Shown here piece after piece: positions 1-64,000 of a DNA stretch of 64,000 nt (position 1 is its first letter; the number at the start of each line of letters is the position of its first letter). The position numbers and the translations under genes were made by a program. Origin of the DNA: Cellvibrio sp. KY-YJ-3 (GTDB lineage Bacteria > Pseudomonadota > Gammaproteobacteria > Pseudomonadales > Cellvibrionaceae); NCBI RefSeq assembly GCF_008806955.1, contig NZ_CP031727.1:2060001-2124000 (forward strand), given 5' to 3'. The notes below the pieces were generated by a model. The model searched no databases. It saw only the letters and a list, made by a program, of their open reading frames with translations, and was not told the origin of the DNA.

Positions 1-684
1 AGTCTTTTTGCCCGCTGAGCCGAAGCGTTTGATATCGGACACAATGTTTTGCCAATCAGAATGACCAAATGGTGTGTAGTTGATCATGATGTCTTCTTTG
101 GCAACGCCTTTGGACATCAAATACGCTTCAAGAATTTTGTTGGTGGTACGTGGGTAAACATAGTCAGTACCCGCCAGTACCCAGCGTTTTACTTCCATGT
201 CATTCATTAAATAATCAACTGCGGGAATAGCTTGTTGGTTTGGTGCAGCACCGGTGTAGAAAACGTTACGTGAAGATTCTTCACCTTCATATTGCACGGG
301 ATAAAACAACACACCGTTCAATTCTTCAATAACTGGTAATACTGATTTGCGTGATACCGATGTCCAGCAACCGAAAATAGCGGCCACTTTATCTTTAGTT
401 AACAGCTCGCGGGTTTTTTCGGCAAACAGTGGCCAGTTGGATGCTGGGTCAACCACAACTGCCTCCAGCTGTTTACCGAGCAAACCACCTTTTTTGTTTT
501 GTTCTTCTATCAACATCAGCATGGTGTCTTTCAGTGTGGTTTCTGAAATGGCCATGGTGCCAGAGAGTGAGTGCAGTACGCCGACCTTAATCGTTTCGGC
601 AGCTGCTGCACTGAATGAGGCGATGGTTAAGCCGCAGGCGATACCGAGTGCCCCGACATGTTTTGCTATCTTCTTCAGCTTCAT
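1..684 (-). CDS. urtA: Urea ABC transporter substrate-binding protein UrtA (5' part only)
   Basis: Periplasmic binding protein that captures urea (or short amides) for an ABC importer. The gene runs off the left edge, so only the first 228 codons are seen. The start at 684 has a good ribosome site (AGGAGA) and opens with a Sec signal peptide ending near SAAAAE. The mature part begins with [17 protein letters not shown] and continues with [14 protein letters not shown] and [10 protein letters not shown], all typical of the UrtA/FmdD branch of the type I binding-protein family. It lies downstream of urea carboxylase and allophanate hydrolase on the same strand, which fits urea as the ligand. 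A gap of 216 bases separates it from the GntR gene, so it may have its own promoter. The rest of the transporter should lie left of the window. Confidence 0.93.
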
Positions 685-900
685 GGGTCTATCTCCTAGA
701 TGGTTTTAATGACTCAGTGGTTTTTAACTATGCGCATTCATTGTTTCTTGAAAACTACCCAGTGAATGCAATTTTTCCGGTAACGCCTTATGCATAACGC
801 TTATATTGGGCGGCAAAATTTTCTTCCATGATCCGGTTCATGTGCTTCAGGCATCAACCGGTTGCTGCTCTAATGTGAAATAGGTATTGCTAACGAATAT

Positions 901-1623
901 TTATTCTGAATCCGCCGGATGTTGTTGCTGCGCTTCGTACAACATATGCAAGGTGATTTTTCTAACCTCGGCCTTGCTTGCTTCAATGTGTGTTTTTAAA
1001 TAGTTTTTTGCGTCTTCTGCGCGGCGTTCAATAATGGTGCGCAGAATTTTGGCGTGTTCGTCGTAAGTGGCTTCAATACGATTGCGCTGGGTGAAATCAA
1101 TGCGGCGAATAATGCGCAGCCGCTCGGTAATTTCATGGTGAATTCGTGCCATTTCCATATTGCCCGTGGCCTCAATCAATTGTTCGTGAAAGCGTTCATC
1201 CAAACCGCAAACGGTTGGGCCGTCTTTTAAGCGGTCTTCCGGTTTTACCAGCCAAATACGTTTTACATCTTCCAGATCGGGCGCGGTTTCCATTTCACAT
1301 AGTTTTTTGATGGCGGCTAACTCCAAAATAATGCGCACGTCGTAGAGCTGCTCAAATTTTTTGAAATCAAACGGGTTGACCTTCCAGCCACTGCGAAACG
1401 AAACATCCACATACCCTTCGCGCTGCAAACGTGCGAGTGCTTCGCGCACGGGGGTGCGACTGGCAGCAACACGTTCGGCAATTTCGTTTTCGCTGAAACG
1501 ATCGCCGGGAACCAAGCGAAAAGAAAAGATATCGTCTTTGATAATTTGATAAATCCGCTCCGTTAAATTGGTGCGCGGTTCATCGGTTTTCTTTTTGGTT
1601 TTGTCGGTTTTGATTAATTTCAT
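901..1623 (-). CDS. GntR-family regulator, FCD subfamily
   Basis: A 240-residue transcription factor, probably sensing a metabolite of urea/amide degradation. Residues about 15-80 form the winged helix (LTERIYQIIKDDIFS, then VAASRTPVREALARLQ, the classical GntR recognition helix). The remainder is an all-helical FCD ligand domain with DERFHEQLIEATGN. I chose the ATG at 1623; an in-frame extension upstream would overlap the urea carboxylase gene and be translated from a palindromic repeat. The gene is third in the order atzF-uca-gntR, 118 bases after uca. Its likely target is the palindrome at 7225-7244 in front of atzF. Local repression of the operon is inferred from position. Confidence 0.88.
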   Translation of the reverse strand: MKLIKTDKTKKKTDEPRTNLTERIYQIIKDDIFSFRLVPGDRFSENEIAERVAASRTPVREALARLQREGYVDVSFRSGWKVNPFDFKKFEQLYDVRIILELAAIKKLCEMETAPDLEDVKRIWLVKPEDRLKDGPTVCGLDERFHEQLIEATGNMEMARIHHEITERLRIIRRIDFTQRNRIEATYDEHAKILRTIIERRAEDAKNYLKTHIEASKAEVRKITLHMLYEAQQQHPADSE

Positions 1624-1631
1624 TTTTTCAC

Positions 1632-1729
1632 CGTAGGTTGGAACGAGCCGCGCAGGTAAGCGTAACGCCTTCCGACATATATATTGTTCTCGAAAATTGT
1701 CGGAAGGCGCTGCGCTCTTCCAACCTACG
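1632..1729. repeat. Nested palindromic repeat (CGTAGGTTGGAA type)
   Basis: Two perfect nested inverted repeats: outer arms CGTAGGTTGGAA (1632-1643) and TTCCAACCTACG (1718-1729), inner arms CGCCTTCCGACA (1666-1677) and TGTCGGAAGGCG (1698-1709). The element fills the space between the uca stop codon and the gntR start, so the uca-gntR transcript would carry a long hairpin. A short related copy lies at 44196-44220. It resembles small dispersed palindromic elements of gammaproteobacteria; there is no coding capacity. Confidence 0.85.
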
Positions 1730-1741
1730 TCCCTGCTTAAC

Positions 1742-4700
1742 TTAATCCGTCTCGAGCACCAACAACAAATCACCCGCATTTACTTGTTTTCCCGGCTCAC
1801 AATGAATTGCAGTGATTTTTGCGGCGCGATCGGCATACACCGAAAACTCCATTTTCATGGCTTCAACAATTAACAGCGGTTGGTCGACTTCTACCATTTG
1901 GCCGGGTTCAACTAACAGTTTCCAAATGTTGCCGCTAATGTCGGCGGTGACGGCATGCCCATCCACTTCAATTGGGCCAGTTGATACTTTTGCTTGCAGT
2001 GCCGCATCCACTTGTTTTTCTTCATCGGCTTGCCAGAGCGCAACTTCTTGGGTGAAGGCGGCTTGTTGTTTGGTTTTAAATTCAGCAATGCTGGCTGCAT
2101 TGTCTTGCAGGAATTGTTCGTGTTCTGCGAGGCTAAAATAATCTTCTTCAATTCGCAGGCTTAAACGGCCTTCGCGGAATGCTTCGCGTTGTGCCGTTAA
2201 TTCTTCTTCAGTCACTTCGTAATAGCGCACACGGTCAAAGAATTTCAGCAGCCATGGTTCGCCATCTTTAAAGATTGGATTTTTGAGAAATTTATTCCAG
2301 ATGGGCAGCGTACGACCAACCAGTTGGTAGCCTCCGGGAGAATCCATGCCGTAAATACACATATATACGCCGCCGATGCCGACAGTGCCTTCTGCAGTGT
2401 AAGTGCGCGCCGGATTGTATTTGGAAGTGAGCAGGCGGTGACGCGGATCAACCGGAACTGCACAGGGAGCGCCGAGATAAACATCGCCCAAACCTAGCAC
2501 CATGTAACTTGCATCAAACAACGTTTGTTTAACTTGTTCGATGGAATCCAGGCCATTAATGCGCCGCATAAATTCAGTATTGCTTGGCAACCAAGGGGCT
2601 GTGTCGCGCACGGATTGGCGATAGCGCGCTACTGCATCCAGCGTTGCCGAATCTTCAAAAGCCATCGGCATATACACGATACGACTGGGCACTTTAATAT
2701 CGCGCGCGTTACCGAGCGTTTCTTCAATCACCAGTAGCTTATCGATTAATTGCTGTTGGTGAATCACGCGGCTATCGTAATTAATTTGCAGCGAGCGCAC
2801 ACCGGGTGATAATTCGATCACGCCATTAATGGGCGATGCCTTTAATGCTTCCATCAACGCATACACACGCAGACGCAAACTTAATTCAAGAATGTTATCG
2901 CCGTATTCAAGCAGAATATATTTGTCGCCTGCTTGACGATAGCTCACCAGTGGGCGGCTGCCTTCGGGTGGTAATGCGGCGACTATACAATCGGAAATGG
3001 TGTTTTCCGGTTTCAGAATCGGTGCGAGCAAAACTTCTGGTTGTGCACTCAGGTTTTCAATGGCACGGTCGGTAGATAATTCCAGCGCGAGTGCAGCGTT
3101 GAAGCTCAAACGTTTAAAACGAATTTTATCGCCGGGTTTTACTTGGCCAACTTTCCACAACTCTGCTTTGACGATTGTTACCGGGCAAACAAATCCACCA
3201 AGGCTGGGGCCGTCTTTGGTGAGGATTACCGGCATGTCGCCAGTGAAGTTAATTGAGCCAACAGCATATTCAGTATCGTGAATATTGGATGGGTGCAGAC
3301 CGGCTTCACCGCCGTCGCTGCGTGTCCATGTAGGCTTGGGGCCATTCAAACGAATGCCTAAACGGTTGGAGTTGTAGTGAACTTCCCATGCGGTTGAAAA
3401 AAACATATCAATCGCATCTTCCGTGAAAAAATCGGGCGCGCCGTGTGGGCCGTAAAGCACACCAATTTCCCATTCATTTGGATAGCTTGGAATTAATTCA
3501 ACGGGTGCTGCGGCAGCTTCATAGGTTGGTGCGGGCGTAGTGCAAGCAGCAATCGCTGGATTACTAATTGGCAACATATCGGTCGCGCGCAGTGTACGAC
3601 CTGCGTGACCACCAAATTGGCCGAGCGCAAAGGTGGAGCGGCTACCTAAATAAACTGGCACATCAAAACCGTTGCGTACGGCGAGGTAACCACGGCAGCC
3701 TTGCTCGGCTTTGCCCACTTCCAGAATTTGTCCGGCTTTAATGGCAACCGGTTGCCAGAAAGGAATTAATTCGCCATCAATTTTTGCAGGCGATGTTGCG
3801 CCGGTGAGCGCAATAATTGCATCGCGATGGAATTTTAATTTCGGCCCGATGATAGTGTATTCGAGTGCAGCAGCGCTTTCGTGGTTGCCGACAATACGGT
3901 TGGCCAAACGAAATGCGTAATCATCCATTGGACCTGACGGCGGAACACCAATGCTCCACAAACCAACACGGCCGGGATAGTCTTGCACGCTGGTGTAAGT
4001 ACCAGGTTGCAAAACCTCGACAACGGGGGCTTGGTATTCAAAGCTGGCTAATTTATTGGTCGCCACATCGCCACTGGCAAAAAAATCGGTTGCGATAATT
4101 TGGCGCAAGTAATCCAAATTGGTGGCAATACCTGCGGCGCGAGTTTCATTAAGTGCGGTTTTCATTTTGCTGATCGCATCGGCGCGATCTTTACCGTACA
4201 CAATAATTTTGGCGATCATCGGATCGTAATAGGGCGATACTTCGGTGCCGGTTGAAACCCAGGTATCGATACGTGCCGATTCAGAAAACACCACATCCGT
4301 TAACACGCCGGGTGAGGGTTGGAAATCGCGCACCGGATCTTCTGCGTACAAGCGCACTTCAATAGCGGCGCCTTTCGGATTAATTTCGACATCCAGTTTT
4401 GGCGGAGTACCGGCAGCGGTGAGGATCATCCACTCAACCAAATCGACACCGGTACAAGCTTCAGTAATTGGGTGTTCAACTTGCAAGCGGGTGTTTACCT
4501 CCAAAAAGTAAAATGCATCGCGCGCGGCGTCGTAAATATATTCAATGGTGCCTGCAGAGCGATAGTTAACAGCTTCGCCCAAACTTTTGGATGCGGCCAA
4601 TAATTTATCGCGCGTGGCAGCAGGTAAATTGGGCGCAGGAGTTTCTTCAACCACTTTTTGGTTGCGGCGTTGCAATGAGCAATCGCGCTCGCCCAGTGCA

Positions 4701-5362
4701 AGTACATTGCCCTTACCATCACCAAAAATTTGCACTTCTACGTGACGTGCGTTATCCACGAAGCGTTCGAGGAATACACCGCTATCGCTGAAAAAGTTTT
4801 GCCCTAAACGTTTTACGCTTTCATAAGCGGCGATTAATTCAGCTTCGTTATTGCAGCGCGTTAAACCTATACCACCACCACCGGCGGTGCTTTTTAACAT
4901 CACCGGATAACCAAGTTGTGCAGCAGATGCAACCGCTTCGTCAATCGAGTCCAATAAGCCAGTTCCTGGTGTGAGCGGTACACCAGCTTTTTCAGCAATT
5001 TCACGCGAGGTGTGCTTTAAACCAAATTCGCGAATTTGTGCGGGAGTGGGGCCGCAAAATGCGATACCTTCGGCTTCGCACTGCTCACAAAATTTTGCGT
5101 TCTCAGAGAGAAAACCATAACCGGGAATAATCGCCTGGGCACCGGTTGCTTTAGCGGCAGCGAGAATTAAATCGGATTTCAAATAACTTTCTGCCGCCGT
5201 ATTACCACCAAGGCATATCGCTTTATCGCAGGCAGTGACGTGCGCGGAGTTGCGGTCTGCATCGGAATAAACAGCAACCGATTCGATGCCCATTTTTTTC
5301 AGCGTTTTGGCAATGCGTACCGCGATTTCTCCACGGTTAGCGATAAGTACGGTCTTCAACAT
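1742..5362 (-). CDS. uca: Urea carboxylase (biotin-dependent)
   Basis: Carboxylates urea to allophanate using ATP, bicarbonate and a covalently bound biotin; cytoplasmic. The 1206 residues are the normal full length. Residues 1-445 are the biotin carboxylase/ATP-grasp part (LIANRGEIAVRIAKTLK; glycine-rich GGGGIGL). Residues about 455-745 are the KipA-type half (PGRVGLWSIGVPPSGPMDD) and about 800-1010 the KipI-type half of the carboxyltransferase. The last 70 residues are the biotinyl domain with EAMKMEF, biotin lysine near residue 1170. The start at 5362 follows a GGAGAA site. The gene begins 28 bases after atzF, so the two are surely co-transcribed. The UAAP1/UAAP2 companion proteins often seen with this enzyme are not present in the visible part. 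Confidence 0.97.
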   Translation of the reverse strand: MLKTVLIANRGEIAVRIAKTLKKMGIESVAVYSDADRNSAHVTACDKAICLGGNTAAESYLKSDLILAAAKATGAQAIIPGYGFLSENAKFCEQCEAEGIAFCGPTPAQIREFGLKHTSREIAEKAGVPLTPGTGLLDSIDEAVASAAQLGYPVMLKSTAGGGGIGLTRCNNEAELIAAYESVKRLGQNFFSDSGVFLERFVDNARHVEVQIFGDGKGNVLALGERDCSLQRRNQKVVEETPAPNLPAATRDKLLAASKSLGEAVNYRSAGTIEYIYDAARDAFYFLEVNTRLQVEHPITEACTGVDLVEWMILTAAGTPPKLDVEINPKGAAIEVRLYAEDPVRDFQPSPGVLTDVVFSESARIDTWVSTGTEVSPYYDPMIAKIIVYGKDRADAISKMKTALNETRAAGIATNLDYLRQIIATDFFASGDVATNKLASFEYQAPVVEVLQPGTYTSVQDYPGRVGLWSIGVPPSGPMDDYAFRLANRIVGNHESAAALEYTIIGPKLKFHRDAIIALTGATSPAKIDGELIPFWQPVAIKAGQILEVGKAEQGCRGYLAVRNGFDVPVYLGSRSTFALGQFGGHAGRTLRATDMLPISNPAIAACTTPAPTYEAAAAPVELIPSYPNEWEIGVLYGPHGAPDFFTEDAIDMFFSTAWEVHYNSNRLGIRLNGPKPTWTRSDGGEAGLHPSNIHDTEYAVGSINFTGDMPVILTKDGPSLGGFVCPVTIVKAELWKVGQVKPGDKIRFKRLSFNAALALELSTDRAIENLSAQPEVLLAPILKPENTISDCIVAALPPEGSRPLVSYRQAGDKYILLEYGDNILELSLRLRVYALMEALKASPINGVIELSPGVRSLQINYDSRVIHQQQLIDKLLVIEETLGNARDIKVPSRIVYMPMAFEDSATLDAVARYRQSVRDTAPWLPSNTEFMRRINGLDSIEQVKQTLFDASYMVLGLGDVYLGAPCAVPVDPRHRLLTSKYNPARTYTAEGTVGIGGVYMCIYGMDSPGGYQLVGRTLPIWNKFLKNPIFKDGEPWLLKFFDRVRYYEVTEEELTAQREAFREGRLSLRIEEDYFSLAEHEQFLQDNAASIAEFKTKQQAAFTQEVALWQADEEKQVDAALQAKVSTGPIEVDGHAVTADISGNIWKLLVEPGQMVEVDQPLLIVEAMKMEFSVYADRAAKITAIHCEPGKQVNAGDLLLVLETD

Positions 5363-5390
5363 AATTCTTCTCCGGCGTTAATTCTGTTTT

Positions 5391-7196
5391 TTATTTCTGC
5401 AGCGACTTGATATAAGCCCGCCATCCACCCAAATGCGTAATATCCGTTGCGCCATTTACGGTGGCGCCTTCACAAATGAAACCTTTTACTTCACGGCCAT
5501 CGTGCAAACTCAATGTGCCTATACCGAGTGGTGCGGGAATCAGTGCAACAAAACTGCCGAAGTGCTGTAGCGGTACATCCCACAGCTCCACAATAATTTC
5601 TGCACCGGTTGATTCAGTGCGAATTAACCCGGGTTTAGGCGGTGTGGTATTGGGCAGCGCGAATAAACGGTAATTGCTGGCGCTATAAGTGCTCTCCACA
5701 AAAATCGCGTTGCGCTCTTGCAATTGCACATTGAGTGGCATGCCGGTGAGGTGGGCGCCCACAACGGCGAGGCGCACATAACCAGCAGGTGGATTGGTGT
5801 TTGTTTGTGGTGCAGGTGTTGGTTGTTGCGTCGCGCCGAGTTTTAAATTCACACTGCTGTGCCATTTTTTTCCGAAGGCAGCGAGGGCAGCGTCTTGCCA
5901 TGCAGGCGCAATTAAGGTGATGCCAAAGGGCAAGCCATCGGCGCGCAGCGTTGCAGGTAATGCGAGGGCAGAGCAGTCAGCGAGATTCACAAAATTGGTG
6001 TAGGTGCCGAGCTGGCTATTAACCGTAACTGGGTCAGCCGCTACCTCATTGAGTGTTGGGTGGCGTGGCGATGTTGGCACTAGCAGCGCATCCACACCGC
6101 TCATTAAGGTTTGGATTTCACGCGCAAGATCAGCACGTTGATATTCAGCGCGGTAAGCGTCGGTTGCAGAAAAATTCACCGCTTTTTCAATAATGCCACG
6201 CACCACATCATTCATATCGGCGGCGTGGTCTTGCATAAAATCCTTAATCGCGGCGTGACGCTCAGCAACCCAGGGGCCGCCATACAATAATTGCGCGAGG
6301 TTGAACATGGGTGTGAAATCGATGGTGATTAATTCCGCACCCAGCGCTGAAATATTTTCCAGTGTTTCCAGCCACGCCGCTTCGGCGTGCGTATCGCCAA
6401 ACCAATTGGGTGATGCGGGAATACCAAAACGCGGTTTGGCGGAAAAATAAATGGGTGTGCTGTGGTTAATGCGCGAATAACCATCGGTTGCGTCAAACCC
6501 TTCCATCACCTGGGCAACAGTTTCAGCATCGTCCACGGTGAGTGAAAAAATTGAAACGCAATCCAAGCTGCGACAAGCGGGCACAACACCGCTGGTACTG
6601 AAGCGACCTTTGGTGGGTTTTAAGCCCACAATATTGTTAAAACCCGCTGGCACACGGCCGGAGCCTGCGGTATCGGTTCCCAAACTAAAGGGCACTAAAC
6701 CGCGCGCAACAGTGGTGGCAGAGCCTGAGCTGGAACCGCCGGAGACATAATCTGCATTAAATGAATTAGGTACGGCGCCGTAAGGTGAGCGAGTGCCTAC
6801 CAAACCCGTCGCAAACTGATCCAGATTAGTTTTGCCCAGCACAATCGCCCCCGCTTGTTTCAAGCGCGCAACAGAGGTGGCATCGGCATCGGCGATATAA
6901 GTAAACGCCGGACAGGCTGCGGTGGTGGGCATGCCCGCAACATCAATATTGTCTTTAACCGCGAAGGGGATACCGTAGAGCGGGAGGCTGGTTGCATCAT
7001 CAATACTCGCCAGCACATTAAGTTGCGCCTCAATCTCTGCGACCGAAACAATGTAAATCCAAGCAGCGTCATCGGCTTTGAGTTGTGCACGAAGGTTCAG
7101 CAGCGCATCGCGCGCCTGCAAACCTTCGCTGCGATAGGCGTTGAGCCATTCAGTAATTGTCCAGCCAGTGGTCTCGTTATTTTGCAACAGCGTCAT
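5391..7196 (-). CDS. atzF: Allophanate hydrolase
   Basis: Hydrolyses allophanate, the product of urea carboxylase, to ammonium and carbon dioxide, completing ATP-dependent urea breakdown. The 601 residues comprise an amidase-signature domain (about 1-440) with the Ser-cisSer-Lys set visible as VKDNIDVAGMPTT (Lys), GGSSSGSA (cis-Ser) and GTDTAGSGRVPAG (nucleophilic Ser), followed by the C-terminal domain typical of AtzF (about 465-600). I chose ATG 7196 because AGGA lies 7 bases upstream; an in-frame TTG at 7214 has no such support. It is the first gene of the operon and has a strong palindrome just upstream at 7225-7244. Confidence 0.96.
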   Translation of the reverse strand: MTLLQNNETTGWTITEWLNAYRSEGLQARDALLNLRAQLKADDAAWIYIVSVAEIEAQLNVLASIDDATSLPLYGIPFAVKDNIDVAGMPTTAACPAFTYIADADATSVARLKQAGAIVLGKTNLDQFATGLVGTRSPYGAVPNSFNADYVSGGSSSGSATTVARGLVPFSLGTDTAGSGRVPAGFNNIVGLKPTKGRFSTSGVVPACRSLDCVSIFSLTVDDAETVAQVMEGFDATDGYSRINHSTPIYFSAKPRFGIPASPNWFGDTHAEAAWLETLENISALGAELITIDFTPMFNLAQLLYGGPWVAERHAAIKDFMQDHAADMNDVVRGIIEKAVNFSATDAYRAEYQRADLAREIQTLMSGVDALLVPTSPRHPTLNEVAADPVTVNSQLGTYTNFVNLADCSALALPATLRADGLPFGITLIAPAWQDAALAAFGKKWHSSVNLKLGATQQPTPAPQTNTNPPAGYVRLAVVGAHLTGMPLNVQLQERNAIFVESTYSASNYRLFALPNTTPPKPGLIRTESTGAEIIVELWDVPLQHFGSFVALIPAPLGIGTLSLHDGREVKGFICEGATVNGATDITHLGGWRAYIKSLQK

Positions 7197-7520
7197 TATG
7201 GTTCCTGCGTTCAAATCTGAAATACAATCTTGGATACAAGATTGCTTTTCAGTTGGTTTTGCAGAAACTGTGCCAGCCTAAAATTGGTGTCCTAAATTCA
7301 CTATTTAAAAATAATAAAAGTCTTTTTATTCAATTAGTTATGAATTTTATAAGGGGATGGAATGGGGCGCTTTGAGGCGGTTTTTACGAAGGGTTTTATG
7401 CGCTTAAGTTGTGCGTGGGATTGTTTGGAAGAGCTGGTGTGGTGCAAAAATATTGTCAGAAGGATCCTTCTGGTTCCTATAGAATCTACCCAGTTAAAAA
7501 CGATGATCAGAGGAGCGGTA
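7197..7520. other. Intergenic region between divergent atzF and lipoprotein genes
   Basis: About 320 bases without a gene. It holds the GntR-type palindrome near the atzF start, an AT-rich stretch around 7295-7350, and the leader of the lipoprotein gene. A reading frame open upstream of 7521 (from 7362) is probably leader, because the ribosome site and lipoprotein signal both point to 7521. Confidence 0.6.
7225..7244. promoter_or_regulatory. Putative GntR/FCD operator upstream of atzF
   Basis: Perfect 8-base arms CAATCTTG and CAAGATTG around a 4-base centre. Read on the minus strand the centre is CTTGTATCCAAG, close to the TTGTATACAA-type operators bound by FCD regulators. It sits 28-48 bases upstream of the atzF start, where it would overlap the promoter. 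The regulator encoded at 901-1623 is the obvious candidate; the pairing is inferred. Confidence 0.6.
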
Positions 7521-9986
7521 ATGAAAATAGTGTTGCGTAGTTTGATACTTTTAGCGATTACAGGGTTGATAGCCTGTGGCGGGGGCGGGGGCGGGGGCGG
7601 GGGCGGGGGCAGTGGTGGCAGTTCTCCAAGTCCAGCTGGGTCTTCAGTGGGAGGCACAAACTCTTCGTCCTCTTTATCGAGCGCTCCTTTCTCGTCATCC
7701 CGTACAAGCAGCAGCCAGATTTCGTTGGTGCTTCAACCCATTACCAGAGAGAGTGCTCCCTATCTGGTGGCGGGAGTTATCGACGCATTTGATCTGGCAG
7801 TGAGTATGCCTTCGTTGCTTAAAGAGTTGATGAGCGAAGTTAGCTTACTGAATGATGGGCAATACACTCTTCCCTGCGTTGGTGGTGGCACTTATTCATT
7901 GGCCATTAGCAATAATCGCCGAATTGTCACAGAGACCTATCTCAATTGTACAAGTGATGGTGATATTTTATCTGGGCAGCGGCATGTAGATGTTTTAAGA
8001 AAAGGCGAGACAACTTCGCAAGTACTAATTCAGTTCGACAATCTAAATATTCAGTCTGCGAGTGATTCATCGGTTTTCACGGTGATTTCGGGAGATGTTG
8101 AATATGAAGGTGAGATTGATGATGCTTTTGATACAGATAGATTCTTTCAGGTTGAGCTCAACGTCAGCGTAGATGACTCTGCAGAGGGAACTATTTTTCT
8201 TCAGGGGGTTGAATTTCAATTGAGATATACCTCCATAGAGTCGTTTTTCCCGAATAAGTTTTTAACTGAACAAGCCTATGCAGGAAAAATCTCTTGGTTA
8301 GGAAAGGGGGCCGCCAATTTTGAATACAGTGCGAATCAAAACGCTATCATGTTTACTGGTTCCACGGATGCAGTAGCTAAAGCCGTTTATAACAACGAAT
8401 TATTTATTTTCTGGGATGTTCAGGGTGATGGCGTGGCTGAAGCGCAATTATTTATTCCCGATGAGAATTCTTTGCTTGATGCTTTATCTGCGGCGGGAGG
8501 GAAAATAGTTCCATCCGGTGTTGACGGACTGATTCTTGAAAATAACTCTTTATATATGTCTCGTGGAAAAACATATGAAGTTGATATTCGTAAAACGTTA
8601 ACCCATAGCGGGATTTCTTTGTTGGACTATCAGCTTATTGTAGATGGAAATACTGATGCCAGTTCTGATTGGGATGAAATTGAACCCGGTAAATTTTTAC
8701 TTAATTTTTCTTCGAATACAGAAGATAAAACTTATAACTTGATTTTTCGTGCGCGCGGCACTGACGAGCAAGACACTTATGATATACCAGTAAATTTTTT
8801 TGTGGGTTCTGATTATGACAATGATCAGATACCTGATGCTGTTGATGACGATGATGATAACGATCAAGTTGTCGATGAGCTGGATCTCTATCCTTTTAAT
8901 GAATATGAATCTGCCGATTCGGATGCTGATGGAATTGCTGATAATCGCGATGCGGATGCGGATAACGATGGAGTCCCTAACTTAGCGGATTCGAGGCCTC
9001 TCGACCCTACGAATTGCTCAAGTAACATTAGTTCACCTGTAAATACATGCTATTCGGATCAGTGGAGCTCTAAATCCCCTTGGTTTATGGATAAGCAAGG
9101 AGTCATTTATTTTGAGCCCTACAGGGCTGATTTTGGAGTGCGCAGTTTAAATTATTACATCTATCGGCTAAATGCGAGCACGGGACAATATCTGGATCCA
9201 ATTCGCATGGCTGTTAACAACGCTACTTACTTGCCATCAATCGATAAAATTCTCTATCGGGTTGATATAGACGAGCTCCAATTAATTGATCTTGAAACAC
9301 TTGAGTCCAGCTTTTTATTAAAAAATGAGCAACCTTTTAGTGTCAATTATGTAGAGCCGAATCATATTGTGATTACTGTTATTCGAGATAGGGCAAGTGT
9401 TACCACCTATGCAGAGGCTTATGACTTTTCAGGACAATTAATTTCTTCAAGATCAGTTTATAACAATGATCGACAGGTTCCTGTTGTTGCTCCATTGTAC
9501 GTAAAACCAGACTGTCCAGCTGCTATTACAAGCGACTTCTCTGGTAATTTAGTGCTACTTACAACAAATAATTTTCCATCATCTTGTTCTTATGCTGAAG
9601 ATGATGTTCTTGTGTCGCCAAGTAAACAGTGGTTCTATCGGCGATCTCAGGAGAGTGCGAGTGGTGGAATTTTTGCAATGCCTGAGCATCACCAAGGCGG
9701 AATTTTTTCTACATTCAATGACTCTGCTGTAATTAGTATTCCTGCCGTCGATTTATTTAGGTGGGTTGGTGAAGGCTACGTATTAATGGAGCAAAACGTA
9801 CTCACTAGTTATGACTCCAGTGGTGCGCCTATAGCGAGTTATTCTAGTGGTGGCGATCAGACGGTTCTTCACTTGTTTACTAATCGTGAGCGTATCGTAT
9901 TAATAACCCGCCCGAGTGATTCTCTGAAAACTATTATTCGAGTCTTTGATAATCAATTTAACCAGTTGAATATATATGAGTATTAA
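7521..9986 (+). CDS. Large surface lipoprotein with thrombospondin type 3-like calcium repeats
   Basis: An 821-residue exported lipoprotein of unknown role. ATG 7521 follows AGGAG and gives a lipoprotein signal ending in the lipobox LIAC. After the cysteine come a polyglycine run encoded by a hexamer repeat and a serine-rich linker (about 20-60), a Cellvibrio-like arrangement. Residues about 428-495 are Asp-rich with DxDxDG-like loops (DYDNDQIPDAVDD, DSDADGIADNRDADADNDG), like thrombospondin type 3 repeats that bind calcium. The C-terminal part (about 510-820) may be a beta-propeller or sandwich but I do not recognise it. The next gene starts 6 bases after the stop but has no matching function. 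Confidence 0.8.
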   Translation: MKIVLRSLILLAITGLIACGGGGGGGGGGGSGGSSPSPAGSSVGGTNSSSSLSSAPFSSSRTSSSQISLVLQPITRESAPYLVAGVIDAFDLAVSMPSLLKELMSEVSLLNDGQYTLPCVGGGTYSLAISNNRRIVTETYLNCTSDGDILSGQRHVDVLRKGETTSQVLIQFDNLNIQSASDSSVFTVISGDVEYEGEIDDAFDTDRFFQVELNVSVDDSAEGTIFLQGVEFQLRYTSIESFFPNKFLTEQAYAGKISWLGKGAANFEYSANQNAIMFTGSTDAVAKAVYNNELFIFWDVQGDGVAEAQLFIPDENSLLDALSAAGGKIVPSGVDGLILENNSLYMSRGKTYEVDIRKTLTHSGISLLDYQLIVDGNTDASSDWDEIEPGKFLLNFSSNTEDKTYNLIFRARGTDEQDTYDIPVNFFVGSDYDNDQIPDAVDDDDDNDQVVDELDLYPFNEYESADSDADGIADNRDADADNDGVPNLADSRPLDPTNCSSNISSPVNTCYSDQWSSKSPWFMDKQGVIYFEPYRADFGVRSLNYYIYRLNASTGQYLDPIRMAVNNATYLPSIDKILYRVDIDELQLIDLETLESSFLLKNEQPFSVNYVEPNHIVITVIRDRASVTTYAEAYDFSGQLISSRSVYNNDRQVPVVAPLYVKPDCPAAITSDFSGNLVLLTTNNFPSSCSYAEDDVLVSPSKQWFYRRSQESASGGIFAMPEHHQGGIFSTFNDSAVISIPAVDLFRWVGEGYVLMEQNVLTSYDSSGAPIASYSSGGDQTVLHLFTNRERIVLITRPSDSLKTIIRVFDNQFNQLNIYEY
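7581..7610 (+). repeat. Hexanucleotide microsatellite, five copies of GGGGGC
   Basis: Five perfect tandem GGGGGC units directly after the lipobox cysteine codon. Each unit encodes Gly-Gly, so copy-number change would alter the length of the glycine tether without shifting the frame. Confidence 0.95.
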
Positions 9987-9992
9987 TTTTTC

Positions 9993-11360
9993 ATGACCAT
10001 GAACTGGAACCAACTGCTCTGCGCTGATCGCTTGGGGCAGCGTATTGCCAAACACGAGGAGGGGCGTTCGCCCTTTCACTCGGATCACGACAAAATTATT
10101 TTCTCCGGTGCTTTTCGTCGCCTTGCGCGCAAAACGCAGGTGCACCCTATGGCGACGAACGATCATGTGCATAACCGCATGACACACAGTTTGGAAGTGG
10201 CTTGTGTCGGGCGTACGCTGGGTATTCGTGTGGGGCAGGCGTTAAAAGATAAAGGCGATTTGCCCACTAATATCTGGCCGACGGACATAGGCGATATCGT
10301 GCAGGCAACGTGCCTTGCGCACGATATTGGTAACCCGCCGTTTGGGCATACCGGTGAAGATGCGATTCGCAACTGGTTCCAAAAAGAAGGCGCGGAATTT
10401 TTAGCGGATTTGTCGCCCTCCGAGCGCGATGATATTCGCGTGTTTGAAGGTAATGCACAGGGTCTGCGGGTGTTGACGACGTCTGAGTATCACCAATTTC
10501 ATGACGGCATGCGGTTGACTTATGCCACGCTTGCTTCGTCGATTAAATACCCTTGGACATCATCGCCCACGGTATTGGGGCAGCGCCCGAAAGATAACAA
10601 GTACGGAATATTTCAATCCGAGCTGGAGCACTTTCATGAAATCGCGCAGAAAACTGGATTGATCGAATTGGGTAGCGATTGGTATTGCCGTCATCCATTG
10701 GTGTATTTAATGGAAGCGGCGGACGATTTTTGTTACGGCATTATTGATCTGGAAGACGGTTTGGAAATGGGCATTCTCAACTGGAATGAGATTTATGAAT
10801 TATTGCACCCGGTCATTGCCGATTCACCACAGTTGGGTGATTTGGAGCGCTTGCTGAAAAAAGTCAATGATGGTCGCAAACCTGCATTGGTGCGCGGCAA
10901 AGTAATTGATGCATTTATCAATGCAGGTACCGCCGCGTTTATTAAACATCAGGATGCATTTTTGCGCGGTGAAGTGCAGGGCGATTTGATTTCACTGTGT
11001 GACCCCAAAGTGCGCACGGCGGTACAGGCGGCAAAAGATTTAGCCAAGCGTAAAATATTTAATCACTCGCGTCGGGTTGAATTGGAAATTGGCGCTTACG
11101 CGGTGATTGGGACTTTGTTAAATACTGTGTGCTCTGCGGTTTATGCCTCGCTCGGCGATCCGGCGCAAATGACCTATAAAGATAATCGGGTGATGGCGTT
11201 AATTGGCGAAAATAATTTTCACCCGGATGTCAGCAATAAAGCGCACAACTATAAATATCTCGCCCTTATGGCGGTCATCGATTTTATTAGTGGCATGACC
11301 GATAACTACGCCACCAACCTCGCCAAGCAATTTAATGGTATGGGGCATTCACCGTTTTGA
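9993..11360 (+). CDS. dgt: Deoxyguanosinetriphosphate triphosphohydrolase (dGTPase-like)
   Basis: Expected to hydrolyse dGTP (or other dNTPs) to the nucleoside and triphosphate, controlling the dNTP pool. The 455-residue HD-domain protein has the metal ligands in RMTHSLEVACVGR and CLAHDIGNPPFGHTGEDA and the family N-terminus FHSDHDKIIFSGAFRRLARKTQV. Length and order match the dGTPase-like family rather than the larger YfbR-type proteins. The start at 9993 has only a weak ribosome site, so expression may depend partly on readthrough from the lipoprotein gene that ends 7 bases earlier. Actual nucleotide preference cannot be told from sequence. Confidence 0.92.
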   Translation: MTMNWNQLLCADRLGQRIAKHEEGRSPFHSDHDKIIFSGAFRRLARKTQVHPMATNDHVHNRMTHSLEVACVGRTLGIRVGQALKDKGDLPTNIWPTDIGDIVQATCLAHDIGNPPFGHTGEDAIRNWFQKEGAEFLADLSPSERDDIRVFEGNAQGLRVLTTSEYHQFHDGMRLTYATLASSIKYPWTSSPTVLGQRPKDNKYGIFQSELEHFHEIAQKTGLIELGSDWYCRHPLVYLMEAADDFCYGIIDLEDGLEMGILNWNEIYELLHPVIADSPQLGDLERLLKKVNDGRKPALVRGKVIDAFINAGTAAFIKHQDAFLRGEVQGDLISLCDPKVRTAVQAAKDLAKRKIFNHSRRVELEIGAYAVIGTLLNTVCSAVYASLGDPAQMTYKDNRVMALIGENNFHPDVSNKAHNYKYLALMAVIDFISGMTDNYATNLAKQFNGMGHSPF

Positions 11361-11381
11361 AAATGTTAGGTTAATCGCGTT

Positions 11382-12353
11382 ATGTTGCATGCATTTTTTT
11401 CACCTGCAACCGCGCGTATTCTGGTGGTTGTATTTGGTTTGTTGCTACTGCTCGCGGCGCCGTTATTTTTTGTGGGCGGGCCGGATTGGGTATCATCACA
11501 ATTATTAAAAAATCTGTGGAATTTTGGCCACGTGGTTTTTTATGCGCTGTTGTTAATTGTGCTGCAGTGGTTTATTCCGCTTGCGCATTGGCGCCATTGG
11601 CTGGGTGTAACTTTGCTCGCACTGTTGCTGGGTGGTTTGGTAGAAGTGGTGCAGCATTTTGTGGGGCGCCATGCCAGTTGGTCGGACATATTTAATAATC
11701 TTGTGGGGGTTTGGTTAGGGTTATTTTGGGGGCAGCATCCCACCGCCGCTAACGTTGTAAGGGTGAGGTTCGGGCGCTGGTTGAGTTTTTTGTTGATCAC
11801 CCCCGCGCTCTGGTTGGTGATTGATGCGGCTTGGGCTGAGGTGAGTTTGCGTCGTGCCTTTCCGCTGTTAAACAGTTTTGAATCGCGCGCCGAAGTGCGG
11901 CAATTAGGTGTTAACCCCGAGCGGGTGGACGCGCAATTCACTACAGGGATTGTCAGTCAGGGTGAGCATTCTTTGCAGATGGATTTGGCTACCGGTGGTT
12001 ATGCCGGTATTCGCCTGCGGGTGTGTTATGGCGATTGGAGTGGTTACGACTATCTGGCTTTCGATCTGTTCAACCCGGATGAGGAGACCCTGAAGCTGGT
12101 GTTGCGGCTTTCCGATGTAGTTCATGATCGCGGTAGTCACAGTTATCACGATCGTTTTAATCAGTCGCTAGTATTGCAGCCGGGGTGGAATCATTTGCGG
12201 TTTGCGATCACCGACATAGCCCAAAGCCCAAAACAGCGGACTATGCAGCTCGATGCGGTGTGTAACCTGGGAATTTTTGCATCGGGGTTGACCCGTGTGC
12301 GCCGGGTGTATCTGGACAACATTCGGTTGGAAAACACGACTGGCTTGGAATAA
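11382..12353 (+). CDS. VanZ-like membrane protein with C-terminal galactose-binding-like domain
   Basis: A 323-residue protein. The N-terminal 160 residues hold four or five hydrophobic segments and the VanZ-like signature (LLNFGH-type motif here LWNFGHVVFYALL, then GLVEVVQHFVGRHASWSDIFNNLVG). Residues about 165-320 are a soluble beta-rich module (YDYLAFDLFNPDEETLKLVLRLSD; NHLRFAITDI; RVYLDNIRL) that resembles the jelly-roll carbohydrate-binding or CIA30-like folds. The combination suggests a membrane anchor presenting a glycan-binding domain at the periplasmic face; this is inference. It starts 21 bases after dgt and may share its transcript. Confidence 0.75.
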   Translation: MLHAFFSPATARILVVVFGLLLLLAAPLFFVGGPDWVSSQLLKNLWNFGHVVFYALLLIVLQWFIPLAHWRHWLGVTLLALLLGGLVEVVQHFVGRHASWSDIFNNLVGVWLGLFWGQHPTAANVVRVRFGRWLSFLLITPALWLVIDAAWAEVSLRRAFPLLNSFESRAEVRQLGVNPERVDAQFTTGIVSQGEHSLQMDLATGGYAGIRLRVCYGDWSGYDYLAFDLFNPDEETLKLVLRLSDVVHDRGSHSYHDRFNQSLVLQPGWNHLRFAITDIAQSPKQRTMQLDAVCNLGIFASGLTRVRRVYLDNIRLENTTGLE

Positions 12354-12360
12354 CAGGCTG

Positions 12361-12388
12361 GAAAAACAAACCGCCGATAAATCGGCGG
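12361..12388 (-). terminator. Rho-independent terminator for the small minus-strand gene
   Basis: Hairpin CCGCCGAT-AA-ATCGGCGG (12371-12388); on the minus strand it is followed by TTTGTTTTTC. It lies between two convergent genes, just after the stop of the gene at 12413. Confidence 0.75.
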
Positions 12389-12412
12389 CTGTGTGACTGG
12401 ATGGGGTGAGCG

Positions 12413-12619
12413 TTAAAAATCCAGATCGGAAATATCATCGTACCCGAGCTGATCCTTAATGCGGCGACGCTCCAGGCGATCTTCGATTTTGCGGCGCATT
12501 TCCAAAGTGTGCTGGCTGGCTTCTTTGCCAGTCAGTTTTGGCGTTGCCTCTTCATCATCGGTTTCGATGCTAACATCACTGATAAGATCAGTATCCGGTG
12601 ACTCTACATCAACTGACAT
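12413..12619 (-). CDS. Small conserved acidic protein, PA3496-like
   Basis: A 68-residue soluble protein without signal or membrane segment. The N-terminal half is Asp/Glu-rich; the C-terminal half carries EMRRKIEDRLERRRIKDQLGY, which matches my memory of the PA3496 family (putatively envelope-integrity related) in pseudomonads. I chose ATG 12619 because GGAG lies 7 bases upstream; a longer frame to 12697 looks like leader. Its molecular function is unknown. It is followed by its own terminator and is transcribed away from the RimB/RimK genes. Confidence 0.7.
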   Translation of the reverse strand: MSVDVESPDTDLISDVSIETDDEEATPKLTGKEASQHTLEMRRKIEDRLERRRIKDQLGYDDISDLDF

Positions 12620-12835
12620 AAGACTACTCCAACATTGACAGAGAGAAGGTTTGGCGTCGTTCCCCACAGGGAAAATTTGACCCGCGCTATTTACCATAGC
12701 CCATTAAAAAACAAAAGAAAAATCTTGTTTGGGTGAAGAGATTTTTCTTTTTACCTTGGCGCTAATCTGGGTTACAAAGCGCGCCTGTTACCGGCGCACA
12801 AAACGCTAACTTTTTTTGGGTGAGGGCAAACGACA

Positions 12836-13300
12836 GTGGCAAAAAAACAAGTGGAAGTTATCGGTTGGCGCGAGTGGGTAGGCTTGCCGGATTTGGGGAT
12901 ACCAGCCATCAAAGCCAAAGTGGATACCGGTGCGCGCACCAGTGCCTTGCATGCCTACTATGTCACCCCCTTTGAAAAGGATGGCAAGCCCTGGGTGCGC
13001 TTCGGGTTGCATCCCTTACAGCAGGACAGCCTCACCTGTATTGAATGCGAGGCGCCGGTGAAAGATGTGCGTCAGGTAACCGACTCTGGTGGTCATACTG
13101 AGGCGCGGGTGGTGATTGAAACCTGCCTGCGCATTAACGGCTTGGAAATGCCAATAGAAGTTACGCTCACCGACCGTGAAAATATGCGCTTCCGTATGCT
13201 GCTAGGGCGCAGTGCACTCAAAAAAGGCTTTTGGGTGGATAGCAGCAAATCATTTTTACTCGGCGGCTCCAAAGATCAGCCACTGATGTCCGCGCTCTAG
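12836..13300 (+). CDS. Retropepsin-like ATP-dependent zinc protease family protein (RimB-type)
   Basis: A 154-residue cytoplasmic protein of the family often annotated as ATP-dependent zinc protease and found beside rimK. The core motif AKVDTGARTSALHA contains the Asp-Thr-Gly triad of retropepsin-fold aspartic proteases, and RFRMLLGRSAL near the end is a second family signature. The start is GTG at 12836 with GAGGG upstream. It precedes rimK by 54 bases on the same strand. In Pseudomonas a protease of this kind (RimB) is reported to work with RimK on ribosomal protein S6; the same partnership is inferred here from adjacency. Confidence 0.87.
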   Translation: MAKKQVEVIGWREWVGLPDLGIPAIKAKVDTGARTSALHAYYVTPFEKDGKPWVRFGLHPLQQDSLTCIECEAPVKDVRQVTDSGGHTEARVVIETCLRINGLEMPIEVTLTDRENMRFRMLLGRSALKKGFWVDSSKSFLLGGSKDQPLMSAL

Positions 13301-13354
13301 GGCGATTTGCCCCGGGTGCCTCCCCTTACTTGATCAATATCCTTCAGGATCCCT

Positions 13355-14260
13355 ATGAAAATCGCTATTTTGTCGCGCAATCGTCGCCTTTACTCCACGC
13401 GTCGTTTGGTGGAGGCATGTACCAAACGCGGCCATGAAGTGCGCGTAATCGACATTTTGAAATGCTATATCGACATCGCTTCTGACAGCCCTGCTATTTG
13501 GTATATGGGCGAACAGCTGGAGGATTTTGATGCGGTAATCCCGCGTATTGGCGCCTCGGTAACCCACTACGGTTTGGCGGTGATTCGCCAGTTTGAAATG
13601 ATGGGTGTGTATTGTCTCACCGAGTCCATCGCGTTGGGTCGCTCGCGCGACAAGTTGCGCGCGTTGCAATTGCTCTCGCGCAAAGGATTGGGTTTGCCTA
13701 AAACCAGCTTCGCCTACAACGTGCATGACGCGAAGGAGCTGATCAAGTTGGTTGGTGGTACGCCGCTGGTGTTAAAGCTCTGCGAGGGCACCCAAGGGCG
13801 CGGCATAGTGCTGGCGGAGACGCAGAAGGCGGCGGAGAGTGTGATCGAAGCCTTTCGCGAACTGCGCGCCGAGTTTTTGGTACAGGAATTTATCAAGGAA
13901 GCCAATGGCAGCGACCTGCGCTGTTTTGTGATTGGCGACAAAGTTGTGGCCGCCATGGAGCGCACCGCTGCCGAAGGTGAGTTCCGCTCCAACCTGCATC
14001 GCGGTGGCTCGGCCAAACTGGCCAAGCTAACCCCTACCGAACGGCGCACTGCTATCAAAGCGGCGCAAACCATGGGCTTGCAAGTAGCGGGTGTGGATTT
14101 GCTGCGCTCTGCGCGTGGGCCGTTGGTGATGGAGGTAAATTCATCGCCCGGTTTGGAAGGTATTGAAGGCGCGACTCATAAAGACATCGCTGATGCGATT
14201 GTGGCTTTTGTGGAAGAAAACGCGCGCCCCAACGCCAATAAAACGCGCGGTAAGGGCTGA
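13355..14260 (+). CDS. rimK: Ribosomal protein S6--L-glutamate ligase RimK
   Basis: ATP-grasp ligase that adds glutamate residues to the C-terminus of ribosomal protein S6. The 301 residues are normal length. Visible signatures are the N-terminal [21 protein letters not shown], the ATP-grasp segments [18 protein letters not shown] and [19 protein letters not shown], and the metal-binding end [21 protein letters not shown] precedes the ATG at good distance. It follows the RimB-type protease gene and converges on a GGDEF-EAL gene whose stop lies 14 bases downstream; a hairpin (GGGCGC-TTAG-GCGCCC, 14268-14283) covers this junction but lacks a clear T-run. Confidence 0.96.
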
Positions 14261-14273
14261 TTAGTGCGGGCGC

Positions 14274-16607
14274 TTAGGCGCCCACCTTTAACTGCTGTTC
14301 ACGCAGGTGTTTTTCCAGGCGCACCACGGTGCCGTCGAAGTAAAAACGGCCGTTGCGGAAGTGGCTTTCCAGTTGTTTGGCGGTCATGGGCTTGGCGTAG
14401 AAAAAGCCTTGCGCCTGATCGCAGCCCATATTGCGCAACCATTCGGCTTGGTTCTCGTTTTCTACCCCTTCTGCAACCACCCGCATCTGCATGTTGTGCG
14501 CCAGGCCGATAATGGACTTGGCGATAGCGGCATCGTTGGCGTCGTCGTGAATATCGTTAATAAAACTGCGATCAATCTTGAGTTTTTGCACCTTGAAGCG
14601 CTGTAAATAGGCGAGTGATGAATAGCCGGTACCAAAGTCGTCGATGGCTAAAAACATACCCATTTGATTGAGCTGGTTGAGCTGGTTGATGGTTTCACCG
14701 GCGTGCTCCATGGCGCAGCTTTCGGTGATTTCCAGTTCCAGATGCTGGGCATCCAACCCCGTTTCGCTGAGGATTGCCTCCACTTTGCCGGGAAAATTTT
14801 TCTGGCGGAATTGGCGCGGTGAAAGGTTTACCGCAATCTTGCCCACATATTTGCCTGCGTCGAGCCAGATTCGCTGCTGGCGACAGGCTTCGCGCAATAC
14901 CCACTCACCAATCGGTACTATCAGGCCGGTCTCTTCCGCCAGTGGGATAAAGTGGGCGGGTGATACTATGCCGCGCTCCGGGTGTTGCCAGCGCACCAGT
15001 GCCTCTACGCCGGTCATCTCGCCGGTTTTTAAATCCACCTGTGGTTGGTAGTAGAGGGTTAATTGCTGCTGCTCAACGGCGCGGCGTAAATCGTTTTCCA
15101 ATAGCAAATAATTGACCGCCGTGGCGTTCATGCCCTTGGTGTAAAACTGGCAATTGTTCTTGCCTGCTTCTTTCGCTTTGTACATCGCGATGTCGGCATT
15201 TTTCAGCAGCTCATCGGTGTCTTCACCGTCATCAGGGTAGAGGCTTACGCCGATGCTGACGGTAGTGGAAATACTGTGGCCGCTAATTTCAATTGGACGC
15301 GACAGGGTACTGAGTAGTTTGTTGGCGACAAACACCACATCGTCGATATCGTGAATACCTTCCAATACCACCACAAACTCATCGCCGCCCAAGCGCGCAA
15401 CCGTATCCATATCGCGCACCCCTTCATTGAGGCGGGTGGCGATGGCTTTGAGCAATATGTCGCCGGCGTCGTGGCCGAGACTATCGTTGATATTTTTAAA
15501 GCGGTCGATGTCCAGCAACATCAGCGCTACCCGCGAATTGGCGCGCCGGGCACGGGCTAAACCGTGGTAGATGCGGTCGTAAAACAGCGAGCGGTTGGGC
15601 AGGGAGGTGAGCGAGTCGTGGAATGCCATGTAGTTAAGGCGCGACTGCTGTTCGCGCAGCGCGGTTTCGGCCAGTTTGCGCTCGGAAATATCGGTGCCAA
15701 TAGTGCATACGCCAAAGGCATTGTGTTCTTTATCGCGCAGCGGAAATTTCACCAGCAGGTAAGTGTGCTGGGTGCCATCTTTGTGCATCAGATCCAGCTC
15801 AACCTCGTAGGTCTGCTGGGTCTTTTTGGTAGCGAGGTCGATCTCCCACATGGATTGGGCGACATCTTTGGGGTAGACGTCAAACACATTTTTGCCGACA
15901 AAACCGCTGTCATCGACGTTGGCCATTTGTTTGTAGTGCTCACTGGCGAGCACTACATTGCCATCCAGATCTTTTACCGAAATCAACGCGGGCGAGTGGT
16001 TCAAAATCGCATTCAGGTAGGTTTCGCTTGCCCAGAGTGCCTGTTGCGCTAAACGAAAGCGCTCTGCCTGTTCTTCGTGTTGCCACATGTCGATCATCTG
16101 GCGAACCAGGAGCGAACTGAAGGTCCACACCGTATCCAATTGCTGCACCGTTTGTTGCAGGCCATGCAAATCCCCTTGGGACTCCATGTAAAACACCGCG
16201 ATGGTGTTCTGGTTTTCGCAGATGGGATGCAACAGGCAGGACTGGGTATCGACGGGAATGGTTTTGCCAATCAGGCCGCTCATGGCACTGCGGCTCAAGG
16301 ACAGGGGTTGGCCCTGTTCAAAGGTCTCATGAATAAAAGCAGAGGGTAGGTTTTTAATCCGGCTGAGTGAGGTGGCGATTGCATCAATAGATGTCTGCGC
16401 GCCAGTGCGATTGGCAATCGCTTCAACATACACATGGCCGTCGCGAGCGACGAGCAAAGCAACCCGCTGAATGGTGTGTTTGGCAATAACCAACTTCACC
16501 AAGCGCTCGGCAATTTGTTTGTGATTCAGGTTGCTAAAAAGTCGTTGGAACTTCTTAATCAACTCGACGGCAGTGTGTTTCGACTGCGTTGATTCGCTAT
16601 TCGGCAT
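14274..16607 (-). CDS. Dual-domain c-di-GMP enzyme (GAF-like, PAS, GGDEF, EAL)
   Basis: A 777-residue cytoplasmic signalling protein. Residues 1-175 look like a GAF-type sensor, 195-315 a PAS domain (LNAILNHSPALISVKDLDGNV), 325-490 GGDEF and 505-755 EAL. The GGDEF site is intact (ARLGGDEFVVV) and preceded by an RxxD inhibitory site (RDMD) at the usual five-residue spacing. The EAL site is also intact (GVEALVRWQHP, AIDDFGTGYSSL, VVAEGVEN). So both synthesis and breakdown of c-di-GMP are possible. No membrane segment is seen. It converges on rimK, which is of interest because RimK activity in Pseudomonas is reported to respond to c-di-GMP. Confidence 0.94.
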   Translation of the reverse strand: MPNSESTQSKHTAVELIKKFQRLFSNLNHKQIAERLVKLVIAKHTIQRVALLVARDGHVYVEAIANRTGAQTSIDAIATSLSRIKNLPSAFIHETFEQGQPLSLSRSAMSGLIGKTIPVDTQSCLLHPICENQNTIAVFYMESQGDLHGLQQTVQQLDTVWTFSSLLVRQMIDMWQHEEQAERFRLAQQALWASETYLNAILNHSPALISVKDLDGNVVLASEHYKQMANVDDSGFVGKNVFDVYPKDVAQSMWEIDLATKKTQQTYEVELDLMHKDGTQHTYLLVKFPLRDKEHNAFGVCTIGTDISERKLAETALREQQSRLNYMAFHDSLTSLPNRSLFYDRIYHGLARARRANSRVALMLLDIDRFKNINDSLGHDAGDILLKAIATRLNEGVRDMDTVARLGGDEFVVVLEGIHDIDDVVFVANKLLSTLSRPIEISGHSISTTVSIGVSLYPDDGEDTDELLKNADIAMYKAKEAGKNNCQFYTKGMNATAVNYLLLENDLRRAVEQQQLTLYYQPQVDLKTGEMTGVEALVRWQHPERGIVSPAHFIPLAEETGLIVPIGEWVLREACRQQRIWLDAGKYVGKIAVNLSPRQFRQKNFPGKVEAILSETGLDAQHLELEITESCAMEHAGETINQLNQLNQMGMFLAIDDFGTGYSSLAYLQRFKVQKLKIDRSFINDIHDDANDAAIAKSIIGLAHNMQMRVVAEGVENENQAEWLRNMGCDQAQGFFYAKPMTAKQLESHFRNGRFYFDGTVVRLEKHLREQQLKVGA

Positions 16608-17125
16608 ATTTGCTCAATTTGGGTGATCGTCTCGCGATTTAGTGTGTCTGAACTTCTGGCCACTTCTACAGGCTGGCGCTGTGTCACTAAAAACCTAACT
16701 GTTGGCCACTCTTCCGGGGCCTGCATTTCCCAAATTTCTAACGTGAATCAGCACTTTACAACAAAAGTGCCTAAACACATCCTTTTTTATGATAATTAAA
16801 CCTGCCCTGTAAAGGACACTCAAAAATTAACCTACGATTAGTTTATTTTGACGCCAAAGTGTTTCCAATCTTCCCAAAGGTGGCGCGCATTATTGTTAAT
16901 AAGATGAAAAATATGCCAATACTATGTTTTCATAAGTAATCTAAAAAGAAGGCTCAGTATCGCAACTTATCTGTCTGTATGACTGGCGGTGCGCAGGCTT
17001 AGTTTTACCGTCGCCTAAGTTCGCTTTTATCAAGTGCTGATCTAAAATTTAATTGAGCGTTAGTTTTATTATTCTCAGTTTATTGTTCCTTGTTTTTTAT
17101 GGCTTTGTGCCGGAGTAAGGTCGTC
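16608..17125. other. Intergenic region between divergent GGDEF-EAL and STAS genes
   Basis: About 518 AT-rich bases with no convincing gene on either strand. It must contain the promoters of both flanking genes. I found no long inverted repeat or known operator in it. The frame open from 17090 is leader to the STAS gene. Confidence 0.6.
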
Positions 17126-17794
17126 ATGCGACATCAGGTTCCTTTCGTGGGTGAGCGTAAAGTGGTTCGCGCCGAAGACGAGCAGGCGCGCGCCAAGCGT
17201 TTGAGCGGAAAGGTAATTGATGATGTGGTAGGCGAGGGTGTTGCACCGAGTAGTTGGGATGATCTGGTTCCCGAAGGCTGGGTTGATCGCTCCGTGCCCA
17301 AGGTGAGCAAGCCAGCTGTATCTGCTTCTGTTGCGCGCTCATCAGCAGCGCCGCAAACACCTGCGCGTACGGGGAACACGGCTAAACCTAAACCAGCTAC
17401 AGCCAAGCCTGCCGTAAAAAAAACCAGCACCGGTGCAAGCGCTATTACCTTTTCCGATTCTGCTTCACTGGATTGGATTCCCATCAATAATGGTCGCGGC
17501 TTGCGTGTAAATATTCACGGTTGTATCGATAACGATCTGCGCAAAGAATGGGCGCGTCTTTTGGAAGGTACTGCAGATACCGGCGTCGAAGAATTTGAGT
17601 TTAACCTCAGCGACACCCCCGCACTGAGCCTGACAGGCTTGGGTATGTTGTTATTATTTAAAGAGCGAAAACGTTCGGCGCGCGAAGCTATTAGCCTGTG
17701 CAATTGCAATAAAGATGTCGCGCAGTTGTTAGAGTGGACGGGAATGGATCGCTACTTTGTGATTAAAACCACGCAGATCACCGAGCCTTCCTGA
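17126..17794 (+). CDS. STAS-domain protein with long disordered N-terminus
   Basis: A 222-residue cytoplasmic protein. ATG 17126 follows GGAGTAAGG. Residues 1-55 are charged and contain RLSGKVIDDVVGEG; 60-105 are rich in Ala, Pro, Lys and Thr, a probable flexible linker; 115-215 are a STAS-like domain (LRVNIHGCIDNDLRKEWARLL, LSLTGLGMLLLFKERK, LCNCNKDVAQLLEWTGMDRYF), the fold of anti-sigma-factor antagonists and MlaB. The usual phospho-acceptor serine region reads TPALSLTGLG, so Ser is available. No kinase or sigma factor lies nearby, so partners are unknown. A terminator follows directly. Confidence 0.8.
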   Translation: MRHQVPFVGERKVVRAEDEQARAKRLSGKVIDDVVGEGVAPSSWDDLVPEGWVDRSVPKVSKPAVSASVARSSAAPQTPARTGNTAKPKPATAKPAVKKTSTGASAITFSDSASLDWIPINNGRGLRVNIHGCIDNDLRKEWARLLEGTADTGVEEFEFNLSDTPALSLTGLGMLLLFKERKRSAREAISLCNCNKDVAQLLEWTGMDRYFVIKTTQITEPS

Positions 17795-17808
17795 CATATT
17801 TTTCTGAC

Positions 17809-17838
17809 AAAAAAGCCCGGTCAATGCCGGGCTTTTTT
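17809..17838. terminator. Bidirectional rho-independent terminator
   Basis: Perfect 12-base stem AAAAAAGCCCGG / CCGGGCTTTTTT with a 6-base loop between the convergent STAS and hisC genes. A- and T-runs on both sides allow it to serve both. Confidence 0.93.
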
Positions 17839-17857
17839 GTTGCTGGTTTGCCTGTGC

Positions 17858-18913
17858 CTAGCCAACCTTTTTTAACGCGTCGATCAGCGCCTGCATTTGC
17901 TCGTCGGTGCCGATGGTGATGCGCAAAAATTGACTGATGCGCGGCTTGTTAAAATAGCGCACCAGAATTTTGTGATCGCGCAAATACTGGGCAAGGTCAG
18001 CAGCATTTTTGCCTTGCGGCTCGGCAAATACAAAATTGGCTTGCGATGGTAGTACTTTGAATCCAAGTTTCTCCAATTCAGTGGTTGTCCAATCGCGTGT
18101 GGCGATAATCTGGTCGCGGCAGCGAGCGAAATAGTCTTCATCCTCAAACGCTACCACTGCCGCTGCTTCAGCGATGCGGTCGAGCGGGTAAGAGTTAAAT
18201 GAATTTTTCACGCGATCCAGTGCGTCGATTAAATCCTTATGGCCCACTGCCAAACCTACGCGCATACCTGCCAGTGAGCGGGATTTGGACAGAGTCTGCA
18301 CCACCAATAAATTGGGATATTTATCGACTAATTTGATTGCTGTTTCCGCACCAAAATCCACATAGGCTTCATCGACAACAACGACTGATTCAGTATTTTG
18401 CTGCAGCAGCGCTTCAATCTCCGCCAGTGGTTTGCCAATCGCGGTAGGTGCATTGGGGTTGGGGAAAATAATACCGCCATTGGCTTGGGGGTAATCGGCA
18501 AAATTAATGGTGTAATCATCACGCAGGGCTATGGTTTGATAATCAATGCCAAATAATTTGCAGTACACCGGGTAAAAGCTGTAGCTGATGTCAGGGAACA
18601 GCAGTGGTTTGTCCTGCTGGAAAAACGCCATAAATAGCAGTGCCAGCACTTCATCTGAACCATTGCCCACAAACACTTGCTCGGCGGTCACACCGTAATA
18701 AGTGGCAATGGTGTTCTTCAACTTTTTGGAATTGGGGTCCGGGTAGAGGCGCAAACGGTCGATGGTGTCATGGTTAATCACGTCGATGACTTTGGGCGAG
18801 GGCGGGTAGGGGCTCTCGTTAGTATTCAACTTGATCAAACCATCAATTTGCGGTTGCTCCCCGGGCACATAAGGCTCCAGTTCGCGCACCACCTGACTCC
18901 AAAACTTCGACAT
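17858..18913 (-). CDS. hisC: Histidinol-phosphate aminotransferase
   Basis: PLP enzyme that transaminates imidazole-acetol phosphate in histidine synthesis; some homologues act on aromatic amino acids. The 351 residues show [13 protein letters not shown] near the N-terminus, [21 protein letters not shown], and the PLP lysine in [22 protein letters not shown] precedes the ATG at 18913. It sits 62 bases after the FabF-type gene on the same strand, with no other his gene near, so this is a scattered his gene. It ends at a shared terminator. Confidence 0.93.
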
Positions 18914-18974
18914 GCGAGTTCCTCAACAATTGCAGCAAAAAAGAGTGCGCAGTATACGCCTTGAGGCGCGCGGC

Positions 18975-20261
18975 TCACACCCAGCGCTTTAACAAAATAC
19001 TGGCGTTTACGCCACCAAAACCAAAGCCGTTGGAGATGGCGTAATCAAGCTCGGCCGCACGCGCGCTGCCATGAACTATATCAATGCCCTCTGCCGCCTC
19101 GTCCTTATGTTCGAGATTCAAGGTGGGAGGGATCATTTGGTCGCGTAAGGCCAGCGCTGTAAAAATAGTTTCAATCCCACCCGCGGCGCCGAGCAAATGA
19201 CCGGTGGCGGATTTGGTGGACGTCACGGCGATTTTTCCCTCGCCACCACTGTCGAGTTTAAATACGCGTTTAATTGCAGCAAGCTCCCCTTTATCACCCA
19301 CAGGAGTGGACGTCGCGTGCGCATTGAGGTGTTGGATTTGTGCGGGTGTTATTCCCGCCTGTTTGATGGCTATTTCCATCGCGCGTTTTGCGCCATCGCC
19401 ATCTTCCGGCCCGGACGTTAAATGGTAAGCATCGGCACTGGTGCCGTAGCCGACAATTTCAGCAATGGGTTTTGCTCCGCGCGCCAGGGCATGTTCAAGT
19501 GATTCAATGACTAAAATGCCTGCACCTTCGCCCATGACAAAACCATCGCGGTCGCGATCAAAGGGACGCGATGCGCGAGTCGGTTCATCATTAAAAGCCG
19601 ACGATAGCGCCCGCGCGGCCGCAAAACCGCCGAGGCTTACGGTGTGGATACAGGCTTCTGCACCGCCACAAATCGCCACATCCACCTCGCCCGCGCGGAT
19701 CATACGCGCGGCGTCGCCAATTGCTTGCACACCGGCCGCACAGGCCGTCACCGGCGCACCTAATGGCCCTTTAAATCCGTACTTAATCGAGACATGTCCA
19801 GCGGCCAGATTCACCAGAAACGAGGGAATGGTGAAGGGCGATAATTTGCGAGTGCCGCGCGCGTCTGCGGTACGCACTGCCTCAGCAATCGCCGGAAAAC
19901 CACCAACTCCAGAAGCGATAATAGTCGCCGTGCGCTCTTGCTGTTCGGTTGTTGTGGGTTGCCACTGCGCCTGCTGCAGGGCTTCTTCAGTGGCGGCGAG
20001 CGCGAGCAAAATAAAGCGATCCATTTTGCGTTGGTCTTTGGGGCTGACGATGGCGTCCGGATTCAAACCCGCTTCCGCATCTTCTTCAATCGTGGGAACC
20101 ACACCGCCCACTTTGGCAGGTAAGTCGCTAACCATGTCATCTGGCAGGCGACGCAAGCCGGATCTGCCCGCAAGCAACCGCTGCCATACAGGTTCAATGC
20201 CGCAGCCCAGTGGAGAGGCTATGCCCATTCCGGTAATCACAATGCGGGTTGGCTGGCTCAT
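18975..20261 (-). CDS. Beta-ketoacyl-ACP synthase II (FabF-type, stand-alone)
   Basis: Condensing enzyme that would extend acyl-ACP with malonyl-ACP. The 428 residues carry the Cys-His-His triad of the family: VTACAAGVQAIGDA, LNAHATSTPVGDKGE and SATGHLLGAAGG. GAGGAAT precedes ATG 20261. It is not in a fab cluster: no acpP, fabD or fabG is nearby, and it is divergent from a TetR gene across a promoter with two palindromes. It is therefore probably an extra, regulated synthase rather than the housekeeping FabF. Which acyl chain it extends cannot be read from the sequence. Confidence 0.88.
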   Translation of the reverse strand: MSQPTRIVITGMGIASPLGCGIEPVWQRLLAGRSGLRRLPDDMVSDLPAKVGGVVPTIEEDAEAGLNPDAIVSPKDQRKMDRFILLALAATEEALQQAQWQPTTTEQQERTATIIASGVGGFPAIAEAVRTADARGTRKLSPFTIPSFLVNLAAGHVSIKYGFKGPLGAPVTACAAGVQAIGDAARMIRAGEVDVAICGGAEACIHTVSLGGFAAARALSSAFNDEPTRASRPFDRDRDGFVMGEGAGILVIESLEHALARGAKPIAEIVGYGTSADAYHLTSGPEDGDGAKRAMEIAIKQAGITPAQIQHLNAHATSTPVGDKGELAAIKRVFKLDSGGEGKIAVTSTKSATGHLLGAAGGIETIFTALALRDQMIPPTLNLEHKDEAAEGIDIVHGSARAAELDYAISNGFGFGGVNASILLKRWV

Positions 20262-20284
20262 GGTTATTCCTCAGTTTAATTTAC

Positions 20285-20335
20285 ATGACGATCGTCATTT
20301 ATAAATTATATGATGGCCGTCATGTATACTGTCAA
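20285..20335 (-). promoter_or_regulatory. fabF-type promoter with paired TetR-type operators
   Basis: On the minus strand TTGACA (20330-20335) and TATAAT (20305-20310), 19 bases apart, form a promoter for the synthase gene. One palindrome, ATGATGGCCGTCAT (20310-20323, one mismatched pair), fills the spacer. A second, perfect 14-mer ATGACGATCGTCAT (20285-20298) covers the expected transcription start. This layout is what a repressor encoded next door would need; the TetR gene at 20378 is the natural candidate. Confidence 0.75.
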
Positions 20336-20377
20336 TCAGATTTTATCCATGGCTGGTTTAACCCTAAGAGGAACGCT

Positions 20378-20944
20378 ATGAGAGTCAGCAGAGAACAAGC
20401 AGCAGAAAATCGCGGAAAAATTTTGCATACCGCTGCGCAATTATTTCGTGAAAAAGGTTTTGATGGCATCGGCATTGCCGATCTGATGAAAAAAGTTGGC
20501 CTAACCCATGGTGGTTTTTACGGCCATTTCACCTCAAAAGAAGATTTAATGAAGCAGACCTGTGCTTATGCAGTAGATGAGCTTTTGGCACAGGGCGAGG
20601 CGGCACGTGCAACAACAAAAGGGTCGAAATACAAAGCGTATATTTCACGCTATCTATCGATCGGGCACCGCGATAATCCCGGTAGCGGTTGCTTGATGGC
20701 CGCGCTCGGGGCAGATGCAGCGCGTCAATCGCCAGCAATTAAGCAGGCATTTACTCAAAGTTTTAATCGCCTGCTCAGCGCCATGATGAATTTATTGCCC
20801 GCCACGAAAACTGAAGCCGCCAAACGCGAACAGGCACTATTAACACTGGCCACCTTGGTCGGTGCACAAGTTATTGCGCGCGCCGTGGACGACCCAAAAC
20901 TGTCAGAAGAAATATTGCGGGTGGTGAATAAAAAATTGCATTGA
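20378..20944 (+). CDS. TetR-family transcriptional regulator
   Basis: A 188-residue repressor. Residues about 10-60 form the TetR helix-turn-helix (ILHTAAQLFREKGFDGIG, DLMKKVGLTHGGFYGHF); the rest is the helical ligand domain with GSGCLMAALGADAARQ, resembling the LmrA/YxaF-like branch. ATG 20378 is preceded by AAGAGGA; the longer frame to 20249 would run through the operators. It is divergent from the stand-alone FabF-type gene and probably controls it, and perhaps itself, through the two palindromes between them. Confidence 0.9.
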   Translation: MRVSREQAAENRGKILHTAAQLFREKGFDGIGIADLMKKVGLTHGGFYGHFTSKEDLMKQTCAYAVDELLAQGEAARATTKGSKYKAYISRYLSIGHRDNPGSGCLMAALGADAARQSPAIKQAFTQSFNRLLSAMMNLLPATKTEAAKREQALLTLATLVGAQVIARAVDDPKLSEEILRVVNKKLH

Positions 20945-21027
20945 AGTATTAGGCTGAATGGCGTTAGTGTATTTAGTGAAGTAAACAGCGCTATAGTTAA
21001 ACTATTCAGCATCAGGGAGCGCGGCTT

Positions 21028-21810
21028 ATGCATACTACACCTCGATTAATTCTACTCGATCTGGATGGCACCCTCTACGTGGGCGACAGCCCCATTTCCG
21101 GCGCGATCGAGTGCCTTGCTACCTTGCGTGCGCAGGGTATTGCGCTGCGTTTTCTCACCAATACCACCACCAAATCCCAACAACAATTAATTGATCAATT
21201 GCGCGCGATGGGATTTGCGTTGGGCGATGACGAGTTGATTAGTGCGCCCGTTGCTGCGCGCATCGCGCTGGAAAAGTTGCAGCAACAAGCGGGCAGGCCG
21301 TTGCGCATTTGGCCGCTGGTCGCCAGTGCCATCCAAACCGATTTCAGCGATTTTATTCACGATGAACAGCAACCGGATTATGTGGTACTCGGCGATATAG
21401 GTGAGCGCTGGGATTTGGAATTAATCAATCGCTTGTTTAATGCCATGCATGGCGGCGCCGAATTAATCGCGCTACACAAAGGCCGCTTTTGGCAAACCAG
21501 CGATGGTTTAAAAGCTGACATCGGTTTTTTTGTCGCAGGTCTTGAGTATGTGTGCAGTAAACAGGCGCTCATTATGGGCAAACCCAATCGTGATTTTTTC
21601 CAATTGATTCTCGACTCCGCCGGTGTGGTAGCGAGTGAGACGTTAATGGTGGGTGATGATATCGACAGCGACGTGGGCGGCGCCCAGCAAATGGGGATGC
21701 GGGGGTGTTTGGTAAAAACCGGTAAATTTCGCGAAAGTTATTTTGCCCAGTCCGACGTGCAACCTGATTGGGTGTTGGATTCAATCGCTGCACTCAAGGA
21801 TTGTATTTGA
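21028..21810 (+). CDS. HAD-superfamily phosphatase, IIA subfamily (TIGR01458-like)
   Basis: A 260-residue cytoplasmic hydrolase. Motif I is LLDLDGTLYVGD, motif II FLTNTTTKS, and motif III/IV GDDIDSDVGGAQQMGM; the long insertion between motifs II and III is the C2 cap of the NagD/LHPP group. The start has GGGAG upstream. Substrate unknown; relatives act on phosphorylated sugars, pyrophosphate or phospholysine/phosphohistidine. It converges on the MATE gene with only 24 bases between. Confidence 0.88.
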   Translation: MHTTPRLILLDLDGTLYVGDSPISGAIECLATLRAQGIALRFLTNTTTKSQQQLIDQLRAMGFALGDDELISAPVAARIALEKLQQQAGRPLRIWPLVASAIQTDFSDFIHDEQQPDYVVLGDIGERWDLELINRLFNAMHGGAELIALHKGRFWQTSDGLKADIGFFVAGLEYVCSKQALIMGKPNRDFFQLILDSAGVVASETLMVGDDIDSDVGGAQQMGMRGCLVKTGKFRESYFAQSDVQPDWVLDSIAALKDCI

Positions 21811-21834
21811 GTGCAGCTGTTTTTAGGGCATTTT

Positions 21835-23259
21835 TTAAGTGTGCCGGAATTGCTGCGGATTAAAATAAAATACGCGCCGCGTTAAAAGTATGGCTGCACA
21901 GATCAAACCTGCAATTAACGCTGTCCAAAACCCGGCGGCGCCCATGGGTTCATCCGTTAGCCAGTCTTTAAATGTCAGTGCAAAACCCAGTGGCAAACAA
22001 ATTCCCCAAAACGCGAGCAGCATAATTAACATGGGTATTTTGGTGTCCTTGTAACCGCGCTGCACATTAATCATGGTTACTTGAATTACATCGGCAATTT
22101 GAAATAACGCGCCCAATAAAAATAAATTTGCTGCAATTTTTTGCACTGCCAGGTCAGACGTATAAAGGCTGGCAAACCAATCGCGTCCCAAAAATAAAAT
22201 ACTGGCATTGGTACAACCTACACCCAGTGCCAAGAGTAGCGAGCTACGCGCCAATAGGCGCGCTTCGCTGTAATCAGTGGCGCCCACTAAAAAACTCACA
22301 CGCAGGGTAATGGCAATACCCAAGCTCAGCGGCAACATAAAAAACAATGAAACTAAATTCAATACAATCTGATGCGCTGCCACCGTTGTGGCACCCAGTG
22401 GCGCCAGAAAAAGTGCGATCATGCAGAACATGCTTACTTCAATAAAACTGGTAAAGCCAATGGGCAAACCGAGCTTTAATAAACGTTTGATAACCGCAAG
22501 CTGCGGCGCGGCCCAGCCACTGAGTAAATGAAATGCCGCAAAGGTTTTACTACGATTTAAATATACTAGCAGTGCCAATGTTGCACTCCAGTTGGCAATG
22601 CTGGTTGCCCAGCCGCAGCCGATACCACCCAGCGCGGGTATTTGTATAACACCCAAATCCGCGCCGTAAATAAACATATAGTTGAGCGGCAAATTAAGTA
22701 AGGTGCTCAATAATGAGAACGCCATAATCACGCCAGTATGACCCAGTCCATCGGTCAGGCCGCGCAGTGCGGTGAGGAGTAATAATGCAGGCACACCCCA
22801 GGCAAATGCATCCAAATAACCTACCGCAATACTATTGGTTTTTGCATCCAATTGCAGAATGGTGAGCAGCGGCTGCATATTAATTAACACCGCAATCATC
22901 AATAGCATTGCCACTAATGCAATATAAATCCCCTGCCAGGTGGCGGGCATGATCTTGTCAAATTCCTGCGCCCCGCGATGGCCGGAAATAGTAGGCTGCA
23001 TTGCGCCCAATACTCCCGCAAAAAATAACAGCACTGGCACCCATAGGCTGGTGCCAATACCTACACCGGCTAAATCCTCAGCGCTGGCGTGACCGGCCAT
23101 TACGGTATCAATTACCCCATTGGCCATTTGTGCCAACTGCGCAATTAAAATTGGTGCGCCCATTAGCGCGAGTTGTTTCCACTCATGCAGGGTGCGCGTA
23201 ACCAAACTTTGGTTATGATCGGGGAGGGGTTGATTAATTTGATCGTCTGTTGCGTTCAC
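21835..23259 (-). CDS. MATE-family multidrug/sodium antiporter (NorM-like)
   Basis: A 474-residue inner-membrane exporter with about 12 hydrophobic segments. The N-terminal family signature is LALMGAPILIAQLAQMANGVIDTVMAG and the second half repeats the pattern (LGLPIGFTSFIEVSMFCMIALF). Length and symmetry match NorM-type exporters of cationic compounds. The start is GTG at 23259. It follows cobC by 54 bases on the same strand, so it may be read from the cobalamin operon transcript; no functional link is known to me. Confidence 0.93.
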   Translation of the reverse strand: MNATDDQINQPLPDHNQSLVTRTLHEWKQLALMGAPILIAQLAQMANGVIDTVMAGHASAEDLAGVGIGTSLWVPVLLFFAGVLGAMQPTISGHRGAQEFDKIMPATWQGIYIALVAMLLMIAVLINMQPLLTILQLDAKTNSIAVGYLDAFAWGVPALLLLTALRGLTDGLGHTGVIMAFSLLSTLLNLPLNYMFIYGADLGVIQIPALGGIGCGWATSIANWSATLALLVYLNRSKTFAAFHLLSGWAAPQLAVIKRLLKLGLPIGFTSFIEVSMFCMIALFLAPLGATTVAAHQIVLNLVSLFFMLPLSLGIAITLRVSFLVGATDYSEARLLARSSLLLALGVGCTNASILFLGRDWFASLYTSDLAVQKIAANLFLLGALFQIADVIQVTMINVQRGYKDTKIPMLIMLLAFWGICLPLGFALTFKDWLTDEPMGAAGFWTALIAGLICAAILLTRRVFYFNPQQFRHT

Positions 23260-23313
23260 AAAAAATTCCGTTACATCTGGATAGATAATGCTGCTCTCAC
23301 TTTTGAGCGCGCA

Positions 23314-23928
23314 TTAGGTTTTAAGACCGATATGGTTGATTACTGGTTGCGCTTGATCATAGTTGTCGATGCTTATGCGCGTCTGGCTTGCGTAATCTAT
23401 CTGCAATTGTTGAAACAAACTGGGTGTGCCCACATCCAGTTTTAAAATGTGCGCAATAATAATGCGGATTACCCCACCGTGGCAGACAATCACTTGGTGC
23501 GCTGCGGTGGAGCTACAAATTAATTGCTGCCAGGCACTAATTACGCGTGCTGCAAAATCTTGCAGCGCTTCACCCTCGGGCGCTTGCGCGGTGGCGGGTG
23601 AATCCCAAAAGCGTGCGAGCTTGTCCCATTCATCGCCCAAGGCATCAAAAGCGATACCATCCCAGCGGCCAAAATTCATTTCCTGCAAATCCGGTTCGAT
23701 CAACAGCGGTAATTCATATTGCGCACTAAATTCTTGTGCGACGCTCGCGCAGCGCTGTAAGGGTGAGCTGACAATTTGGTCGATTGCGGTTTGTTGATGA
23801 ATTGCCCTAAGGGCGCGCTGTAAATCTGTGCGGCCAGCATCACTCAATGCGATATCGGTACGGCCATAGAGTGCAGCGGGGCCATCGACTTTGCCATGAC
23901 GGATTAGGGTAATAAGGCGATTGCTCAT
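23314..23928 (-). CDS. cobC: Alpha-ribazole phosphatase (CobC-like histidine phosphatase)
   Basis: Removes phosphate in the last steps of the cobalamin nucleotide loop. The 204-residue histidine-phosphatase fold has LIRHGKVDG (catalytic His), SSPLQRCASVAQ, and VCHGGVIRI (second His). It overlaps cobU by four bases (ATGA), a coupled arrangement, and closes the run cobT-cobS-cobU-cobC. General histidine phosphatase activity is certain; the cobalamin role rests on the operon. Confidence 0.9.
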   Translation of the reverse strand: MSNRLITLIRHGKVDGPAALYGRTDIALSDAGRTDLQRALRAIHQQTAIDQIVSSPLQRCASVAQEFSAQYELPLLIEPDLQEMNFGRWDGIAFDALGDEWDKLARFWDSPATAQAPEGEALQDFAARVISAWQQLICSSTAAHQVIVCHGGVIRIIIAHILKLDVGTPSLFQQLQIDYASQTRISIDNYDQAQPVINHIGLKT

Positions 23929-24446
23929 ACAGCATTGCCTTTTAATTGCAGGGGCAAACCAGCGGCGATAAAAAAGACGGTGTCTGCGCGTTGTGCCAGT
24001 GCTTGATTTAGCCGACCTGCTTCATCCACAAATTGGCGACTGATTTCGCCGAGCGGAATAATGCCCAAGCCCACTTCATTGGCGACAAAAATAATCTGTG
24101 CCTGACTGTTCTGTAGTGAATCGATGAGCTGTTTAAACAGCAGGGAGAAATCCTGTTGCGGGTAGTGAAAGAGTTGGTTGTTCAGCCAAAGTGTTAAACA
24201 GTCCACCAAAATGCATTGCGGTTTTTGGCTTTCACGGGCAAGTGTTTCTGCCAATTGTAATGGGCACTCGCAAAGCGCCCACTCGCTGGGTCGCTGTGTT
24301 TGGTGATGCGCGATACGCGCGCTCATTTCCTCGTCCAGTGCGGTGGCGGTAGCAATATACAGCACCGGCAGCTGACTGTTACTGGCGAGCTGTTCCGCAT
24401 AGCGCGATTTACCCGAGCGCGCGCCACCCAATACCAAGGTGATCAT
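23925..24446 (-). CDS. cobU: Adenosylcobinamide kinase / adenosylcobinamide-phosphate guanylyltransferase
   Basis: Bifunctional enzyme that phosphorylates adenosylcobinamide and then transfers GMP to it. The 173 residues open with the P-loop LVLGGARSGKSRYAE, followed by ARIAHHQTQRP (likely GMP-carrying histidine), LVDCLTLWLNNQ and VANEVGLGIIPLGEISR, all family signatures. Both ends overlap neighbours by four bases (with cobS upstream and cobC downstream), so translation is coupled. Confidence 0.96.
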   Translation of the reverse strand: MITLVLGGARSGKSRYAEQLASNSQLPVLYIATATALDEEMSARIAHHQTQRPSEWALCECPLQLAETLARESQKPQCILVDCLTLWLNNQLFHYPQQDFSLLFKQLIDSLQNSQAQIIFVANEVGLGIIPLGEISRQFVDEAGRLNQALAQRADTVFFIAAGLPLQLKGNAV

Positions 24447-25225
24447 AATAAAAATCCTGGTAGATATTTTGCGCTAGCCACGCCACACAACAACAGCACC
24501 GCATAAATCAGCAGTTCACTCACTTGCTGCGCCGCACCCAAACAATCGCCGGTGTAACCGCCAATCTGCCGCATAAAGTACATTTTTATTAATTGTCGCA
24601 GTATTAACAATGCAATGATTACTGCACTGGCTGCTTGCCAGTGCAGCAGTAAAAAAATGGGTAGCGCGGTAATTACGAGAATTAAAAAATCGGTTTTTGA
24701 TTGATTATTGGCAAGGGGTTTACTTTTGCTGCTGTCTTCATCGGCCACATAGGGCATGGTAAAAATTAGACTGGCCGCGAGTGTGCGCGAGAGCGCGTAA
24801 GCAATTAACAAGCTCAGTGCAATAGTGTGGCTTTCAGCGAGTAATAGATATTTACCCAACAACGCCATCACCAATGCAGCGGCGCCATAACTGCCAATGC
24901 GGCTGTCTTTCATAATCAATAATTTTTTCTCACGCACAAACGCGCCGCCAAAACCATCGGCGGTATCGGCAAGGCCGTCTTCGTGAAATACACCGGTGAG
25001 CAGCAAGCTAAAAACCATCGCCAACCAAATACTGACAGGTGTGGAAAAAACCTGACTCGCCGCGACGTAAACGCCTGCTACCAACGCGCCCAATAACCAA
25101 CCGACCACGGTGTAGTAACGGCTGGAGCGATTGAGTAATTCCGGTGAATATTCAACCCACGCTGGCATGGGAATACGGCTGAAAAATCCCAGTGCGAGGA
25201 AAAATAAATTGAATTGTTTTTTCAT
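24443..25225 (-). CDS. cobS: Adenosylcobinamide-GDP ribazoletransferase (cobalamin synthase)
   Basis: Membrane enzyme that joins adenosylcobinamide-GDP and alpha-ribazole(-phosphate). The 260-residue polytopic protein shows ALGFFSRIPMP, GVFHEDGLADTADGFGG (metal-binding acidic motif) and KDSRIGSYGAAALV, which define CobS. I chose ATG 25225; an extension to 25270 would read into the palindromic element between cobT and cobS. Confidence 0.95.
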   Translation of the reverse strand: MKKQFNLFFLALGFFSRIPMPAWVEYSPELLNRSSRYYTVVGWLLGALVAGVYVAASQVFSTPVSIWLAMVFSLLLTGVFHEDGLADTADGFGGAFVREKKLLIMKDSRIGSYGAAALVMALLGKYLLLAESHTIALSLLIAYALSRTLAASLIFTMPYVADEDSSKSKPLANNQSKTDFLILVITALPIFLLLHWQAASAVIIALLILRQLIKMYFMRQIGGYTGDCLGAAQQVSELLIYAVLLLCGVASAKYLPGFLL

Positions 25226-25238
25226 AAAACCTGGTCGC

Positions 25239-25345
25239 GTGTCGGAGGAGCAGATAGCCCTGCAAGACACGCCGTGAATACATCCATGTAGGCTTGTCGT
25301 CGACGTCCCTGTCTCCGACAGTCTTGCAGGGCTATCTGCTCCTCC
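25239..25345. repeat. Palindromic element with 25-bp inverted arms between cobT and cobS
   Basis: Perfect 25-base inverted repeat: arms 25244-25268 and 25321-25345. Inside lie the core TGAATACATCCATGTAG (25275-25291) and GTCCCTG (25305-25311). An alternative stem pairs TGTCGGAG with CTCCGACA (25313-25320). It has no coding capacity and splits the cob operon. The core recurs, reversed, in the element at 34424-34515, with different arms. Confidence 0.9.
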
Positions 25346-25378
25346 TCTTGAAAGATCGAAGCAGTCAATCGTAATTTT

Positions 25379-26431
25379 TTAAACCGTTACACCAGCGCTT
25401 TCAAAGGTTGCCATTTGATTATAAAAACTGGTCGCCGCTTGAATGAGTGGTAATGCGAGCGCGGCGCCTGTGCCTTCGCCCAAGCGCAAACCTAGATCCA
25501 GCAGGGGTTGTGCGTTTAATAATTGCAACAATAATTGATGCCCGGCCTCTTCGGATTTGTGGGCGAAAATCATATAGTCGCGTGCATTCGGATTAAAGTG
25601 AACCGCGAGCAACGCCGCAGCGCTCACAATAAAACCATCTACCAGAATTAATTTTTGCGCCTGCGCCGTGGCGAGCATGGCACCACAAATTTGGGCGATT
25701 TCAAAACCACCTACTTCCGCGAGTACATTCAAAGGGGATTTATCCGCAATACGCGCAACCCCCTGACTCACCAGTGCGATTTTTTTCGCTAACTGTTCAT
25801 CGTTAATGCCCGTGCCCTTACCCACACATTGGGCGACGGGGGCACCGCTCAATGCGGCCAAAATTGCCGCCGCTGAACTGCTATTGGCGATGCCCATTTC
25901 GCCAAAGGCCAATAAATTCGAACCCGCCGCAATTTCTTGCTCCGCGATGGTTTTACCCAGAAATAATGCCTGTTCGGCTTGCGCGTGAGTCATCGCCGCT
26001 TCAAACGCGAGGTTGCGCGTTCCGGCGGCAATACGTTGCACAATTAACGCCGAAGGTGCGGGTTTGATTTCGTATTTAATGCCCGCGTCGATCACCTTGA
26101 GCGGCAAATGGTTGGTGCGGCAAAAACAATTTATCGCCGCGCCGCCCGCTAAAAAATTCAGCACCATTTGTTGGGTGACGCTGCTCGGTGCAATGCTCAC
26201 CCCTTCTTCGGCAATGCCATGGTCGCCTGCAAATACCAACATCAATGGGCGCTCAATACTGATGCGCGCTTTCTGCTGCACCAGCGCAATGTGCATGGCT
26301 AGCTGTTCAAGCTGGCCAAGGGCGCCCAAGGGTTTGGTTTTTTGGTTGATGCGCGCTTGAATGTCTGCTTCGTTGGCGCGGTTAAGCGGGCTGATTTGCC
26401 AGTTCATCGTCATAGCGGTATGGATTGTCAT
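25379..26431 (-). CDS. cobT: Nicotinate-nucleotide--dimethylbenzimidazole phosphoribosyltransferase
   Basis: Makes alpha-ribazole phosphate from dimethylbenzimidazole, activating the lower ligand of cobalamin. The 350 residues carry [29 protein letters not shown], and the catalytic glutamate region [15 protein letters not shown] near the C-terminus. I chose ATG 26431 because AGGAA lies upstream at good spacing; a TTG at 26461 and an ATG at 26407 are alternatives. First gene of the cob operon; no B12 riboswitch is visible upstream. Genes for corrin-ring synthesis are absent here, so salvage is possible. Confidence 0.95.
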
Positions 26432-26561
26432 GGAAAGTGTTCCTGCTAGCGGGGCGGGCAAGTTATCACAGGCGCAGGAGCAACTTAACCTCTTTCACAG
26501 CTTGCGCGTATAATCGCGCCCCGCAACACAGTCCGCTACCCCTATTTGATTGGAGCCCGCC

Positions 26562-27752
26562 ATGTTTGAAACCCTGTCGTTACTGCCGAATGATCCTATT
26601 TTGGGCTTGAGCATTGCCTACGCGAAGGATACCAATCCCAACAAGGTGGATTTGGGGGTGGGTGTCTATAAAAACGATGTGGGCCAAACCCCGATTATGC
26701 GCGCCGTGGCCGAAGCGGAAAAACTGCGTATAACGCGCGACTCCACTAAAGCCTACACCCCACCGGCGGGTGTTCCGGGCGCGAATGAAGTCGCGACCCA
26801 ATTGGTATTTGGTGTGGGGCACCCGGCGGTGGACGCAGGGCGGGTGCGCACTGTGCAAGCCCCCGGCGGTTGCGGTGCACTGCGGGTAGCGGCGGAATTG
26901 ATCCAGCGCGCCAAACCCGGCGCTAACCTTTGGGTAAGCACCCCAACCTGGGCCAACCATATTCCACTTTTGGGCAGCGCTGGCCTCACCTTACGCGAAT
27001 ACCCCTATTACGATTACGCGACCCACAGTATCGATTTCGCCGCCATGCTTAATACCTTCAAGGAAATCCCGCGCGGCGATTTGGTGTTGTTACACGCTTG
27101 TTGCCACAATCCCAGCGGTGCGGATTTAACCCCCACGCAATGGGATCAAGTAGCGGATGTGTTGGTAGAACGCGGCATCATTCCGTTTGTGGATATGGCC
27201 TATCAAGGTTTCGGCGAAGGTCTCGAGGAAGACGCCTACGGCCTGCGCATGTTGGCCAGTCGTGTACCAGAAATGATTGTGGCGACTTCTTTTTCCAAAA
27301 ATTTTGGCTTGTATCGAGAGCGTGCAGCGGCGTTGAGTTTGGTATTTGCGACTCCGCAACAAGCGGACGCAGGCTTGAGCCAAGTATTAAATGTAGCGCG
27401 TGCAATTTACTCCATGCCACCCGCACACGGTTCAACCATTGTGGACATCATTCTGCACAGCGACGAACTCACCCTGATGTGGCAAACCGAACTTACCCAA
27501 ATGCGCGAACGCATCGCCGGTTTGCGCGTGCAATTGGTTGAATCTTTACGGGGATTACAGCAAGCGCGGGATTTCAGTTTTATCGCCCAGGAACGCGGCA
27601 TGTTTTCATTTTTGGGGCTGACAGTCGCGCAAGTACATCAACTCAAAAATGATTACAGCATTTACATGACCGATACCAGCCGCATCAGCGTGGCCGGTTT
27701 AACGGTGGAGAAAATGGATTACGTGAGTAGGGCGATTGTGGCGGTGCTCTAG
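26562..27752 (+). CDS. Aromatic/aspartate aminotransferase (class I, TyrB/AspC type)
   Basis: PLP enzyme exchanging amino groups between aspartate or aromatic amino acids and 2-oxoglutarate. The 396 residues begin MFETLSLLPNDPILG and show VDLGVGVYKNDVGQTPIM, CCHNPSGADLT, FVDMAYQGFGEG and the PLP lysine in SFSKNFGLYRERA. ATG 26562 has GGAG upstream; a TATAAT box lies at about 26505 in the space shared with divergent cobT. Aspartate versus tyrosine preference cannot be settled by eye. It ends at a strong terminator. Confidence 0.93.
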   Translation: MFETLSLLPNDPILGLSIAYAKDTNPNKVDLGVGVYKNDVGQTPIMRAVAEAEKLRITRDSTKAYTPPAGVPGANEVATQLVFGVGHPAVDAGRVRTVQAPGGCGALRVAAELIQRAKPGANLWVSTPTWANHIPLLGSAGLTLREYPYYDYATHSIDFAAMLNTFKEIPRGDLVLLHACCHNPSGADLTPTQWDQVADVLVERGIIPFVDMAYQGFGEGLEEDAYGLRMLASRVPEMIVATSFSKNFGLYRERAAALSLVFATPQQADAGLSQVLNVARAIYSMPPAHGSTIVDIILHSDELTLMWQTELTQMRERIAGLRVQLVESLRGLQQARDFSFIAQERGMFSFLGLTVAQVHQLKNDYSIYMTDTSRISVAGLTVEKMDYVSRAIVAVL

Positions 27753-27770
27753 TTGTTCAACCTGTGGTAA

Positions 27771-27806
27771 AAAAAGGCGATCCTCATTTTTGTGGATCGC
27801 CTTTTT
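27771..27806. terminator. Bidirectional rho-independent terminator
   Basis: Thirteen-base stem AAAAAGGCGATCC / GGATCGCCTTTTT with a 10-base loop, between the convergent aminotransferase and MscS-like genes. Confidence 0.92.
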
Positions 27807-27828
27807 TATTGGGTGCGGATTAAGATAT

Positions 27829-28473
27829 TTAATACTGCTGCTTGATTTTTTCCGGTTCACTGGCGCTAAACTCCAACTCGCGCTGTACCAAGCGAATTTT
27901 TTCTTCGGTGTGATTTTCTTTTAATTCATGATCTATTTTTAGGACTGCTTTTTGTAAAATCAGCGTGTTGGGGTATGTGATTAAATTGCCGTCCTCCCGT
28001 TCCAGGATCACATGGAACATGGTGATTTCTACAATCACGCCACTCATGTCATCGTCTTTATCCAAAATCTTAATCCGATCGTTTACCTTATAGGGAAAAC
28101 TGAAAAAGATAATCATGCTGGCGGTGACGTTACTTAAAATCGACCACTGCGCAAACAGTGCAATACCTACTACTGCGAAAATCGAGGAGAGGAATACCGA
28201 TATTTCGCTATACCCCAAACCCAGCACTAAACACATCACTACAATACACAAAAACACCATGCCGATTTTCATCAGGCGGGTAATGTAGAGCACGCGCAAA
28301 TCGCCCAGTGCACGGCGCACGCTGACGTCGTGAATAATGCGATCAAGTAATTTAGATGCAAGCGAAAAAACAATAATGCAGCTGAAGATAATAATTAATT
28401 TGGAGAAGACACCGTGATTGGTTATCTCTTGTAAAAAATTCATAGTTTCCTGAAATGTTGGTAAATGATCCAC
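27829..28473 (-). CDS. Small MscS-family mechanosensitive channel protein
   Basis: A 214-residue membrane protein. Hydrophobic segments lie at about 19-40 and 70-115, the last with the pore-like pattern GLGYSEISVFLSSIFAVVGIAL; the following beta domain (NVTASMIIFFSFPYKVNDRIKI) is the MscS fold. It is short, ending soon after the beta domain without the full cytoplasmic vestibule. The start at 28473 is GTG; an internal ATG at 28443 with AGGA upstream is an alternative. A role in osmotic downshift is inferred from family. Confidence 0.8.
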   Translation of the reverse strand: MDHLPTFQETMNFLQEITNHGVFSKLIIIFSCIIVFSLASKLLDRIIHDVSVRRALGDLRVLYITRLMKIGMVFLCIVVMCLVLGLGYSEISVFLSSIFAVVGIALFAQWSILSNVTASMIIFFSFPYKVNDRIKILDKDDDMSGVIVEITMFHVILEREDGNLITYPNTLILQKAVLKIDHELKENHTEEKIRLVQRELEFSASEPEKIKQQY

Positions 28474-28557
28474 TGCGGCACCTGCGTTGCTGATTCAATA
28501 AACGACTGCCATACTCGTTCGCACATTATACCCACCTAACAGCTGAACGAGTGCTTT

Positions 28558-29277
28558 ATGAAACCTTTGTTGTGTATCGCCCATCGCGGCGGCCCTTTGG
28601 CCGGGCCTGCGCCACTGCCGGAAAATAGCCTTGCTGCCATAACGCGCGCGCTCGACTTGGGCGTATATGCGGTTGAAATTGATGTTTTTCAAATTCACGG
28701 TGAACTGTTTGTTACCCATGACCGTCGCTTGGGGCGCGTAGTATCCGGTCAGGGAATAATCACTGCTCAGTCGCTCGATTACTTAAATGCGCAACACCTG
28801 GCTAACGGTGAGCCCATGCCCCGTTTGCAACAGGTGTTGGAATTGGTGGGTGAAAAAGCGCTGCTGAATATTGAAATAAAAGGTGAAAATACAGTGCCGA
28901 TATTGGCGCAGGTATTGGATGATCACATTTATTCCCACCGGGGTAATTACGAACAATATTGTGTATCCAGCTTTGACCATCAGCAATTGTTTCAATCCTT
29001 ACAGCAAATGCCACAGGTAAAACGCGGTGTATTAATAGAGGGAATTCCGCTGGATTACGCCGCTTGTTGCGAGCCACTCAAGGCCTATTCCTTTAATACC
29101 CATTTGAGTTTTGTCACCCACGAATTAATGGTTGATGCACAGCGACGCGGCCTGAAAAATTGGGTTTATACCGTCAACCACGAGGACGATTGGCGAGCAA
29201 TGCAGCAGTTAGGGGTAGATGCGGTATTCACGGATAAACCGGATGCACTGCTGGCATTTACACAACTTTTTGATTGA
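28558..29277 (+). CDS. Glycerophosphodiester phosphodiesterase
   Basis: Hydrolyses glycerophosphodiesters to glycerol 3-phosphate and an alcohol. The 239 residues carry the GDPD motifs IAHRGG, LPENSLAAITRALDLG, VEIDVF and VTHDRRLGR (His), with NIEIKGEN and WTVN-type motif WVYTVN later. No signal peptide, so cytoplasmic, like UgpQ. It is divergent from the MscS-like gene and stands alone. Confidence 0.92.
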   Translation: MKPLLCIAHRGGPLAGPAPLPENSLAAITRALDLGVYAVEIDVFQIHGELFVTHDRRLGRVVSGQGIITAQSLDYLNAQHLANGEPMPRLQQVLELVGEKALLNIEIKGENTVPILAQVLDDHIYSHRGNYEQYCVSSFDHQQLFQSLQQMPQVKRGVLIEGIPLDYAACCEPLKAYSFNTHLSFVTHELMVDAQRRGLKNWVYTVNHEDDWRAMQQLGVDAVFTDKPDALLAFTQLFD

Positions 29278-29412
29278 TGCCAAAGGCGTTTCGTTTAAGT
29301 TCTTCTAAACTTTTCTTCGCGCAGGACTAATTGCTGCAATTCTTTAAGAATAGACTTTGGCTATTAATGAGTTATTTAATATAAATTTACTATATTGATT
29401 GTTTTGGCCTAA

Positions 29413-31659
<2,247 letters not shown>

Positions 31660-31700
31660 CTACCTGTTGCACGAATTGGTTAACAAACTAACCGGTGAGT

Positions 31701-31744
31701 AAAAAGCAAAAGGCCGATGGCATTGTCATCGGCCTTTTGCTTTT
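31701..31744. terminator. Rho-independent terminator after katG
   Basis: Eighteen-base stem around a 7-base loop: arm ending GGCCGATG and its complement CATCGGCC, with A-rich and T-rich flanks. It also faces the rnk gene and could serve both strands. Confidence 0.92.
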
Positions 31745-31770
31745 GGGGAAACCTTAGGAATACTATTTTT

Positions 31771-31796
31771 CGGCATACCCGCGAATAGAAGTATAT
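31771..31796. repeat. Degenerate copy of the CATACCCGCGAA palindromic repeat
   Basis: CATACCCGCGAATAGAAGTAT matches the left arm of the repeats at 40296 and 41508 but its right arm has decayed. No gene overlaps it. Confidence 0.55.
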
Positions 31797-31828
31797 AGAA
31801 CTCAACAGCTTGAATTCGCGGAGTTGGA

Positions 31829-32224
31829 TCAGGCTTCTTGCTTGTGTTGTTCCACTGCAATTACTTTTAAACGGCGAACTTTTCCCTGTGGTACTGGCCA
31901 CTCGATGGCACCACCAATTTTTAGGCCAATTAACGCGCTGCCAACCGGTGAAAGCACAGAGATTTTCAGTTGGGTTACATCGGCATCTTGCGGGTAAACC
32001 AGTTGAATGGTTTTTTCTTCGGCAGAATCCAAGTCGCTAAACGTGAGGGTGGAGTTCATTGCGACTACGTCAGCAGGTAACTTGGCATCTTCCACAATTT
32101 TTGCGCGGCTAATTTCCAAATCCAAAGCATCTGCCGCGTCGCTGTCAGTTTTTTCAATCAATTGCATAAGACGTAAATAATCGGTTTTGGCAATGACCAA
32201 AGCGCTTGCTTTTTTGCTGCTCAT
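31829..32224 (-). CDS. rnk: Regulator of nucleoside diphosphate kinase (Rnk, GreA/GreB C-terminal fold)
   Basis: A 131-residue RNA-polymerase-binding protein of the Gre family. The C-terminal FKBP-like part has ISVLSPVGSALIGLKIGGAIEWPVPQG, the typical Rnk/GreA signature; the short N-terminal helical part (ALVIAKTDYLRLMQLIE) lacks the long GreA coiled coil, which favours Rnk. GGAA precedes ATG 32224. In relatives it affects nucleoside diphosphate kinase and alginate levels. An 11-base inverted repeat lies in its leader. Confidence 0.87.
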   Translation of the reverse strand: MSSKKASALVIAKTDYLRLMQLIEKTDSDAADALDLEISRAKIVEDAKLPADVVAMNSTLTFSDLDSAEEKTIQLVYPQDADVTQLKISVLSPVGSALIGLKIGGAIEWPVPQGKVRRLKVIAVEQHKQEA

Positions 32225-32294
32225 AATAATTCCAAAAAATAAGAAGCGGCCATCAGGCTGCTTGTGCGAAAAAAATAAAGTGGGGTGGTTTTTC

Positions 32295-32324
32295 GGCGAT
32301 TAAGTGGGCGGTAACTTAATCGCC
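32295..32324. repeat. 11-base inverted repeat upstream of rnk
   Basis: GGCGATTAAGT (32295-32305) and ACTTAATCGCC (32314-32324), perfect, with an 8-base loop. It lies 71-100 bases before the rnk start and after the pentapeptide gene. There is no T-run in either direction, so it is more likely a leader structure or operator than a terminator. Confidence 0.6.
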
Positions 32325-32451
32325 AAATACGACGAAGGCGCGAACGGAATTGCATTCCGGCGCGGAAGAAAGAGGTGAAATGTGCAGTGCAGTGCAATAG
32401 TTCATGGGCAAACCATAGCAAGCCTTGTTTGCTTTGGCAAGCGCTGCTTTT

Positions 32452-33048
32452 TTAATCGACAAGTTCGATATCCAGACTGTTTAGCAGCCTGATTGCTTCG
32501 TGTCGGCTAAAGCGCGCAGCGGTAATCTGGTTATTAAAAATATCGATGTCATAATTTTCGGCCTCACTAAAATCTGCCTCCTTCAGGTTTGTTTTCATAA
32601 ACAAGCTATTGGTGAAATCGCTGTAGGTAAAATTTGCCTTGGAAAAATTACCATTTCTAAAATCCACATCGTGAAGTTTGCAGTGTTCCAACTGTAATTC
32701 GCTCAAACTCAGCGCAAAAAAAGAAGTGTCATTCAAAATACATTGGGTAAATTTTAGTGGTGATGAAAAGTGAAAACGGGGCCAGTCAGCTTTAGTCCAA
32801 TCCACACCGACTAATTTACATTCGTGAAAGCGTGTATCTAAAAACCGGCTGTAGTCAACTTTTATATTGCTCAGGTTGGTATTGGTAAAGATGCAATCGA
32901 CAAACTTGCATTTGTAAAAGCGTGTGTCGGAGAAATTGCTGTTTTCAAAAATACAGTTTTCAAAGAGAATTTCGGTAAAAGATTCTCCAGCTGCATCCAG
33001 GGCATTGAAAGTTTTAGAAAAGTATTCGTGGCTATTCTCTATCATCAT
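32452..33048 (-). CDS. Pentapeptide-repeat protein (Qnr/McbG-like)
   Basis: A 198-residue protein made almost wholly of A(D/N)LxX-type pentapeptide repeats forming a right-handed beta-helix: NFSDTRFYKCKFVDCIF, NLSNIKVDYSRF, KANFTYSDFTNSLF, NLKEADFSEAEN. It ends with a short helical tail EAIRLLNSLDIELVD, as in Qnr proteins that mimic DNA and protect gyrase. Quinolone or toxin protection is possible but many pentapeptide proteins have other or unknown roles. The region is AT-richer than its neighbours. Start at 33048 (or the adjacent ATG) with a weak ribosome site. Confidence 0.8.
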   Translation of the reverse strand: MMIENSHEYFSKTFNALDAAGESFTEILFENCIFENSNFSDTRFYKCKFVDCIFTNTNLSNIKVDYSRFLDTRFHECKLVGVDWTKADWPRFHFSSPLKFTQCILNDTSFFALSLSELQLEHCKLHDVDFRNGNFSKANFTYSDFTNSLFMKTNLKEADFSEAENYDIDIFNNQITAARFSRHEAIRLLNSLDIELVD

Positions 33049-33311
33049 GCTTTTGCCGTGTGCTATTAACCATCACTGGCCTAGGCTCAGTACTTGCGTG
33101 CCGGGGAATAGCTTGAATGTTCGCACGTAAAGCGCTGCAAAAACAGTCTTGTTATATCGCGTTTTCTGTGAGCAACGTGGCGGCGCGGGTTTACGCTTCT
33201 TAGTGATCAGACAATGGTATTTGTAGTCGGTGCCGATTAATATGACTGGCTATAACAAGATCCATATGTTGGACGGCAAAACATCAACCCCTACCTGACG
33301 TGAGAACTACA

Positions 33312-34394
33312 ATGAAATTTATCCACAGCCTGTTAATTGGCGCGCTGTGCTTTTCCAGCTTCGCGCTGGCCGAGCCGGTGCAAACCATCAGTGCCGACAA
33401 TCAGCATTACCTTTACACCGGGCGTATCGATTTTAGTGATAAAAAATCCCCGCAACTTTCCTGGCCGGGTTCCAGTATTAAAGCCAATTTCACTGGCACC
33501 TCGCTTGCGATTGTGCTCGACGATCAATTAGGCAAAAACTTTTTTAATGTGATAGTCGATGGTGAAACCCAACACCCCTATGTGTTGGAGGCAAAACAAG
33601 GTGAGCATACTTATGTGATCTCCACCGCCTTAAAACCGGGCAAACACAGCCTGGAAATTTACAAGCGCACCGAAGGCGAGGAGGGCGCAACCCACTTCAA
33701 AGGTCTAGTGCTGGATAAGGATGCGAGCCTGCTTAAACCGCCAGCGCGCCCCAAGCGCCGCATGGAAATTTACGGTGATTCCATCACCAGCGGCATGGGC
33801 AATGAAGGTGCAGATAATGGCGCAGATCATTTGCTCAGCGAAAAAAATAATTACTGGGCCTATGGTGCAATCACGGCGCGCAATGTAAACGCTGAGCTGC
33901 ATACTATTTCGCAAAGCGGCATTGGCATTATGATCAGCTGGTTTCCGTTCATCATGCCGCAGTTTTACGATCAGCTAAATGCAGTGGGGGATAATGACAG
34001 TCAATGGGATTTTTCGCGCTGGACGCCGGATCTAGTCGTGATCAATTTGTTTCAAAACGATAGTTGGTTAGTTGACCGTGAAAAACGTTTGCAACCCATT
34101 CCCAGTGATGCACAGCGAGTGCAAGCCTACGTGGATTTTGTGCGCACTATCCGCGCAAAATATCCTAAAGCGCAGATTATTTGTGCATTGGGCAGTATGG
34201 ATGCAACGGCTAATCCGACCTGGCCGGGTTATGTAAAAGATGCGGTAGCGCGTATGCAGCAAGAAAATAATGACAAGAAAATCGATACTATTTTCTTTCC
34301 CTTTAACGGTTACGGTCAGCATCCACGTATCGCACAACACAAGGCGAATGCAGAGTTATTAACAGCGTTTATCGAAAAGAAAATGAAGTGGTAA
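33312..34394 (+). CDS. Acetyl xylan esterase, carbohydrate esterase family 2 (CE2)
   Basis: Exported esterase that removes acetyl groups from xylan or related glycans. ATG 33312 gives the Sec signal MKFIHSLLIGALCFSSFALA. Residues about 25-135 are the N-terminal jelly-roll; about 145-360 the SGNH hydrolase domain with EIYGDSITSGMG (nucleophile Ser) and NGYGQHPRIAQH (catalytic His). As usual in CE2, no clear third Asp is evident near the His; relatives use a Ser-His dyad. The gene converges on a GH10 xylanase gene and lies 1.5 kb from a GH67 gene, which supports action on acetylated glucuronoxylan. Confidence 0.9.
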   Translation: MKFIHSLLIGALCFSSFALAEPVQTISADNQHYLYTGRIDFSDKKSPQLSWPGSSIKANFTGTSLAIVLDDQLGKNFFNVIVDGETQHPYVLEAKQGEHTYVISTALKPGKHSLEIYKRTEGEEGATHFKGLVLDKDASLLKPPARPKRRMEIYGDSITSGMGNEGADNGADHLLSEKNNYWAYGAITARNVNAELHTISQSGIGIMISWFPFIMPQFYDQLNAVGDNDSQWDFSRWTPDLVVINLFQNDSWLVDREKRLQPIPSDAQRVQAYVDFVRTIRAKYPKAQIICALGSMDATANPTWPGYVKDAVARMQQENNDKKIDTIFFPFNGYGQHPRIAQHKANAELLTAFIEKKMKW

Positions 34395-34423
34395 ATAGTG
34401 CCACTGTAATTTTTAGTTTGGCG

Positions 34424-34515
34424 TTAGGATTTTTCATTTCGAAACCCTCAAGTCAGGGACGACTTGAGGGAGCTACAAGGAGGTATTCATGCGTTTTCGA
34501 AATGAAAAATCCTAA
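34424..34515. repeat. Palindromic element with 21-bp inverted arms between CE2 and GH10 genes
   Basis: Outer perfect 21-base arms at 34424-34444 and 34495-34515; inner 10-base arms CCCTCAAGTC (34445-34454) and GACTTGAGGG (34461-34470) around CAGGGAC. It contains CTACAAGGAGGTATTCA (34473-34489), the reverse complement of a core that differs from that of the element at 25239 in only 2 of 17 bases. No coding capacity. Confidence 0.88.
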
Positions 34516-34564
34516 TGACAAACGAGCTACGAAGTGTACAAGTGATAAATCGATCTGTATTTTA

Positions 34565-34599
34565 AAAAATCCCGCATCACTCAATGATGCGGGATTTTT
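34565..34599. terminator. Bidirectional rho-independent terminator
   Basis: Fifteen-base perfect stem AAAAATCCCGCATCA / TGATGCGGGATTTTT with a CTCAA loop, just before the stop of the convergent xylanase gene. Confidence 0.93.
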
Positions 34600-34608
34600 A
34601 TTTTGAGC

Positions 34609-35748
34609 TTAACGTTTTAAATCCAGTAAACGGAAGTAAGCGTCTTTCGGTTGTAGTTTGCGATCAAACAACAGTGGGTAGTTGGTGCGACCGGGAATCG
34701 GGAAGCCGTTGAGCCAGCTTGCGTCATCGCTTACACCCCAGAAGGTGGCGCGGTCGATTTTATCGCTGTGTTTGATAAATAATTTGAATAAATCTTCGTA
34801 GCGTTTTGCCAATTTGTCTTGCATTTCCTGCGGCAAACCTTTGGTATAGGGGTCGCGCTCGGGTTTGTATTCAAAGCGGGTAGAAACTTCAGCTACCGGC
34901 AGTTCCCATACCGAAGGCAGTACGTCTACATCCAGCTCGGTGAAGTGCACGCGCAGGCCCAATTTGGCGAAGGCGATAATACTTTTTTCGATCTCGGCAA
35001 TAGGCGGTGTATCTATTCCCAAATGCCCTTGAATTCCTAAACCGTGAATGGGCATGCCGCGTTTTTGCAAGCGCTTGATCATTTCCACTGTGGCTTCGCG
35101 TTTACCGGTGCGTTCAATGTTGTAATCGTTGTACATCAAGTGCGCTTTGGGGTCGACTTCATTGGCAAGGGTAAAGGCGTTGTAGATAAAATCATCGCCC
35201 ATAATCTTGTACCAATGGCTGTCACGCATTTTCAAGTCATCGCCCACCGCTTCATTCACTACATCCCAGGCGGCAAGTTTGCCTTTATAGCGGCCCGCGA
35301 GGGTGGTGATGTGCTCTTCCATTTTTTTCTGCAACGCGGTTTTACTGATGTAACTACCATCGGCGTTTTTAAACACTTCATCGTGAATCTGGCTGTGCCA
35401 TACCAAGGTGTGGCCTACCATGTGCAGGTTGTGTTTGGTGCCGAATGCAACAAACGCATCGGCATCCTTCCAATTCCACTCGCCTTGGGCATCGCGCAGT
35501 ACACCCCATTTCATGCAATTTTCCGGTGTAATTGAATTAAACTCTTTGGCAATCAAGGTATTAAGGCGCTCATCTGCACCGCTCGCAATAGTTGCATTGA
35601 GTGCGGCGCCGATTAAAAAGTTATCCTTGTAGGCATTTTTAAGCCCGGTTTGCTCTGCCGCTTTGGTGGCTGCCGCAAGCTTGTTGGCCTGGCTCATCGC
35701 GATACCCGCACTGGTCAGTGCGAGAAGTTTCCGACGTGAAAGATTCAT
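34609..35748 (-). CDS. Endo-1,4-beta-xylanase, glycoside hydrolase family 10
   Basis: Cuts the xylan backbone internally with retention. The 379 residues contain a single GH10 barrel with acid/base glutamate in WDVVNEAVGD and nucleophile in VHFTELDVDVLP, plus the family motif NSITPENCMKWGVL. The N-terminus MNLSRRKLLALTSAG has a twin-arginine motif, so export through Tat is likely rather than Sec. There is no carbohydrate-binding module or serine linker, suggesting a periplasmic or cell-bound enzyme working on oligosaccharides. GAGGA precedes the ATG at 35748. It is divergent from the GH67 gene and convergent with CE2. Confidence 0.95.
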   Translation of the reverse strand: MNLSRRKLLALTSAGIAMSQANKLAAATKAAEQTGLKNAYKDNFLIGAALNATIASGADERLNTLIAKEFNSITPENCMKWGVLRDAQGEWNWKDADAFVAFGTKHNLHMVGHTLVWHSQIHDEVFKNADGSYISKTALQKKMEEHITTLAGRYKGKLAAWDVVNEAVGDDLKMRDSHWYKIMGDDFIYNAFTLANEVDPKAHLMYNDYNIERTGKREATVEMIKRLQKRGMPIHGLGIQGHLGIDTPPIAEIEKSIIAFAKLGLRVHFTELDVDVLPSVWELPVAEVSTRFEYKPERDPYTKGLPQEMQDKLAKRYEDLFKLFIKHSDKIDRATFWGVSDDASWLNGFPIPGRTNYPLLFDRKLQPKDAYFRLLDLKR

Positions 35749-35925
35749 AGGTTGATCCTCGTGTACTTATTGTGGTGGAGAGCTTGTTGTGAATAAAACT
35801 TTACATTTTCATGGATAAAAAGCCGTTTGGTGTTCTTGTATACCAGTGTTATATTTTAGATGACTATAAGATACGCAGCAAATGCTGAGACAGCAAATTA
35901 AGAAACGTTTACGAGGGGTGTGGAA

Positions 35926-38139
35926 GTGTTTAAAACCTATATCAATACTTATATCAAATGCACTTGGTTGTTTTTTTTATTACCCATAATAGCCGTCGGT
36001 AATGCGTATGCGGAGGACGGTTATGAAATGTGGCTGCGCTATCAGCCAATTAGCAATGAGCAACAGCTTAAAACCTATCGCAAACAAATCACCCAAGTGG
36101 TGGTGCAGGGCGACTCGGCAACTATGCAAAAAGCTGCTGCGGAATTGCAGCGCGGCTTGAGTGGTTTGTTAGCTAAACCTATTGCTAGCGCCAATAAAAA
36201 CCCTGCAAAAAATGCGCTGGTGATTGGAACTCCCAACAACTCTGCGCTGATTGCAGCGCTCGGGCTAAATACTGAGCTCGCTGCATTGGGTGATGAAGGT
36301 TATTTAATTACCGAGCAAAAAATTAATAAACGTACTGCATTAGTGATTGCAGCCAATACCGATGTGGGGGCGCTCTACGGCAGTTTTCATTTTTTACGTT
36401 TACTGCAAACACAACAATCACTGGATAACCTGAGTATTCGCAGTGCACCCAAATTGCAGCACCGCGTAGTGAATCACTGGGATAATTTAAATCGCGTGGT
36501 TGAGCGCGGTTATGCCGGGTTGTCGCTGTGGGATTGGGGCACCTTGCCCGATCATAAATCTGAACGTTATGAAGACTACGCTCGCATTAATGCCTCGCTT
36601 GGTATTAACGGCACAGTGCTGAACAACGTGAATGCCGATCCGCGTATTCTGAGCGATCAATTTTTAGAAAAAATTGCTGCGCTTGCCGAAGTATTTCGCC
36701 CCTACGGCATCAAAATGTACCTATCGATTAATTACGATTCACCACGCGCATTTGGTGATTTGGATACCGCCGATCCACTTGATCCGCGCGTACAGCAATG
36801 GTGGAAAGAGCGCACTGCCAGAGTCTATAAATATATTCCGGATTTCGGCGGCTATTTGGTAAAAGCGAATTCCGAAGGTCAACCAGGGCCACAGGATTAC
36901 CAGCGCAATCACGCCGATGGGGCGAATATGCTCGCCGCTGCGCTAGAACCTTTTGATGGTGTGGTGTTCTGGAGGGCGTTTGTGTACAGCCCGGACATTG
37001 GCGACCGCTTCCGCGGCTCTTACGATGAATTTAAACCACTCGATGGCAAATTTGCCGATAACGTCATCCTGCAAGTCAAAAATGGCCCCATCGATTTCCA
37101 GCCGCGCGAACCTTATTCCGCATTATTTTCCGCGATGGAAAAAACCAACATGATGATGGAGTTTCAGGTCACCCAAGAATATTTTGGTTTCGCCACCCAC
37201 CTTGCGTATCAAGGCCCGTTGTTTGAGGAATCGCTGCGCACCGAAACTTATGCGAAGGGTGAAGGCTCAACCATTGGTAACATTCTAGAAGGGAAAGTAT
37301 TTAAAACCAAACGCACTGGCATGGCAGCGGTGATCAATCCCGGTACCGATCGCAATTGGACCGGTCACCCTTTTGTACAATCCAGCTGGTATGCCTTTGG
37401 GCGCATGGCGTGGGATCACGAAATCAGTGCAGAAACAGCTGCCGAAGAATGGCTGCGTATGACTTTCTCCAACGAGCAGAAATTTATCGACCCAATGAAA
37501 GAGCTGATGATGATCTCACGCGAAGCCGGTGTAAATTACCGCTCGCCTTTAGGGCTGACTCATCTCTATTCACAAGGCGATCACTACGGCCCTGCACCCT
37601 GGACGGAAAATTCTGAGCGCCCTGATTGGACCGCCATTTATTATCACCGCGCTGCAAAAGATGGTTTGGGTTTTAACCGCACCAAAACCGGCTCCAATGC
37701 TATCGCGCAATACCCGGCACCTTTGGCAAAAATTTATGGCGATGTAAACGCAGTACCGGAGGAATTATTGCTCTGGTTCCACCATGTCAGTTGGGATCAC
37801 AAAATGAAATCCGGTCGCACACTGTGGGAAGAGTTAGTGCACAAATACTACGAAGGCGTAGAGCAAGTGCGCGCGATGCAAACCGCGTGGGATGCACAAG
37901 AAGCCTACGTTGACCCCGCGCGCTTTGCGCAAGTGAAAGCCCTATTAAAAGTACAAGAGCGCGATGCAATCATCTGGCGCGACTCCTGTGTACTCTATTT
38001 CCAAACCTACTCCGGCAAAGCGATCCCCGCCGGTTATGAAAAACCCAAACATGATTTGGAATATTACAAAACCCTTGCACGCACCCGTTATGTTCCTGAA
38101 CCATGGCATCCGGCGAGTTCGAGCCGGGTTCTCAAGTAA
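35926..38139 (+). CDS. Alpha-glucuronidase, glycoside hydrolase family 67
   Basis: Releases (4-O-methyl)glucuronic acid from the non-reducing end of xylo-oligosaccharides. The 737 residues match GH67 length (about 730). A signal-like segment ([18 protein letters not shown]) precedes [13 protein letters not shown], the family opening. Other signatures are [35 protein letters not shown], and [18 protein letters not shown] chose GTG 35926, 8 bases after GAGG; GTG 35920 is too close to it. An AAACGTTT palindrome (35903-35910), reminiscent of LacI-family operator centres, lies just upstream. With CE2 and GH10 it forms a glucuronoxylan-debranching set. Confidence 0.95.
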
Positions 38140-38277
38140 TTTAAGTCGTTAAATCTTCCCGCCTGTTATACCTGTGTTCATAGCTTACGCTTTCGAGCAC
38201 AGGGCTTTCCTGAGCCCTCGCTTACTTAAATTAGATCATCGCTCCTCTCATGCTTGTCATCGGCCTATCTTTTGTTG

Positions 38278-38300
38278 ATAATGTTATATTATAACGTTTC
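38278..38300. promoter_or_regulatory. Zur box upstream of the COG0523 GTPase gene
   Basis: AATGTTATATTATAACGTTTC, with perfect GTTATA/TATAAC arms (38283-38295). Against the gammaproteobacterial Zur consensus (GAAATGTTATANTATAACATTTC as I recall it) 19 of 22 informative positions agree. It ends 17 bases before the chosen start codon of a zinc-type GTPase, so repression by Zur under zinc sufficiency is very likely. Confidence 0.85.
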
Positions 38301-38316
38301 TTTGTGTGCTAAACCT

Positions 38317-39537
38317 ATGGCATTACCTCCCGTTACCGTGCTACCTGTTACCGTCTTATCCGGCTTTTTAGGGGCCGGTAAAACTACGTTGCTCAACCAT
38401 ATTCTGAATAATCGCGAAAACCGCCGCGTCGCCGTGATAGTGAACGACATGAGCGAAGTGAATATCGATTCATCATTGATCCAAAATCAGGTCGAATTAA
38501 ATCGCGCGGAAGAAAAATTGGTGGAGATGAGCAATGGCTGCATCTGCTGCACCTTGCGCGAGGATTTATTGATTGAAGTGACGCGCATGGCAAAAGAAGG
38601 ACGATTTGATTATCTGGTAATTGAATCCACTGGTATTTCCGAGCCTTTGCCGATTGCCGAAACCTTTACTTTTGAGGATGAAGACGGCCAAAGTCTCTCC
38701 CAAGTCGCGCGGCTGGATACTATGGTTACCGTTGTCGATGCGGTGAATTTTTTAAATGATTATTACGATGCGCTCTCGCTGCAAGAAACCGGCGAAAGCC
38801 TCGGTGAAGAAGACGAGCGCAATGTGGCGGATTTACTTGTCGATCAAATCGAATTTTGCGATGTATTGTTAATCAGCAAAACCGATTTAATTTCCGCCGA
38901 AAAACTTGCAGAGCTCTATGCGATTTTAACCAAGTTGAATCCCGATGCCGAAGTTATTCCCGTCGAGCGTGGCAACGTACCGCTCAACAAAGTGCTCAAT
39001 ACCGGAAAGTTCAATTTTGAAAAAGCCCAGCAAGCGCCCGGCTGGCTAAAAGAAATGCGCGGCCAACACACACCGGAAACAGAAGAATATGGCATCAGCA
39101 GTTTTTCTTACCATGCACGCCGCCCATTTCACCCGGAAAAAATTTATGAGTTTTTCTCCAGTCCAGCCGTAAAAGGAAAGTTACTGCGTTCAAAAGGGTT
39201 TTTTTGGCTGGCATCCCGCCCCCAGTGGGCAGGGCAGTGGAGTCAGGCGGGTGGTATTGCGCAACATGGCGCTGCGGGAATGTTCTGGAAAGCTATCCCC
39301 AAAGAGCAATGGCCGGAAGACGAAGAGCAGGTAAATTACATTATGGAAAAGTGGGTGGAACCTTTTGGCGATATGCGTCAGGAGTTAGTCTTTATCGGTC
39401 AAAATCTGGATAAAGAATTTGTCACCACGCAGCTCGATCAGTGTCTGCTCAGCGAAGAGGAAGTGTTAAAAGGCCAGGATTTTTGGAAAACATTACCCGA
39501 TCCGTTTCCGACTTGGACGCAAGGTCACGCGCACTAA
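38317..39537 (+). CDS. Zur-regulated COG0523 (CobW-family) GTPase, ZigA-like
   Basis: Probable zinc metallochaperone or zinc-homeostasis GTPase. The 406 residues have the Walker [19 protein letters not shown], the metal-binding CxCC motif [11 protein letters not shown], guanine-specific ISKTD, and a C-terminal CobW_C domain with [10 protein letters not shown] chose ATG 38317 because the Zur box at 38278-38300 must lie in the promoter; longer frames pass through it. The downstream DUF1826 gene begins 29 bases later with a good ribosome site. Despite the family name CobW there is no link to the cob operon 13 kb away. Confidence 0.92.
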
Positions 39538-39566
39538 GCTTATTCCTATTAATAAAGGATCCGGAT

Positions 39567-40271
39567 ATGAGTGTAATGTTGCAATCAATAACAGCGGGTG
39601 ATGATTGGGCAATCGATCAAGATCCCGCCGTGCTCGCGCGTATTTATGAAGATGCCATCAGCATTTCCATTTGGCAGCGCCAATTGCAGCAGGAGGTTGA
39701 GTCTTATGTGGATGAGCTGCTGCGCAAACCAAAAACTATTGCACTGAAATTATCGGGTTCGCCCGAACAACTGATGGAAGAAATCCAACGCGTATTTCCG
39801 CCTGCATTCTTTCCACCTGTATTGATTGGCGAACAAAGTTCTTGTATTGGTGCGGCGGCGTTTTATGCGGATATTCATCATGTGCTGGATATGTTTGCCT
39901 GTTTGTTCGATGCAAAAATTCTCGGCCTGCGCATCAATACTCTCGAACACGCCATGTGCCCGCGTTTCCATACCGATAATGTCGCCATTCGTTTAATCAC
40001 CACCTATTACGGTTTGGCCACTGAGTGGCTGCCTGATCAATTATCCAATCGCGCTGCATTGGGCACTGCGTTTGCCAGCCAAATCAATATACCCGGTGCC
40101 ATCGCCGCGAGTGAACGCCACATCCAACGCATGGCAGCGGGTGATGTGGCTTTATTCAAAGGCGAGTTGTGGGAAGGGAATGAAGGAAGAGGAATTATTC
40201 ACCGCTCACCAGCGCCGACCACTCAACAGCCAAAACGATTGGTGGTGACGTGTGATTTAATCGAGAGCTAG
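39567..40271 (+). CDS. DUF1826-family protein
   Basis: A 234-residue cytoplasmic protein of unknown function. AAGGA precedes ATG 39567. It contains HHVLDMFACLFDAKILGLRI, MCPRFHTDNVAIRLITTYYG and ALFKGELWEGNEGRGIIHRSP, the latter two recalling cupin or oxygenase-like metal sites (HxD: H in RFHTD). Members of this family commonly follow COG0523 genes in zinc-responsive operons, and here both should be under the same Zur box. A metal-dependent activity is possible but unproven. Confidence 0.85.
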   Translation: MSVMLQSITAGDDWAIDQDPAVLARIYEDAISISIWQRQLQQEVESYVDELLRKPKTIALKLSGSPEQLMEEIQRVFPPAFFPPVLIGEQSSCIGAAAFYADIHHVLDMFACLFDAKILGLRINTLEHAMCPRFHTDNVAIRLITTYYGLATEWLPDQLSNRAALGTAFASQINIPGAIAASERHIQRMAAGDVALFKGELWEGNEGRGIIHRSPAPTTQQPKRLVVTCDLIES

Positions 40272-40295
40272 GGTAGTTCTGAAATTCGCACATCT

Positions 40296-40322
40296 CGTCA
40301 TACCCGCGAACGCGGGTATCCA
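40296..40322. repeat. REP-like palindrome, copy 1
   Basis: Stem ATACCCGCG-AA-CGCGGGTAT preceded by CGTC and followed by CCA. A second copy in the same orientation is at 41508-41534 and a decayed one at 31771-31796. The two good copies bracket mesD. Confidence 0.88.
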
Positions 40323-40422
40323 TTTCCAATATTTCCCTGCCGTATATAAAAAATTCTATACCTGGTTTAATAGTTTGACCTTAATCTACAGATATCTATG
40401 CGGATTCACACAGTACAATTGG

Positions 40423-41451
40423 CTAGCGTGTGAGTTCCCTGCGCACAATTTCCGCGCCTGCGCTTAAGGCTTTCAGTTTGCCGAGAGCAACATGGCGGGA
40501 TAAAGGTGCCATGCCGCAGTTGGTGCAGGGGCAGAGTTTGTCGGCGTCTACAAATTGCAGGGCTTTGCGTAGCGTATTGGCGACTTCTTCGGGTGTTTCG
40601 ATAGTGTTGGTGGCTACGTCAATCGCACCGACCATCACTTTTTTTCCGCGAATCAGTTCAAGTAGTTCCATTGGTACGCGCGAGTTATGGCATTCCAGCG
40701 AGATGATATCGATGTTGGATTTTTGCAACTTGGGAAAAATTTCTTCGTATTGCCGCCATTCAGAACCCAGCGTTTTTTTCCATTCAGTATTGGCTTTTAT
40801 ACCGTATCCATAACAAATATGTACGGCAGTTTCACACTTAAGTCCTTCAAGTGCTCGTTCCAAGGTCGCAATGCCCCAGTCATTCACCTCATCAAAAAAC
40901 ACATTAAAGGCAGGTTCATCAAACTGAATAATATCAACGCCCGCCGCCTCTAATTCTTTCGCTTCCTGGTTGAGAATTTTGGCAAATTCCCAAGCCAGCT
41001 TTTCGCGGCTTTTGTAGTGGCCATCGTAAAGCGTATCAATCATCGTCATGGGGCCGGGCAGGGCCCATTTAATGGGTTGCGTAGTTTGTTTGCGCAGAAA
41101 TTTAGCGTCTTCAACAAAAACCGGTTTCTGGCGCGACACATCACCAACAATCGTCGGTACGCTCGCATCATAGCGATTGCGAATTCTAACGGTTTCGCGC
41201 TGTGCAAAATCAACACCGCTCAGGTGCTCAATAAACGTCGTCACAAAGTGTTGGCGCGATTGCTCGCCATCACCAACAATATCAATCCCTGCCTGTTGTT
41301 GTTCCTGCAATGACAAACGCAACGCATCCTGTTTGCCTTCCAATAATTCATCACCTTCCAATTTCCAGGGTGACCAAAGCGTCTCAGGTTGTGCAAGCCA
41401 GGAAGGTTTGGGTAAGCTGCCAGCAGTGGATGTGGGCAATAATGTTTTCAT
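40423..41451 (-). CDS. mesD: Folate-independent methionine synthase, core MetE type (MesD)
   Basis: A 342-residue protein equal to the C-terminal catalytic half of MetE, without the folate-binding N-terminal half. Zinc ligands are visible in VHICYGYG and PCTNCGMAPL; QFDEPAFNVF supplies the homocysteine-site acid. Pairing with a DUF1852 protein (MesX) directly upstream identifies the MesD branch described by Price and colleagues, which needs MesX and oxygen and neither folate nor B12; its methyl donor was not known. The mesX stop is 106 bases upstream, across a REP-like repeat. A MetR-type box precedes mesX. Confidence 0.9.
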   Translation of the reverse strand: MKTLLPTSTAGSLPKPSWLAQPETLWSPWKLEGDELLEGKQDALRLSLQEQQQAGIDIVGDGEQSRQHFVTTFIEHLSGVDFAQRETVRIRNRYDASVPTIVGDVSRQKPVFVEDAKFLRKQTTQPIKWALPGPMTMIDTLYDGHYKSREKLAWEFAKILNQEAKELEAAGVDIIQFDEPAFNVFFDEVNDWGIATLERALEGLKCETAVHICYGYGIKANTEWKKTLGSEWRQYEEIFPKLQKSNIDIISLECHNSRVPMELLELIRGKKVMVGAIDVATNTIETPEEVANTLRKALQFVDADKLCPCTNCGMAPLSRHVALGKLKALSAGAEIVRRELTR

Positions 41452-41507
41452 AGTGAATAATCTTGTCTATTTAAAAGTTATCGGAAAGCTTTGAAATATT
41501 CACTTCC

Positions 41508-41534
41508 CGTCATACCCGCGAATGCGGGTATCCA
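41508..41534. repeat. REP-like palindrome, copy 2, between mesX and mesD
   Basis: Same unit as at 40296 with a different loop: ATACCCGC-GAAT-GCGGGTAT, preceded by CGTC and followed by CCA, same orientation. It lies in the mesX-mesD spacer and could affect mRNA stability between the two genes. Confidence 0.88.
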
Positions 41535-41556
41535 AAAAAATCAGCAGATTGGCTAA

Positions 41557-42540
41557 TTAAAACGCGTACTTGGCAGACCATTGCTCAAGAATGTTCTGGT
41601 AGGGTTTGATGAATTGTTTTTCAGCAAATTTCCCCTGCTCAATCGCCAACCTGCTGCGTTCGTCGCGGTCATAAACCACTTTGGTTAATGAATAATCCTG
41701 ATTTTTTAAATTGGGTTTGTAATAGGCTCCCGCTACCGCATTGGCGTTATAAATTTCAGGCCGATAAATCTTCTGGAAAGTTTCCATAGTGCTAATGGTG
41801 CTGATCAATTCAAGGTTGGTGTAATCAACCAGCAGATCCCCAAAGAAATAAAAGGCGAGCGGCGCAACGCTATTGGGCGGCATAAAATAGCGAACCGCCA
41901 AGCCCATCTTCTTGAAATACTGTTCAGTCAACGAGGATTCATTGGGCTGGTATTCAACGCCCAGCACCGGGTGCTGGTTTTCAGTGCGCCGATAGGTTTT
42001 GTTATCGGAAACACTCAGGCATATCACCGGTGGTTTATTAAAATGTGCTTTGTAGGTAGTTGAGTTCACAAAGCTCTGAAAAAGTTTGCCATGTAAATCG
42101 CCAAAATTATCGGGAATGCTGAATGTCGGTTGATTTTTGTTGTGCTCTAACAGCAGCACACTAAAGTCGTAATCGCGCACATAAGAAGAAAAGTTATTCC
42201 CCACAATGCCTTCAATACGCCTGTTGTTGTAGCGATCAAGAATATTAGTTTTTAAGATTTCAATCGCAGGGAATGAATCACCATTACCCTCACGATCAAG
42301 ATCCATTTCCACCGAAATGATTTCAAGCTCAAGTGAATAACGATCCCCCTTGGGGTTATCCCAATGCGCCAAGGCATTAAAACGATTGTCGATCATCTTC
42401 AGCGCATTGCGTAAGTTTTCTTGCCGGCTATTACCCCTCGCCAAATTGGCAAAGTTGGTAGTGGCACGCGTATTGTCTGCCGGATGATAGTTCTCATCGA
42501 AACAAATGCTCTTGATGCTAAACGTAAAATCGTTGTTCAT
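41557..42540 (-). CDS. mesX: DUF1852 protein MesX, partner of the MesD methionine synthase
   Basis: A 327-residue cytoplasmic protein of the DUF1852 family. Recognisable stretches are ATTNFANLARGNSRQENLRNAL, VDYTNLELISTISTMETFQKIYRPEIYNANA and YKPNLKNQDYSLTKVVYDRDER. Family members are reported to be required by MesD, perhaps as an oxygen-dependent supplier of the methyl group; no recognisable catalytic motif lets me say more. It is the first gene of the pair. A TATAAA box (minus strand, 42604-42609) and a MetR-type site at 42655-42667 lie upstream. Confidence 0.88.
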   Translation of the reverse strand: MNNDFTFSIKSICFDENYHPADNTRATTNFANLARGNSRQENLRNALKMIDNRFNALAHWDNPKGDRYSLELEIISVEMDLDREGNGDSFPAIEILKTNILDRYNNRRIEGIVGNNFSSYVRDYDFSVLLLEHNKNQPTFSIPDNFGDLHGKLFQSFVNSTTYKAHFNKPPVICLSVSDNKTYRRTENQHPVLGVEYQPNESSLTEQYFKKMGLAVRYFMPPNSVAPLAFYFFGDLLVDYTNLELISTISTMETFQKIYRPEIYNANAVAGAYYKPNLKNQDYSLTKVVYDRDERSRLAIEQGKFAEKQFIKPYQNILEQWSAKYAF

Positions 42541-43138
42541 GGTGATATTGCAACCTGTTTAAGAGACAAGGGTGGTATTGGCTCTGGTTAAGTACAGGTA
42601 GTCTTTATACTGGAATGGCAAAGTGAATAAAAACGATATAAATTCATGAAAATGTGAATTTTATTCATGTTGTGTTTGGGGCTTGGTGGATCAGGGGGCG
42701 GGCTGTAGGCGCAGGTAGGCTACTTACTGCGCCCCATCGCTCGTTATCGCCATAATCAAACCTCCGTTCGTTATGCTCATATTCATTTGTCATTCTCTCG
42801 AAAACTTGTTGGGATAAAAGCGTTGCCTGTGTAAATTGGTGTAATGAGTTTTTGTTGATTGGCCTGGTTGGCCATCGCTTGTCGTACCCATCTTCAATGT
42901 TTTGAAAAAGCAGAAAATCTGAGATTACGAACTTCAGCAGATTGAAGGGCGGTAATTTGCCCATATTAGAATATAGATAAAGTTTGTAGGGCGCGTTTCG
43001 CGAAGCAAGCCGCCGAGGGTCGGGAGTGTGCCCAAAGCGGAAGTTGGTTTTTTTAAGGTTGGCTGGCCGTATAAATCCAGATTACAGAGAGCGTCTCGGA
43101 TCGGTCCGCTTCAGGAATTTTAAGGAGATTCTTTATCT
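42541..43138. other. Gene-poor region between mesX and the FRG gene
   Basis: About 600 bases. The left end is the mesX promoter (TATAAA at 42604-42609 on the minus strand and the MetR-type box). An open frame of 99 codons on the minus strand (42665-42964) has no recognisable domain, no ribosome site I trust, and a C-terminal end that reads through GC-rich repeat-like sequence; I do not call it a gene. The right end is the leader of the FRG gene with AAGGAG at 43121. Confidence 0.5.
42655..42667. promoter_or_regulatory. MetR-type box upstream of mesX
   Basis: TGAATTTTATTCA fits the MetR consensus TGAA-N5-TTCA exactly. Its centre is about 64 bases upstream of the start implied by the TATAAA box, a usual activator position for LysR-type regulators. 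By chance one such 8-base match is expected in about 65 kb, so its presence before a methionine gene is suggestive, not proof. Confidence 0.6.
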
Positions 43139-43993
43139 ATGAAGTTTTATGAGTCTGAAACTATATCGCTAAAAAATACGAATGAAGCCTTAAATTATCT
43201 ATTGAACTTGGATAATAAAGTGCTTTCAGATTGTGTTTTTCGAGGGCATAACAACTCTTCGTGGGGTTTGCAATCGTCACTGGATAGGTATGGCAAAACT
43301 AATCCCGAGGCGTCATTAGAAGACCTTAGAAAGCCTCCAACCCTAAAATACTTCTTGGATCTCTTTAGGGGACATTACGATGCTTTGGTAGGTAAGAGCG
43401 ACCTTGATGATGATGAACTTTGGCAAGTTGCTCAGCATCACGGACTACCAACGCCTTTACTTGATGTATCAAAGTCACCAATGGTGGCACTTTTTTTCGC
43501 TTTATTTAATAAGGATGTCAACGATGCGAGTAAAGCGTGTATTTGGCAGATTGATATGGCGCTTTTACGTGAAATGAACCGTAATGTTGAGAAATTTATA
43601 GATAGTCTAGATGATGGTGACGGGCTAAGGACAAGGCTTGGAACGGTAGAATATATAGCTGGCAATTCGACTTATAGCCCGAGGCAATATGCACAACAGG
43701 GAGGTTTTATAAGATGGAAATTTTTCAGTGAGCTGCCTCTCGCTCTTAAATACTGGGAAATATCTAAGGCAATTACTCACGCGCCGTCTGATCGCTTGTT
43801 ACGGAGAATCGAATTTGATGTCAGCAGAGAGGAATTAATCGAGGCTTTCCGCAAGCTAAGTTTAATGAACATAGCTCCAAGATCCTTATTTCCCGATGTA
43901 AGCGGTGCCGCTGAGCAAGTTAAAATAGATTATCTTTTGCGGTCATCAACGTCTTGGAGAAGAGAGTACGGATTTCGATTAATGGAACCATAA
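43139..43993 (+). CDS. FRG-domain protein
   Basis: A 284-residue cytoplasmic protein. The FRG motif is near the N-terminus (CVFRGHNNSSWGLQSSLDRYG) with the companion histidine region WQVAQHHGLPTPLLDVSKSPMVALFFAL and the later YSPRQYAQQGGFIRWKF. AAGGAG precedes the ATG. FRG proteins are common in accessory and defence-type loci, some perhaps as toxins or nucleotide-related enzymes, but none of the partners known to me is nearby. The gene stands alone between gene-poor stretches and is richer in A and T than the surrounding core genes, suggesting horizontal acquisition. Confidence 0.88.
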   Translation: MKFYESETISLKNTNEALNYLLNLDNKVLSDCVFRGHNNSSWGLQSSLDRYGKTNPEASLEDLRKPPTLKYFLDLFRGHYDALVGKSDLDDDELWQVAQHHGLPTPLLDVSKSPMVALFFALFNKDVNDASKACIWQIDMALLREMNRNVEKFIDSLDDGDGLRTRLGTVEYIAGNSTYSPRQYAQQGGFIRWKFFSELPLALKYWEISKAITHAPSDRLLRRIEFDVSREELIEAFRKLSLMNIAPRSLFPDVSGAAEQVKIDYLLRSSTSWRREYGFRLMEP

Positions 43994-44195
43994 AAATAAG
44001 AGGTGCGGCGCCTCCAATAAATTATGCTTCCCGAAACTTATAGCAGCGTTATTAAATTTTAGCTGCAGTAAAGTTAAACTTATGAGCTTTTATGTCTTCA
44101 TTTGCGATTAGAGGAATTTTTTAATTCGGCACTGTCTGCAAGAGTGTGGTCTTGGCTGTTATATTAATTGGTGCGCGAGGGAGACAAAATGAGCA

Positions 44196-44220
44196 CGTAG
44201 GTTGGACAGCAATGTCCAAC
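44196..44220. repeat. Short CGTAGGTTGGAC palindromic repeat
   Basis: CGTAGGTTGGAC followed by AGCAAT and GTCCAAC (stem GTTGGAC/GTCCAAC). The first 11 bases equal the outer arm of the element at 1632-1729, so this is probably a truncated or variant copy. Confidence 0.65.
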
Positions 44221-44529
44221 AAACCAATTCATGAATCAAAACGTCGGGCTAGCCGAGCTTCCCGTCACCAACATCCGCTTTTGCCGAATTGCGACATCAG
44301 CTAAAAACTTATGAATAAACCGCATGAAATCTAACGAAATATGGGTTTATTTAATGAATCAATTGCCCATATTCCGCTAGTCTCTATACAGGCCAACTCT
44401 AATTTCTGCCTTTGTCTTCAATTAATTTTTCCGCATAAAAATCCATATTGGGCATCGCTGCGCTCACTGCCTACCTACTGGGCAGGGAATTAATCTTGAT
44501 TGCATCATTGTCCCCTTCTGCGGGATAAT

Positions 44530-44547
44530 ACTGGTTACTTAACCAGT
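44530..44547. promoter_or_regulatory. LexA (SOS) box upstream of polB
   Basis: ACTGGTTACTTAACCAGT: perfect 7-base arms and the ACTG-N10-CAGT skeleton; with the preceding T it matches 9 of the 10 fixed outer bases of the TACTG-N10-CAGTA consensus. It ends 13 bases before the polB start codon. polB is an SOS gene in Escherichia coli, which agrees. Confidence 0.85.
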
Positions 44548-44560
44548 TTTTTGTGCGCTT

Positions 44561-46960
44561 ATGACTAATGCCTTTTTATTGACCCGCCAATGGCGCGATA
44601 CCCGTGAAGGTGTGGTGTTGGATTTGTGGTGGGCGACGGAGCAGGGGAGTTGTTGGACGCAAATTACCGGGCAGGAGGTGGTGTTTTTTGTAGAGCGCAA
44701 ACACGCACCGGAATTGCCTGCGCTTTTTTCCCGCTTGCGCGCCTGGCGTATGGCGGAGGTGGAATTAAAAACCTTTCACAATCAGCCGGTTGTTGCCCTC
44801 TATTTTAAACAGCACCGCACCGCGCGCGATGCGCAGGATCTGTTACGGCAGCAGGATATTGCTTTTTGGGAAAGCGATATTCGCCCGCCTGAGCGCTATT
44901 TAATGGAGCGTTTTATTACCGCTGCGGCGCAGCTGGATATGCCGGATATTACCCAACAGCCACTGCGTAACCCGCGCCTTGTGCCGGTTGAGGACACGCT
45001 ATGGCGACCAAGGTTGCGCATGTTGTCGCTCGACATAGAAACCTCGATGGATGCGCAGCAGCTTTATTCCATTGCTATTTGGTGTGATGCGGCAAAAGCC
45101 GTATTTATGATCGGCGAGGGTGAATTTTCCGCGACACCAGAAAGTAAGCACGGGATTATTTTTTGTCGCGACGATAAAGAATGCCTACAACAATTTTTCG
45201 CGGCGATTGCGGAGTTTGACCCGGATATTTTAATTGGTTGGAATCTGGTGCAGTTTGATTTGTTGGTGCTGGAAAAACTGTGCCAGCGATTAAAAATTCC
45301 GTTGCAATTGGGCCGCGCAGGCCAATCCATTCATTGGCGCCATGAAGATGCCAATGACGGCGGTCGCAGTTTTGTGGTGATTCCCGGTCGCGTTGCGCTG
45401 GATGGTATCGAGCTGTTAAAAGCGGCTAACTATCGCTATGAAAGTTATTCGCTGCAAAATATCTCGGAAGAATTATTGGGTGAAAGTAAATTAATCAGCG
45501 GTAATGATCGCGGCAGTGATATTACCCAATTGTTTAACACCGATAAAATCGCGCTGGCCGAATATAATCTGCACGACTGCGAGTTGGTGTGGAAAATATT
45601 CCAGCGCCAGGAATTGCTGGCGTTTGCGCTGGAACGCAGCCAATTGACGGGTTTGTTGCTGGATCGTATTGGCGGTTCGGTGGCGGCATTTGAATATTTA
45701 TATTTGCCGCGTTTGCATCGGCGCGGTTATGTGGCGCCTAATTTGGGTGAGTTGGAGTCTGATGTCATTAGTCCCGGCGGTTATGTGATGAACTCGCGCC
45801 CCGGTATTTATGACAACGTTTTGGTACTGGATTTTAAAAGCCTGTATCCGAGCATTATACGAACGTTTTTAATCGATCCCTGTGCCTTTTGGTTGGCGCA
45901 GCACAATCACTTGAGCGATGAACAAATTGTGCCCGGTTTTAACGAGGCTTATTTTGCGCGTGAGGGGCATATTCTGCCTAATGTGATCGAACAGCTTTCT
46001 GCGGCGCGCGACCGCGCCAAACAACATAAAAATGCGCCGCTCTCCCACGCCATCAAAATTATTATGAATTCGTTTTACGGTGTGCTGGGCTCCACCGGCT
46101 GCCGTTTTTTCGACCCTCGTGTATGTAGCTCAATTACCTTGCGCGGTCATGAAATTATCCAGCGCAGCCGCGATTGGATTGAGCAGCAGGGGTATGCGGT
46201 TATTTATGGCGATACTGATTCGCTGTTTGTGTGGCTGGAAAATAATTGCACGGGTTATCCACCAAAAGTAGCGTCGCAATGTGACCTTATTGGCAAGCGT
46301 CTGGCGAAAGAGCTGAACCTCTGGTGGGCAGAGACATTGCGCACGGAATTCAATATAAACAGCGCATTGGAAATTCAGTACGAAACTAATTACTTGCGCT
46401 TTTTAATGCCTACGATTCGCGGCTCTGAATTGGGTACTAAAAAACGTTACGCCGGTTTGATAGAAATAAATGGCGAGCGCGAGATGGTATTTAAAGGGTT
46501 GGAAAACGTGCGCACCGATTGGACACAATTGGCCAAAGAATTTCAAATGACGCTTTACCGCAAAGTGTTTGATGGTGAGGATTATTTTGATTTTGTGCGC
46601 AGTACGACAGCAGAGGTTTTGGCGGGAAAACGTGATTTGGAATTAATTTATCGCAAACGCCTGCGCCGTCATTTACATGAATATCAAAAAAATGTCCCAC
46701 CCCATGTGCAGGCCGCACGCAAATACGCACAGCTCACCGGTGAAACCCTGCGGCGCGGTGATTGGATCAGTTATGTGATCACCACCAACGGCCCCGAGCC
46801 ACTAGGCAGTTATGAAGTAAACCTGTCGCTATTACAAAGCCCGATTGATTATCAGCATTACATCGACAAACAGCTTTCGCCTGTCGCTGACAGCATTTTG
46901 CATTTCCGCGATGAGTCGCTGAACCAATTGGTGGAAAGCCAGTTGTCGTTGTTTGGTTGA
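44561..46960 (+). CDS. polB: DNA polymerase II (family B)
   Basis: Damage-inducible replicative/translesion polymerase with 3'-5' proofreading. The 799 residues match E. coli Pol II length. Exonuclease motifs: LSLDIETSMD (Exo I), IGWNLVQFDLLVL (Exo II), YNLHDCELVWKIF (Exo III). Polymerase motifs: VLDFKSLYPSII (A), KIIMNSFYGVLGS (B), YGDTDSLFV (C). All catalytic acids are present. The start at 44561 follows a LexA box. A SMI1/KNR4-type gene begins 43 bases after the stop on the same strand. Confidence 0.97.
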   Translation: MTNAFLLTRQWRDTREGVVLDLWWATEQGSCWTQITGQEVVFFVERKHAPELPALFSRLRAWRMAEVELKTFHNQPVVALYFKQHRTARDAQDLLRQQDIAFWESDIRPPERYLMERFITAAAQLDMPDITQQPLRNPRLVPVEDTLWRPRLRMLSLDIETSMDAQQLYSIAIWCDAAKAVFMIGEGEFSATPESKHGIIFCRDDKECLQQFFAAIAEFDPDILIGWNLVQFDLLVLEKLCQRLKIPLQLGRAGQSIHWRHEDANDGGRSFVVIPGRVALDGIELLKAANYRYESYSLQNISEELLGESKLISGNDRGSDITQLFNTDKIALAEYNLHDCELVWKIFQRQELLAFALERSQLTGLLLDRIGGSVAAFEYLYLPRLHRRGYVAPNLGELESDVISPGGYVMNSRPGIYDNVLVLDFKSLYPSIIRTFLIDPCAFWLAQHNHLSDEQIVPGFNEAYFAREGHILPNVIEQLSAARDRAKQHKNAPLSHAIKIIMNSFYGVLGSTGCRFFDPRVCSSITLRGHEIIQRSRDWIEQQGYAVIYGDTDSLFVWLENNCTGYPPKVASQCDLIGKRLAKELNLWWAETLRTEFNINSALEIQYETNYLRFLMPTIRGSELGTKKRYAGLIEINGEREMVFKGLENVRTDWTQLAKEFQMTLYRKVFDGEDYFDFVRSTTAEVLAGKRDLELIYRKRLRRHLHEYQKNVPPHVQAARKYAQLTGETLRRGDWISYVITTNGPEPLGSYEVNLSLLQSPIDYQHYIDKQLSPVADSILHFRDESLNQLVESQLSLFG

Positions 46961-47003
46961 TCGGGCTATAGTCCGCCTCCCTTTGTCATTTTCAGGTAGT
47001 TAT

Positions 47004-47426
47004 ATGTCTGAGTCCGATTCCGATATCGATGAAGTTCTTGAGCTGTTGCGCGATCACAATGAGCCAGTCCCTGTGCCGCTGGAATTGCCCGATGAAGACC
47101 GCTTGGTTGAAATCGAAGAAGAATTATTACTGCCGATCCCCCGCGAAATGCGCAGCTTTTTGTTGGAGGCCAGCGATGTGGTTTACGGTTCCATCGAGCC
47201 GGTTACGGCGGCCGACCCTTGCTCGCATACTTATTTGCCCGAGGTGACGGCAGTTGCCTGGGAGCAGGGGGTGCCGCGTTATTTAATGCCGCTGTGTGAA
47301 GTGAATGGTGCTTACTATTGCGTCGAGCAGGACGGCGAAGTAGTGTTTTGGCGCGATGGCGAATTAACCGACGAAACCTGGCCCTCGGTATGGCACTGGG
47401 TACGCGATGTGTGGCTTGAGTCCTGA
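47004..47426 (+). CDS. SMI1/KNR4 (SUKH)-family protein
   Basis: A 140-residue acidic cytoplasmic protein. ATG 47004 follows AGGTAG. The SUKH pattern is seen in VEIEEELLLPIPREMRSFLLEASDVVYG, VAWEQGVPRYLMPLCEVNGAYYCVEQDGEVVFW and TWPSVWHWVRDVW. Such proteins often act as immunity proteins against contact-dependent toxins, but single-copy SUKH genes next to core genes are also common. It is probably co-transcribed with polB and therefore possibly SOS-induced. No toxin gene is nearby. Confidence 0.82.
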   Translation: MSESDSDIDEVLELLRDHNEPVPVPLELPDEDRLVEIEEELLLPIPREMRSFLLEASDVVYGSIEPVTAADPCSHTYLPEVTAVAWEQGVPRYLMPLCEVNGAYYCVEQDGEVVFWRDGELTDETWPSVWHWVRDVWLES

Positions 47427-47595
47427 GCCTCGAAGCCTGTGTCCCGAAAACGGCGAGTCCTATCAAGTGGTAGTTGGTCACGGAAATCGTTTTTGGTGCC
47501 ACGTGCTGCGCGCTGGCTGAGCTACACTTAACCTCCCGGCGCCGTTTACGCCGGTGTGGTGTAGTTGCTGTTCCATTACTGAGAGAGTGTTGGCC

Positions 47596-48432
47596 GTGCG
47601 TAAGGGTGCTTTTGTCATAGGTGTGCTGCTTCTGGGGTTCTCCAGTGGCTGCCTATTGGCTGAAACAGGCATGGTGGAACCCTCGCCGCTGAATGAGGTT
47701 TCGCTTGCGCCAACCCCTTCGGCGGCAAAGCTGCTGGCCCATCAGGAATCCAGCATCACCGACGTTGAAGCCCATGTGCGCCGTATTGCCGAGCGTACTG
47801 CCGCTGAGGAAAAAGCGCGTCAAGAACAGGAGCGTTTGGAGCGAGAAGCGGCAGCCCAGGCAAATAAACCCCAGCAGCTGACTTTTTTTAAATATCGCAA
47901 AGACGGCGCCGTGACTTATTCGGATCGCCAGCCTCGCAAAACCGATTATCAAGTTATTGTTTACAACTCCTGTTTTGCTTGTAACCCGCTATCGACAGTG
48001 GACTGGCGTGTTACCCGCCTGTACTTGTCCCAATTTACCTATTCCATCACGCAAGCAGCGGCGCGCCATGGGGTAGATCCATCACTGGTGCGGGCGGTGA
48101 TTCATGCCGAATCCAACTTCAACCCTCTTGCCCGTTCCCGCAAGGGCGCCATGGGCTTGATGCAATTAATGCCCGGCACTGCCAAAGATATGGGAGTTAG
48201 TGATGCCTACAACGCCGCGCAAAATATCGATGGTGGGGTGAAATATTTGGCATGGTTACTCAAACGTTTTAATGGCGACATCACCCGTGCGACTGCCGCC
48301 TACAATGCTGGCCCCAGCAATGTGGAGAAGTACGGCGGCGTGCCTCCGTTTGATGAAACCAAAACCTACGTTTTCCGCGTTAACATTCTGCATCAGCGCT
48401 ATAAAACCCAATTGGCGCTGGCGAGTAACTAG
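47596..48432 (+). CDS. Lytic transglycosylase (SLT domain) with N-terminal DUF4124-like part
   Basis: Cleaves peptidoglycan glycan strands to anhydromuropeptides. The chosen GTG 47596 (GAGAGAG upstream; other in-frame starts exist) gives the signal RKGAFVIGVLLLGFSSGCLLA. Residues about 60-90 are a charged helix, about 95-125 a DUF4124-like strand pair (FFKYRKDGAVTYSDRQP), and about 150-270 the SLT domain with catalytic Glu in HAESNFNPLARSRKGAMG, then LMQLMPGTAKDMGV and AYNAGPSNVEKYGG. A Cys in the signal region (SSGCLL) might make it a lipoprotein, but the lipobox is poor. Confidence 0.9.
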   Translation: MRKGAFVIGVLLLGFSSGCLLAETGMVEPSPLNEVSLAPTPSAAKLLAHQESSITDVEAHVRRIAERTAAEEKARQEQERLEREAAAQANKPQQLTFFKYRKDGAVTYSDRQPRKTDYQVIVYNSCFACNPLSTVDWRVTRLYLSQFTYSITQAAARHGVDPSLVRAVIHAESNFNPLARSRKGAMGLMQLMPGTAKDMGVSDAYNAAQNIDGGVKYLAWLLKRFNGDITRATAAYNAGPSNVEKYGGVPPFDETKTYVFRVNILHQRYKTQLALASN

Positions 48433-48574
48433 ACACTCATTCTGTAGATTTTCCGGTTTCTGCTTTCTGTCGCTTATAACCACAAAATCTAATTCTTTTG
48501 CATTTTTCTGCTCAAAAAGTGCGCGTTTTTGCCGCTATAGGGTTTGTATCCCTTAATCCTATGCAGGCGACTTT

Positions 48575-49642
48575 ATGATTATTGCCAACGCACACATCCA
48601 CATGGCCGCCCAACACGACTATCGCGAGGAGCATCAGGTCGCCGAGCGCTTGGAGTTTTGGCTGGGTGAACGAGCTGCCGCCCCCGTCACTGAACCAGAA
48701 ACGGCACCGCAACAGCCTGCGGTGCGGGTGGATTTATCCTCCGCCGGTTCGGTGTTGGCCATGCATCGCGAGCGACAGCTGCTGGATTTATCGCCCCAAC
48801 TGGATTCCCGTTCGCGTTTGAATTTGATGATTCTGGAGGCGATGTACAAGGCCATCACCGGTAAGGACTTGCAGGTAACAACCCCTGCGGATATACAGCC
48901 CAAAACAGACGGTGGCGCTGTGCAAACACTCTCGGTGGATGCCACCCCACCGGCGCAAGTATTGGCACGCGCTACCGGGCCGGGCTTGGTTTACCAGCGT
49001 CAGGAGCGTTATACCGAACAGGAGACATCCAGTTTTCAAGCGGTGGGTGTGGTGCGCACGGCGGACGGGCGCGACATCGACTTTGCCGTTGCACTTACAA
49101 TGAGCCGCGAGTTTGTGCAGGAATCCCATCTGGAAGTGCGTATTGGCGCCGCCAAAATTGACCCGCTGGTAATCAATTTTGATGGCTTGGGGGCGGGCCT
49201 CACCCAAACCCGTTTTGCATTTGATCTGGATAGCGACGGCACAGCAGAGCAGATTGCGAGTTTACGCCCCGGCAATGGCTACCTGGCGTTGGATCGCAAT
49301 GGCGATGGGGCAATCAATAACGGCAGTGAATTGTTTGGCCCTACTAGCGGGCGCGGTTTTGCCGAGTTGGCGGCGTTTGATGAGGACGGCAATAATTTTA
49401 TTGATGAAGGTGACAGTATTTATCACCAGTTGCGTATTTGGATGACCAATGAAGATGGCACCAGTCAACTGGCGGCGCTGGGCGATAAAAACATCGGCGC
49501 GATTTTTCTCGGTCATGTGTCATCGCCGTTTCAGTTGAAGGGGCCCGATAACCAGTCGCTGGGAGAGGTGGCCAATTCCGGTGTTTATCTCACGGAAGAC
49601 GGCAAGGTGGGTGTGGTGCAAGAGATTAATTTAACGGTGTAA
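48575..49642 (+). CDS. Conserved protein with calcium-binding (EF-hand/RTX-like) loops
   Basis: A 355-residue protein of unknown function. No signal peptide or membrane segment is visible. The N-terminal 110 residues are helical and polar. Residues about 212-285 contain DxDxDG loops: FDLDSDGTAEQ, LDRNGDGAINNGSELFG and FDEDGNNFIDEGDSIY, typical of calcium-binding proteins secreted by non-Sec routes; the segment DRNGDGAINNGSELFG is common in large RTX-type proteins. The C-terminal 60 residues look beta-rich. It could be a type I secretion substrate, but no C-terminal glycine-rich RTX repeat or exporter gene is present here. Confidence 0.7.
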   Translation: MIIANAHIHMAAQHDYREEHQVAERLEFWLGERAAAPVTEPETAPQQPAVRVDLSSAGSVLAMHRERQLLDLSPQLDSRSRLNLMILEAMYKAITGKDLQVTTPADIQPKTDGGAVQTLSVDATPPAQVLARATGPGLVYQRQERYTEQETSSFQAVGVVRTADGRDIDFAVALTMSREFVQESHLEVRIGAAKIDPLVINFDGLGAGLTQTRFAFDLDSDGTAEQIASLRPGNGYLALDRNGDGAINNGSELFGPTSGRGFAELAAFDEDGNNFIDEGDSIYHQLRIWMTNEDGTSQLAALGDKNIGAIFLGHVSSPFQLKGPDNQSLGEVANSGVYLTEDGKVGVVQEINLTV

Positions 49643-49673
49643 AGAATCTGACGGTGTAAATATTTGCGTGTGT

Positions 49674-49711
49674 AAAAAAGCGTCGCAGAGCTGTAGAAAA
49701 CTCTGCGACGC
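49674..49711 (-). terminator. Rho-independent terminator for the repeat lipoprotein gene
   Basis: Perfect 11-base stem GCGTCGCAGAG / CTCTGCGACGC with a 10-base loop; on the minus strand it is followed by six T residues. It lies between two convergent genes. Confidence 0.92.
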
Positions 49712-49728
49712 AAGGGGTGAAAAAACGA

Positions 49729-51447
49729 TTAGTTCTCGGCGGGCACAGGTGCGGCTGTAGTGCCAGCGGGGAAATAACGAGCGTAAATTTCCGAGCCGGG
49801 TGAGCCGAAGCTGTTGAAGTTGTACCAGACAACTACGCGATCCCCTGCGCTGTTGGCGGCAACCATCGGTTCAACGGCTGTGCCCACCAGGTTTTCCAAT
49901 AATTGCCCGCTTGCCCAGCTTCCTGTACTGCCGCTGAGGTTGGCGAACCAGCTGTCTTTAGTGGTGTTGTCGTTGGACTCCTGCGACCAAACCAGCAAAC
50001 CATTGGCGGTACCATCGATGGCAACCTCAGGAACACTCTGCACAAAGTCTGCATTGCCCGGTTTGATAATACTTTGTGTTCCCCAGGTGCCGTTGGCCGC
50101 GCGGGTATTTGCCATAATCGCCTGATTTTTACGCCCCCAGGTTGCGGCAGCGACACCGTTGCCATTGCTCGCCGCGCGGGGTGCACTCACAAGATCGCTG
50201 CCGCTGTCCTCACCCACCACGGCAATATCGTTAGCCCAGCCGTTGTTGTAGGTTTTGGCCAGTATCCGGCTGGTAAAGGTACCATCGCCCAGCGAATCCC
50301 ATTGTCCCCAGACCAGCAAGGCTTTGCCTGCGCCATCATTGATCAGCAGCGGGTGATTGAGCGACATATTGCCGCCTGTGTCCGCAACCAGTATTTCATC
50401 GCCGGCCCAGCCGCCGGCTGCCGTGTAGCTATTGGTGGCGATGTTGACGCGATTGTTGCCACTGTTTAACCACACCACCAGCGCCTTGCCATCGCCCAAC
50501 CAAGCGAGGCTCGGTGAACCGTCCTGACCGCCAATCACGTTGTTGTCCTCTAACAGAACTGGTTCTGACCAGCCTGATGCGGCCCGGTAGTGGCTGGACC
50601 AGATGCTGAAACGCCCTAAATTCACGGGTGATTGCGCCCACACCGCCAGTGCATTGCCATTGCTGTCGATAATGGTTTTGGCGAAGAAGCCCATGGCACC
50701 GTCCGAGTTTTCGATGCGCTCGGGCTCTGCCCAGCCTGTTGCTGGCGCATAGCGACGCACCCATAAATCGTAGGCTCCAGCGGAGGTGAGCTGTGTCCAG
50801 GTTGCAACGGCACGACCCGAGCTTGGGTCGATATAGATCTCAGCCTTATCGACCGAAGCGCCGTCGTTTTCCAATAGCTGCGCTGTGCCCCAGCCAGATC
50901 CTTTTACATAGCGATTGGCAATTAAATTATCGCCGCCGCTTGCGCCGTCAATAATGCCTTTCCAGATCGCCCAAGCGTTACCTTGATCGTCTATTGCCAC
51001 TCGTGCACTGGCCGCGCCGGGTGGCGAGATGATGCTGATAGCGGTTGCATCGCCAATGCTGCTCGATGAACTGCTGGCAGATGAAACGGCGACTGCACTG
51101 CTGCTTACTGAAGAGGTGCTCGATGGGGCGCTGCTCAGGGACGATAAACTCACTGAAGAAAGGCTGCTGGAGGACAGGCTCAGCGATGAAACACTCAATG
51201 AGGAGGAACTCAGCGAGGAGAGGCTGGAAGGCACACTACTCGAGCTACTGCTGACACTGGAAGCTACGGAGGTAAGGCTACTGGATGCCGGGCTGGAATT
51301 ATTATTACCGCCACCACCCCCGCCACCGCAAGCAACTAGCAAGCTGCAGGTTGCAGCAGTAATCGCCGGAGTGACAAGGTGTTTGAGCGAAACGATTTTT
51401 TTGGTAAAAAAATCCTGAGATAAAAAAGAATAGTCGTATTTATTCAT
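49729..51447 (-). CDS. Surface lipoprotein with eight propeller-like repeats
   Basis: A 572-residue exported lipoprotein. ATG 51447 gives a long N-terminus and the lipobox LVAC followed by seven glycines, then an 85-residue Ser-rich linker. After residue about 145 come eight repeats of roughly 45-55 residues marked by DxxGxAxxxW: DDQGNAWAIW, SSGRAVATW, DSNGNALAVW, LGDGKALVVW, DGAGKALLVW, NGNGVAAATW, DGTANGLLVW, NSAGDRVVVW. This suggests a beta-propeller. The N-terminal layout matches the lipoprotein at 7521. A role in surface binding is a guess. Confidence 0.8.
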   Translation of the reverse strand: MNKYDYSFLSQDFFTKKIVSLKHLVTPAITAATCSLLVACGGGGGGGNNNSSPASSSLTSVASSVSSSSSSVPSSLSSLSSSSLSVSSLSLSSSSLSSVSLSSLSSAPSSTSSVSSSAVAVSSASSSSSSIGDATAISIISPPGAASARVAIDDQGNAWAIWKGIIDGASGGDNLIANRYVKGSGWGTAQLLENDGASVDKAEIYIDPSSGRAVATWTQLTSAGAYDLWVRRYAPATGWAEPERIENSDGAMGFFAKTIIDSNGNALAVWAQSPVNLGRFSIWSSHYRAASGWSEPVLLEDNNVIGGQDGSPSLAWLGDGKALVVWLNSGNNRVNIATNSYTAAGGWAGDEILVADTGGNMSLNHPLLINDGAGKALLVWGQWDSLGDGTFTSRILAKTYNNGWANDIAVVGEDSGSDLVSAPRAASNGNGVAAATWGRKNQAIMANTRAANGTWGTQSIIKPGNADFVQSVPEVAIDGTANGLLVWSQESNDNTTKDSWFANLSGSTGSWASGQLLENLVGTAVEPMVAANSAGDRVVVWYNFNSFGSPGSEIYARYFPAGTTAAPVPAEN

Positions 51448-51569
51448 GATCAAGTCCGCAAATAAATTGGCTGAATTCAACAGTGCTAAACAGCAAACAC
51501 TAGAGAGTGTTGTTCACTTATTAGAAATCATTGCGGCGTGGGCGGTTAGCTGTAAAAACTGACAGGCTG

Positions 51570-52307
51570 TTAAAACGGATTAGGGTTAATAATTCCCTGC
51601 AATACCGCTTTGGCAACGGCGTGTTGGCGATTGTTGACGTCGAGTTTTGACATTGAGTTGGTTAAATGAAAATTAATTGTGCGCTCGGAAGTATTTAGCA
51701 GTTGTGAAATTTCCCACGAGGTTTTTCCGTCGGCAGTCCAGCGTAAACATTCTTTCTCGCGCGCGGTGAGCAATAGTTTTTTATCGGGAACATCCAGGCT
51801 TAAAACGCGCTGTACAGTTTCATGCAGGTAAGCGGCAAATAAATGGATATAGGGTGATGCCTGCTGGATTAATTCCAGATGCATCTTTTTTTGTTCATTC
51901 AAAGTCATGCTGAAAATACCAAATTCCCCGGTAGGGCCATGCACCGGCATGCTAATACCGCCTTTTAATCCGAATTCAGTCGCTTCATTCATAATGCGCT
52001 CGCCCATCTCTGTGCTCACTGGCCCAAGGTCTTGCCATTGGATTGGGATCAAATGTTTTTTGCAGTGCATGATTACCGGATCGTCCAGGTAATAGGCATT
52101 TTCAAAATAATGTGTCAGCCACGAATCCGGATAACCTTTAATGGTAATAATGCGTGCTTCGGCAAAGCTGGTGGGTACGCGCAGCGCGTAAATAAAATTA
52201 TCAAAACCCATTTTGGCGCAGTGAGTAACGCAAAGGCGGGTGATGTCTTCGGTGGTTTCGGCTTGCGCAAACTGGAATACCAATTCATTAAAGTCGCTGA
52301 GTTTCAT
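51570..52307 (-). CDS. LuxR-family transcriptional regulator (solo, autoinducer-binding domain)
   Basis: A 245-residue regulator with an N-terminal autoinducer-binding domain (about 15-165) and a C-terminal LuxR helix-turn-helix (LTAREKECLRWTADGKTSWEISQLLNTSERTINFHL). The acyl-homoserine-lactone pocket residues are conserved with TraR spacing: Trp63, Tyr67, Asp76, Pro77 and Trp91, and a Gly before ISMPVHG. No luxI-type synthase gene is in the window, so it is an apparent LuxR solo. It lies after the repeat lipoprotein gene's promoter side and before argF; targets unknown. Confidence 0.9.
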   Translation of the reverse strand: MKLSDFNELVFQFAQAETTEDITRLCVTHCAKMGFDNFIYALRVPTSFAEARIITIKGYPDSWLTHYFENAYYLDDPVIMHCKKHLIPIQWQDLGPVSTEMGERIMNEATEFGLKGGISMPVHGPTGEFGIFSMTLNEQKKMHLELIQQASPYIHLFAAYLHETVQRVLSLDVPDKKLLLTAREKECLRWTADGKTSWEISQLLNTSERTINFHLTNSMSKLDVNNRQHAVAKAVLQGIINPNPF

Positions 52308-52450
52308 CTGCTGCTATTTTCCCTGAGTGTAATACCCATAAACCAAAACTAATCGTTAAGTATTTATTGCTTTTGCTGCGATAGCGTCAATTAAAAAACT
52401 GTAGCGAAATGTAATTGCGGGAGGAATGGGGCAAGAAGTTGGCAGCAACA

Positions 52451-52485
52451 AAAAAAGCCACCTGTAATTTTTTACAGGTGGCTTT
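52451..52485. terminator. Rho-independent terminator after argF
   Basis: Fourteen-base stem AAAGCCACCTGTAA / TTACAGGTGGCTTT with a TTTT loop; six A residues on the left give a T-run on the minus strand, so it ends argF transcription. Confidence 0.9.
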
Positions 52486-52556
52486 ATGGGCAGTGATGTG
52501 CAGGGCGATTTTTATGCGCGTTGATGTCTGCGCCGGATATTTTTATCCCGATAAAA

Positions 52557-53474
52557 TTACTGGTTAAACAAAAATTCCATCAAAGCATTTTGCGCATGCA
52601 TGCGGTTCTCTGCCTCTTCCCATACCACTGAGTCGGGTGCGTCGAGAACATCGGCACTCACTTCTTTGCCGCGATAGGCGGGCAAGCAGTGCATAAACAA
52701 TGCATCGCGTTGGGCGAGGCTCATCAGCTCTTTGTTGACTTGATAACCGCTGAAGATTTTTTCGCGCTGTTTCTTTTCATCTTCCTGGCCCATAGAGGCC
52801 CAGGTATCAGTCACCACCAAATCGGCACCGGCAACGGCAGTGCGTGGGTCATTGCTCAGGCTGACGCGATGCTGATAGGGGGTGACAAATTCGTCTTCCG
52901 GCTCAAAGCCTTTGGGGGTGGCAATGCGCAATTCAAAGTCGCACAGCTCGGCGGCTTGAATGTAGCTGTTGCACATATTGTTGCCATCGCCCACCCACGC
53001 CACGGTTTTGCCCGCGAGGGAGCCGCGTTGTTCAACGTAGGTTTGAATGTCTGCCAGTAATTGGCAGGGGTGATATTCATCGGTCAGGCCGTTGATGACC
53101 GGCACGCGTGAATATTCGGCAAAACGTTGCACGGTGCTATGTGCATAGGTGCGGATCATCACCATGTCGACCATGCTGGCGATGCAGCGTGCGGCATCTT
53201 CAATGGGTTCGCCACGGCCTAATTGCGAGTCCTTGGTGGACAGGAAAATGGCGTGACCGCCCAGTTTGGCCATACCGGATTCAAAAGAGACGCGGGTGCG
53301 GGTGGAGTTTTTCTCAAAAATCATCGCCAGCACTTTGTTGTTAAAAGGCTCAGGGGCAGTGCCCTGGCGCAACATGGCTTTGAGTTCGATGGCGCGCGCA
53401 ATGATTTGTTGCAGTTCGGCGCGGTTAATGTCGTTGAGAGTCAGGAAATGTCTCGGTGCCTTTGAGGGAACCAT
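52557..53474 (-). CDS. argF: Ornithine carbamoyltransferase
   Basis: Makes citrulline from ornithine and carbamoyl phosphate in arginine synthesis. The 305 residues show the carbamoyl-phosphate site [15 protein letters not shown] region [14 protein letters not shown], the ornithine-loop MGQEDE-type segment ([13 protein letters not shown]) and [13 protein letters not shown] chose ATG 53474 (GAG upstream); a longer frame to 53522 has no support. It follows argD by 61 bases on the same strand, so the two form an operon. Confidence 0.96.
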
Positions 53475-53535
53475 AATCGATGCTCTTTCATTTATAGCGC
53501 GCGCTTTATTGCGCGCGCCCACTTAAAACGCATTA

Positions 53536-54708
53536 CTAATTGGGGGAGAACTCTGTCACTAGCGTTACCACTTTACTGACCAGCTCGTCGGCTTCTGCAT
53601 CGCTGAGGATGAAGGTTGGCAACAAACGAATGGTATTCATGGCAGTTACGTTGATCAGTATCCCCAGGTCGCGACCTTTTTTTACCAGCTCGGCACAGGG
53701 CGCAGTGAGTTCGATACCAATCATTAAGCCCTTGCCGCGAATATCAACTACCTTGGGGTTATCGCCCAGGGCTTCTTTAAAACCCGTGAGCATTCTATTG
53801 CCCAGTGCGGTTACCCGTTCCATCAGTTTGTCGGCGAGCAGGGTTTCAATCACCGCGATACCGGCACTGCAGGCGAGTGGGTTGCCACCAAAGGTAGTGC
53901 CATGGTTGCCCGCTTGTAATACTTCTGCGGCTTTACCACGTGCAAGGCAAGCGCCGATTGGCATGCCATTACCCAGACCTTTAGCGGTGGTTACTACGTC
54001 CGGCAATATGCCGTTGTGCTGATAGGCGAAGAAAGTGCCGGTACGGCCGTTGCCGGTTTGGATTTCATCGGTCATCAGCAGTAATGCGTGTTCATCACAA
54101 AGGGTGCGCAACTGGTTCAAATAGTCGGCCGCCGGTACCCGCACGCCGCCTTCGCCTTGTACGGGTTCAACCAGAATAGCGACGACATTTTTATGCTCAG
54201 CGATGGCGGCTTTCACTGCAGCAACATCGTTGTAAGGCACACGAATAAAACCTTCCACCAGCGGTTCAAAGCCGATCTGTACTTTTACGTTGCCAGTAGC
54301 GCTCAATGTCGCCAGGGTTCTGCCGTGGAAACTGTTGGCCATAACGATCACAGCGGGATTTTTCACGCCTTTTTCGTTGCCATATTTCCGCGCGATTTTA
54401 ATCGCGGCTTCGTTGGCTTCGGCGCCGGAGTTAGAGAAAAATACCTTGTCCATGCCTGAGACCTGAATCAGCAAATCGCCCAAACGTTGTTGCTGGGGAA
54501 TGTTGTACAGGTTGGATACGTGCAACAAAGTTGCTGCTTGTTCAGAGATGGCTTTGGTCAGGGCAGGGTGCGAATGGCCCAAACCGCACACGGCGATACC
54601 GGCAATCGCATCGATATAGGAGTTGCCCTGATCATCCCACACGCGGCTGCCCGCGCCCTTGGTCAGGGTCAGGGTTCTGGTGCCGTAAGTGTTCATTAGA
54701 CTGGACAT
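53536..54708 (-). CDS. argD: Acetylornithine aminotransferase
   Basis: PLP enzyme of arginine synthesis (and possibly succinyl-diaminopimelate transamination). The 390 residues carry GSRVWDDQGNSYIDAIAGIAV, FFSNSGAEANEAAIKIARK, SFHGRT, LLMTDEIQTGNGRTG and the PLP lysine in TTAKGLGNGMPIGA. ATG 54708 follows TTGGAGAA. It is transcribed ahead of argF. The 260 bases upstream show no clear ArgR box to me. Confidence 0.95.
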   Translation of the reverse strand: MSSLMNTYGTRTLTLTKGAGSRVWDDQGNSYIDAIAGIAVCGLGHSHPALTKAISEQAATLLHVSNLYNIPQQQRLGDLLIQVSGMDKVFFSNSGAEANEAAIKIARKYGNEKGVKNPAVIVMANSFHGRTLATLSATGNVKVQIGFEPLVEGFIRVPYNDVAAVKAAIAEHKNVVAILVEPVQGEGGVRVPAADYLNQLRTLCDEHALLLMTDEIQTGNGRTGTFFAYQHNGILPDVVTTAKGLGNGMPIGACLARGKAAEVLQAGNHGTTFGGNPLACSAGIAVIETLLADKLMERVTALGNRMLTGFKEALGDNPKVVDIRGKGLMIGIELTAPCAELVKKGRDLGILINVTAMNTIRLLPTFILSDAEADELVSKVVTLVTEFSPN

Positions 54709-54969
54709 GGTGTTCTCCAAAAACAAAGCCGAGGCTTTAACAAGGTCAGTTCCCGATAGCTGAAAAAACGAAACCAACTCAGCCTATCGCGTGCGGGCTG
54801 GCGGGTGATTCATTAAGGGGATTTTTCGCTAACTCAACACGGCGAGCCGGAACGGCGCAGTGGGTGCGCCTAAGGCGCGCAGCAAAAACAGGCGGTAAAT
54901 ATATAAGTTATTGCGATTATTGGCAAATTTGCCCATTTTTGTGGCAGTTACACGCAGGTCGCCACCGGT

Positions 54970-57438
54970 TTATTGGCTAAAGCCGTTTCCCTGCACAAAC
55001 TCCTTGGCAAAAATAATATCGTTTTGCAGGTGGAAACCTTCGTCCGGTGGCTGGATAAAAAATCCTTCAAATAACCGCACCCCTTGTAGCCACAAACTGG
55101 ACAGGTTGCGTGAGTTTTCAATTTGTGTCGCGATGACCTTGACCCCGCGTTGGGTTGCCGTGCTGACCAGGCTTTCCAGAAGTGCCGGATTTGTCCCGGT
55201 ATTCGACAACTTGGGGCACAGACGCAAATAGTCCAGCGGCAGTTGGTCGATTATCTCCACAATACCGGGGTTTTCACCCGCCCGGGTGAGGCAAATACCG
55301 CACTGTATATCATGCAGCGCCCGCGCAATTTCGCGGGTTTGATGCAGGTGATTGAGCACCCAGTTTTCCTCAAGCATAAATACCAGGCGCTCGCTGCCGC
55401 GCAGGCGGGAGGAGCGCAGCACATTGGCGGCAAAAGAAAAGAAGGTGCTTTGTTGCAGCGTGTCTTCGGCCAAATGGATAAACAGAGTGGCCTGCTCACG
55501 GGTGGCGCTGTTATTGGCGATAGCGCTCACCGCTTGTTGCAATACCCAGCGATCCAATTCAATACGCTGTGACGGTTTATTGATCCGGCTGAGAAATTGT
55601 TTAGCGGCGATGGGTTCGCCGTCTTCACCCTGTAAGCGCAGCAATACCGAGAAGTGCTCTATGCGCGCATCTTCCAGGCTAATGATGGGCTGGAAGGCGA
55701 GGGACAAATCGCGGCTGAAGACGATTTGGGAAAAGTCCGGCTCGACTTTGGTGAGTACCGGAATAGTCACAATATCGACAGTGTCTGCTGTTGGCGCATG
55801 GTTGGGTTTGGGAGCCAGGCTGGCCTCAAATGCTTGTTCCGCACACAAGAGTGCCTGATTGGCTGTGCCCAGGTTGGCGGTTAAGAGGGCGATACCGGTG
55901 TTTACCGTCAGGGATATTGCCTGCTCGTGGGCCAGGTATGTACGTGCGGCCAAATGGCGCCGCAATTGTTCGCAACGTTGGCGGTGAAATTCGGCACTGC
56001 GTTTACCGGCTAATACGCAAGTCACCATGTTGGATAAATCGATCCACTGTTCGTCGCTGCCAATGGCATCATCCAGATGGCGGCAGAACTGGTCGTGTAG
56101 TTTGATCAGCTCCACCATGCCTAATTGCTGGCTCAATTCACTGAGATTATCGACACTAATATAGTAGAGCGCGCTGGTGTGTTGCCCTTGTGCACCGCTA
56201 TTTATTTCGTCTTCCAGCACTGAAAAAAAGTAACTGCGATTAACCTTTTGTGGCAATTGGGTGTGGCGCGTCACCCGTGCAACCCGGCTTTTGAGGACTG
56301 AGGTTTGGTTGAGTGCCTGTTCGCAAATACCAATCAGTTCAGTCGCTTCAAAGGGTTTGGTGAGTACAGCGTTAACTCCCAGTGCTTTGATAGTGTTGTG
56401 CAGCTTGGTATCGGTATCGGCAGTGACAAATACGATGGGCAAGAGCAAAAAACGTGGATCCTGACGCAAGAGTACGGCCAGCTCCATGCCGTTGATGTCG
56501 GGCATGTGCATATCCAGGATCACCAGGTCCGGGTTGAACTGCGCCGCTTGTTGCAAGCTATGCAATGGCTGCTTGACGCTAATGACCTCCATACCGGCAT
56601 AGCGCAGAATCTCACTTTCCAGTGCAGCCATGTCGGGGTCGTCGTCCACTACCATCACTTTATAGGTGCGATTGTGCTGGGTAATGATTTGCAGCAGCCG
56701 CTCGATCAGCAGGCCCATATCCAATGGTTTGATTAAATAGTCGCTGCTACCGGCGCGCAAGGCGCGCAGTTTGGCGTTGACATCGGTGCGCCCGGACAAG
56801 AGCACAATCGGAGTGGTAGGTGGAGCCAATGCTTTGATCTGATGGAGGCTGCCCAGCGCTTGCAGTCCGGCGCGCTCAAAATCGGGGTCCATCAAAATTG
56901 CATCGGGTGATTCTTCGTACAGCCGCTGCATACACTGTTGCACGGTTTCAAAGTATTCAACGCTAAACCCCACACGGCGCAAATAAGCACTACACATCGC
57001 CGCGAGGGTGCGATCCGGGTCGATTAAAAACAACACCTTGCCTTCCGCATCCGGGTAGGCCTGTTTCTCAATGGGAGCGGGTAAGTTGTCTTTTGTGGTA
57101 ATGCCTTGGGCCGTTGCCATCATCACTTGGCTCAGGCGTTTGACGTGCTCTTCCAGCTGGGTATATTCCTGCCCACCAAAGCTGCGTCCCAACTCCTGCA
57201 GTTCGTTTAAGAAGTTTTCCAATTGGCTCGCGCTGGCGCGCAGCTCTGGCAAGCCGTAGCTGGCACCGGCCTCGTTTTGCTTCTGCACAAACTGCTGCAG
57301 GGCGGCAAAACCCTGTGCGCTCCAGTTTAAGTGGCGCAGGTAACCCCAGATGTTTTCCAAATGCCGCGCACGTTCTGGCAGGCTGGTAATAAAACGCTGG
57401 CGCAGGGCTTCAAGCTGTTTACGAAATTCTTGCGTCAT
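54970..57438 (-). CDS. Multidomain response regulator: HPt-like, REC, REC, degenerate GGDEF, degenerate EAL
   Basis: An 822-residue cytoplasmic signalling protein. Residues 1-115 are helical and HPt-like but the expected phospho-histidine is absent (LPELRASASQLENFL). About 148-265 is a first receiver (FLIDPDRTLAAM; ILMDPD), about 278-395 a second with full acidic pocket (MVVDDDPDMAAL; VILDMHMPDINGME). About 410-560 resembles GGDEF without a GGDEF motif. About 575-815 is an EAL fold lacking catalytic residues: HFSVLLRL replaces ExLxR, CGICLTRAG replaces DDFGTGYS, and IATQIENS replaces VAEGVE. It is probably a c-di-GMP or protein-binding adaptor driven by phosphorylation, like FimX, rather than an enzyme. 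Confidence 0.88.
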   Translation of the reverse strand: MTQEFRKQLEALRQRFITSLPERARHLENIWGYLRHLNWSAQGFAALQQFVQKQNEAGASYGLPELRASASQLENFLNELQELGRSFGGQEYTQLEEHVKRLSQVMMATAQGITTKDNLPAPIEKQAYPDAEGKVLFLIDPDRTLAAMCSAYLRRVGFSVEYFETVQQCMQRLYEESPDAILMDPDFERAGLQALGSLHQIKALAPPTTPIVLLSGRTDVNAKLRALRAGSSDYLIKPLDMGLLIERLLQIITQHNRTYKVMVVDDDPDMAALESEILRYAGMEVISVKQPLHSLQQAAQFNPDLVILDMHMPDINGMELAVLLRQDPRFLLLPIVFVTADTDTKLHNTIKALGVNAVLTKPFEATELIGICEQALNQTSVLKSRVARVTRHTQLPQKVNRSYFFSVLEDEINSGAQGQHTSALYYISVDNLSELSQQLGMVELIKLHDQFCRHLDDAIGSDEQWIDLSNMVTCVLAGKRSAEFHRQRCEQLRRHLAARTYLAHEQAISLTVNTGIALLTANLGTANQALLCAEQAFEASLAPKPNHAPTADTVDIVTIPVLTKVEPDFSQIVFSRDLSLAFQPIISLEDARIEHFSVLLRLQGEDGEPIAAKQFLSRINKPSQRIELDRWVLQQAVSAIANNSATREQATLFIHLAEDTLQQSTFFSFAANVLRSSRLRGSERLVFMLEENWVLNHLHQTREIARALHDIQCGICLTRAGENPGIVEIIDQLPLDYLRLCPKLSNTGTNPALLESLVSTATQRGVKVIATQIENSRNLSSLWLQGVRLFEGFFIQPPDEGFHLQNDIIFAKEFVQGNGFSQ

Positions 57439-57632
57439 AGGCTCGGTCCACTGTTGCTTACTTCAGTATAGAGGCTGTTATGCAAAGTGTTATTTAAGTA
57501 CGAGTGCTTACTCATCGCCGATGTAAAAAACCGTTTTAGCAGATGAGAGTTCAGCAGCCTTTGCGCACAATGGCGCCTGTCATTTCTTTCTTACCGTCGC
57601 ACCCGGTTACCGGGTTAAGAGATTCCACTGCA

Positions 57633-59687
57633 ATGTCTAATCGATTCAACCGTTTTGCCCCTCGTGTTACCGGCCTCTGCCTTATGTCATCCACAATCCT
57701 GATGACGCTACCGCTTGCAGTTCAGGCGCAACAAGTGCTGGAGACGCTGGTGGTTAGCGGCGAGCGCCCGGCGTCGGTTTTGTCATCCCAAGTGATGCTA
57801 AAAAACGCCGGCGATTTCCCGCCCGGTGCGCGTCTTGATCCCGCTGAACTGCTGCAAACCCTGCCCGGGGTTCAGGTGGATTCACGCAGCAATTACGCAC
57901 AGGACACACGCATCAGTCTGCGTGGTTTTGGCGCCCGCTCGGCGTTTGGGGTGCGCGGTATAGATCTACAGGTGGATGGCATTCCCATGTCCACCCCCGA
58001 TGGGCAGGGGCAACTTTCCAGCGTCATGCTCGATAACATCGACAGCGTGCAAGTGCTGCGTGGCCCTATCGCCGTGCTTTATGGCAATGGCGCTGGTGGG
58101 GTGATTGCCCTGCAAACCGCCGCGCCCGTGGCAAATCAGGTGAATTTAGGCGTGATGGGCGGCGACCCTGGGTTACAGCGCCAAACGGTGCAAGGCGATT
58201 GGCGGCAAGGGGCGATGGCGGCGCGGGTGCAGTTGGCGAATACCGAGGTGGATGGCGAGCGCCCGCATTCAAGTGCGGAGCGCCAGCAGGGGGCGGCCCA
58301 GTTTTACTACACCACCAGCAATCAGCTGGACATCACCCTGAAACACGAGCGCAGCCATGACCCGCTGCTGCAAGACCCGCTCTCGCTGCGACCGGAAGAG
58401 TGGCGCGCTAACCCGCGTCAGACCAATCAGCTCGCCGAAGACTTTAATACACGCAAATCCGTCGATCATGAGCAGACCTCTCTTAGCTTGCGCGACAGTG
58501 AGGGTTCAACCCGCTGGCAAACCTCGTTCTGGCACGGCGAGCGCGCCATCACCCAATACCTGGGTTTTAGCGGTGAGGGGATTTCTGGCAGCGGTGGGGT
58601 CGTGGATTTAGTGCGCGATTTCGCCGGTGCCAGCGCGAATATCACCCAAAGTTTTAACCTGCTGAATATGCCCGCCGATATGAGTGTTGGTATCGAACTG
58701 GCGCAAACGGAAGATCGCCGGCGCGGATTTGTAAACAATAACGGCATTGCGGGCGATTTGCGTCGCAATGAATTGGGCAAGGTGGATAGCCGCGATATTT
58801 ATGCGCTGCTGCAATTAACGCCGACAGCGGATTTGTCGTTCTACACCGGTGTGCGTCAAAGCCGGTTGGATATGGAAGTGGACGATTATTTTGTGGTTAC
58901 CGGTAACCCCGATGACAGCGGCACGCGTGACTATCGTGAAAACGCCTATGCGTTTGGCGCGAATTATCAGCTCAGTGACCAGTGGGGGTTATTTGCCAGC
59001 CGTGGGCGCGGTTACGAAACACCTACACTCACCGAGATGGCTTATCGCCGCGTGGGCAGCGGGTTAAATATCGCCTTGGAAGCCGCGCTGAATAATCAGC
59101 AGGAATGGGGTATTCATTATCGCCCCCTGGCTGGTGCCGAATTAAGCGTCACCCAGTTTATGATCGACAGCAAAAACGAATTAGTGGTGGATCAGTCGGT
59201 CAGCGGTCGCACCAGCTACCGCAATGCGGCGGCGACTGAGCGCGAAGGTGTGGAAGTCTTAGGTCGCTACAGTGTTAACGATCAATGGCGCTTGCAAGCC
59301 AGCGCACAATTTATTGATGCGATTTATTCTGCGGGTGAATTGGATGGCAACCAATTACCCGGTGTAGCGCGCGAGCAATATCAACTCGGTTTACAATGGT
59401 TGCCCTTCGGCAGCGATGCGTTGCAATTAGGCGCCAGCCTGCAACAGCGCACGCGGGTATTTAGCGCCGATGATAATGCCGTGTCTGCACCGGGTTATCG
59501 CACCTTTGATGTGAGTGCCCAGGGCGATGTGGTAATTAATCAACTGCGTGTTGGTTGGTGGTTAAAAGTCGCAAATGTGAGCGATGAAAATTACGTTGGC
59601 TCAGTGGTAGTGAATCAAGCCAATGGTCGCGCATTTGAGCCAGCGCCGGGGCGTAACATGACGGCCGGAATGAACATAGTGTTTTAA
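57633..59687 (+). CDS. TonB-dependent outer-membrane receptor, siderophore type
   Basis: Outer-membrane importer, probably for a ferric siderophore or similar iron complex. ATG 57633 gives a signal peptide ending LPLAVQA, then a TonB-box-like ETLVVSG. The plug (about 45-165) has LDPAELLQTLPGVQVDSR, DTRISLRGFGARSAFGVRG, VDGIPMSTPDGQGQ and VQVLRGPIAVLYGNGAGGVI; the rest is the 22-strand barrel ending in GMNIVF. An upstream ATG at 57543 is possible but gives a poor signal. No Fur box was seen. It heads a tight run with two oxygenase-like genes and hrpB. Confidence 0.92.
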   Translation: MSNRFNRFAPRVTGLCLMSSTILMTLPLAVQAQQVLETLVVSGERPASVLSSQVMLKNAGDFPPGARLDPAELLQTLPGVQVDSRSNYAQDTRISLRGFGARSAFGVRGIDLQVDGIPMSTPDGQGQLSSVMLDNIDSVQVLRGPIAVLYGNGAGGVIALQTAAPVANQVNLGVMGGDPGLQRQTVQGDWRQGAMAARVQLANTEVDGERPHSSAERQQGAAQFYYTTSNQLDITLKHERSHDPLLQDPLSLRPEEWRANPRQTNQLAEDFNTRKSVDHEQTSLSLRDSEGSTRWQTSFWHGERAITQYLGFSGEGISGSGGVVDLVRDFAGASANITQSFNLLNMPADMSVGIELAQTEDRRRGFVNNNGIAGDLRRNELGKVDSRDIYALLQLTPTADLSFYTGVRQSRLDMEVDDYFVVTGNPDDSGTRDYRENAYAFGANYQLSDQWGLFASRGRGYETPTLTEMAYRRVGSGLNIALEAALNNQQEWGIHYRPLAGAELSVTQFMIDSKNELVVDQSVSGRTSYRNAAATEREGVEVLGRYSVNDQWRLQASAQFIDAIYSAGELDGNQLPGVAREQYQLGLQWLPFGSDALQLGASLQQRTRVFSADDNAVSAPGYRTFDVSAQGDVVINQLRVGWWLKVANVSDENYVGSVVVNQANGRAFEPAPGRNMTAGMNIVF

Positions 59688-59721
59688 TAATAGCCATTAG
59701 GTTTCAATAATAGAGAGCAGC

Positions 59722-60441
59722 ATGCAACAGCAGAGTTCACGGCCATTGGTTCCATTGCATAGCGATTTTAAGTATCGGGTTGATTACGTTGGCCTTGAAC
59801 GTCAACCGGTATTGGTCATTGATAATTTTTTGGTTCATGCTGAAACCCTGGTTGAATTTGCGCAGCAGCAAGGGCAATTTAATAATGCCGATGCTCATTA
59901 CCCCGGTGTTCGTCTGCCTGCTCCGGAACTTTATTTGTATTCCTTTCAACGGCACCTGCATCGATTAGTGAGTGACACTTTTGGAATGCGTGACGAGTGG
60001 GTTACTGGCGTAAAAGCAGATTTTTCCATGGTCGTCACGCCGCCTGCCGAGTTGCGCCCGGCGCAGTGTTTACCACACTTTGATTCAACCAATGGCCGTG
60101 AATTGGCGGCAGTACATTATTTGTGTGACAGTAAACAGGGCGGCACTTCGCTCTATCGTCATCGCTCAACAAATTATGAAACTATCGATGCTGAGCGCAA
60201 GCCAATCTATCGCCGCAGTTTGCAACAAGAACTGCCGGATCATTTGGTGCCGCGTAGGTACATGAATGGTAGCGATAATTTTTTTGAACAAATTGCCAGT
60301 TACGAAGCACGTTTCAATCGCCTTATTATTTATCGCTGCAATAATTTGCACTCCGGCAATATCGCGCCGGATTTTACTTTTGACCCCAGTCCGCGCACTG
60401 GCCGGTTAACATTAAATACTTTTATCTATGCGCGCGCGTAA
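59722..60441 (+). CDS. Putative Fe(II)/2-oxoglutarate oxygenase-like protein (DUF6445-like), copy 1
   Basis: A 239-residue cytoplasmic protein of a family I associate with DUF6445. It shows the order expected of the double-stranded beta-helix oxygenases: His119-x-Asp121 (CLPHFDST), distal His210 (NNLHSGNIA) and a basic residue in RTGRLTLN (Arg228). Other family stretches are PVLVIDNFL, HYPGVRLPAPELY and HYLCDSKQGGTSLYRHR. GAGAG precedes the ATG. It starts 34 bases after the TonB receptor gene. Catalysis is inferred from motif order only. Iron-regulated siderophore receptors in Pseudomonas (piuA) also sit beside an unrelated 2-oxoglutarate oxygenase gene (piuC), a useful analogy. Confidence 0.75.
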   Translation: MQQQSSRPLVPLHSDFKYRVDYVGLERQPVLVIDNFLVHAETLVEFAQQQGQFNNADAHYPGVRLPAPELYLYSFQRHLHRLVSDTFGMRDEWVTGVKADFSMVVTPPAELRPAQCLPHFDSTNGRELAAVHYLCDSKQGGTSLYRHRSTNYETIDAERKPIYRRSLQQELPDHLVPRRYMNGSDNFFEQIASYEARFNRLIIYRCNNLHSGNIAPDFTFDPSPRTGRLTLNTFIYARA

Positions 60442-60476
60442 ACTGAGTCAAATTGGATTTGGTAGATGGGGGCTTT

Positions 60477-61214
60477 GTGATTAATCCACTAAACGATACC
60501 GCGACCGAAAGGTTGCCCCAGCTGCATAAACACCAGCAGTTTAGTTTTCGCGTTGACTATATCGGCGATGAACGTCAGCCGGTATTAGTGATAGATAATT
60601 TTCTCGCCAATGCTGAACAGCTTATTGATTACTGCGCGCAGCACAGTAAGTTTAATACTGCAGATTTATCTTACCCCGGTGTGCGCATGCCTGCGCCCAG
60701 CACTTATCTGCGCGCTATGTTGCGCGATTTAGGTGAAATTATTTATTCAACCTTTGCTATAAAATCCACCATGATTCAGGGTTTGCGCAGCGATTATTCA
60801 ATGGTGGTGACACCTCCGGCACAATTGCGCCCGCCACAATGTGTACCCCATGTGGATTCGACTGGTTTAAATAATCTCGCCTGCGTGCATTATTTGTGTG
60901 ATGAAACCATGGGCGGTACTTCTCTATATCGTCACCGTACCACCGGTTATCAAACAATCAGTGACGCGCGTAAGCAACTTTATTTGGTGGAATTGACGGC
61001 GCAATTGCAGCAGCGTGAATTACCCAAAGCTTATATCAATGGTTCAACCGATCTATTCGAACAGCTTGCCAGTTATGACGCCGGTTTTAATCGCCTGGTT
61101 ATGTATCGCAGTAATCACTTACATTCCGGCAATATCGCACCGACATTTAAGTTTGATCCCAATCCGCGCACCGGCAGGCTTACGCTAAATACCTTTGTGC
61201 ATTGTCAGGAGTAA
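60477..61214 (+). CDS. Putative Fe(II)/2-oxoglutarate oxygenase-like protein (DUF6445-like), copy 2
   Basis: A 245-residue paralogue of the preceding protein along its whole length (FRVDYIGDERQPVLVIDNFL; YPGVRMPAPSTYL; YRSNHLHSGNIAP). The metal-site order is retained: His125-x-Asp127 (CVPHVDST), His216 and Arg234 in RTGRLTLN. I chose GTG 60477, which aligns with the start of copy 1; TTG 60453 is an alternative. The copies are clearly diverged, so the duplication is not recent and each may have its own substrate. The hrpB start lies 3 bases after the stop, implying translational coupling. Confidence 0.75.
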   Translation: MINPLNDTATERLPQLHKHQQFSFRVDYIGDERQPVLVIDNFLANAEQLIDYCAQHSKFNTADLSYPGVRMPAPSTYLRAMLRDLGEIIYSTFAIKSTMIQGLRSDYSMVVTPPAQLRPPQCVPHVDSTGLNNLACVHYLCDETMGGTSLYRHRTTGYQTISDARKQLYLVELTAQLQQRELPKAYINGSTDLFEQLASYDAGFNRLVMYRSNHLHSGNIAPTFKFDPNPRTGRLTLNTFVHCQE

Positions 61215-61217
61215 TGC

Positions 61218-63665
61218 GTGAGCATTGAGTTAAATCCGCAGGCGAAAAACGCTGCCATTCATCTGCCTGAATTACCCTTAAGCGCACTGCGCAGTGAATT
61301 TGTCGCCGCACTTGCACACACGCCTTTGTTATTGGAAGCGGAGCCGGGCGCTGGGAAATCCACCCTCGCACCGCTGTGGGTTTTGCAACAAGCACCCGCA
61401 GGGCAACAAGTATGGTTGGTGCAGCCGCGGGTATTAGCCGCACAAGCGCTTGCCCAACGGCTCGCCCAGCTATTGGGTGAAACCCCGGGGCAACAAGTGG
61501 GTTATCAAGTGCCCTACGATTCGCGCATGAGTGCGGATACCCGTTTAGTATTAATGACCCCCGGTATTTTACTGCAGCATTTACTGCAAAACCCCACGCT
61601 CGATAATGTTGCCTGTGTGATGTTGGACGAGATTCATGAGCGCAGTGTCAATCAGGATATGGCGTGGGCATTTTTGCAAGAAGTGCAAATTCTGCGTGAG
61701 GATTTGCAGCTGGTACTAATGAGCGCAACACCAGACCCCGCATTGCAACAACAAATTCCCCAGCGAATTTTTGCGCCGGGTCGCTGCTTTCCGGTCACTG
61801 TGCAGCATCAACCAGCCAAACAAAATGCGCGTGGTTATCCGGAAAAAGTGGATGAACAATTACTGCGTGCCTTGCAGTCTTATCCTGCATGGCAAGCCAG
61901 CTGTTGTCTGGTGTTTTTACCGGGTTGGCGTGAAATAGAAGATTGCGCGCAATTGCTCGCCAGCTATTTTCCCGCACATAAAGTCTGTCGCTTACACAGC
62001 CGTGTTAACGCCGCCGAGCAATTAATGGCGCTCGACCCAGCGCAGGGCCCACGCATTATTTTGGCGACCAATATTGCTGAAACTTCATTGACGATTGCCG
62101 ATGTCACACTGGTGATTGATTCGGGTTTGGCGCGCCGCGCTGATTACGAACAGCGCACTGGCGTTACTCGCTTACGCAACACACGCATCAGCATGGCCAG
62201 CGCCGAACAGCGGCGCGGTCGTGCGGGGCGCGTGCAAGCCGGCCACTGTATTCGTCTCTGGTCGCAAGACCAGCCGCTCGCCGCTGCGGATTTACCGGAA
62301 ATTCGCGCGACGGACTACCTTCCGCTGATGTTGCGCATCGCCCACTGGGGCAGCCCCGCCCAATCCTTACCTTGGCTTGAAGCACCGAATGCGCTGGCAT
62401 TAGCTTTTGCGCAGCAACAATTGCAAAAAATGCAGCTGCTGGATGAACAGGGCGTAATTACCCCTGCGGGTGAAAAAGTCAGCGCGCTGGGTACTCACCC
62501 GCGCATTGCCGCGTTTTTGTTGCTGCATAAAAATGTGATCGCCACTTCATCTCTATTGCTCGCTTTGGCGTTACATTTTGAATTGGCGGGCGATCAGGAT
62601 CTGGAGCAGTGGCTTGCAGATGCGGCGCAAGAATTAAAACGCAATCACCACTGGCAGCGACAACAAAAACGTTGGCTTTCGGTATTGGCGCTGCAGGAAG
62701 AAAATGCCGCAATCGATTCGTTATTGATTGCGCGGGCGTTCAGTGATCGTATCGGTTTTAAACAGGAGTCTGGCCGCTACCGTTTAAATTCGGGCATGAG
62801 TGTGGAGCCGCAGGGAAATTTGGAATCCAATTGGGCGGTGTTTTTACTCATCAATACCAAGCCCAAAAGTCACTCGGGTATTGGTCTCGCCTTATCACTT
62901 GCGCAGGCGCAACAGCGCGAGTTAAGTCAGTTGAACCAAAGCATGGTTTTCAAACAGCAGCGCTGGCAAGAGCACAGCTGTTGGACCATGGGCGGTGTGG
63001 TTATCGACGAGCAGTTTCAACCCATTGACTCTACAGAGTTGAGCGCAAAATTGGTGGCCCATGTTCAACAGCTTGCGCGCGAAAAAAGTTTAGCGCAACT
63101 ATCATGGAGTGACAGCGCACGCGCTTTACTCGAACGTGCACGATTATTAAATACACATCAGTTGTTGGATTGTCTCGCACTGGACGATGCGTCACTTATC
63201 GAGAAGATGCCGCAGTGGCTATCACCCTTTTTGAATGAAAGCACACAACTGGAACGCTTGCCGCTGCGTGAAGCGTTGGAATTTTATTTGGGATATGAAC
63301 AGTGCCAAAAAATTGCGCAGCTGTTGCCCGATAAAATTACTTTACCCAGCGGGCGCAGTGTAACTATTGAGTTTACCAGTGAAGGCAGCGCGCAAATCTC
63401 GGCCAAGTTGCAGGAGTTTTTTGGCTGCGAACAGTTGCAACTGGGTAATGGCAAAATCCCGCTAAAAATCCATTTGCTTTCACCCAATGGCAGCCCGCTC
63501 GCCATTACCACTAATTTGCAAACCTTTTGGCAGCAGGCCTACCCCGAGGTACGCAAAGAAATGCGCGGCCGCTACCCACGCCACCCCTGGCCGGAAAATC
63601 CGCTGGAACACGAGGCGACTGCACTAACCAAGCGAAAATTAGCGCAGCAGCAAGTGCCGCAATAA
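61218..63665 (+). CDS. hrpB: ATP-dependent DExH-box helicase HrpB
   Basis: An 815-residue helicase of the HrpB family. Walker A is EAEPGAGKSTLAP, motif II MLDEIHERSVNQD (DEIH), motif III MSATPD, and motif VI QRRGRAGRVQAG; the C-terminal third carries the HrpB-specific end with RKEMRGRYPRHPWPENP. RNA is the expected substrate, role poorly defined. The GTG start at 61218 with AGGAG overlapping the previous stop shows coupling to the oxygenase genes. Confidence 0.95.
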   Translation: MSIELNPQAKNAAIHLPELPLSALRSEFVAALAHTPLLLEAEPGAGKSTLAPLWVLQQAPAGQQVWLVQPRVLAAQALAQRLAQLLGETPGQQVGYQVPYDSRMSADTRLVLMTPGILLQHLLQNPTLDNVACVMLDEIHERSVNQDMAWAFLQEVQILREDLQLVLMSATPDPALQQQIPQRIFAPGRCFPVTVQHQPAKQNARGYPEKVDEQLLRALQSYPAWQASCCLVFLPGWREIEDCAQLLASYFPAHKVCRLHSRVNAAEQLMALDPAQGPRIILATNIAETSLTIADVTLVIDSGLARRADYEQRTGVTRLRNTRISMASAEQRRGRAGRVQAGHCIRLWSQDQPLAAADLPEIRATDYLPLMLRIAHWGSPAQSLPWLEAPNALALAFAQQQLQKMQLLDEQGVITPAGEKVSALGTHPRIAAFLLLHKNVIATSSLLLALALHFELAGDQDLEQWLADAAQELKRNHHWQRQQKRWLSVLALQEENAAIDSLLIARAFSDRIGFKQESGRYRLNSGMSVEPQGNLESNWAVFLLINTKPKSHSGIGLALSLAQAQQRELSQLNQSMVFKQQRWQEHSCWTMGGVVIDEQFQPIDSTELSAKLVAHVQQLAREKSLAQLSWSDSARALLERARLLNTHQLLDCLALDDASLIEKMPQWLSPFLNESTQLERLPLREALEFYLGYEQCQKIAQLLPDKITLPSGRSVTIEFTSEGSAQISAKLQEFFGCEQLQLGNGKIPLKIHLLSPNGSPLAITTNLQTFWQQAYPEVRKEMRGRYPRHPWPENPLEHEATALTKRKLAQQQVPQ

Positions 63666-63688
63666 TTTCCCGGGCTGGATGGGTTTCG

Positions 63689-64000
63689 CTACACCGAGAT
63701 ACCCACTTCCAGCTCCGCAACATAGCCCTCTTCTACACTTCCGGTCACCGTTGCTAATTGATATTCCACTCCATCGCTAAATACATTGTCTGCGGCAAAA
63801 CTGGTTACGGAAGTATTTTGCCCCTTGGTATAAAGCGAAGAATTATAAACAGCAGTTGTTACTGCGGCGGGAAATGCCATTTGTGAAATGGCAGTGGACT
63901 GCGCGGTGCTGCTGTAAGTGGTTAGGAAAATCTGAAAGTGAATGTGAGTGATGCGCCCTGCATACCAACCGGGGTAGATGGTAGTGAAATGGGCCACGCC
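63689..64000 (-). CDS. Intradiol ring-cleavage dioxygenase-like protein (C-terminal part)
   Basis: Partial gene running off the right edge; the last 103 codons are seen, stop at 63689. The segment VAHFTTIYPGWYAGRITHIHFQI matches the iron-binding region of protocatechuate 3,4-dioxygenase-type enzymes, with the Tyr of YPGWY, Arg, and His-x-His ligands. The remainder is beta-rich and ends GYVAELEVGISV. Relatives of this kind with a Tat signal are common in soil bacteria as secreted or lignin-linked dioxygenases; the missing N-terminus prevents a finer call. It converges on hrpB with 23 bases between. Confidence 0.82.
   Translation of the reverse strand, partial: GVAHFTTIYPGWYAGRITHIHFQIFLTTYSSTAQSTAISQMAFPAAVTTAVYNSSLYTKGQNTSVTSFAADNVFSDGVEYQLATVTGSVEEGYVAELEVGISV

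What the first reader, a model, noticed from the sequence alone, without database searches (positions are those of the whole stretch)
57633..63665. Operon of a TonB receptor, two tandem oxygenase-like paralogues and hrpB
Seen: four same-strand genes with gaps of 34, 35 and 3 bases. The two middle proteins share full-length similarity and each keeps HxD, a distal His and an RTGRLTLN segment in the order of Fe(II)/2-oxoglutarate oxygenases (His119/Asp121/His210/Arg228 and His125/Asp127/His216/Arg234). Known: piuA-piuC in Pseudomonas pairs a siderophore receptor with an oxygenase of another family. Inference: the twin proteins modify the imported ligand or a partner, and this is a recurrent receptor-oxygenase system whose function is undescribed.
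Basis: partly seen in the sequence, partly recalled or inferred. Interest (0 to 1): 0.75.

Follow-up and report, generated by a model that had tools for sequence, protein, structure and literature searches.

The report
PQQ receptor operon with twin oxygenases
In a Cellvibrio bacterium, an outer-membrane gate that probably imports the enzyme cofactor PQQ is encoded in one gene row with two copies of a little-studied predicted iron enzyme, whose relatives often sit beside predicted halogen-adding enzymes and nutrient gates, so the pair may chemically finish a protein of the import system.

Summary

The receptor is in 21 of 21 Cellvibrio genomes. hrpB is directly next in 13; DUF6445 lies between them in 5. 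DUF6445's commonest partner is a FAD 'tryptophan halogenase' (57 of 80 loci; one complete fusion protein), in the own genome with TIGR01782 receptors (4 of 4 sister loci). The window locus is the outlier, without halogenase. Best reading: cytoplasmic oxygenases that hydroxylate a protein of the receptor pathway rather than PQQ. The oxygenase assignment is well supported; the substrate is inferred, and no receptor column follows the presence of DUF6445. hrpB is a neighbour, not a part.

The parts
57633..59687 (+). TonB-dependent receptor of PqqU type (684 aa; plug and beta-barrel domains); frame open from 57543
   Evidence: Pfam Plug and barrel; NCBIfam best hit PqqU 430.7 bits, below its cut-off of 1200; PDB hits YncD/PqqU 6v81 E 1.7e-98 and 9c4o; PqqU signature residues kept
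59722..60441 (+). DUF6445-a, predicted Fe(II)/2-oxoglutarate oxygenase (239 aa; H119, D121, H210, R228)
60477..61214 (+). DUF6445-b, paralogue (245 aa from GTG; 253 aa from TTG 60453; H125, D127, H216, R234); not modelled itself
   Evidence: PF20043 E 2.9e-77; 56% identical to a; copy in G007 80-81% identical, dN/dS 0.10
61218..63665 (+). hrpB, DEAH-box helicase: neighbour, judged not part of the system
   Evidence: TIGR01970 595 bits, over cut-off; directly beside the receptor without DUF6445 in 13 of 21 Cellvibrio genomes

Best explanation
The locus is a PqqU-type outer-membrane receptor gene, probably for import of the cofactor PQQ, into whose row with hrpB two genes for cytoplasmic DUF6445 Fe(II)/2-oxoglutarate oxygenases have been placed. 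Step 1 (well supported): DUF6445 is a 2OG-oxygenase family. Step 2 (supported): the receptor is a PQQ importer in a genus that appears to use but not make PQQ. Step 3 (inferred): the oxygenases hydroxylate a protein of the receptor pathway, most simply the unfolded receptor precursor in the cytoplasm before export, and so tune the receptor; in sister loci the same kind of enzyme sits with a FAD halogenase, and in part with SapC and a Cupin_8/JmjC-like oxygenase, beside TIGR01782 receptors. The ligands seem to differ between loci (glycans by their neighbours, PQQ here) while a receptor gene recurs, hence a protein target is preferred over the ligand.
For: Fold and triad. PF20043 for both. PqqU signature: (20 of 20 Cellvibrio orthologues, the window's included, identical at 11 positions; G002, the 21st, left out because its gene is broken in the assembly). 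No pqqE over cut-off in 21 of 21 Cellvibrio genomes, some of them incomplete (pqqE was the only biosynthesis gene searched); PF07995, a family of PQQ-type sugar dehydrogenases (recalled), in the own genome at 451 bits. Receptor link: 5 of 5 own DUF6445 sites within 5.2 kb of a receptor plug (the distance was set by the data); 55 of 77 other DUF6445 genes in loci of this family of bacteria have a receptor, 64 of 77 a halogenase, within 4 kb; 57 (halogenase) and 52 (receptor) of 80 in a second collection; halogenase-DUF6445 fusion. The six DUF6445 copies joined to PqqU are not one clade (AU p 0.012). Precedent: CciT function was reported to need the cytoplasmic oxygenase CciO (PMC12004947, passages).
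Confidence: 0.35

Rival explanations
1. The oxygenases act on the imported ligand or on a ligand made by the cell: they process a compound that the receptor takes up.
Against: The receptor carries the PQQ site, PQQ is used in the periplasm (recalled) and a and b show no signal peptide; species without DUF6445 in this row keep the same PQQ site; in several other loci the neighbours point to glycans (read by eye; 94-97, annotated), so a common ligand is hard to see.
Confidence: 0.15
2. The oxygenases make or tailor a small peptide or metabolite together with halogenases encoded elsewhere in the genome, and their place behind PqqU only gives them its expression control.
For: The own genome has about 30 halogenase-family sites (34 matches, some split; three sites weak); halogenase-DUF6445 fusion; fold matches include natural-product oxygenases.
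Against: 25 of 30 halogenase sites lie within 6 kb of a TIGR01782 receptor, not a usual biosynthetic context; reading the translations of the four sister loci by eye I saw no biosynthetic core gene (not searched by family). The nearest halogenase-family match to the window pair is weak and about 112 kb away, the nearest strong one about 250 kb (coordinates).
Confidence: 0.2
3. Hitch-hiking: DUF6445 genes move and duplicate often, and two landed in the PqqU-hrpB gap without any functional tie to PqqU.
For: Only 5 of 21 genomes have it there; copies there are not one clade; DUF6445 genes with mixed neighbours exist; in G012 two unrelated opposite-strand genes also sit in the gap.
Against: Same place and same strand in five species although the copies are not one clade, near-overlap with hrpB, purifying selection like the receptor's (one copy in one pair of species).
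Confidence: 0.3

Closest known systems
DUF6445, PF20043
   Same: Both proteins are full members (260.8 and 260 bits, cut-off 24)
   Different: Family has no stated function; here it is tandem, without halogenase, behind a PqqU-type receptor
CciT-CciO / PiuA-PiuC (Fiu-YbiX): TBDR with a neighbouring cytoplasmic 2OG oxygenase
   Same: Two-part layout: outer-membrane receptor plus cytoplasmic 2OG oxygenase in one row; PiuC shares the fold
   Different: Receptor is PqqU type, not Fiu/PiuA; oxygenases hit only PF20043; two copies; no iron link seen (none was tested)
TIGR01782 receptor + Trp_halogenase (PF04820) clusters, with SapC (PF07277), Cupin_8 (PF13621) and DUF6445 in part
   Same: Same oxygenase family; four such loci in the same genome, each with receptor, halogenase and DUF6445, two with SapC, one with Cupin_8
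   Different: Window locus has neither halogenase, SapC, Cupin_8 nor a TIGR01782 receptor
PqqU (YncD), PQQ transporter
   Same: Signature residues; alignment of residues 66-683 to 6v81 at E 1.7e-98
   Different: Below the NCBIfam equivalog cut-off; Q310 and N477 replaced by L and T
OGFOD1/Tpa1 prolyl hydroxylases of a ribosomal protein; EF-Tu prolyl hydroxylase
   Different: 11-16% identity; substrate of DUF6445 unknown

Membership tests
Fe(II)/2OG oxygenase superfamily | Double-stranded beta-helix fold | tested here: met
Fe(II)/2OG oxygenase superfamily | HxD...H metal triad and a distal Arg/Lys for 2OG, conserved | tested here: met
   H119, D121, H210 160 of 160; R228 159 of 160, one cut by contig end
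Fe(II)/2OG oxygenase superfamily | Triad clusters in space; binds metal and 2OG; turns over 2OG | not testable with these tools
DUF6445 (PF20043) | Score over the curated cut-off | tested here: met
   260.8 and 260 bits, cut-off 24
PqqU | Published signature Y/F/W99, R304, R365 | tested here: met
   F, R, R in the window and in 20 of 20 aligned Cellvibrio orthologues, window included
PqqU | NCBIfam NF041535 equivalog cut-off (1200 bits) | tested here: not met
   430.7 bits; 0 of 61 genomes of the bacterial family pass it, the control E. coli does
PqqU | Imports PQQ | not testable with these tools
   Indirect only: no pqqE over cut-off, PF07995 enzymes present
CciT-CciO / PiuA-PiuC pair | Receptor related to Fiu/PiuA | tested here: not met
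   Best family and PDB hits are PqqU/YncD
CciT-CciO / PiuA-PiuC pair | Oxygenase of the PiuC family | tested here: not met
   Only PF20043 in Pfam, nothing in NCBIfam
CciT-CciO / PiuA-PiuC pair | Fur control | not tested
   -
TIGR01782 receptor-halogenase clusters | FAD halogenase beside the receptor | tested here: not met
   Nearest halogenase-family match about 112 kb from the window pair, and weak
TIGR01782 receptor-halogenase clusters | Receptor over the TIGR01782 cut-off | tested here: not met
   Window receptor not among the 35 TIGR01782 receptors of the genome; nearest 248 kb

The most novel reading that the evidence does not exclude
DUF6445, together with peptide-acting FAD halogenases, SapC and Cupin_8 oxygenases, forms a cytoplasmic workshop that halogenates and hydroxylates TonB-dependent receptors before export, a form of outer-membrane protein modification that my paper searches did not turn up; the window pair would be its halogenase-free branch, acting on a cofactor receptor.
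Probability: 0.2. Interest if true: 0.88.

Novelty: new variant of a known kind. Interest (0 to 1): 0.52.

Why it matters
It turns an unnamed family (DUF6445) into a testable 2OG oxygenase family and shows that its commonest context is a receptor-linked enzyme set. In the own genome 25 of 30 halogenase sites lie within 6 kb of a TIGR01782 receptor, so the question of what these 'tryptophan halogenases' do, whose natural substrates are mostly unknown (recalled), becomes a question about receptor loci. The window locus is the simplest case: one receptor with a probable known ligand (PQQ), two oxygenases, no halogenase. The two CciT-CciO papers leave the role of the partner oxygenase open (passages), and a receptor with a known ligand is a cleaner place to ask.

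Tried and rejected
Siderophore receptor: set aside on the PqqU signature and the PDB/NCBIfam ranking. hrpB as part of the system: set aside. Recent tandem duplication of a and b: not supported; b is sister to the single G007 copy (81%), a is nearest to the G005 copy (57%). One ancestor for the six PqqU-linked DUF6445 copies: rejected at AU p 0.0119 (the group was named from gene order, but I had seen a first quick tree, in which three of the six rows bore a wrong label). The best tree needs 3 changes of that label, well-supported branches force 2; gains and losses cannot be told apart. DUF6445-specific columns in PqqU: none; random sets of five gave 0.0085 on average, so the test has little power. 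Sequence link to a solved structure: none that holds; the A1 profile gave mimivirus lysyl hydroxylase at E 0.82, the A2 profile nothing up to E 10. Pfam 2OG-FeII_Oxy_3 hits only 4 of 64 members, best E 0.0042. Promoters and terminators: 5 and 12 found, 6.1 and 10.5 expected, uninformative. Genome scan with the single window protein found no relative. TIGR03074 membrane dehydrogenase: none in the own genome. Papers: 'DUF6445' in 0; two searches gave 0; flavin-dependent halogenase with TonB-dependent receptor in 2 and tryptophan halogenase with TonB-dependent in 3, seen as listings only; others (7 papers; 25 of 279 listed; 20 of 42 listed) showed none on the link by title; in PMC5945002 (passages) 'TonB' does not occur; Blanvillain 2007 holds no 'halogenase'. 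Most subscription journals are not in that library. SapC fold: not obtained.

Full report
What is there. The four genes and their gaps are as described. The receptor starts best at 57633. The two middle proteins are 56% identical over 231 residues, and both belong to Pfam DUF6445 at 260.8 and 260 bits against a cut-off of 24. NCBIfam has no family for them.

The receptor. Its closest solved relatives are YncD/PqqU (6v81 E 1.7e-98; 9c4o). Munder et al. 2025 (PMC12124388; abstract, passages and sections 7 and 10 seen) define PqqU by Y/F/W99, R304 and R365. From the alignment the window receptor has F, R and R there, and also keeps Q84, Q121, K274, Q308, Y481 and R536; Q310 is L and N477 is T. 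The 20 aligned Cellvibrio orthologues, the window's included, have the same letters at these 11 positions (the 21st, G002, is broken in its assembly and was left out). No Cellvibrio genome of 21 has a PqqE over the cut-off, while one more distant genome among the 32 searched does; some of the 21 are incomplete, and other biosynthesis genes were not searched. The own genome has PF07995 sugar dehydrogenases (best 451 bits; PQQ use of this family is recalled) and no TIGR03074 membrane dehydrogenase. A PQQ user that does not make PQQ is what PqqU predicts. The NCBIfam equivalog cut-off is not met (430.7 of 1200 bits), nor by any of 61 genomes of the bacterial family examined, so I call the receptor PqqU-type.

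The neighbourhood in the genus. The receptor is found in 21 of 21 Cellvibrio genomes. From, hrpB is the next match with no room for a DUF6445 (332 bases or less) in 13 of 21; DUF6445 lies between them in 5 (G000, the window, with two; G005, G006, G007 and G012 with one each); in G016 and G018 the two are far apart; in G017 they are on different contigs. In G012 two opposite-strand genes, one a class 3 lipase, also sit in the gap. DUF6445 is thus an optional member of a receptor-hrpB row. A tree of 81 DUF6445 domains puts window b beside the G007 copy (81% identity) and window a nearest the G005 copy (57%); holding the six PqqU-linked copies together is rejected (AU p 0.0119). The twins do not look like a fresh duplication, and the pairing probably arose more than once, though gains and losses cannot be told apart (3 changes on the best tree, 2 forced by well-supported branches). 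DUF6445-b is under purifying selection of the same order as the receptor (one species pair).

The usual company of the family. The own genome has six DUF6445 genes at five sites. The other four sites carry a 954-1092 aa receptor of TIGR01782 (4 of 4 over cut-off) and a FAD halogenase; two have SapC and one Cupin_8 (PF04820, PF07277 and PF13621 checked for L009, SapC also for L007). Read by eye and not by family search, three of the four lie near carbohydrate genes (a cellulase-like gene in L007, GH3- and GH16-like genes in L008, amino-sugar genes in L010); L009 does not. In 77 DUF6445 genes of loci from this bacterial family, the window pair not counted, 64 have a halogenase and 55 a receptor within 4 kb (loci cut by contig ends are included). 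In 80 loci from a second collection, found by one sequence pattern and the best 80 of 422 relatives, 57 have a halogenase within 4 kb and 52 a receptor within 8 kb; of the 57 loci whose title or lineage does not contain 'Cellvibrio', 40 and 38 (some MAGs labelled only Gammaproteobacteria are Cellvibrio genomes and remain in that count). In two Cellvibrio genomes the two enzymes are one protein, halogenase first: G019 whole (741 aa) and G011 cut by the contig; the fusion flag was raised in none of the 80. Of five plasmid records, three have receptor, DUF6445 and 'tryptophan halogenase family protein' side by side, and two have DUF6445 in glycoside-hydrolase clusters, one of these with a receptor about 3 kb on. 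The 23 loci without a halogenase (one of them a PqqU locus, L168) have mixed neighbours: 41 of 101 listed neighbour frames, from the other 22 loci, were scanned and gave at most 3 members for any family shown, among them 3 plug domains (25 of 61 families shown).

Is the receptor link more than chance? In the own genome 62 plug domains were found; the 5 DUF6445 sites lie within 5.2 kb of one, and 13% of the genome does (five in a row about 4e-5, with the distance set by the data themselves). The 34 halogenase matches were merged by me to 30 sites, three of them weak; 25 of 30 lie within 6 kb of one of the 35 TIGR01782 receptors. Of the TIGR01782 receptors 19 of 35 have a halogenase within 6 kb, of the other 27 receptors 2 (extents of the latter approximated from the plug). 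The window locus is the one DUF6445 site with neither a halogenase (nearest match about 112 kb and weak, nearest strong one about 250 kb) nor a TIGR01782 receptor (nearest 248 kb).

How it most likely works. Shown or well supported: 2OG-oxygenase fold and residues; PqqU-type receptor; recurrent but not universal link to receptors. Inferred: both oxygenases stay in the cytoplasm, as neither shows a signal peptide; PQQ is used in the periplasm (recalled), so they would not meet it; ligands seem to differ between loci while a receptor gene recurs; so the target is more likely a protein of the receptor pathway, most simply the receptor precursor. Against it: no receptor column follows the presence of DUF6445, 13 of 21 species have the receptor-hrpB row without it, and DUF6445 genes without halogenase or receptor nearby exist. 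I put 0.93 on 2OG oxygenase, 0.85 on PQQ receptor, 0.6 on a functional tie and 0.35 on the whole statement.

Compared with what is known. The layout works like CciT-CciO and PiuA-PiuC, a receptor with a cytoplasmic 2OG oxygenase of open role. The two papers differ: PMC12004947 reports that CciT function strictly requires CciO and that CciT is still made without it, PMC12004943 that CciO is not needed for Fe or Cu transport and that CciT levels fall without it; the models in the passages seen concern the ligand, an inhibitor or iron supply. The window locus is not a member of that pair: other receptor type, other oxygenase family. It is a member of DUF6445. It is not a member of the TIGR01782-halogenase clusters. 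No paper in the library searched holds the word DUF6445, and the searches for halogenases with TonB-dependent receptors showed no work on the link (listings only, capped for 40 and 88).

Noticed in passing
own genome G000 (window = C1:2060001-2124000): About 30 Trp_halogenase-family sites (34 matches, three sites weak) in a 4.49 Mb genome; 25 of 30 within 6 kb of a TIGR01782 receptor. A large set for enzymes usually tied to natural products.
   Followed up: partly
L111:8381-10606 (-); L112:2-1954 (+): Halogenase-DUF6445 fusion proteins in two Cellvibrio genomes.
   Followed up: partly
L054, L067, L105, L111, L112: Loci with two or three halogenase-family genes in a row; in L054 and L067 one of them is divergent.
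   Followed up: no
L244-L263; phage hits H1-H4: Phage-contig relatives of DUF6445 (L244 37%, the others 23-30% identity; phage records 35% and 25%); PHROG family 1644 and one cyanophage record call them 'minor coat protein', though they match an oxygenase family.
   Followed up: no
G002:C100:2707-4672: The PqqU orthologue of G002 is split into two matches, one with a TAG inside, in that assembly; described only.
   Followed up: no
window 54970-57438 (-): Divergent neighbour: two response-regulator receivers, a GGDEF match just at its cut-off and an EAL domain in one protein.
   Followed up: no
L048:5867-7550 (-): In G012 a class 3 lipase and a small exported-looking protein lie between PqqU and DUF6445 on the other strand.
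   Followed up: no
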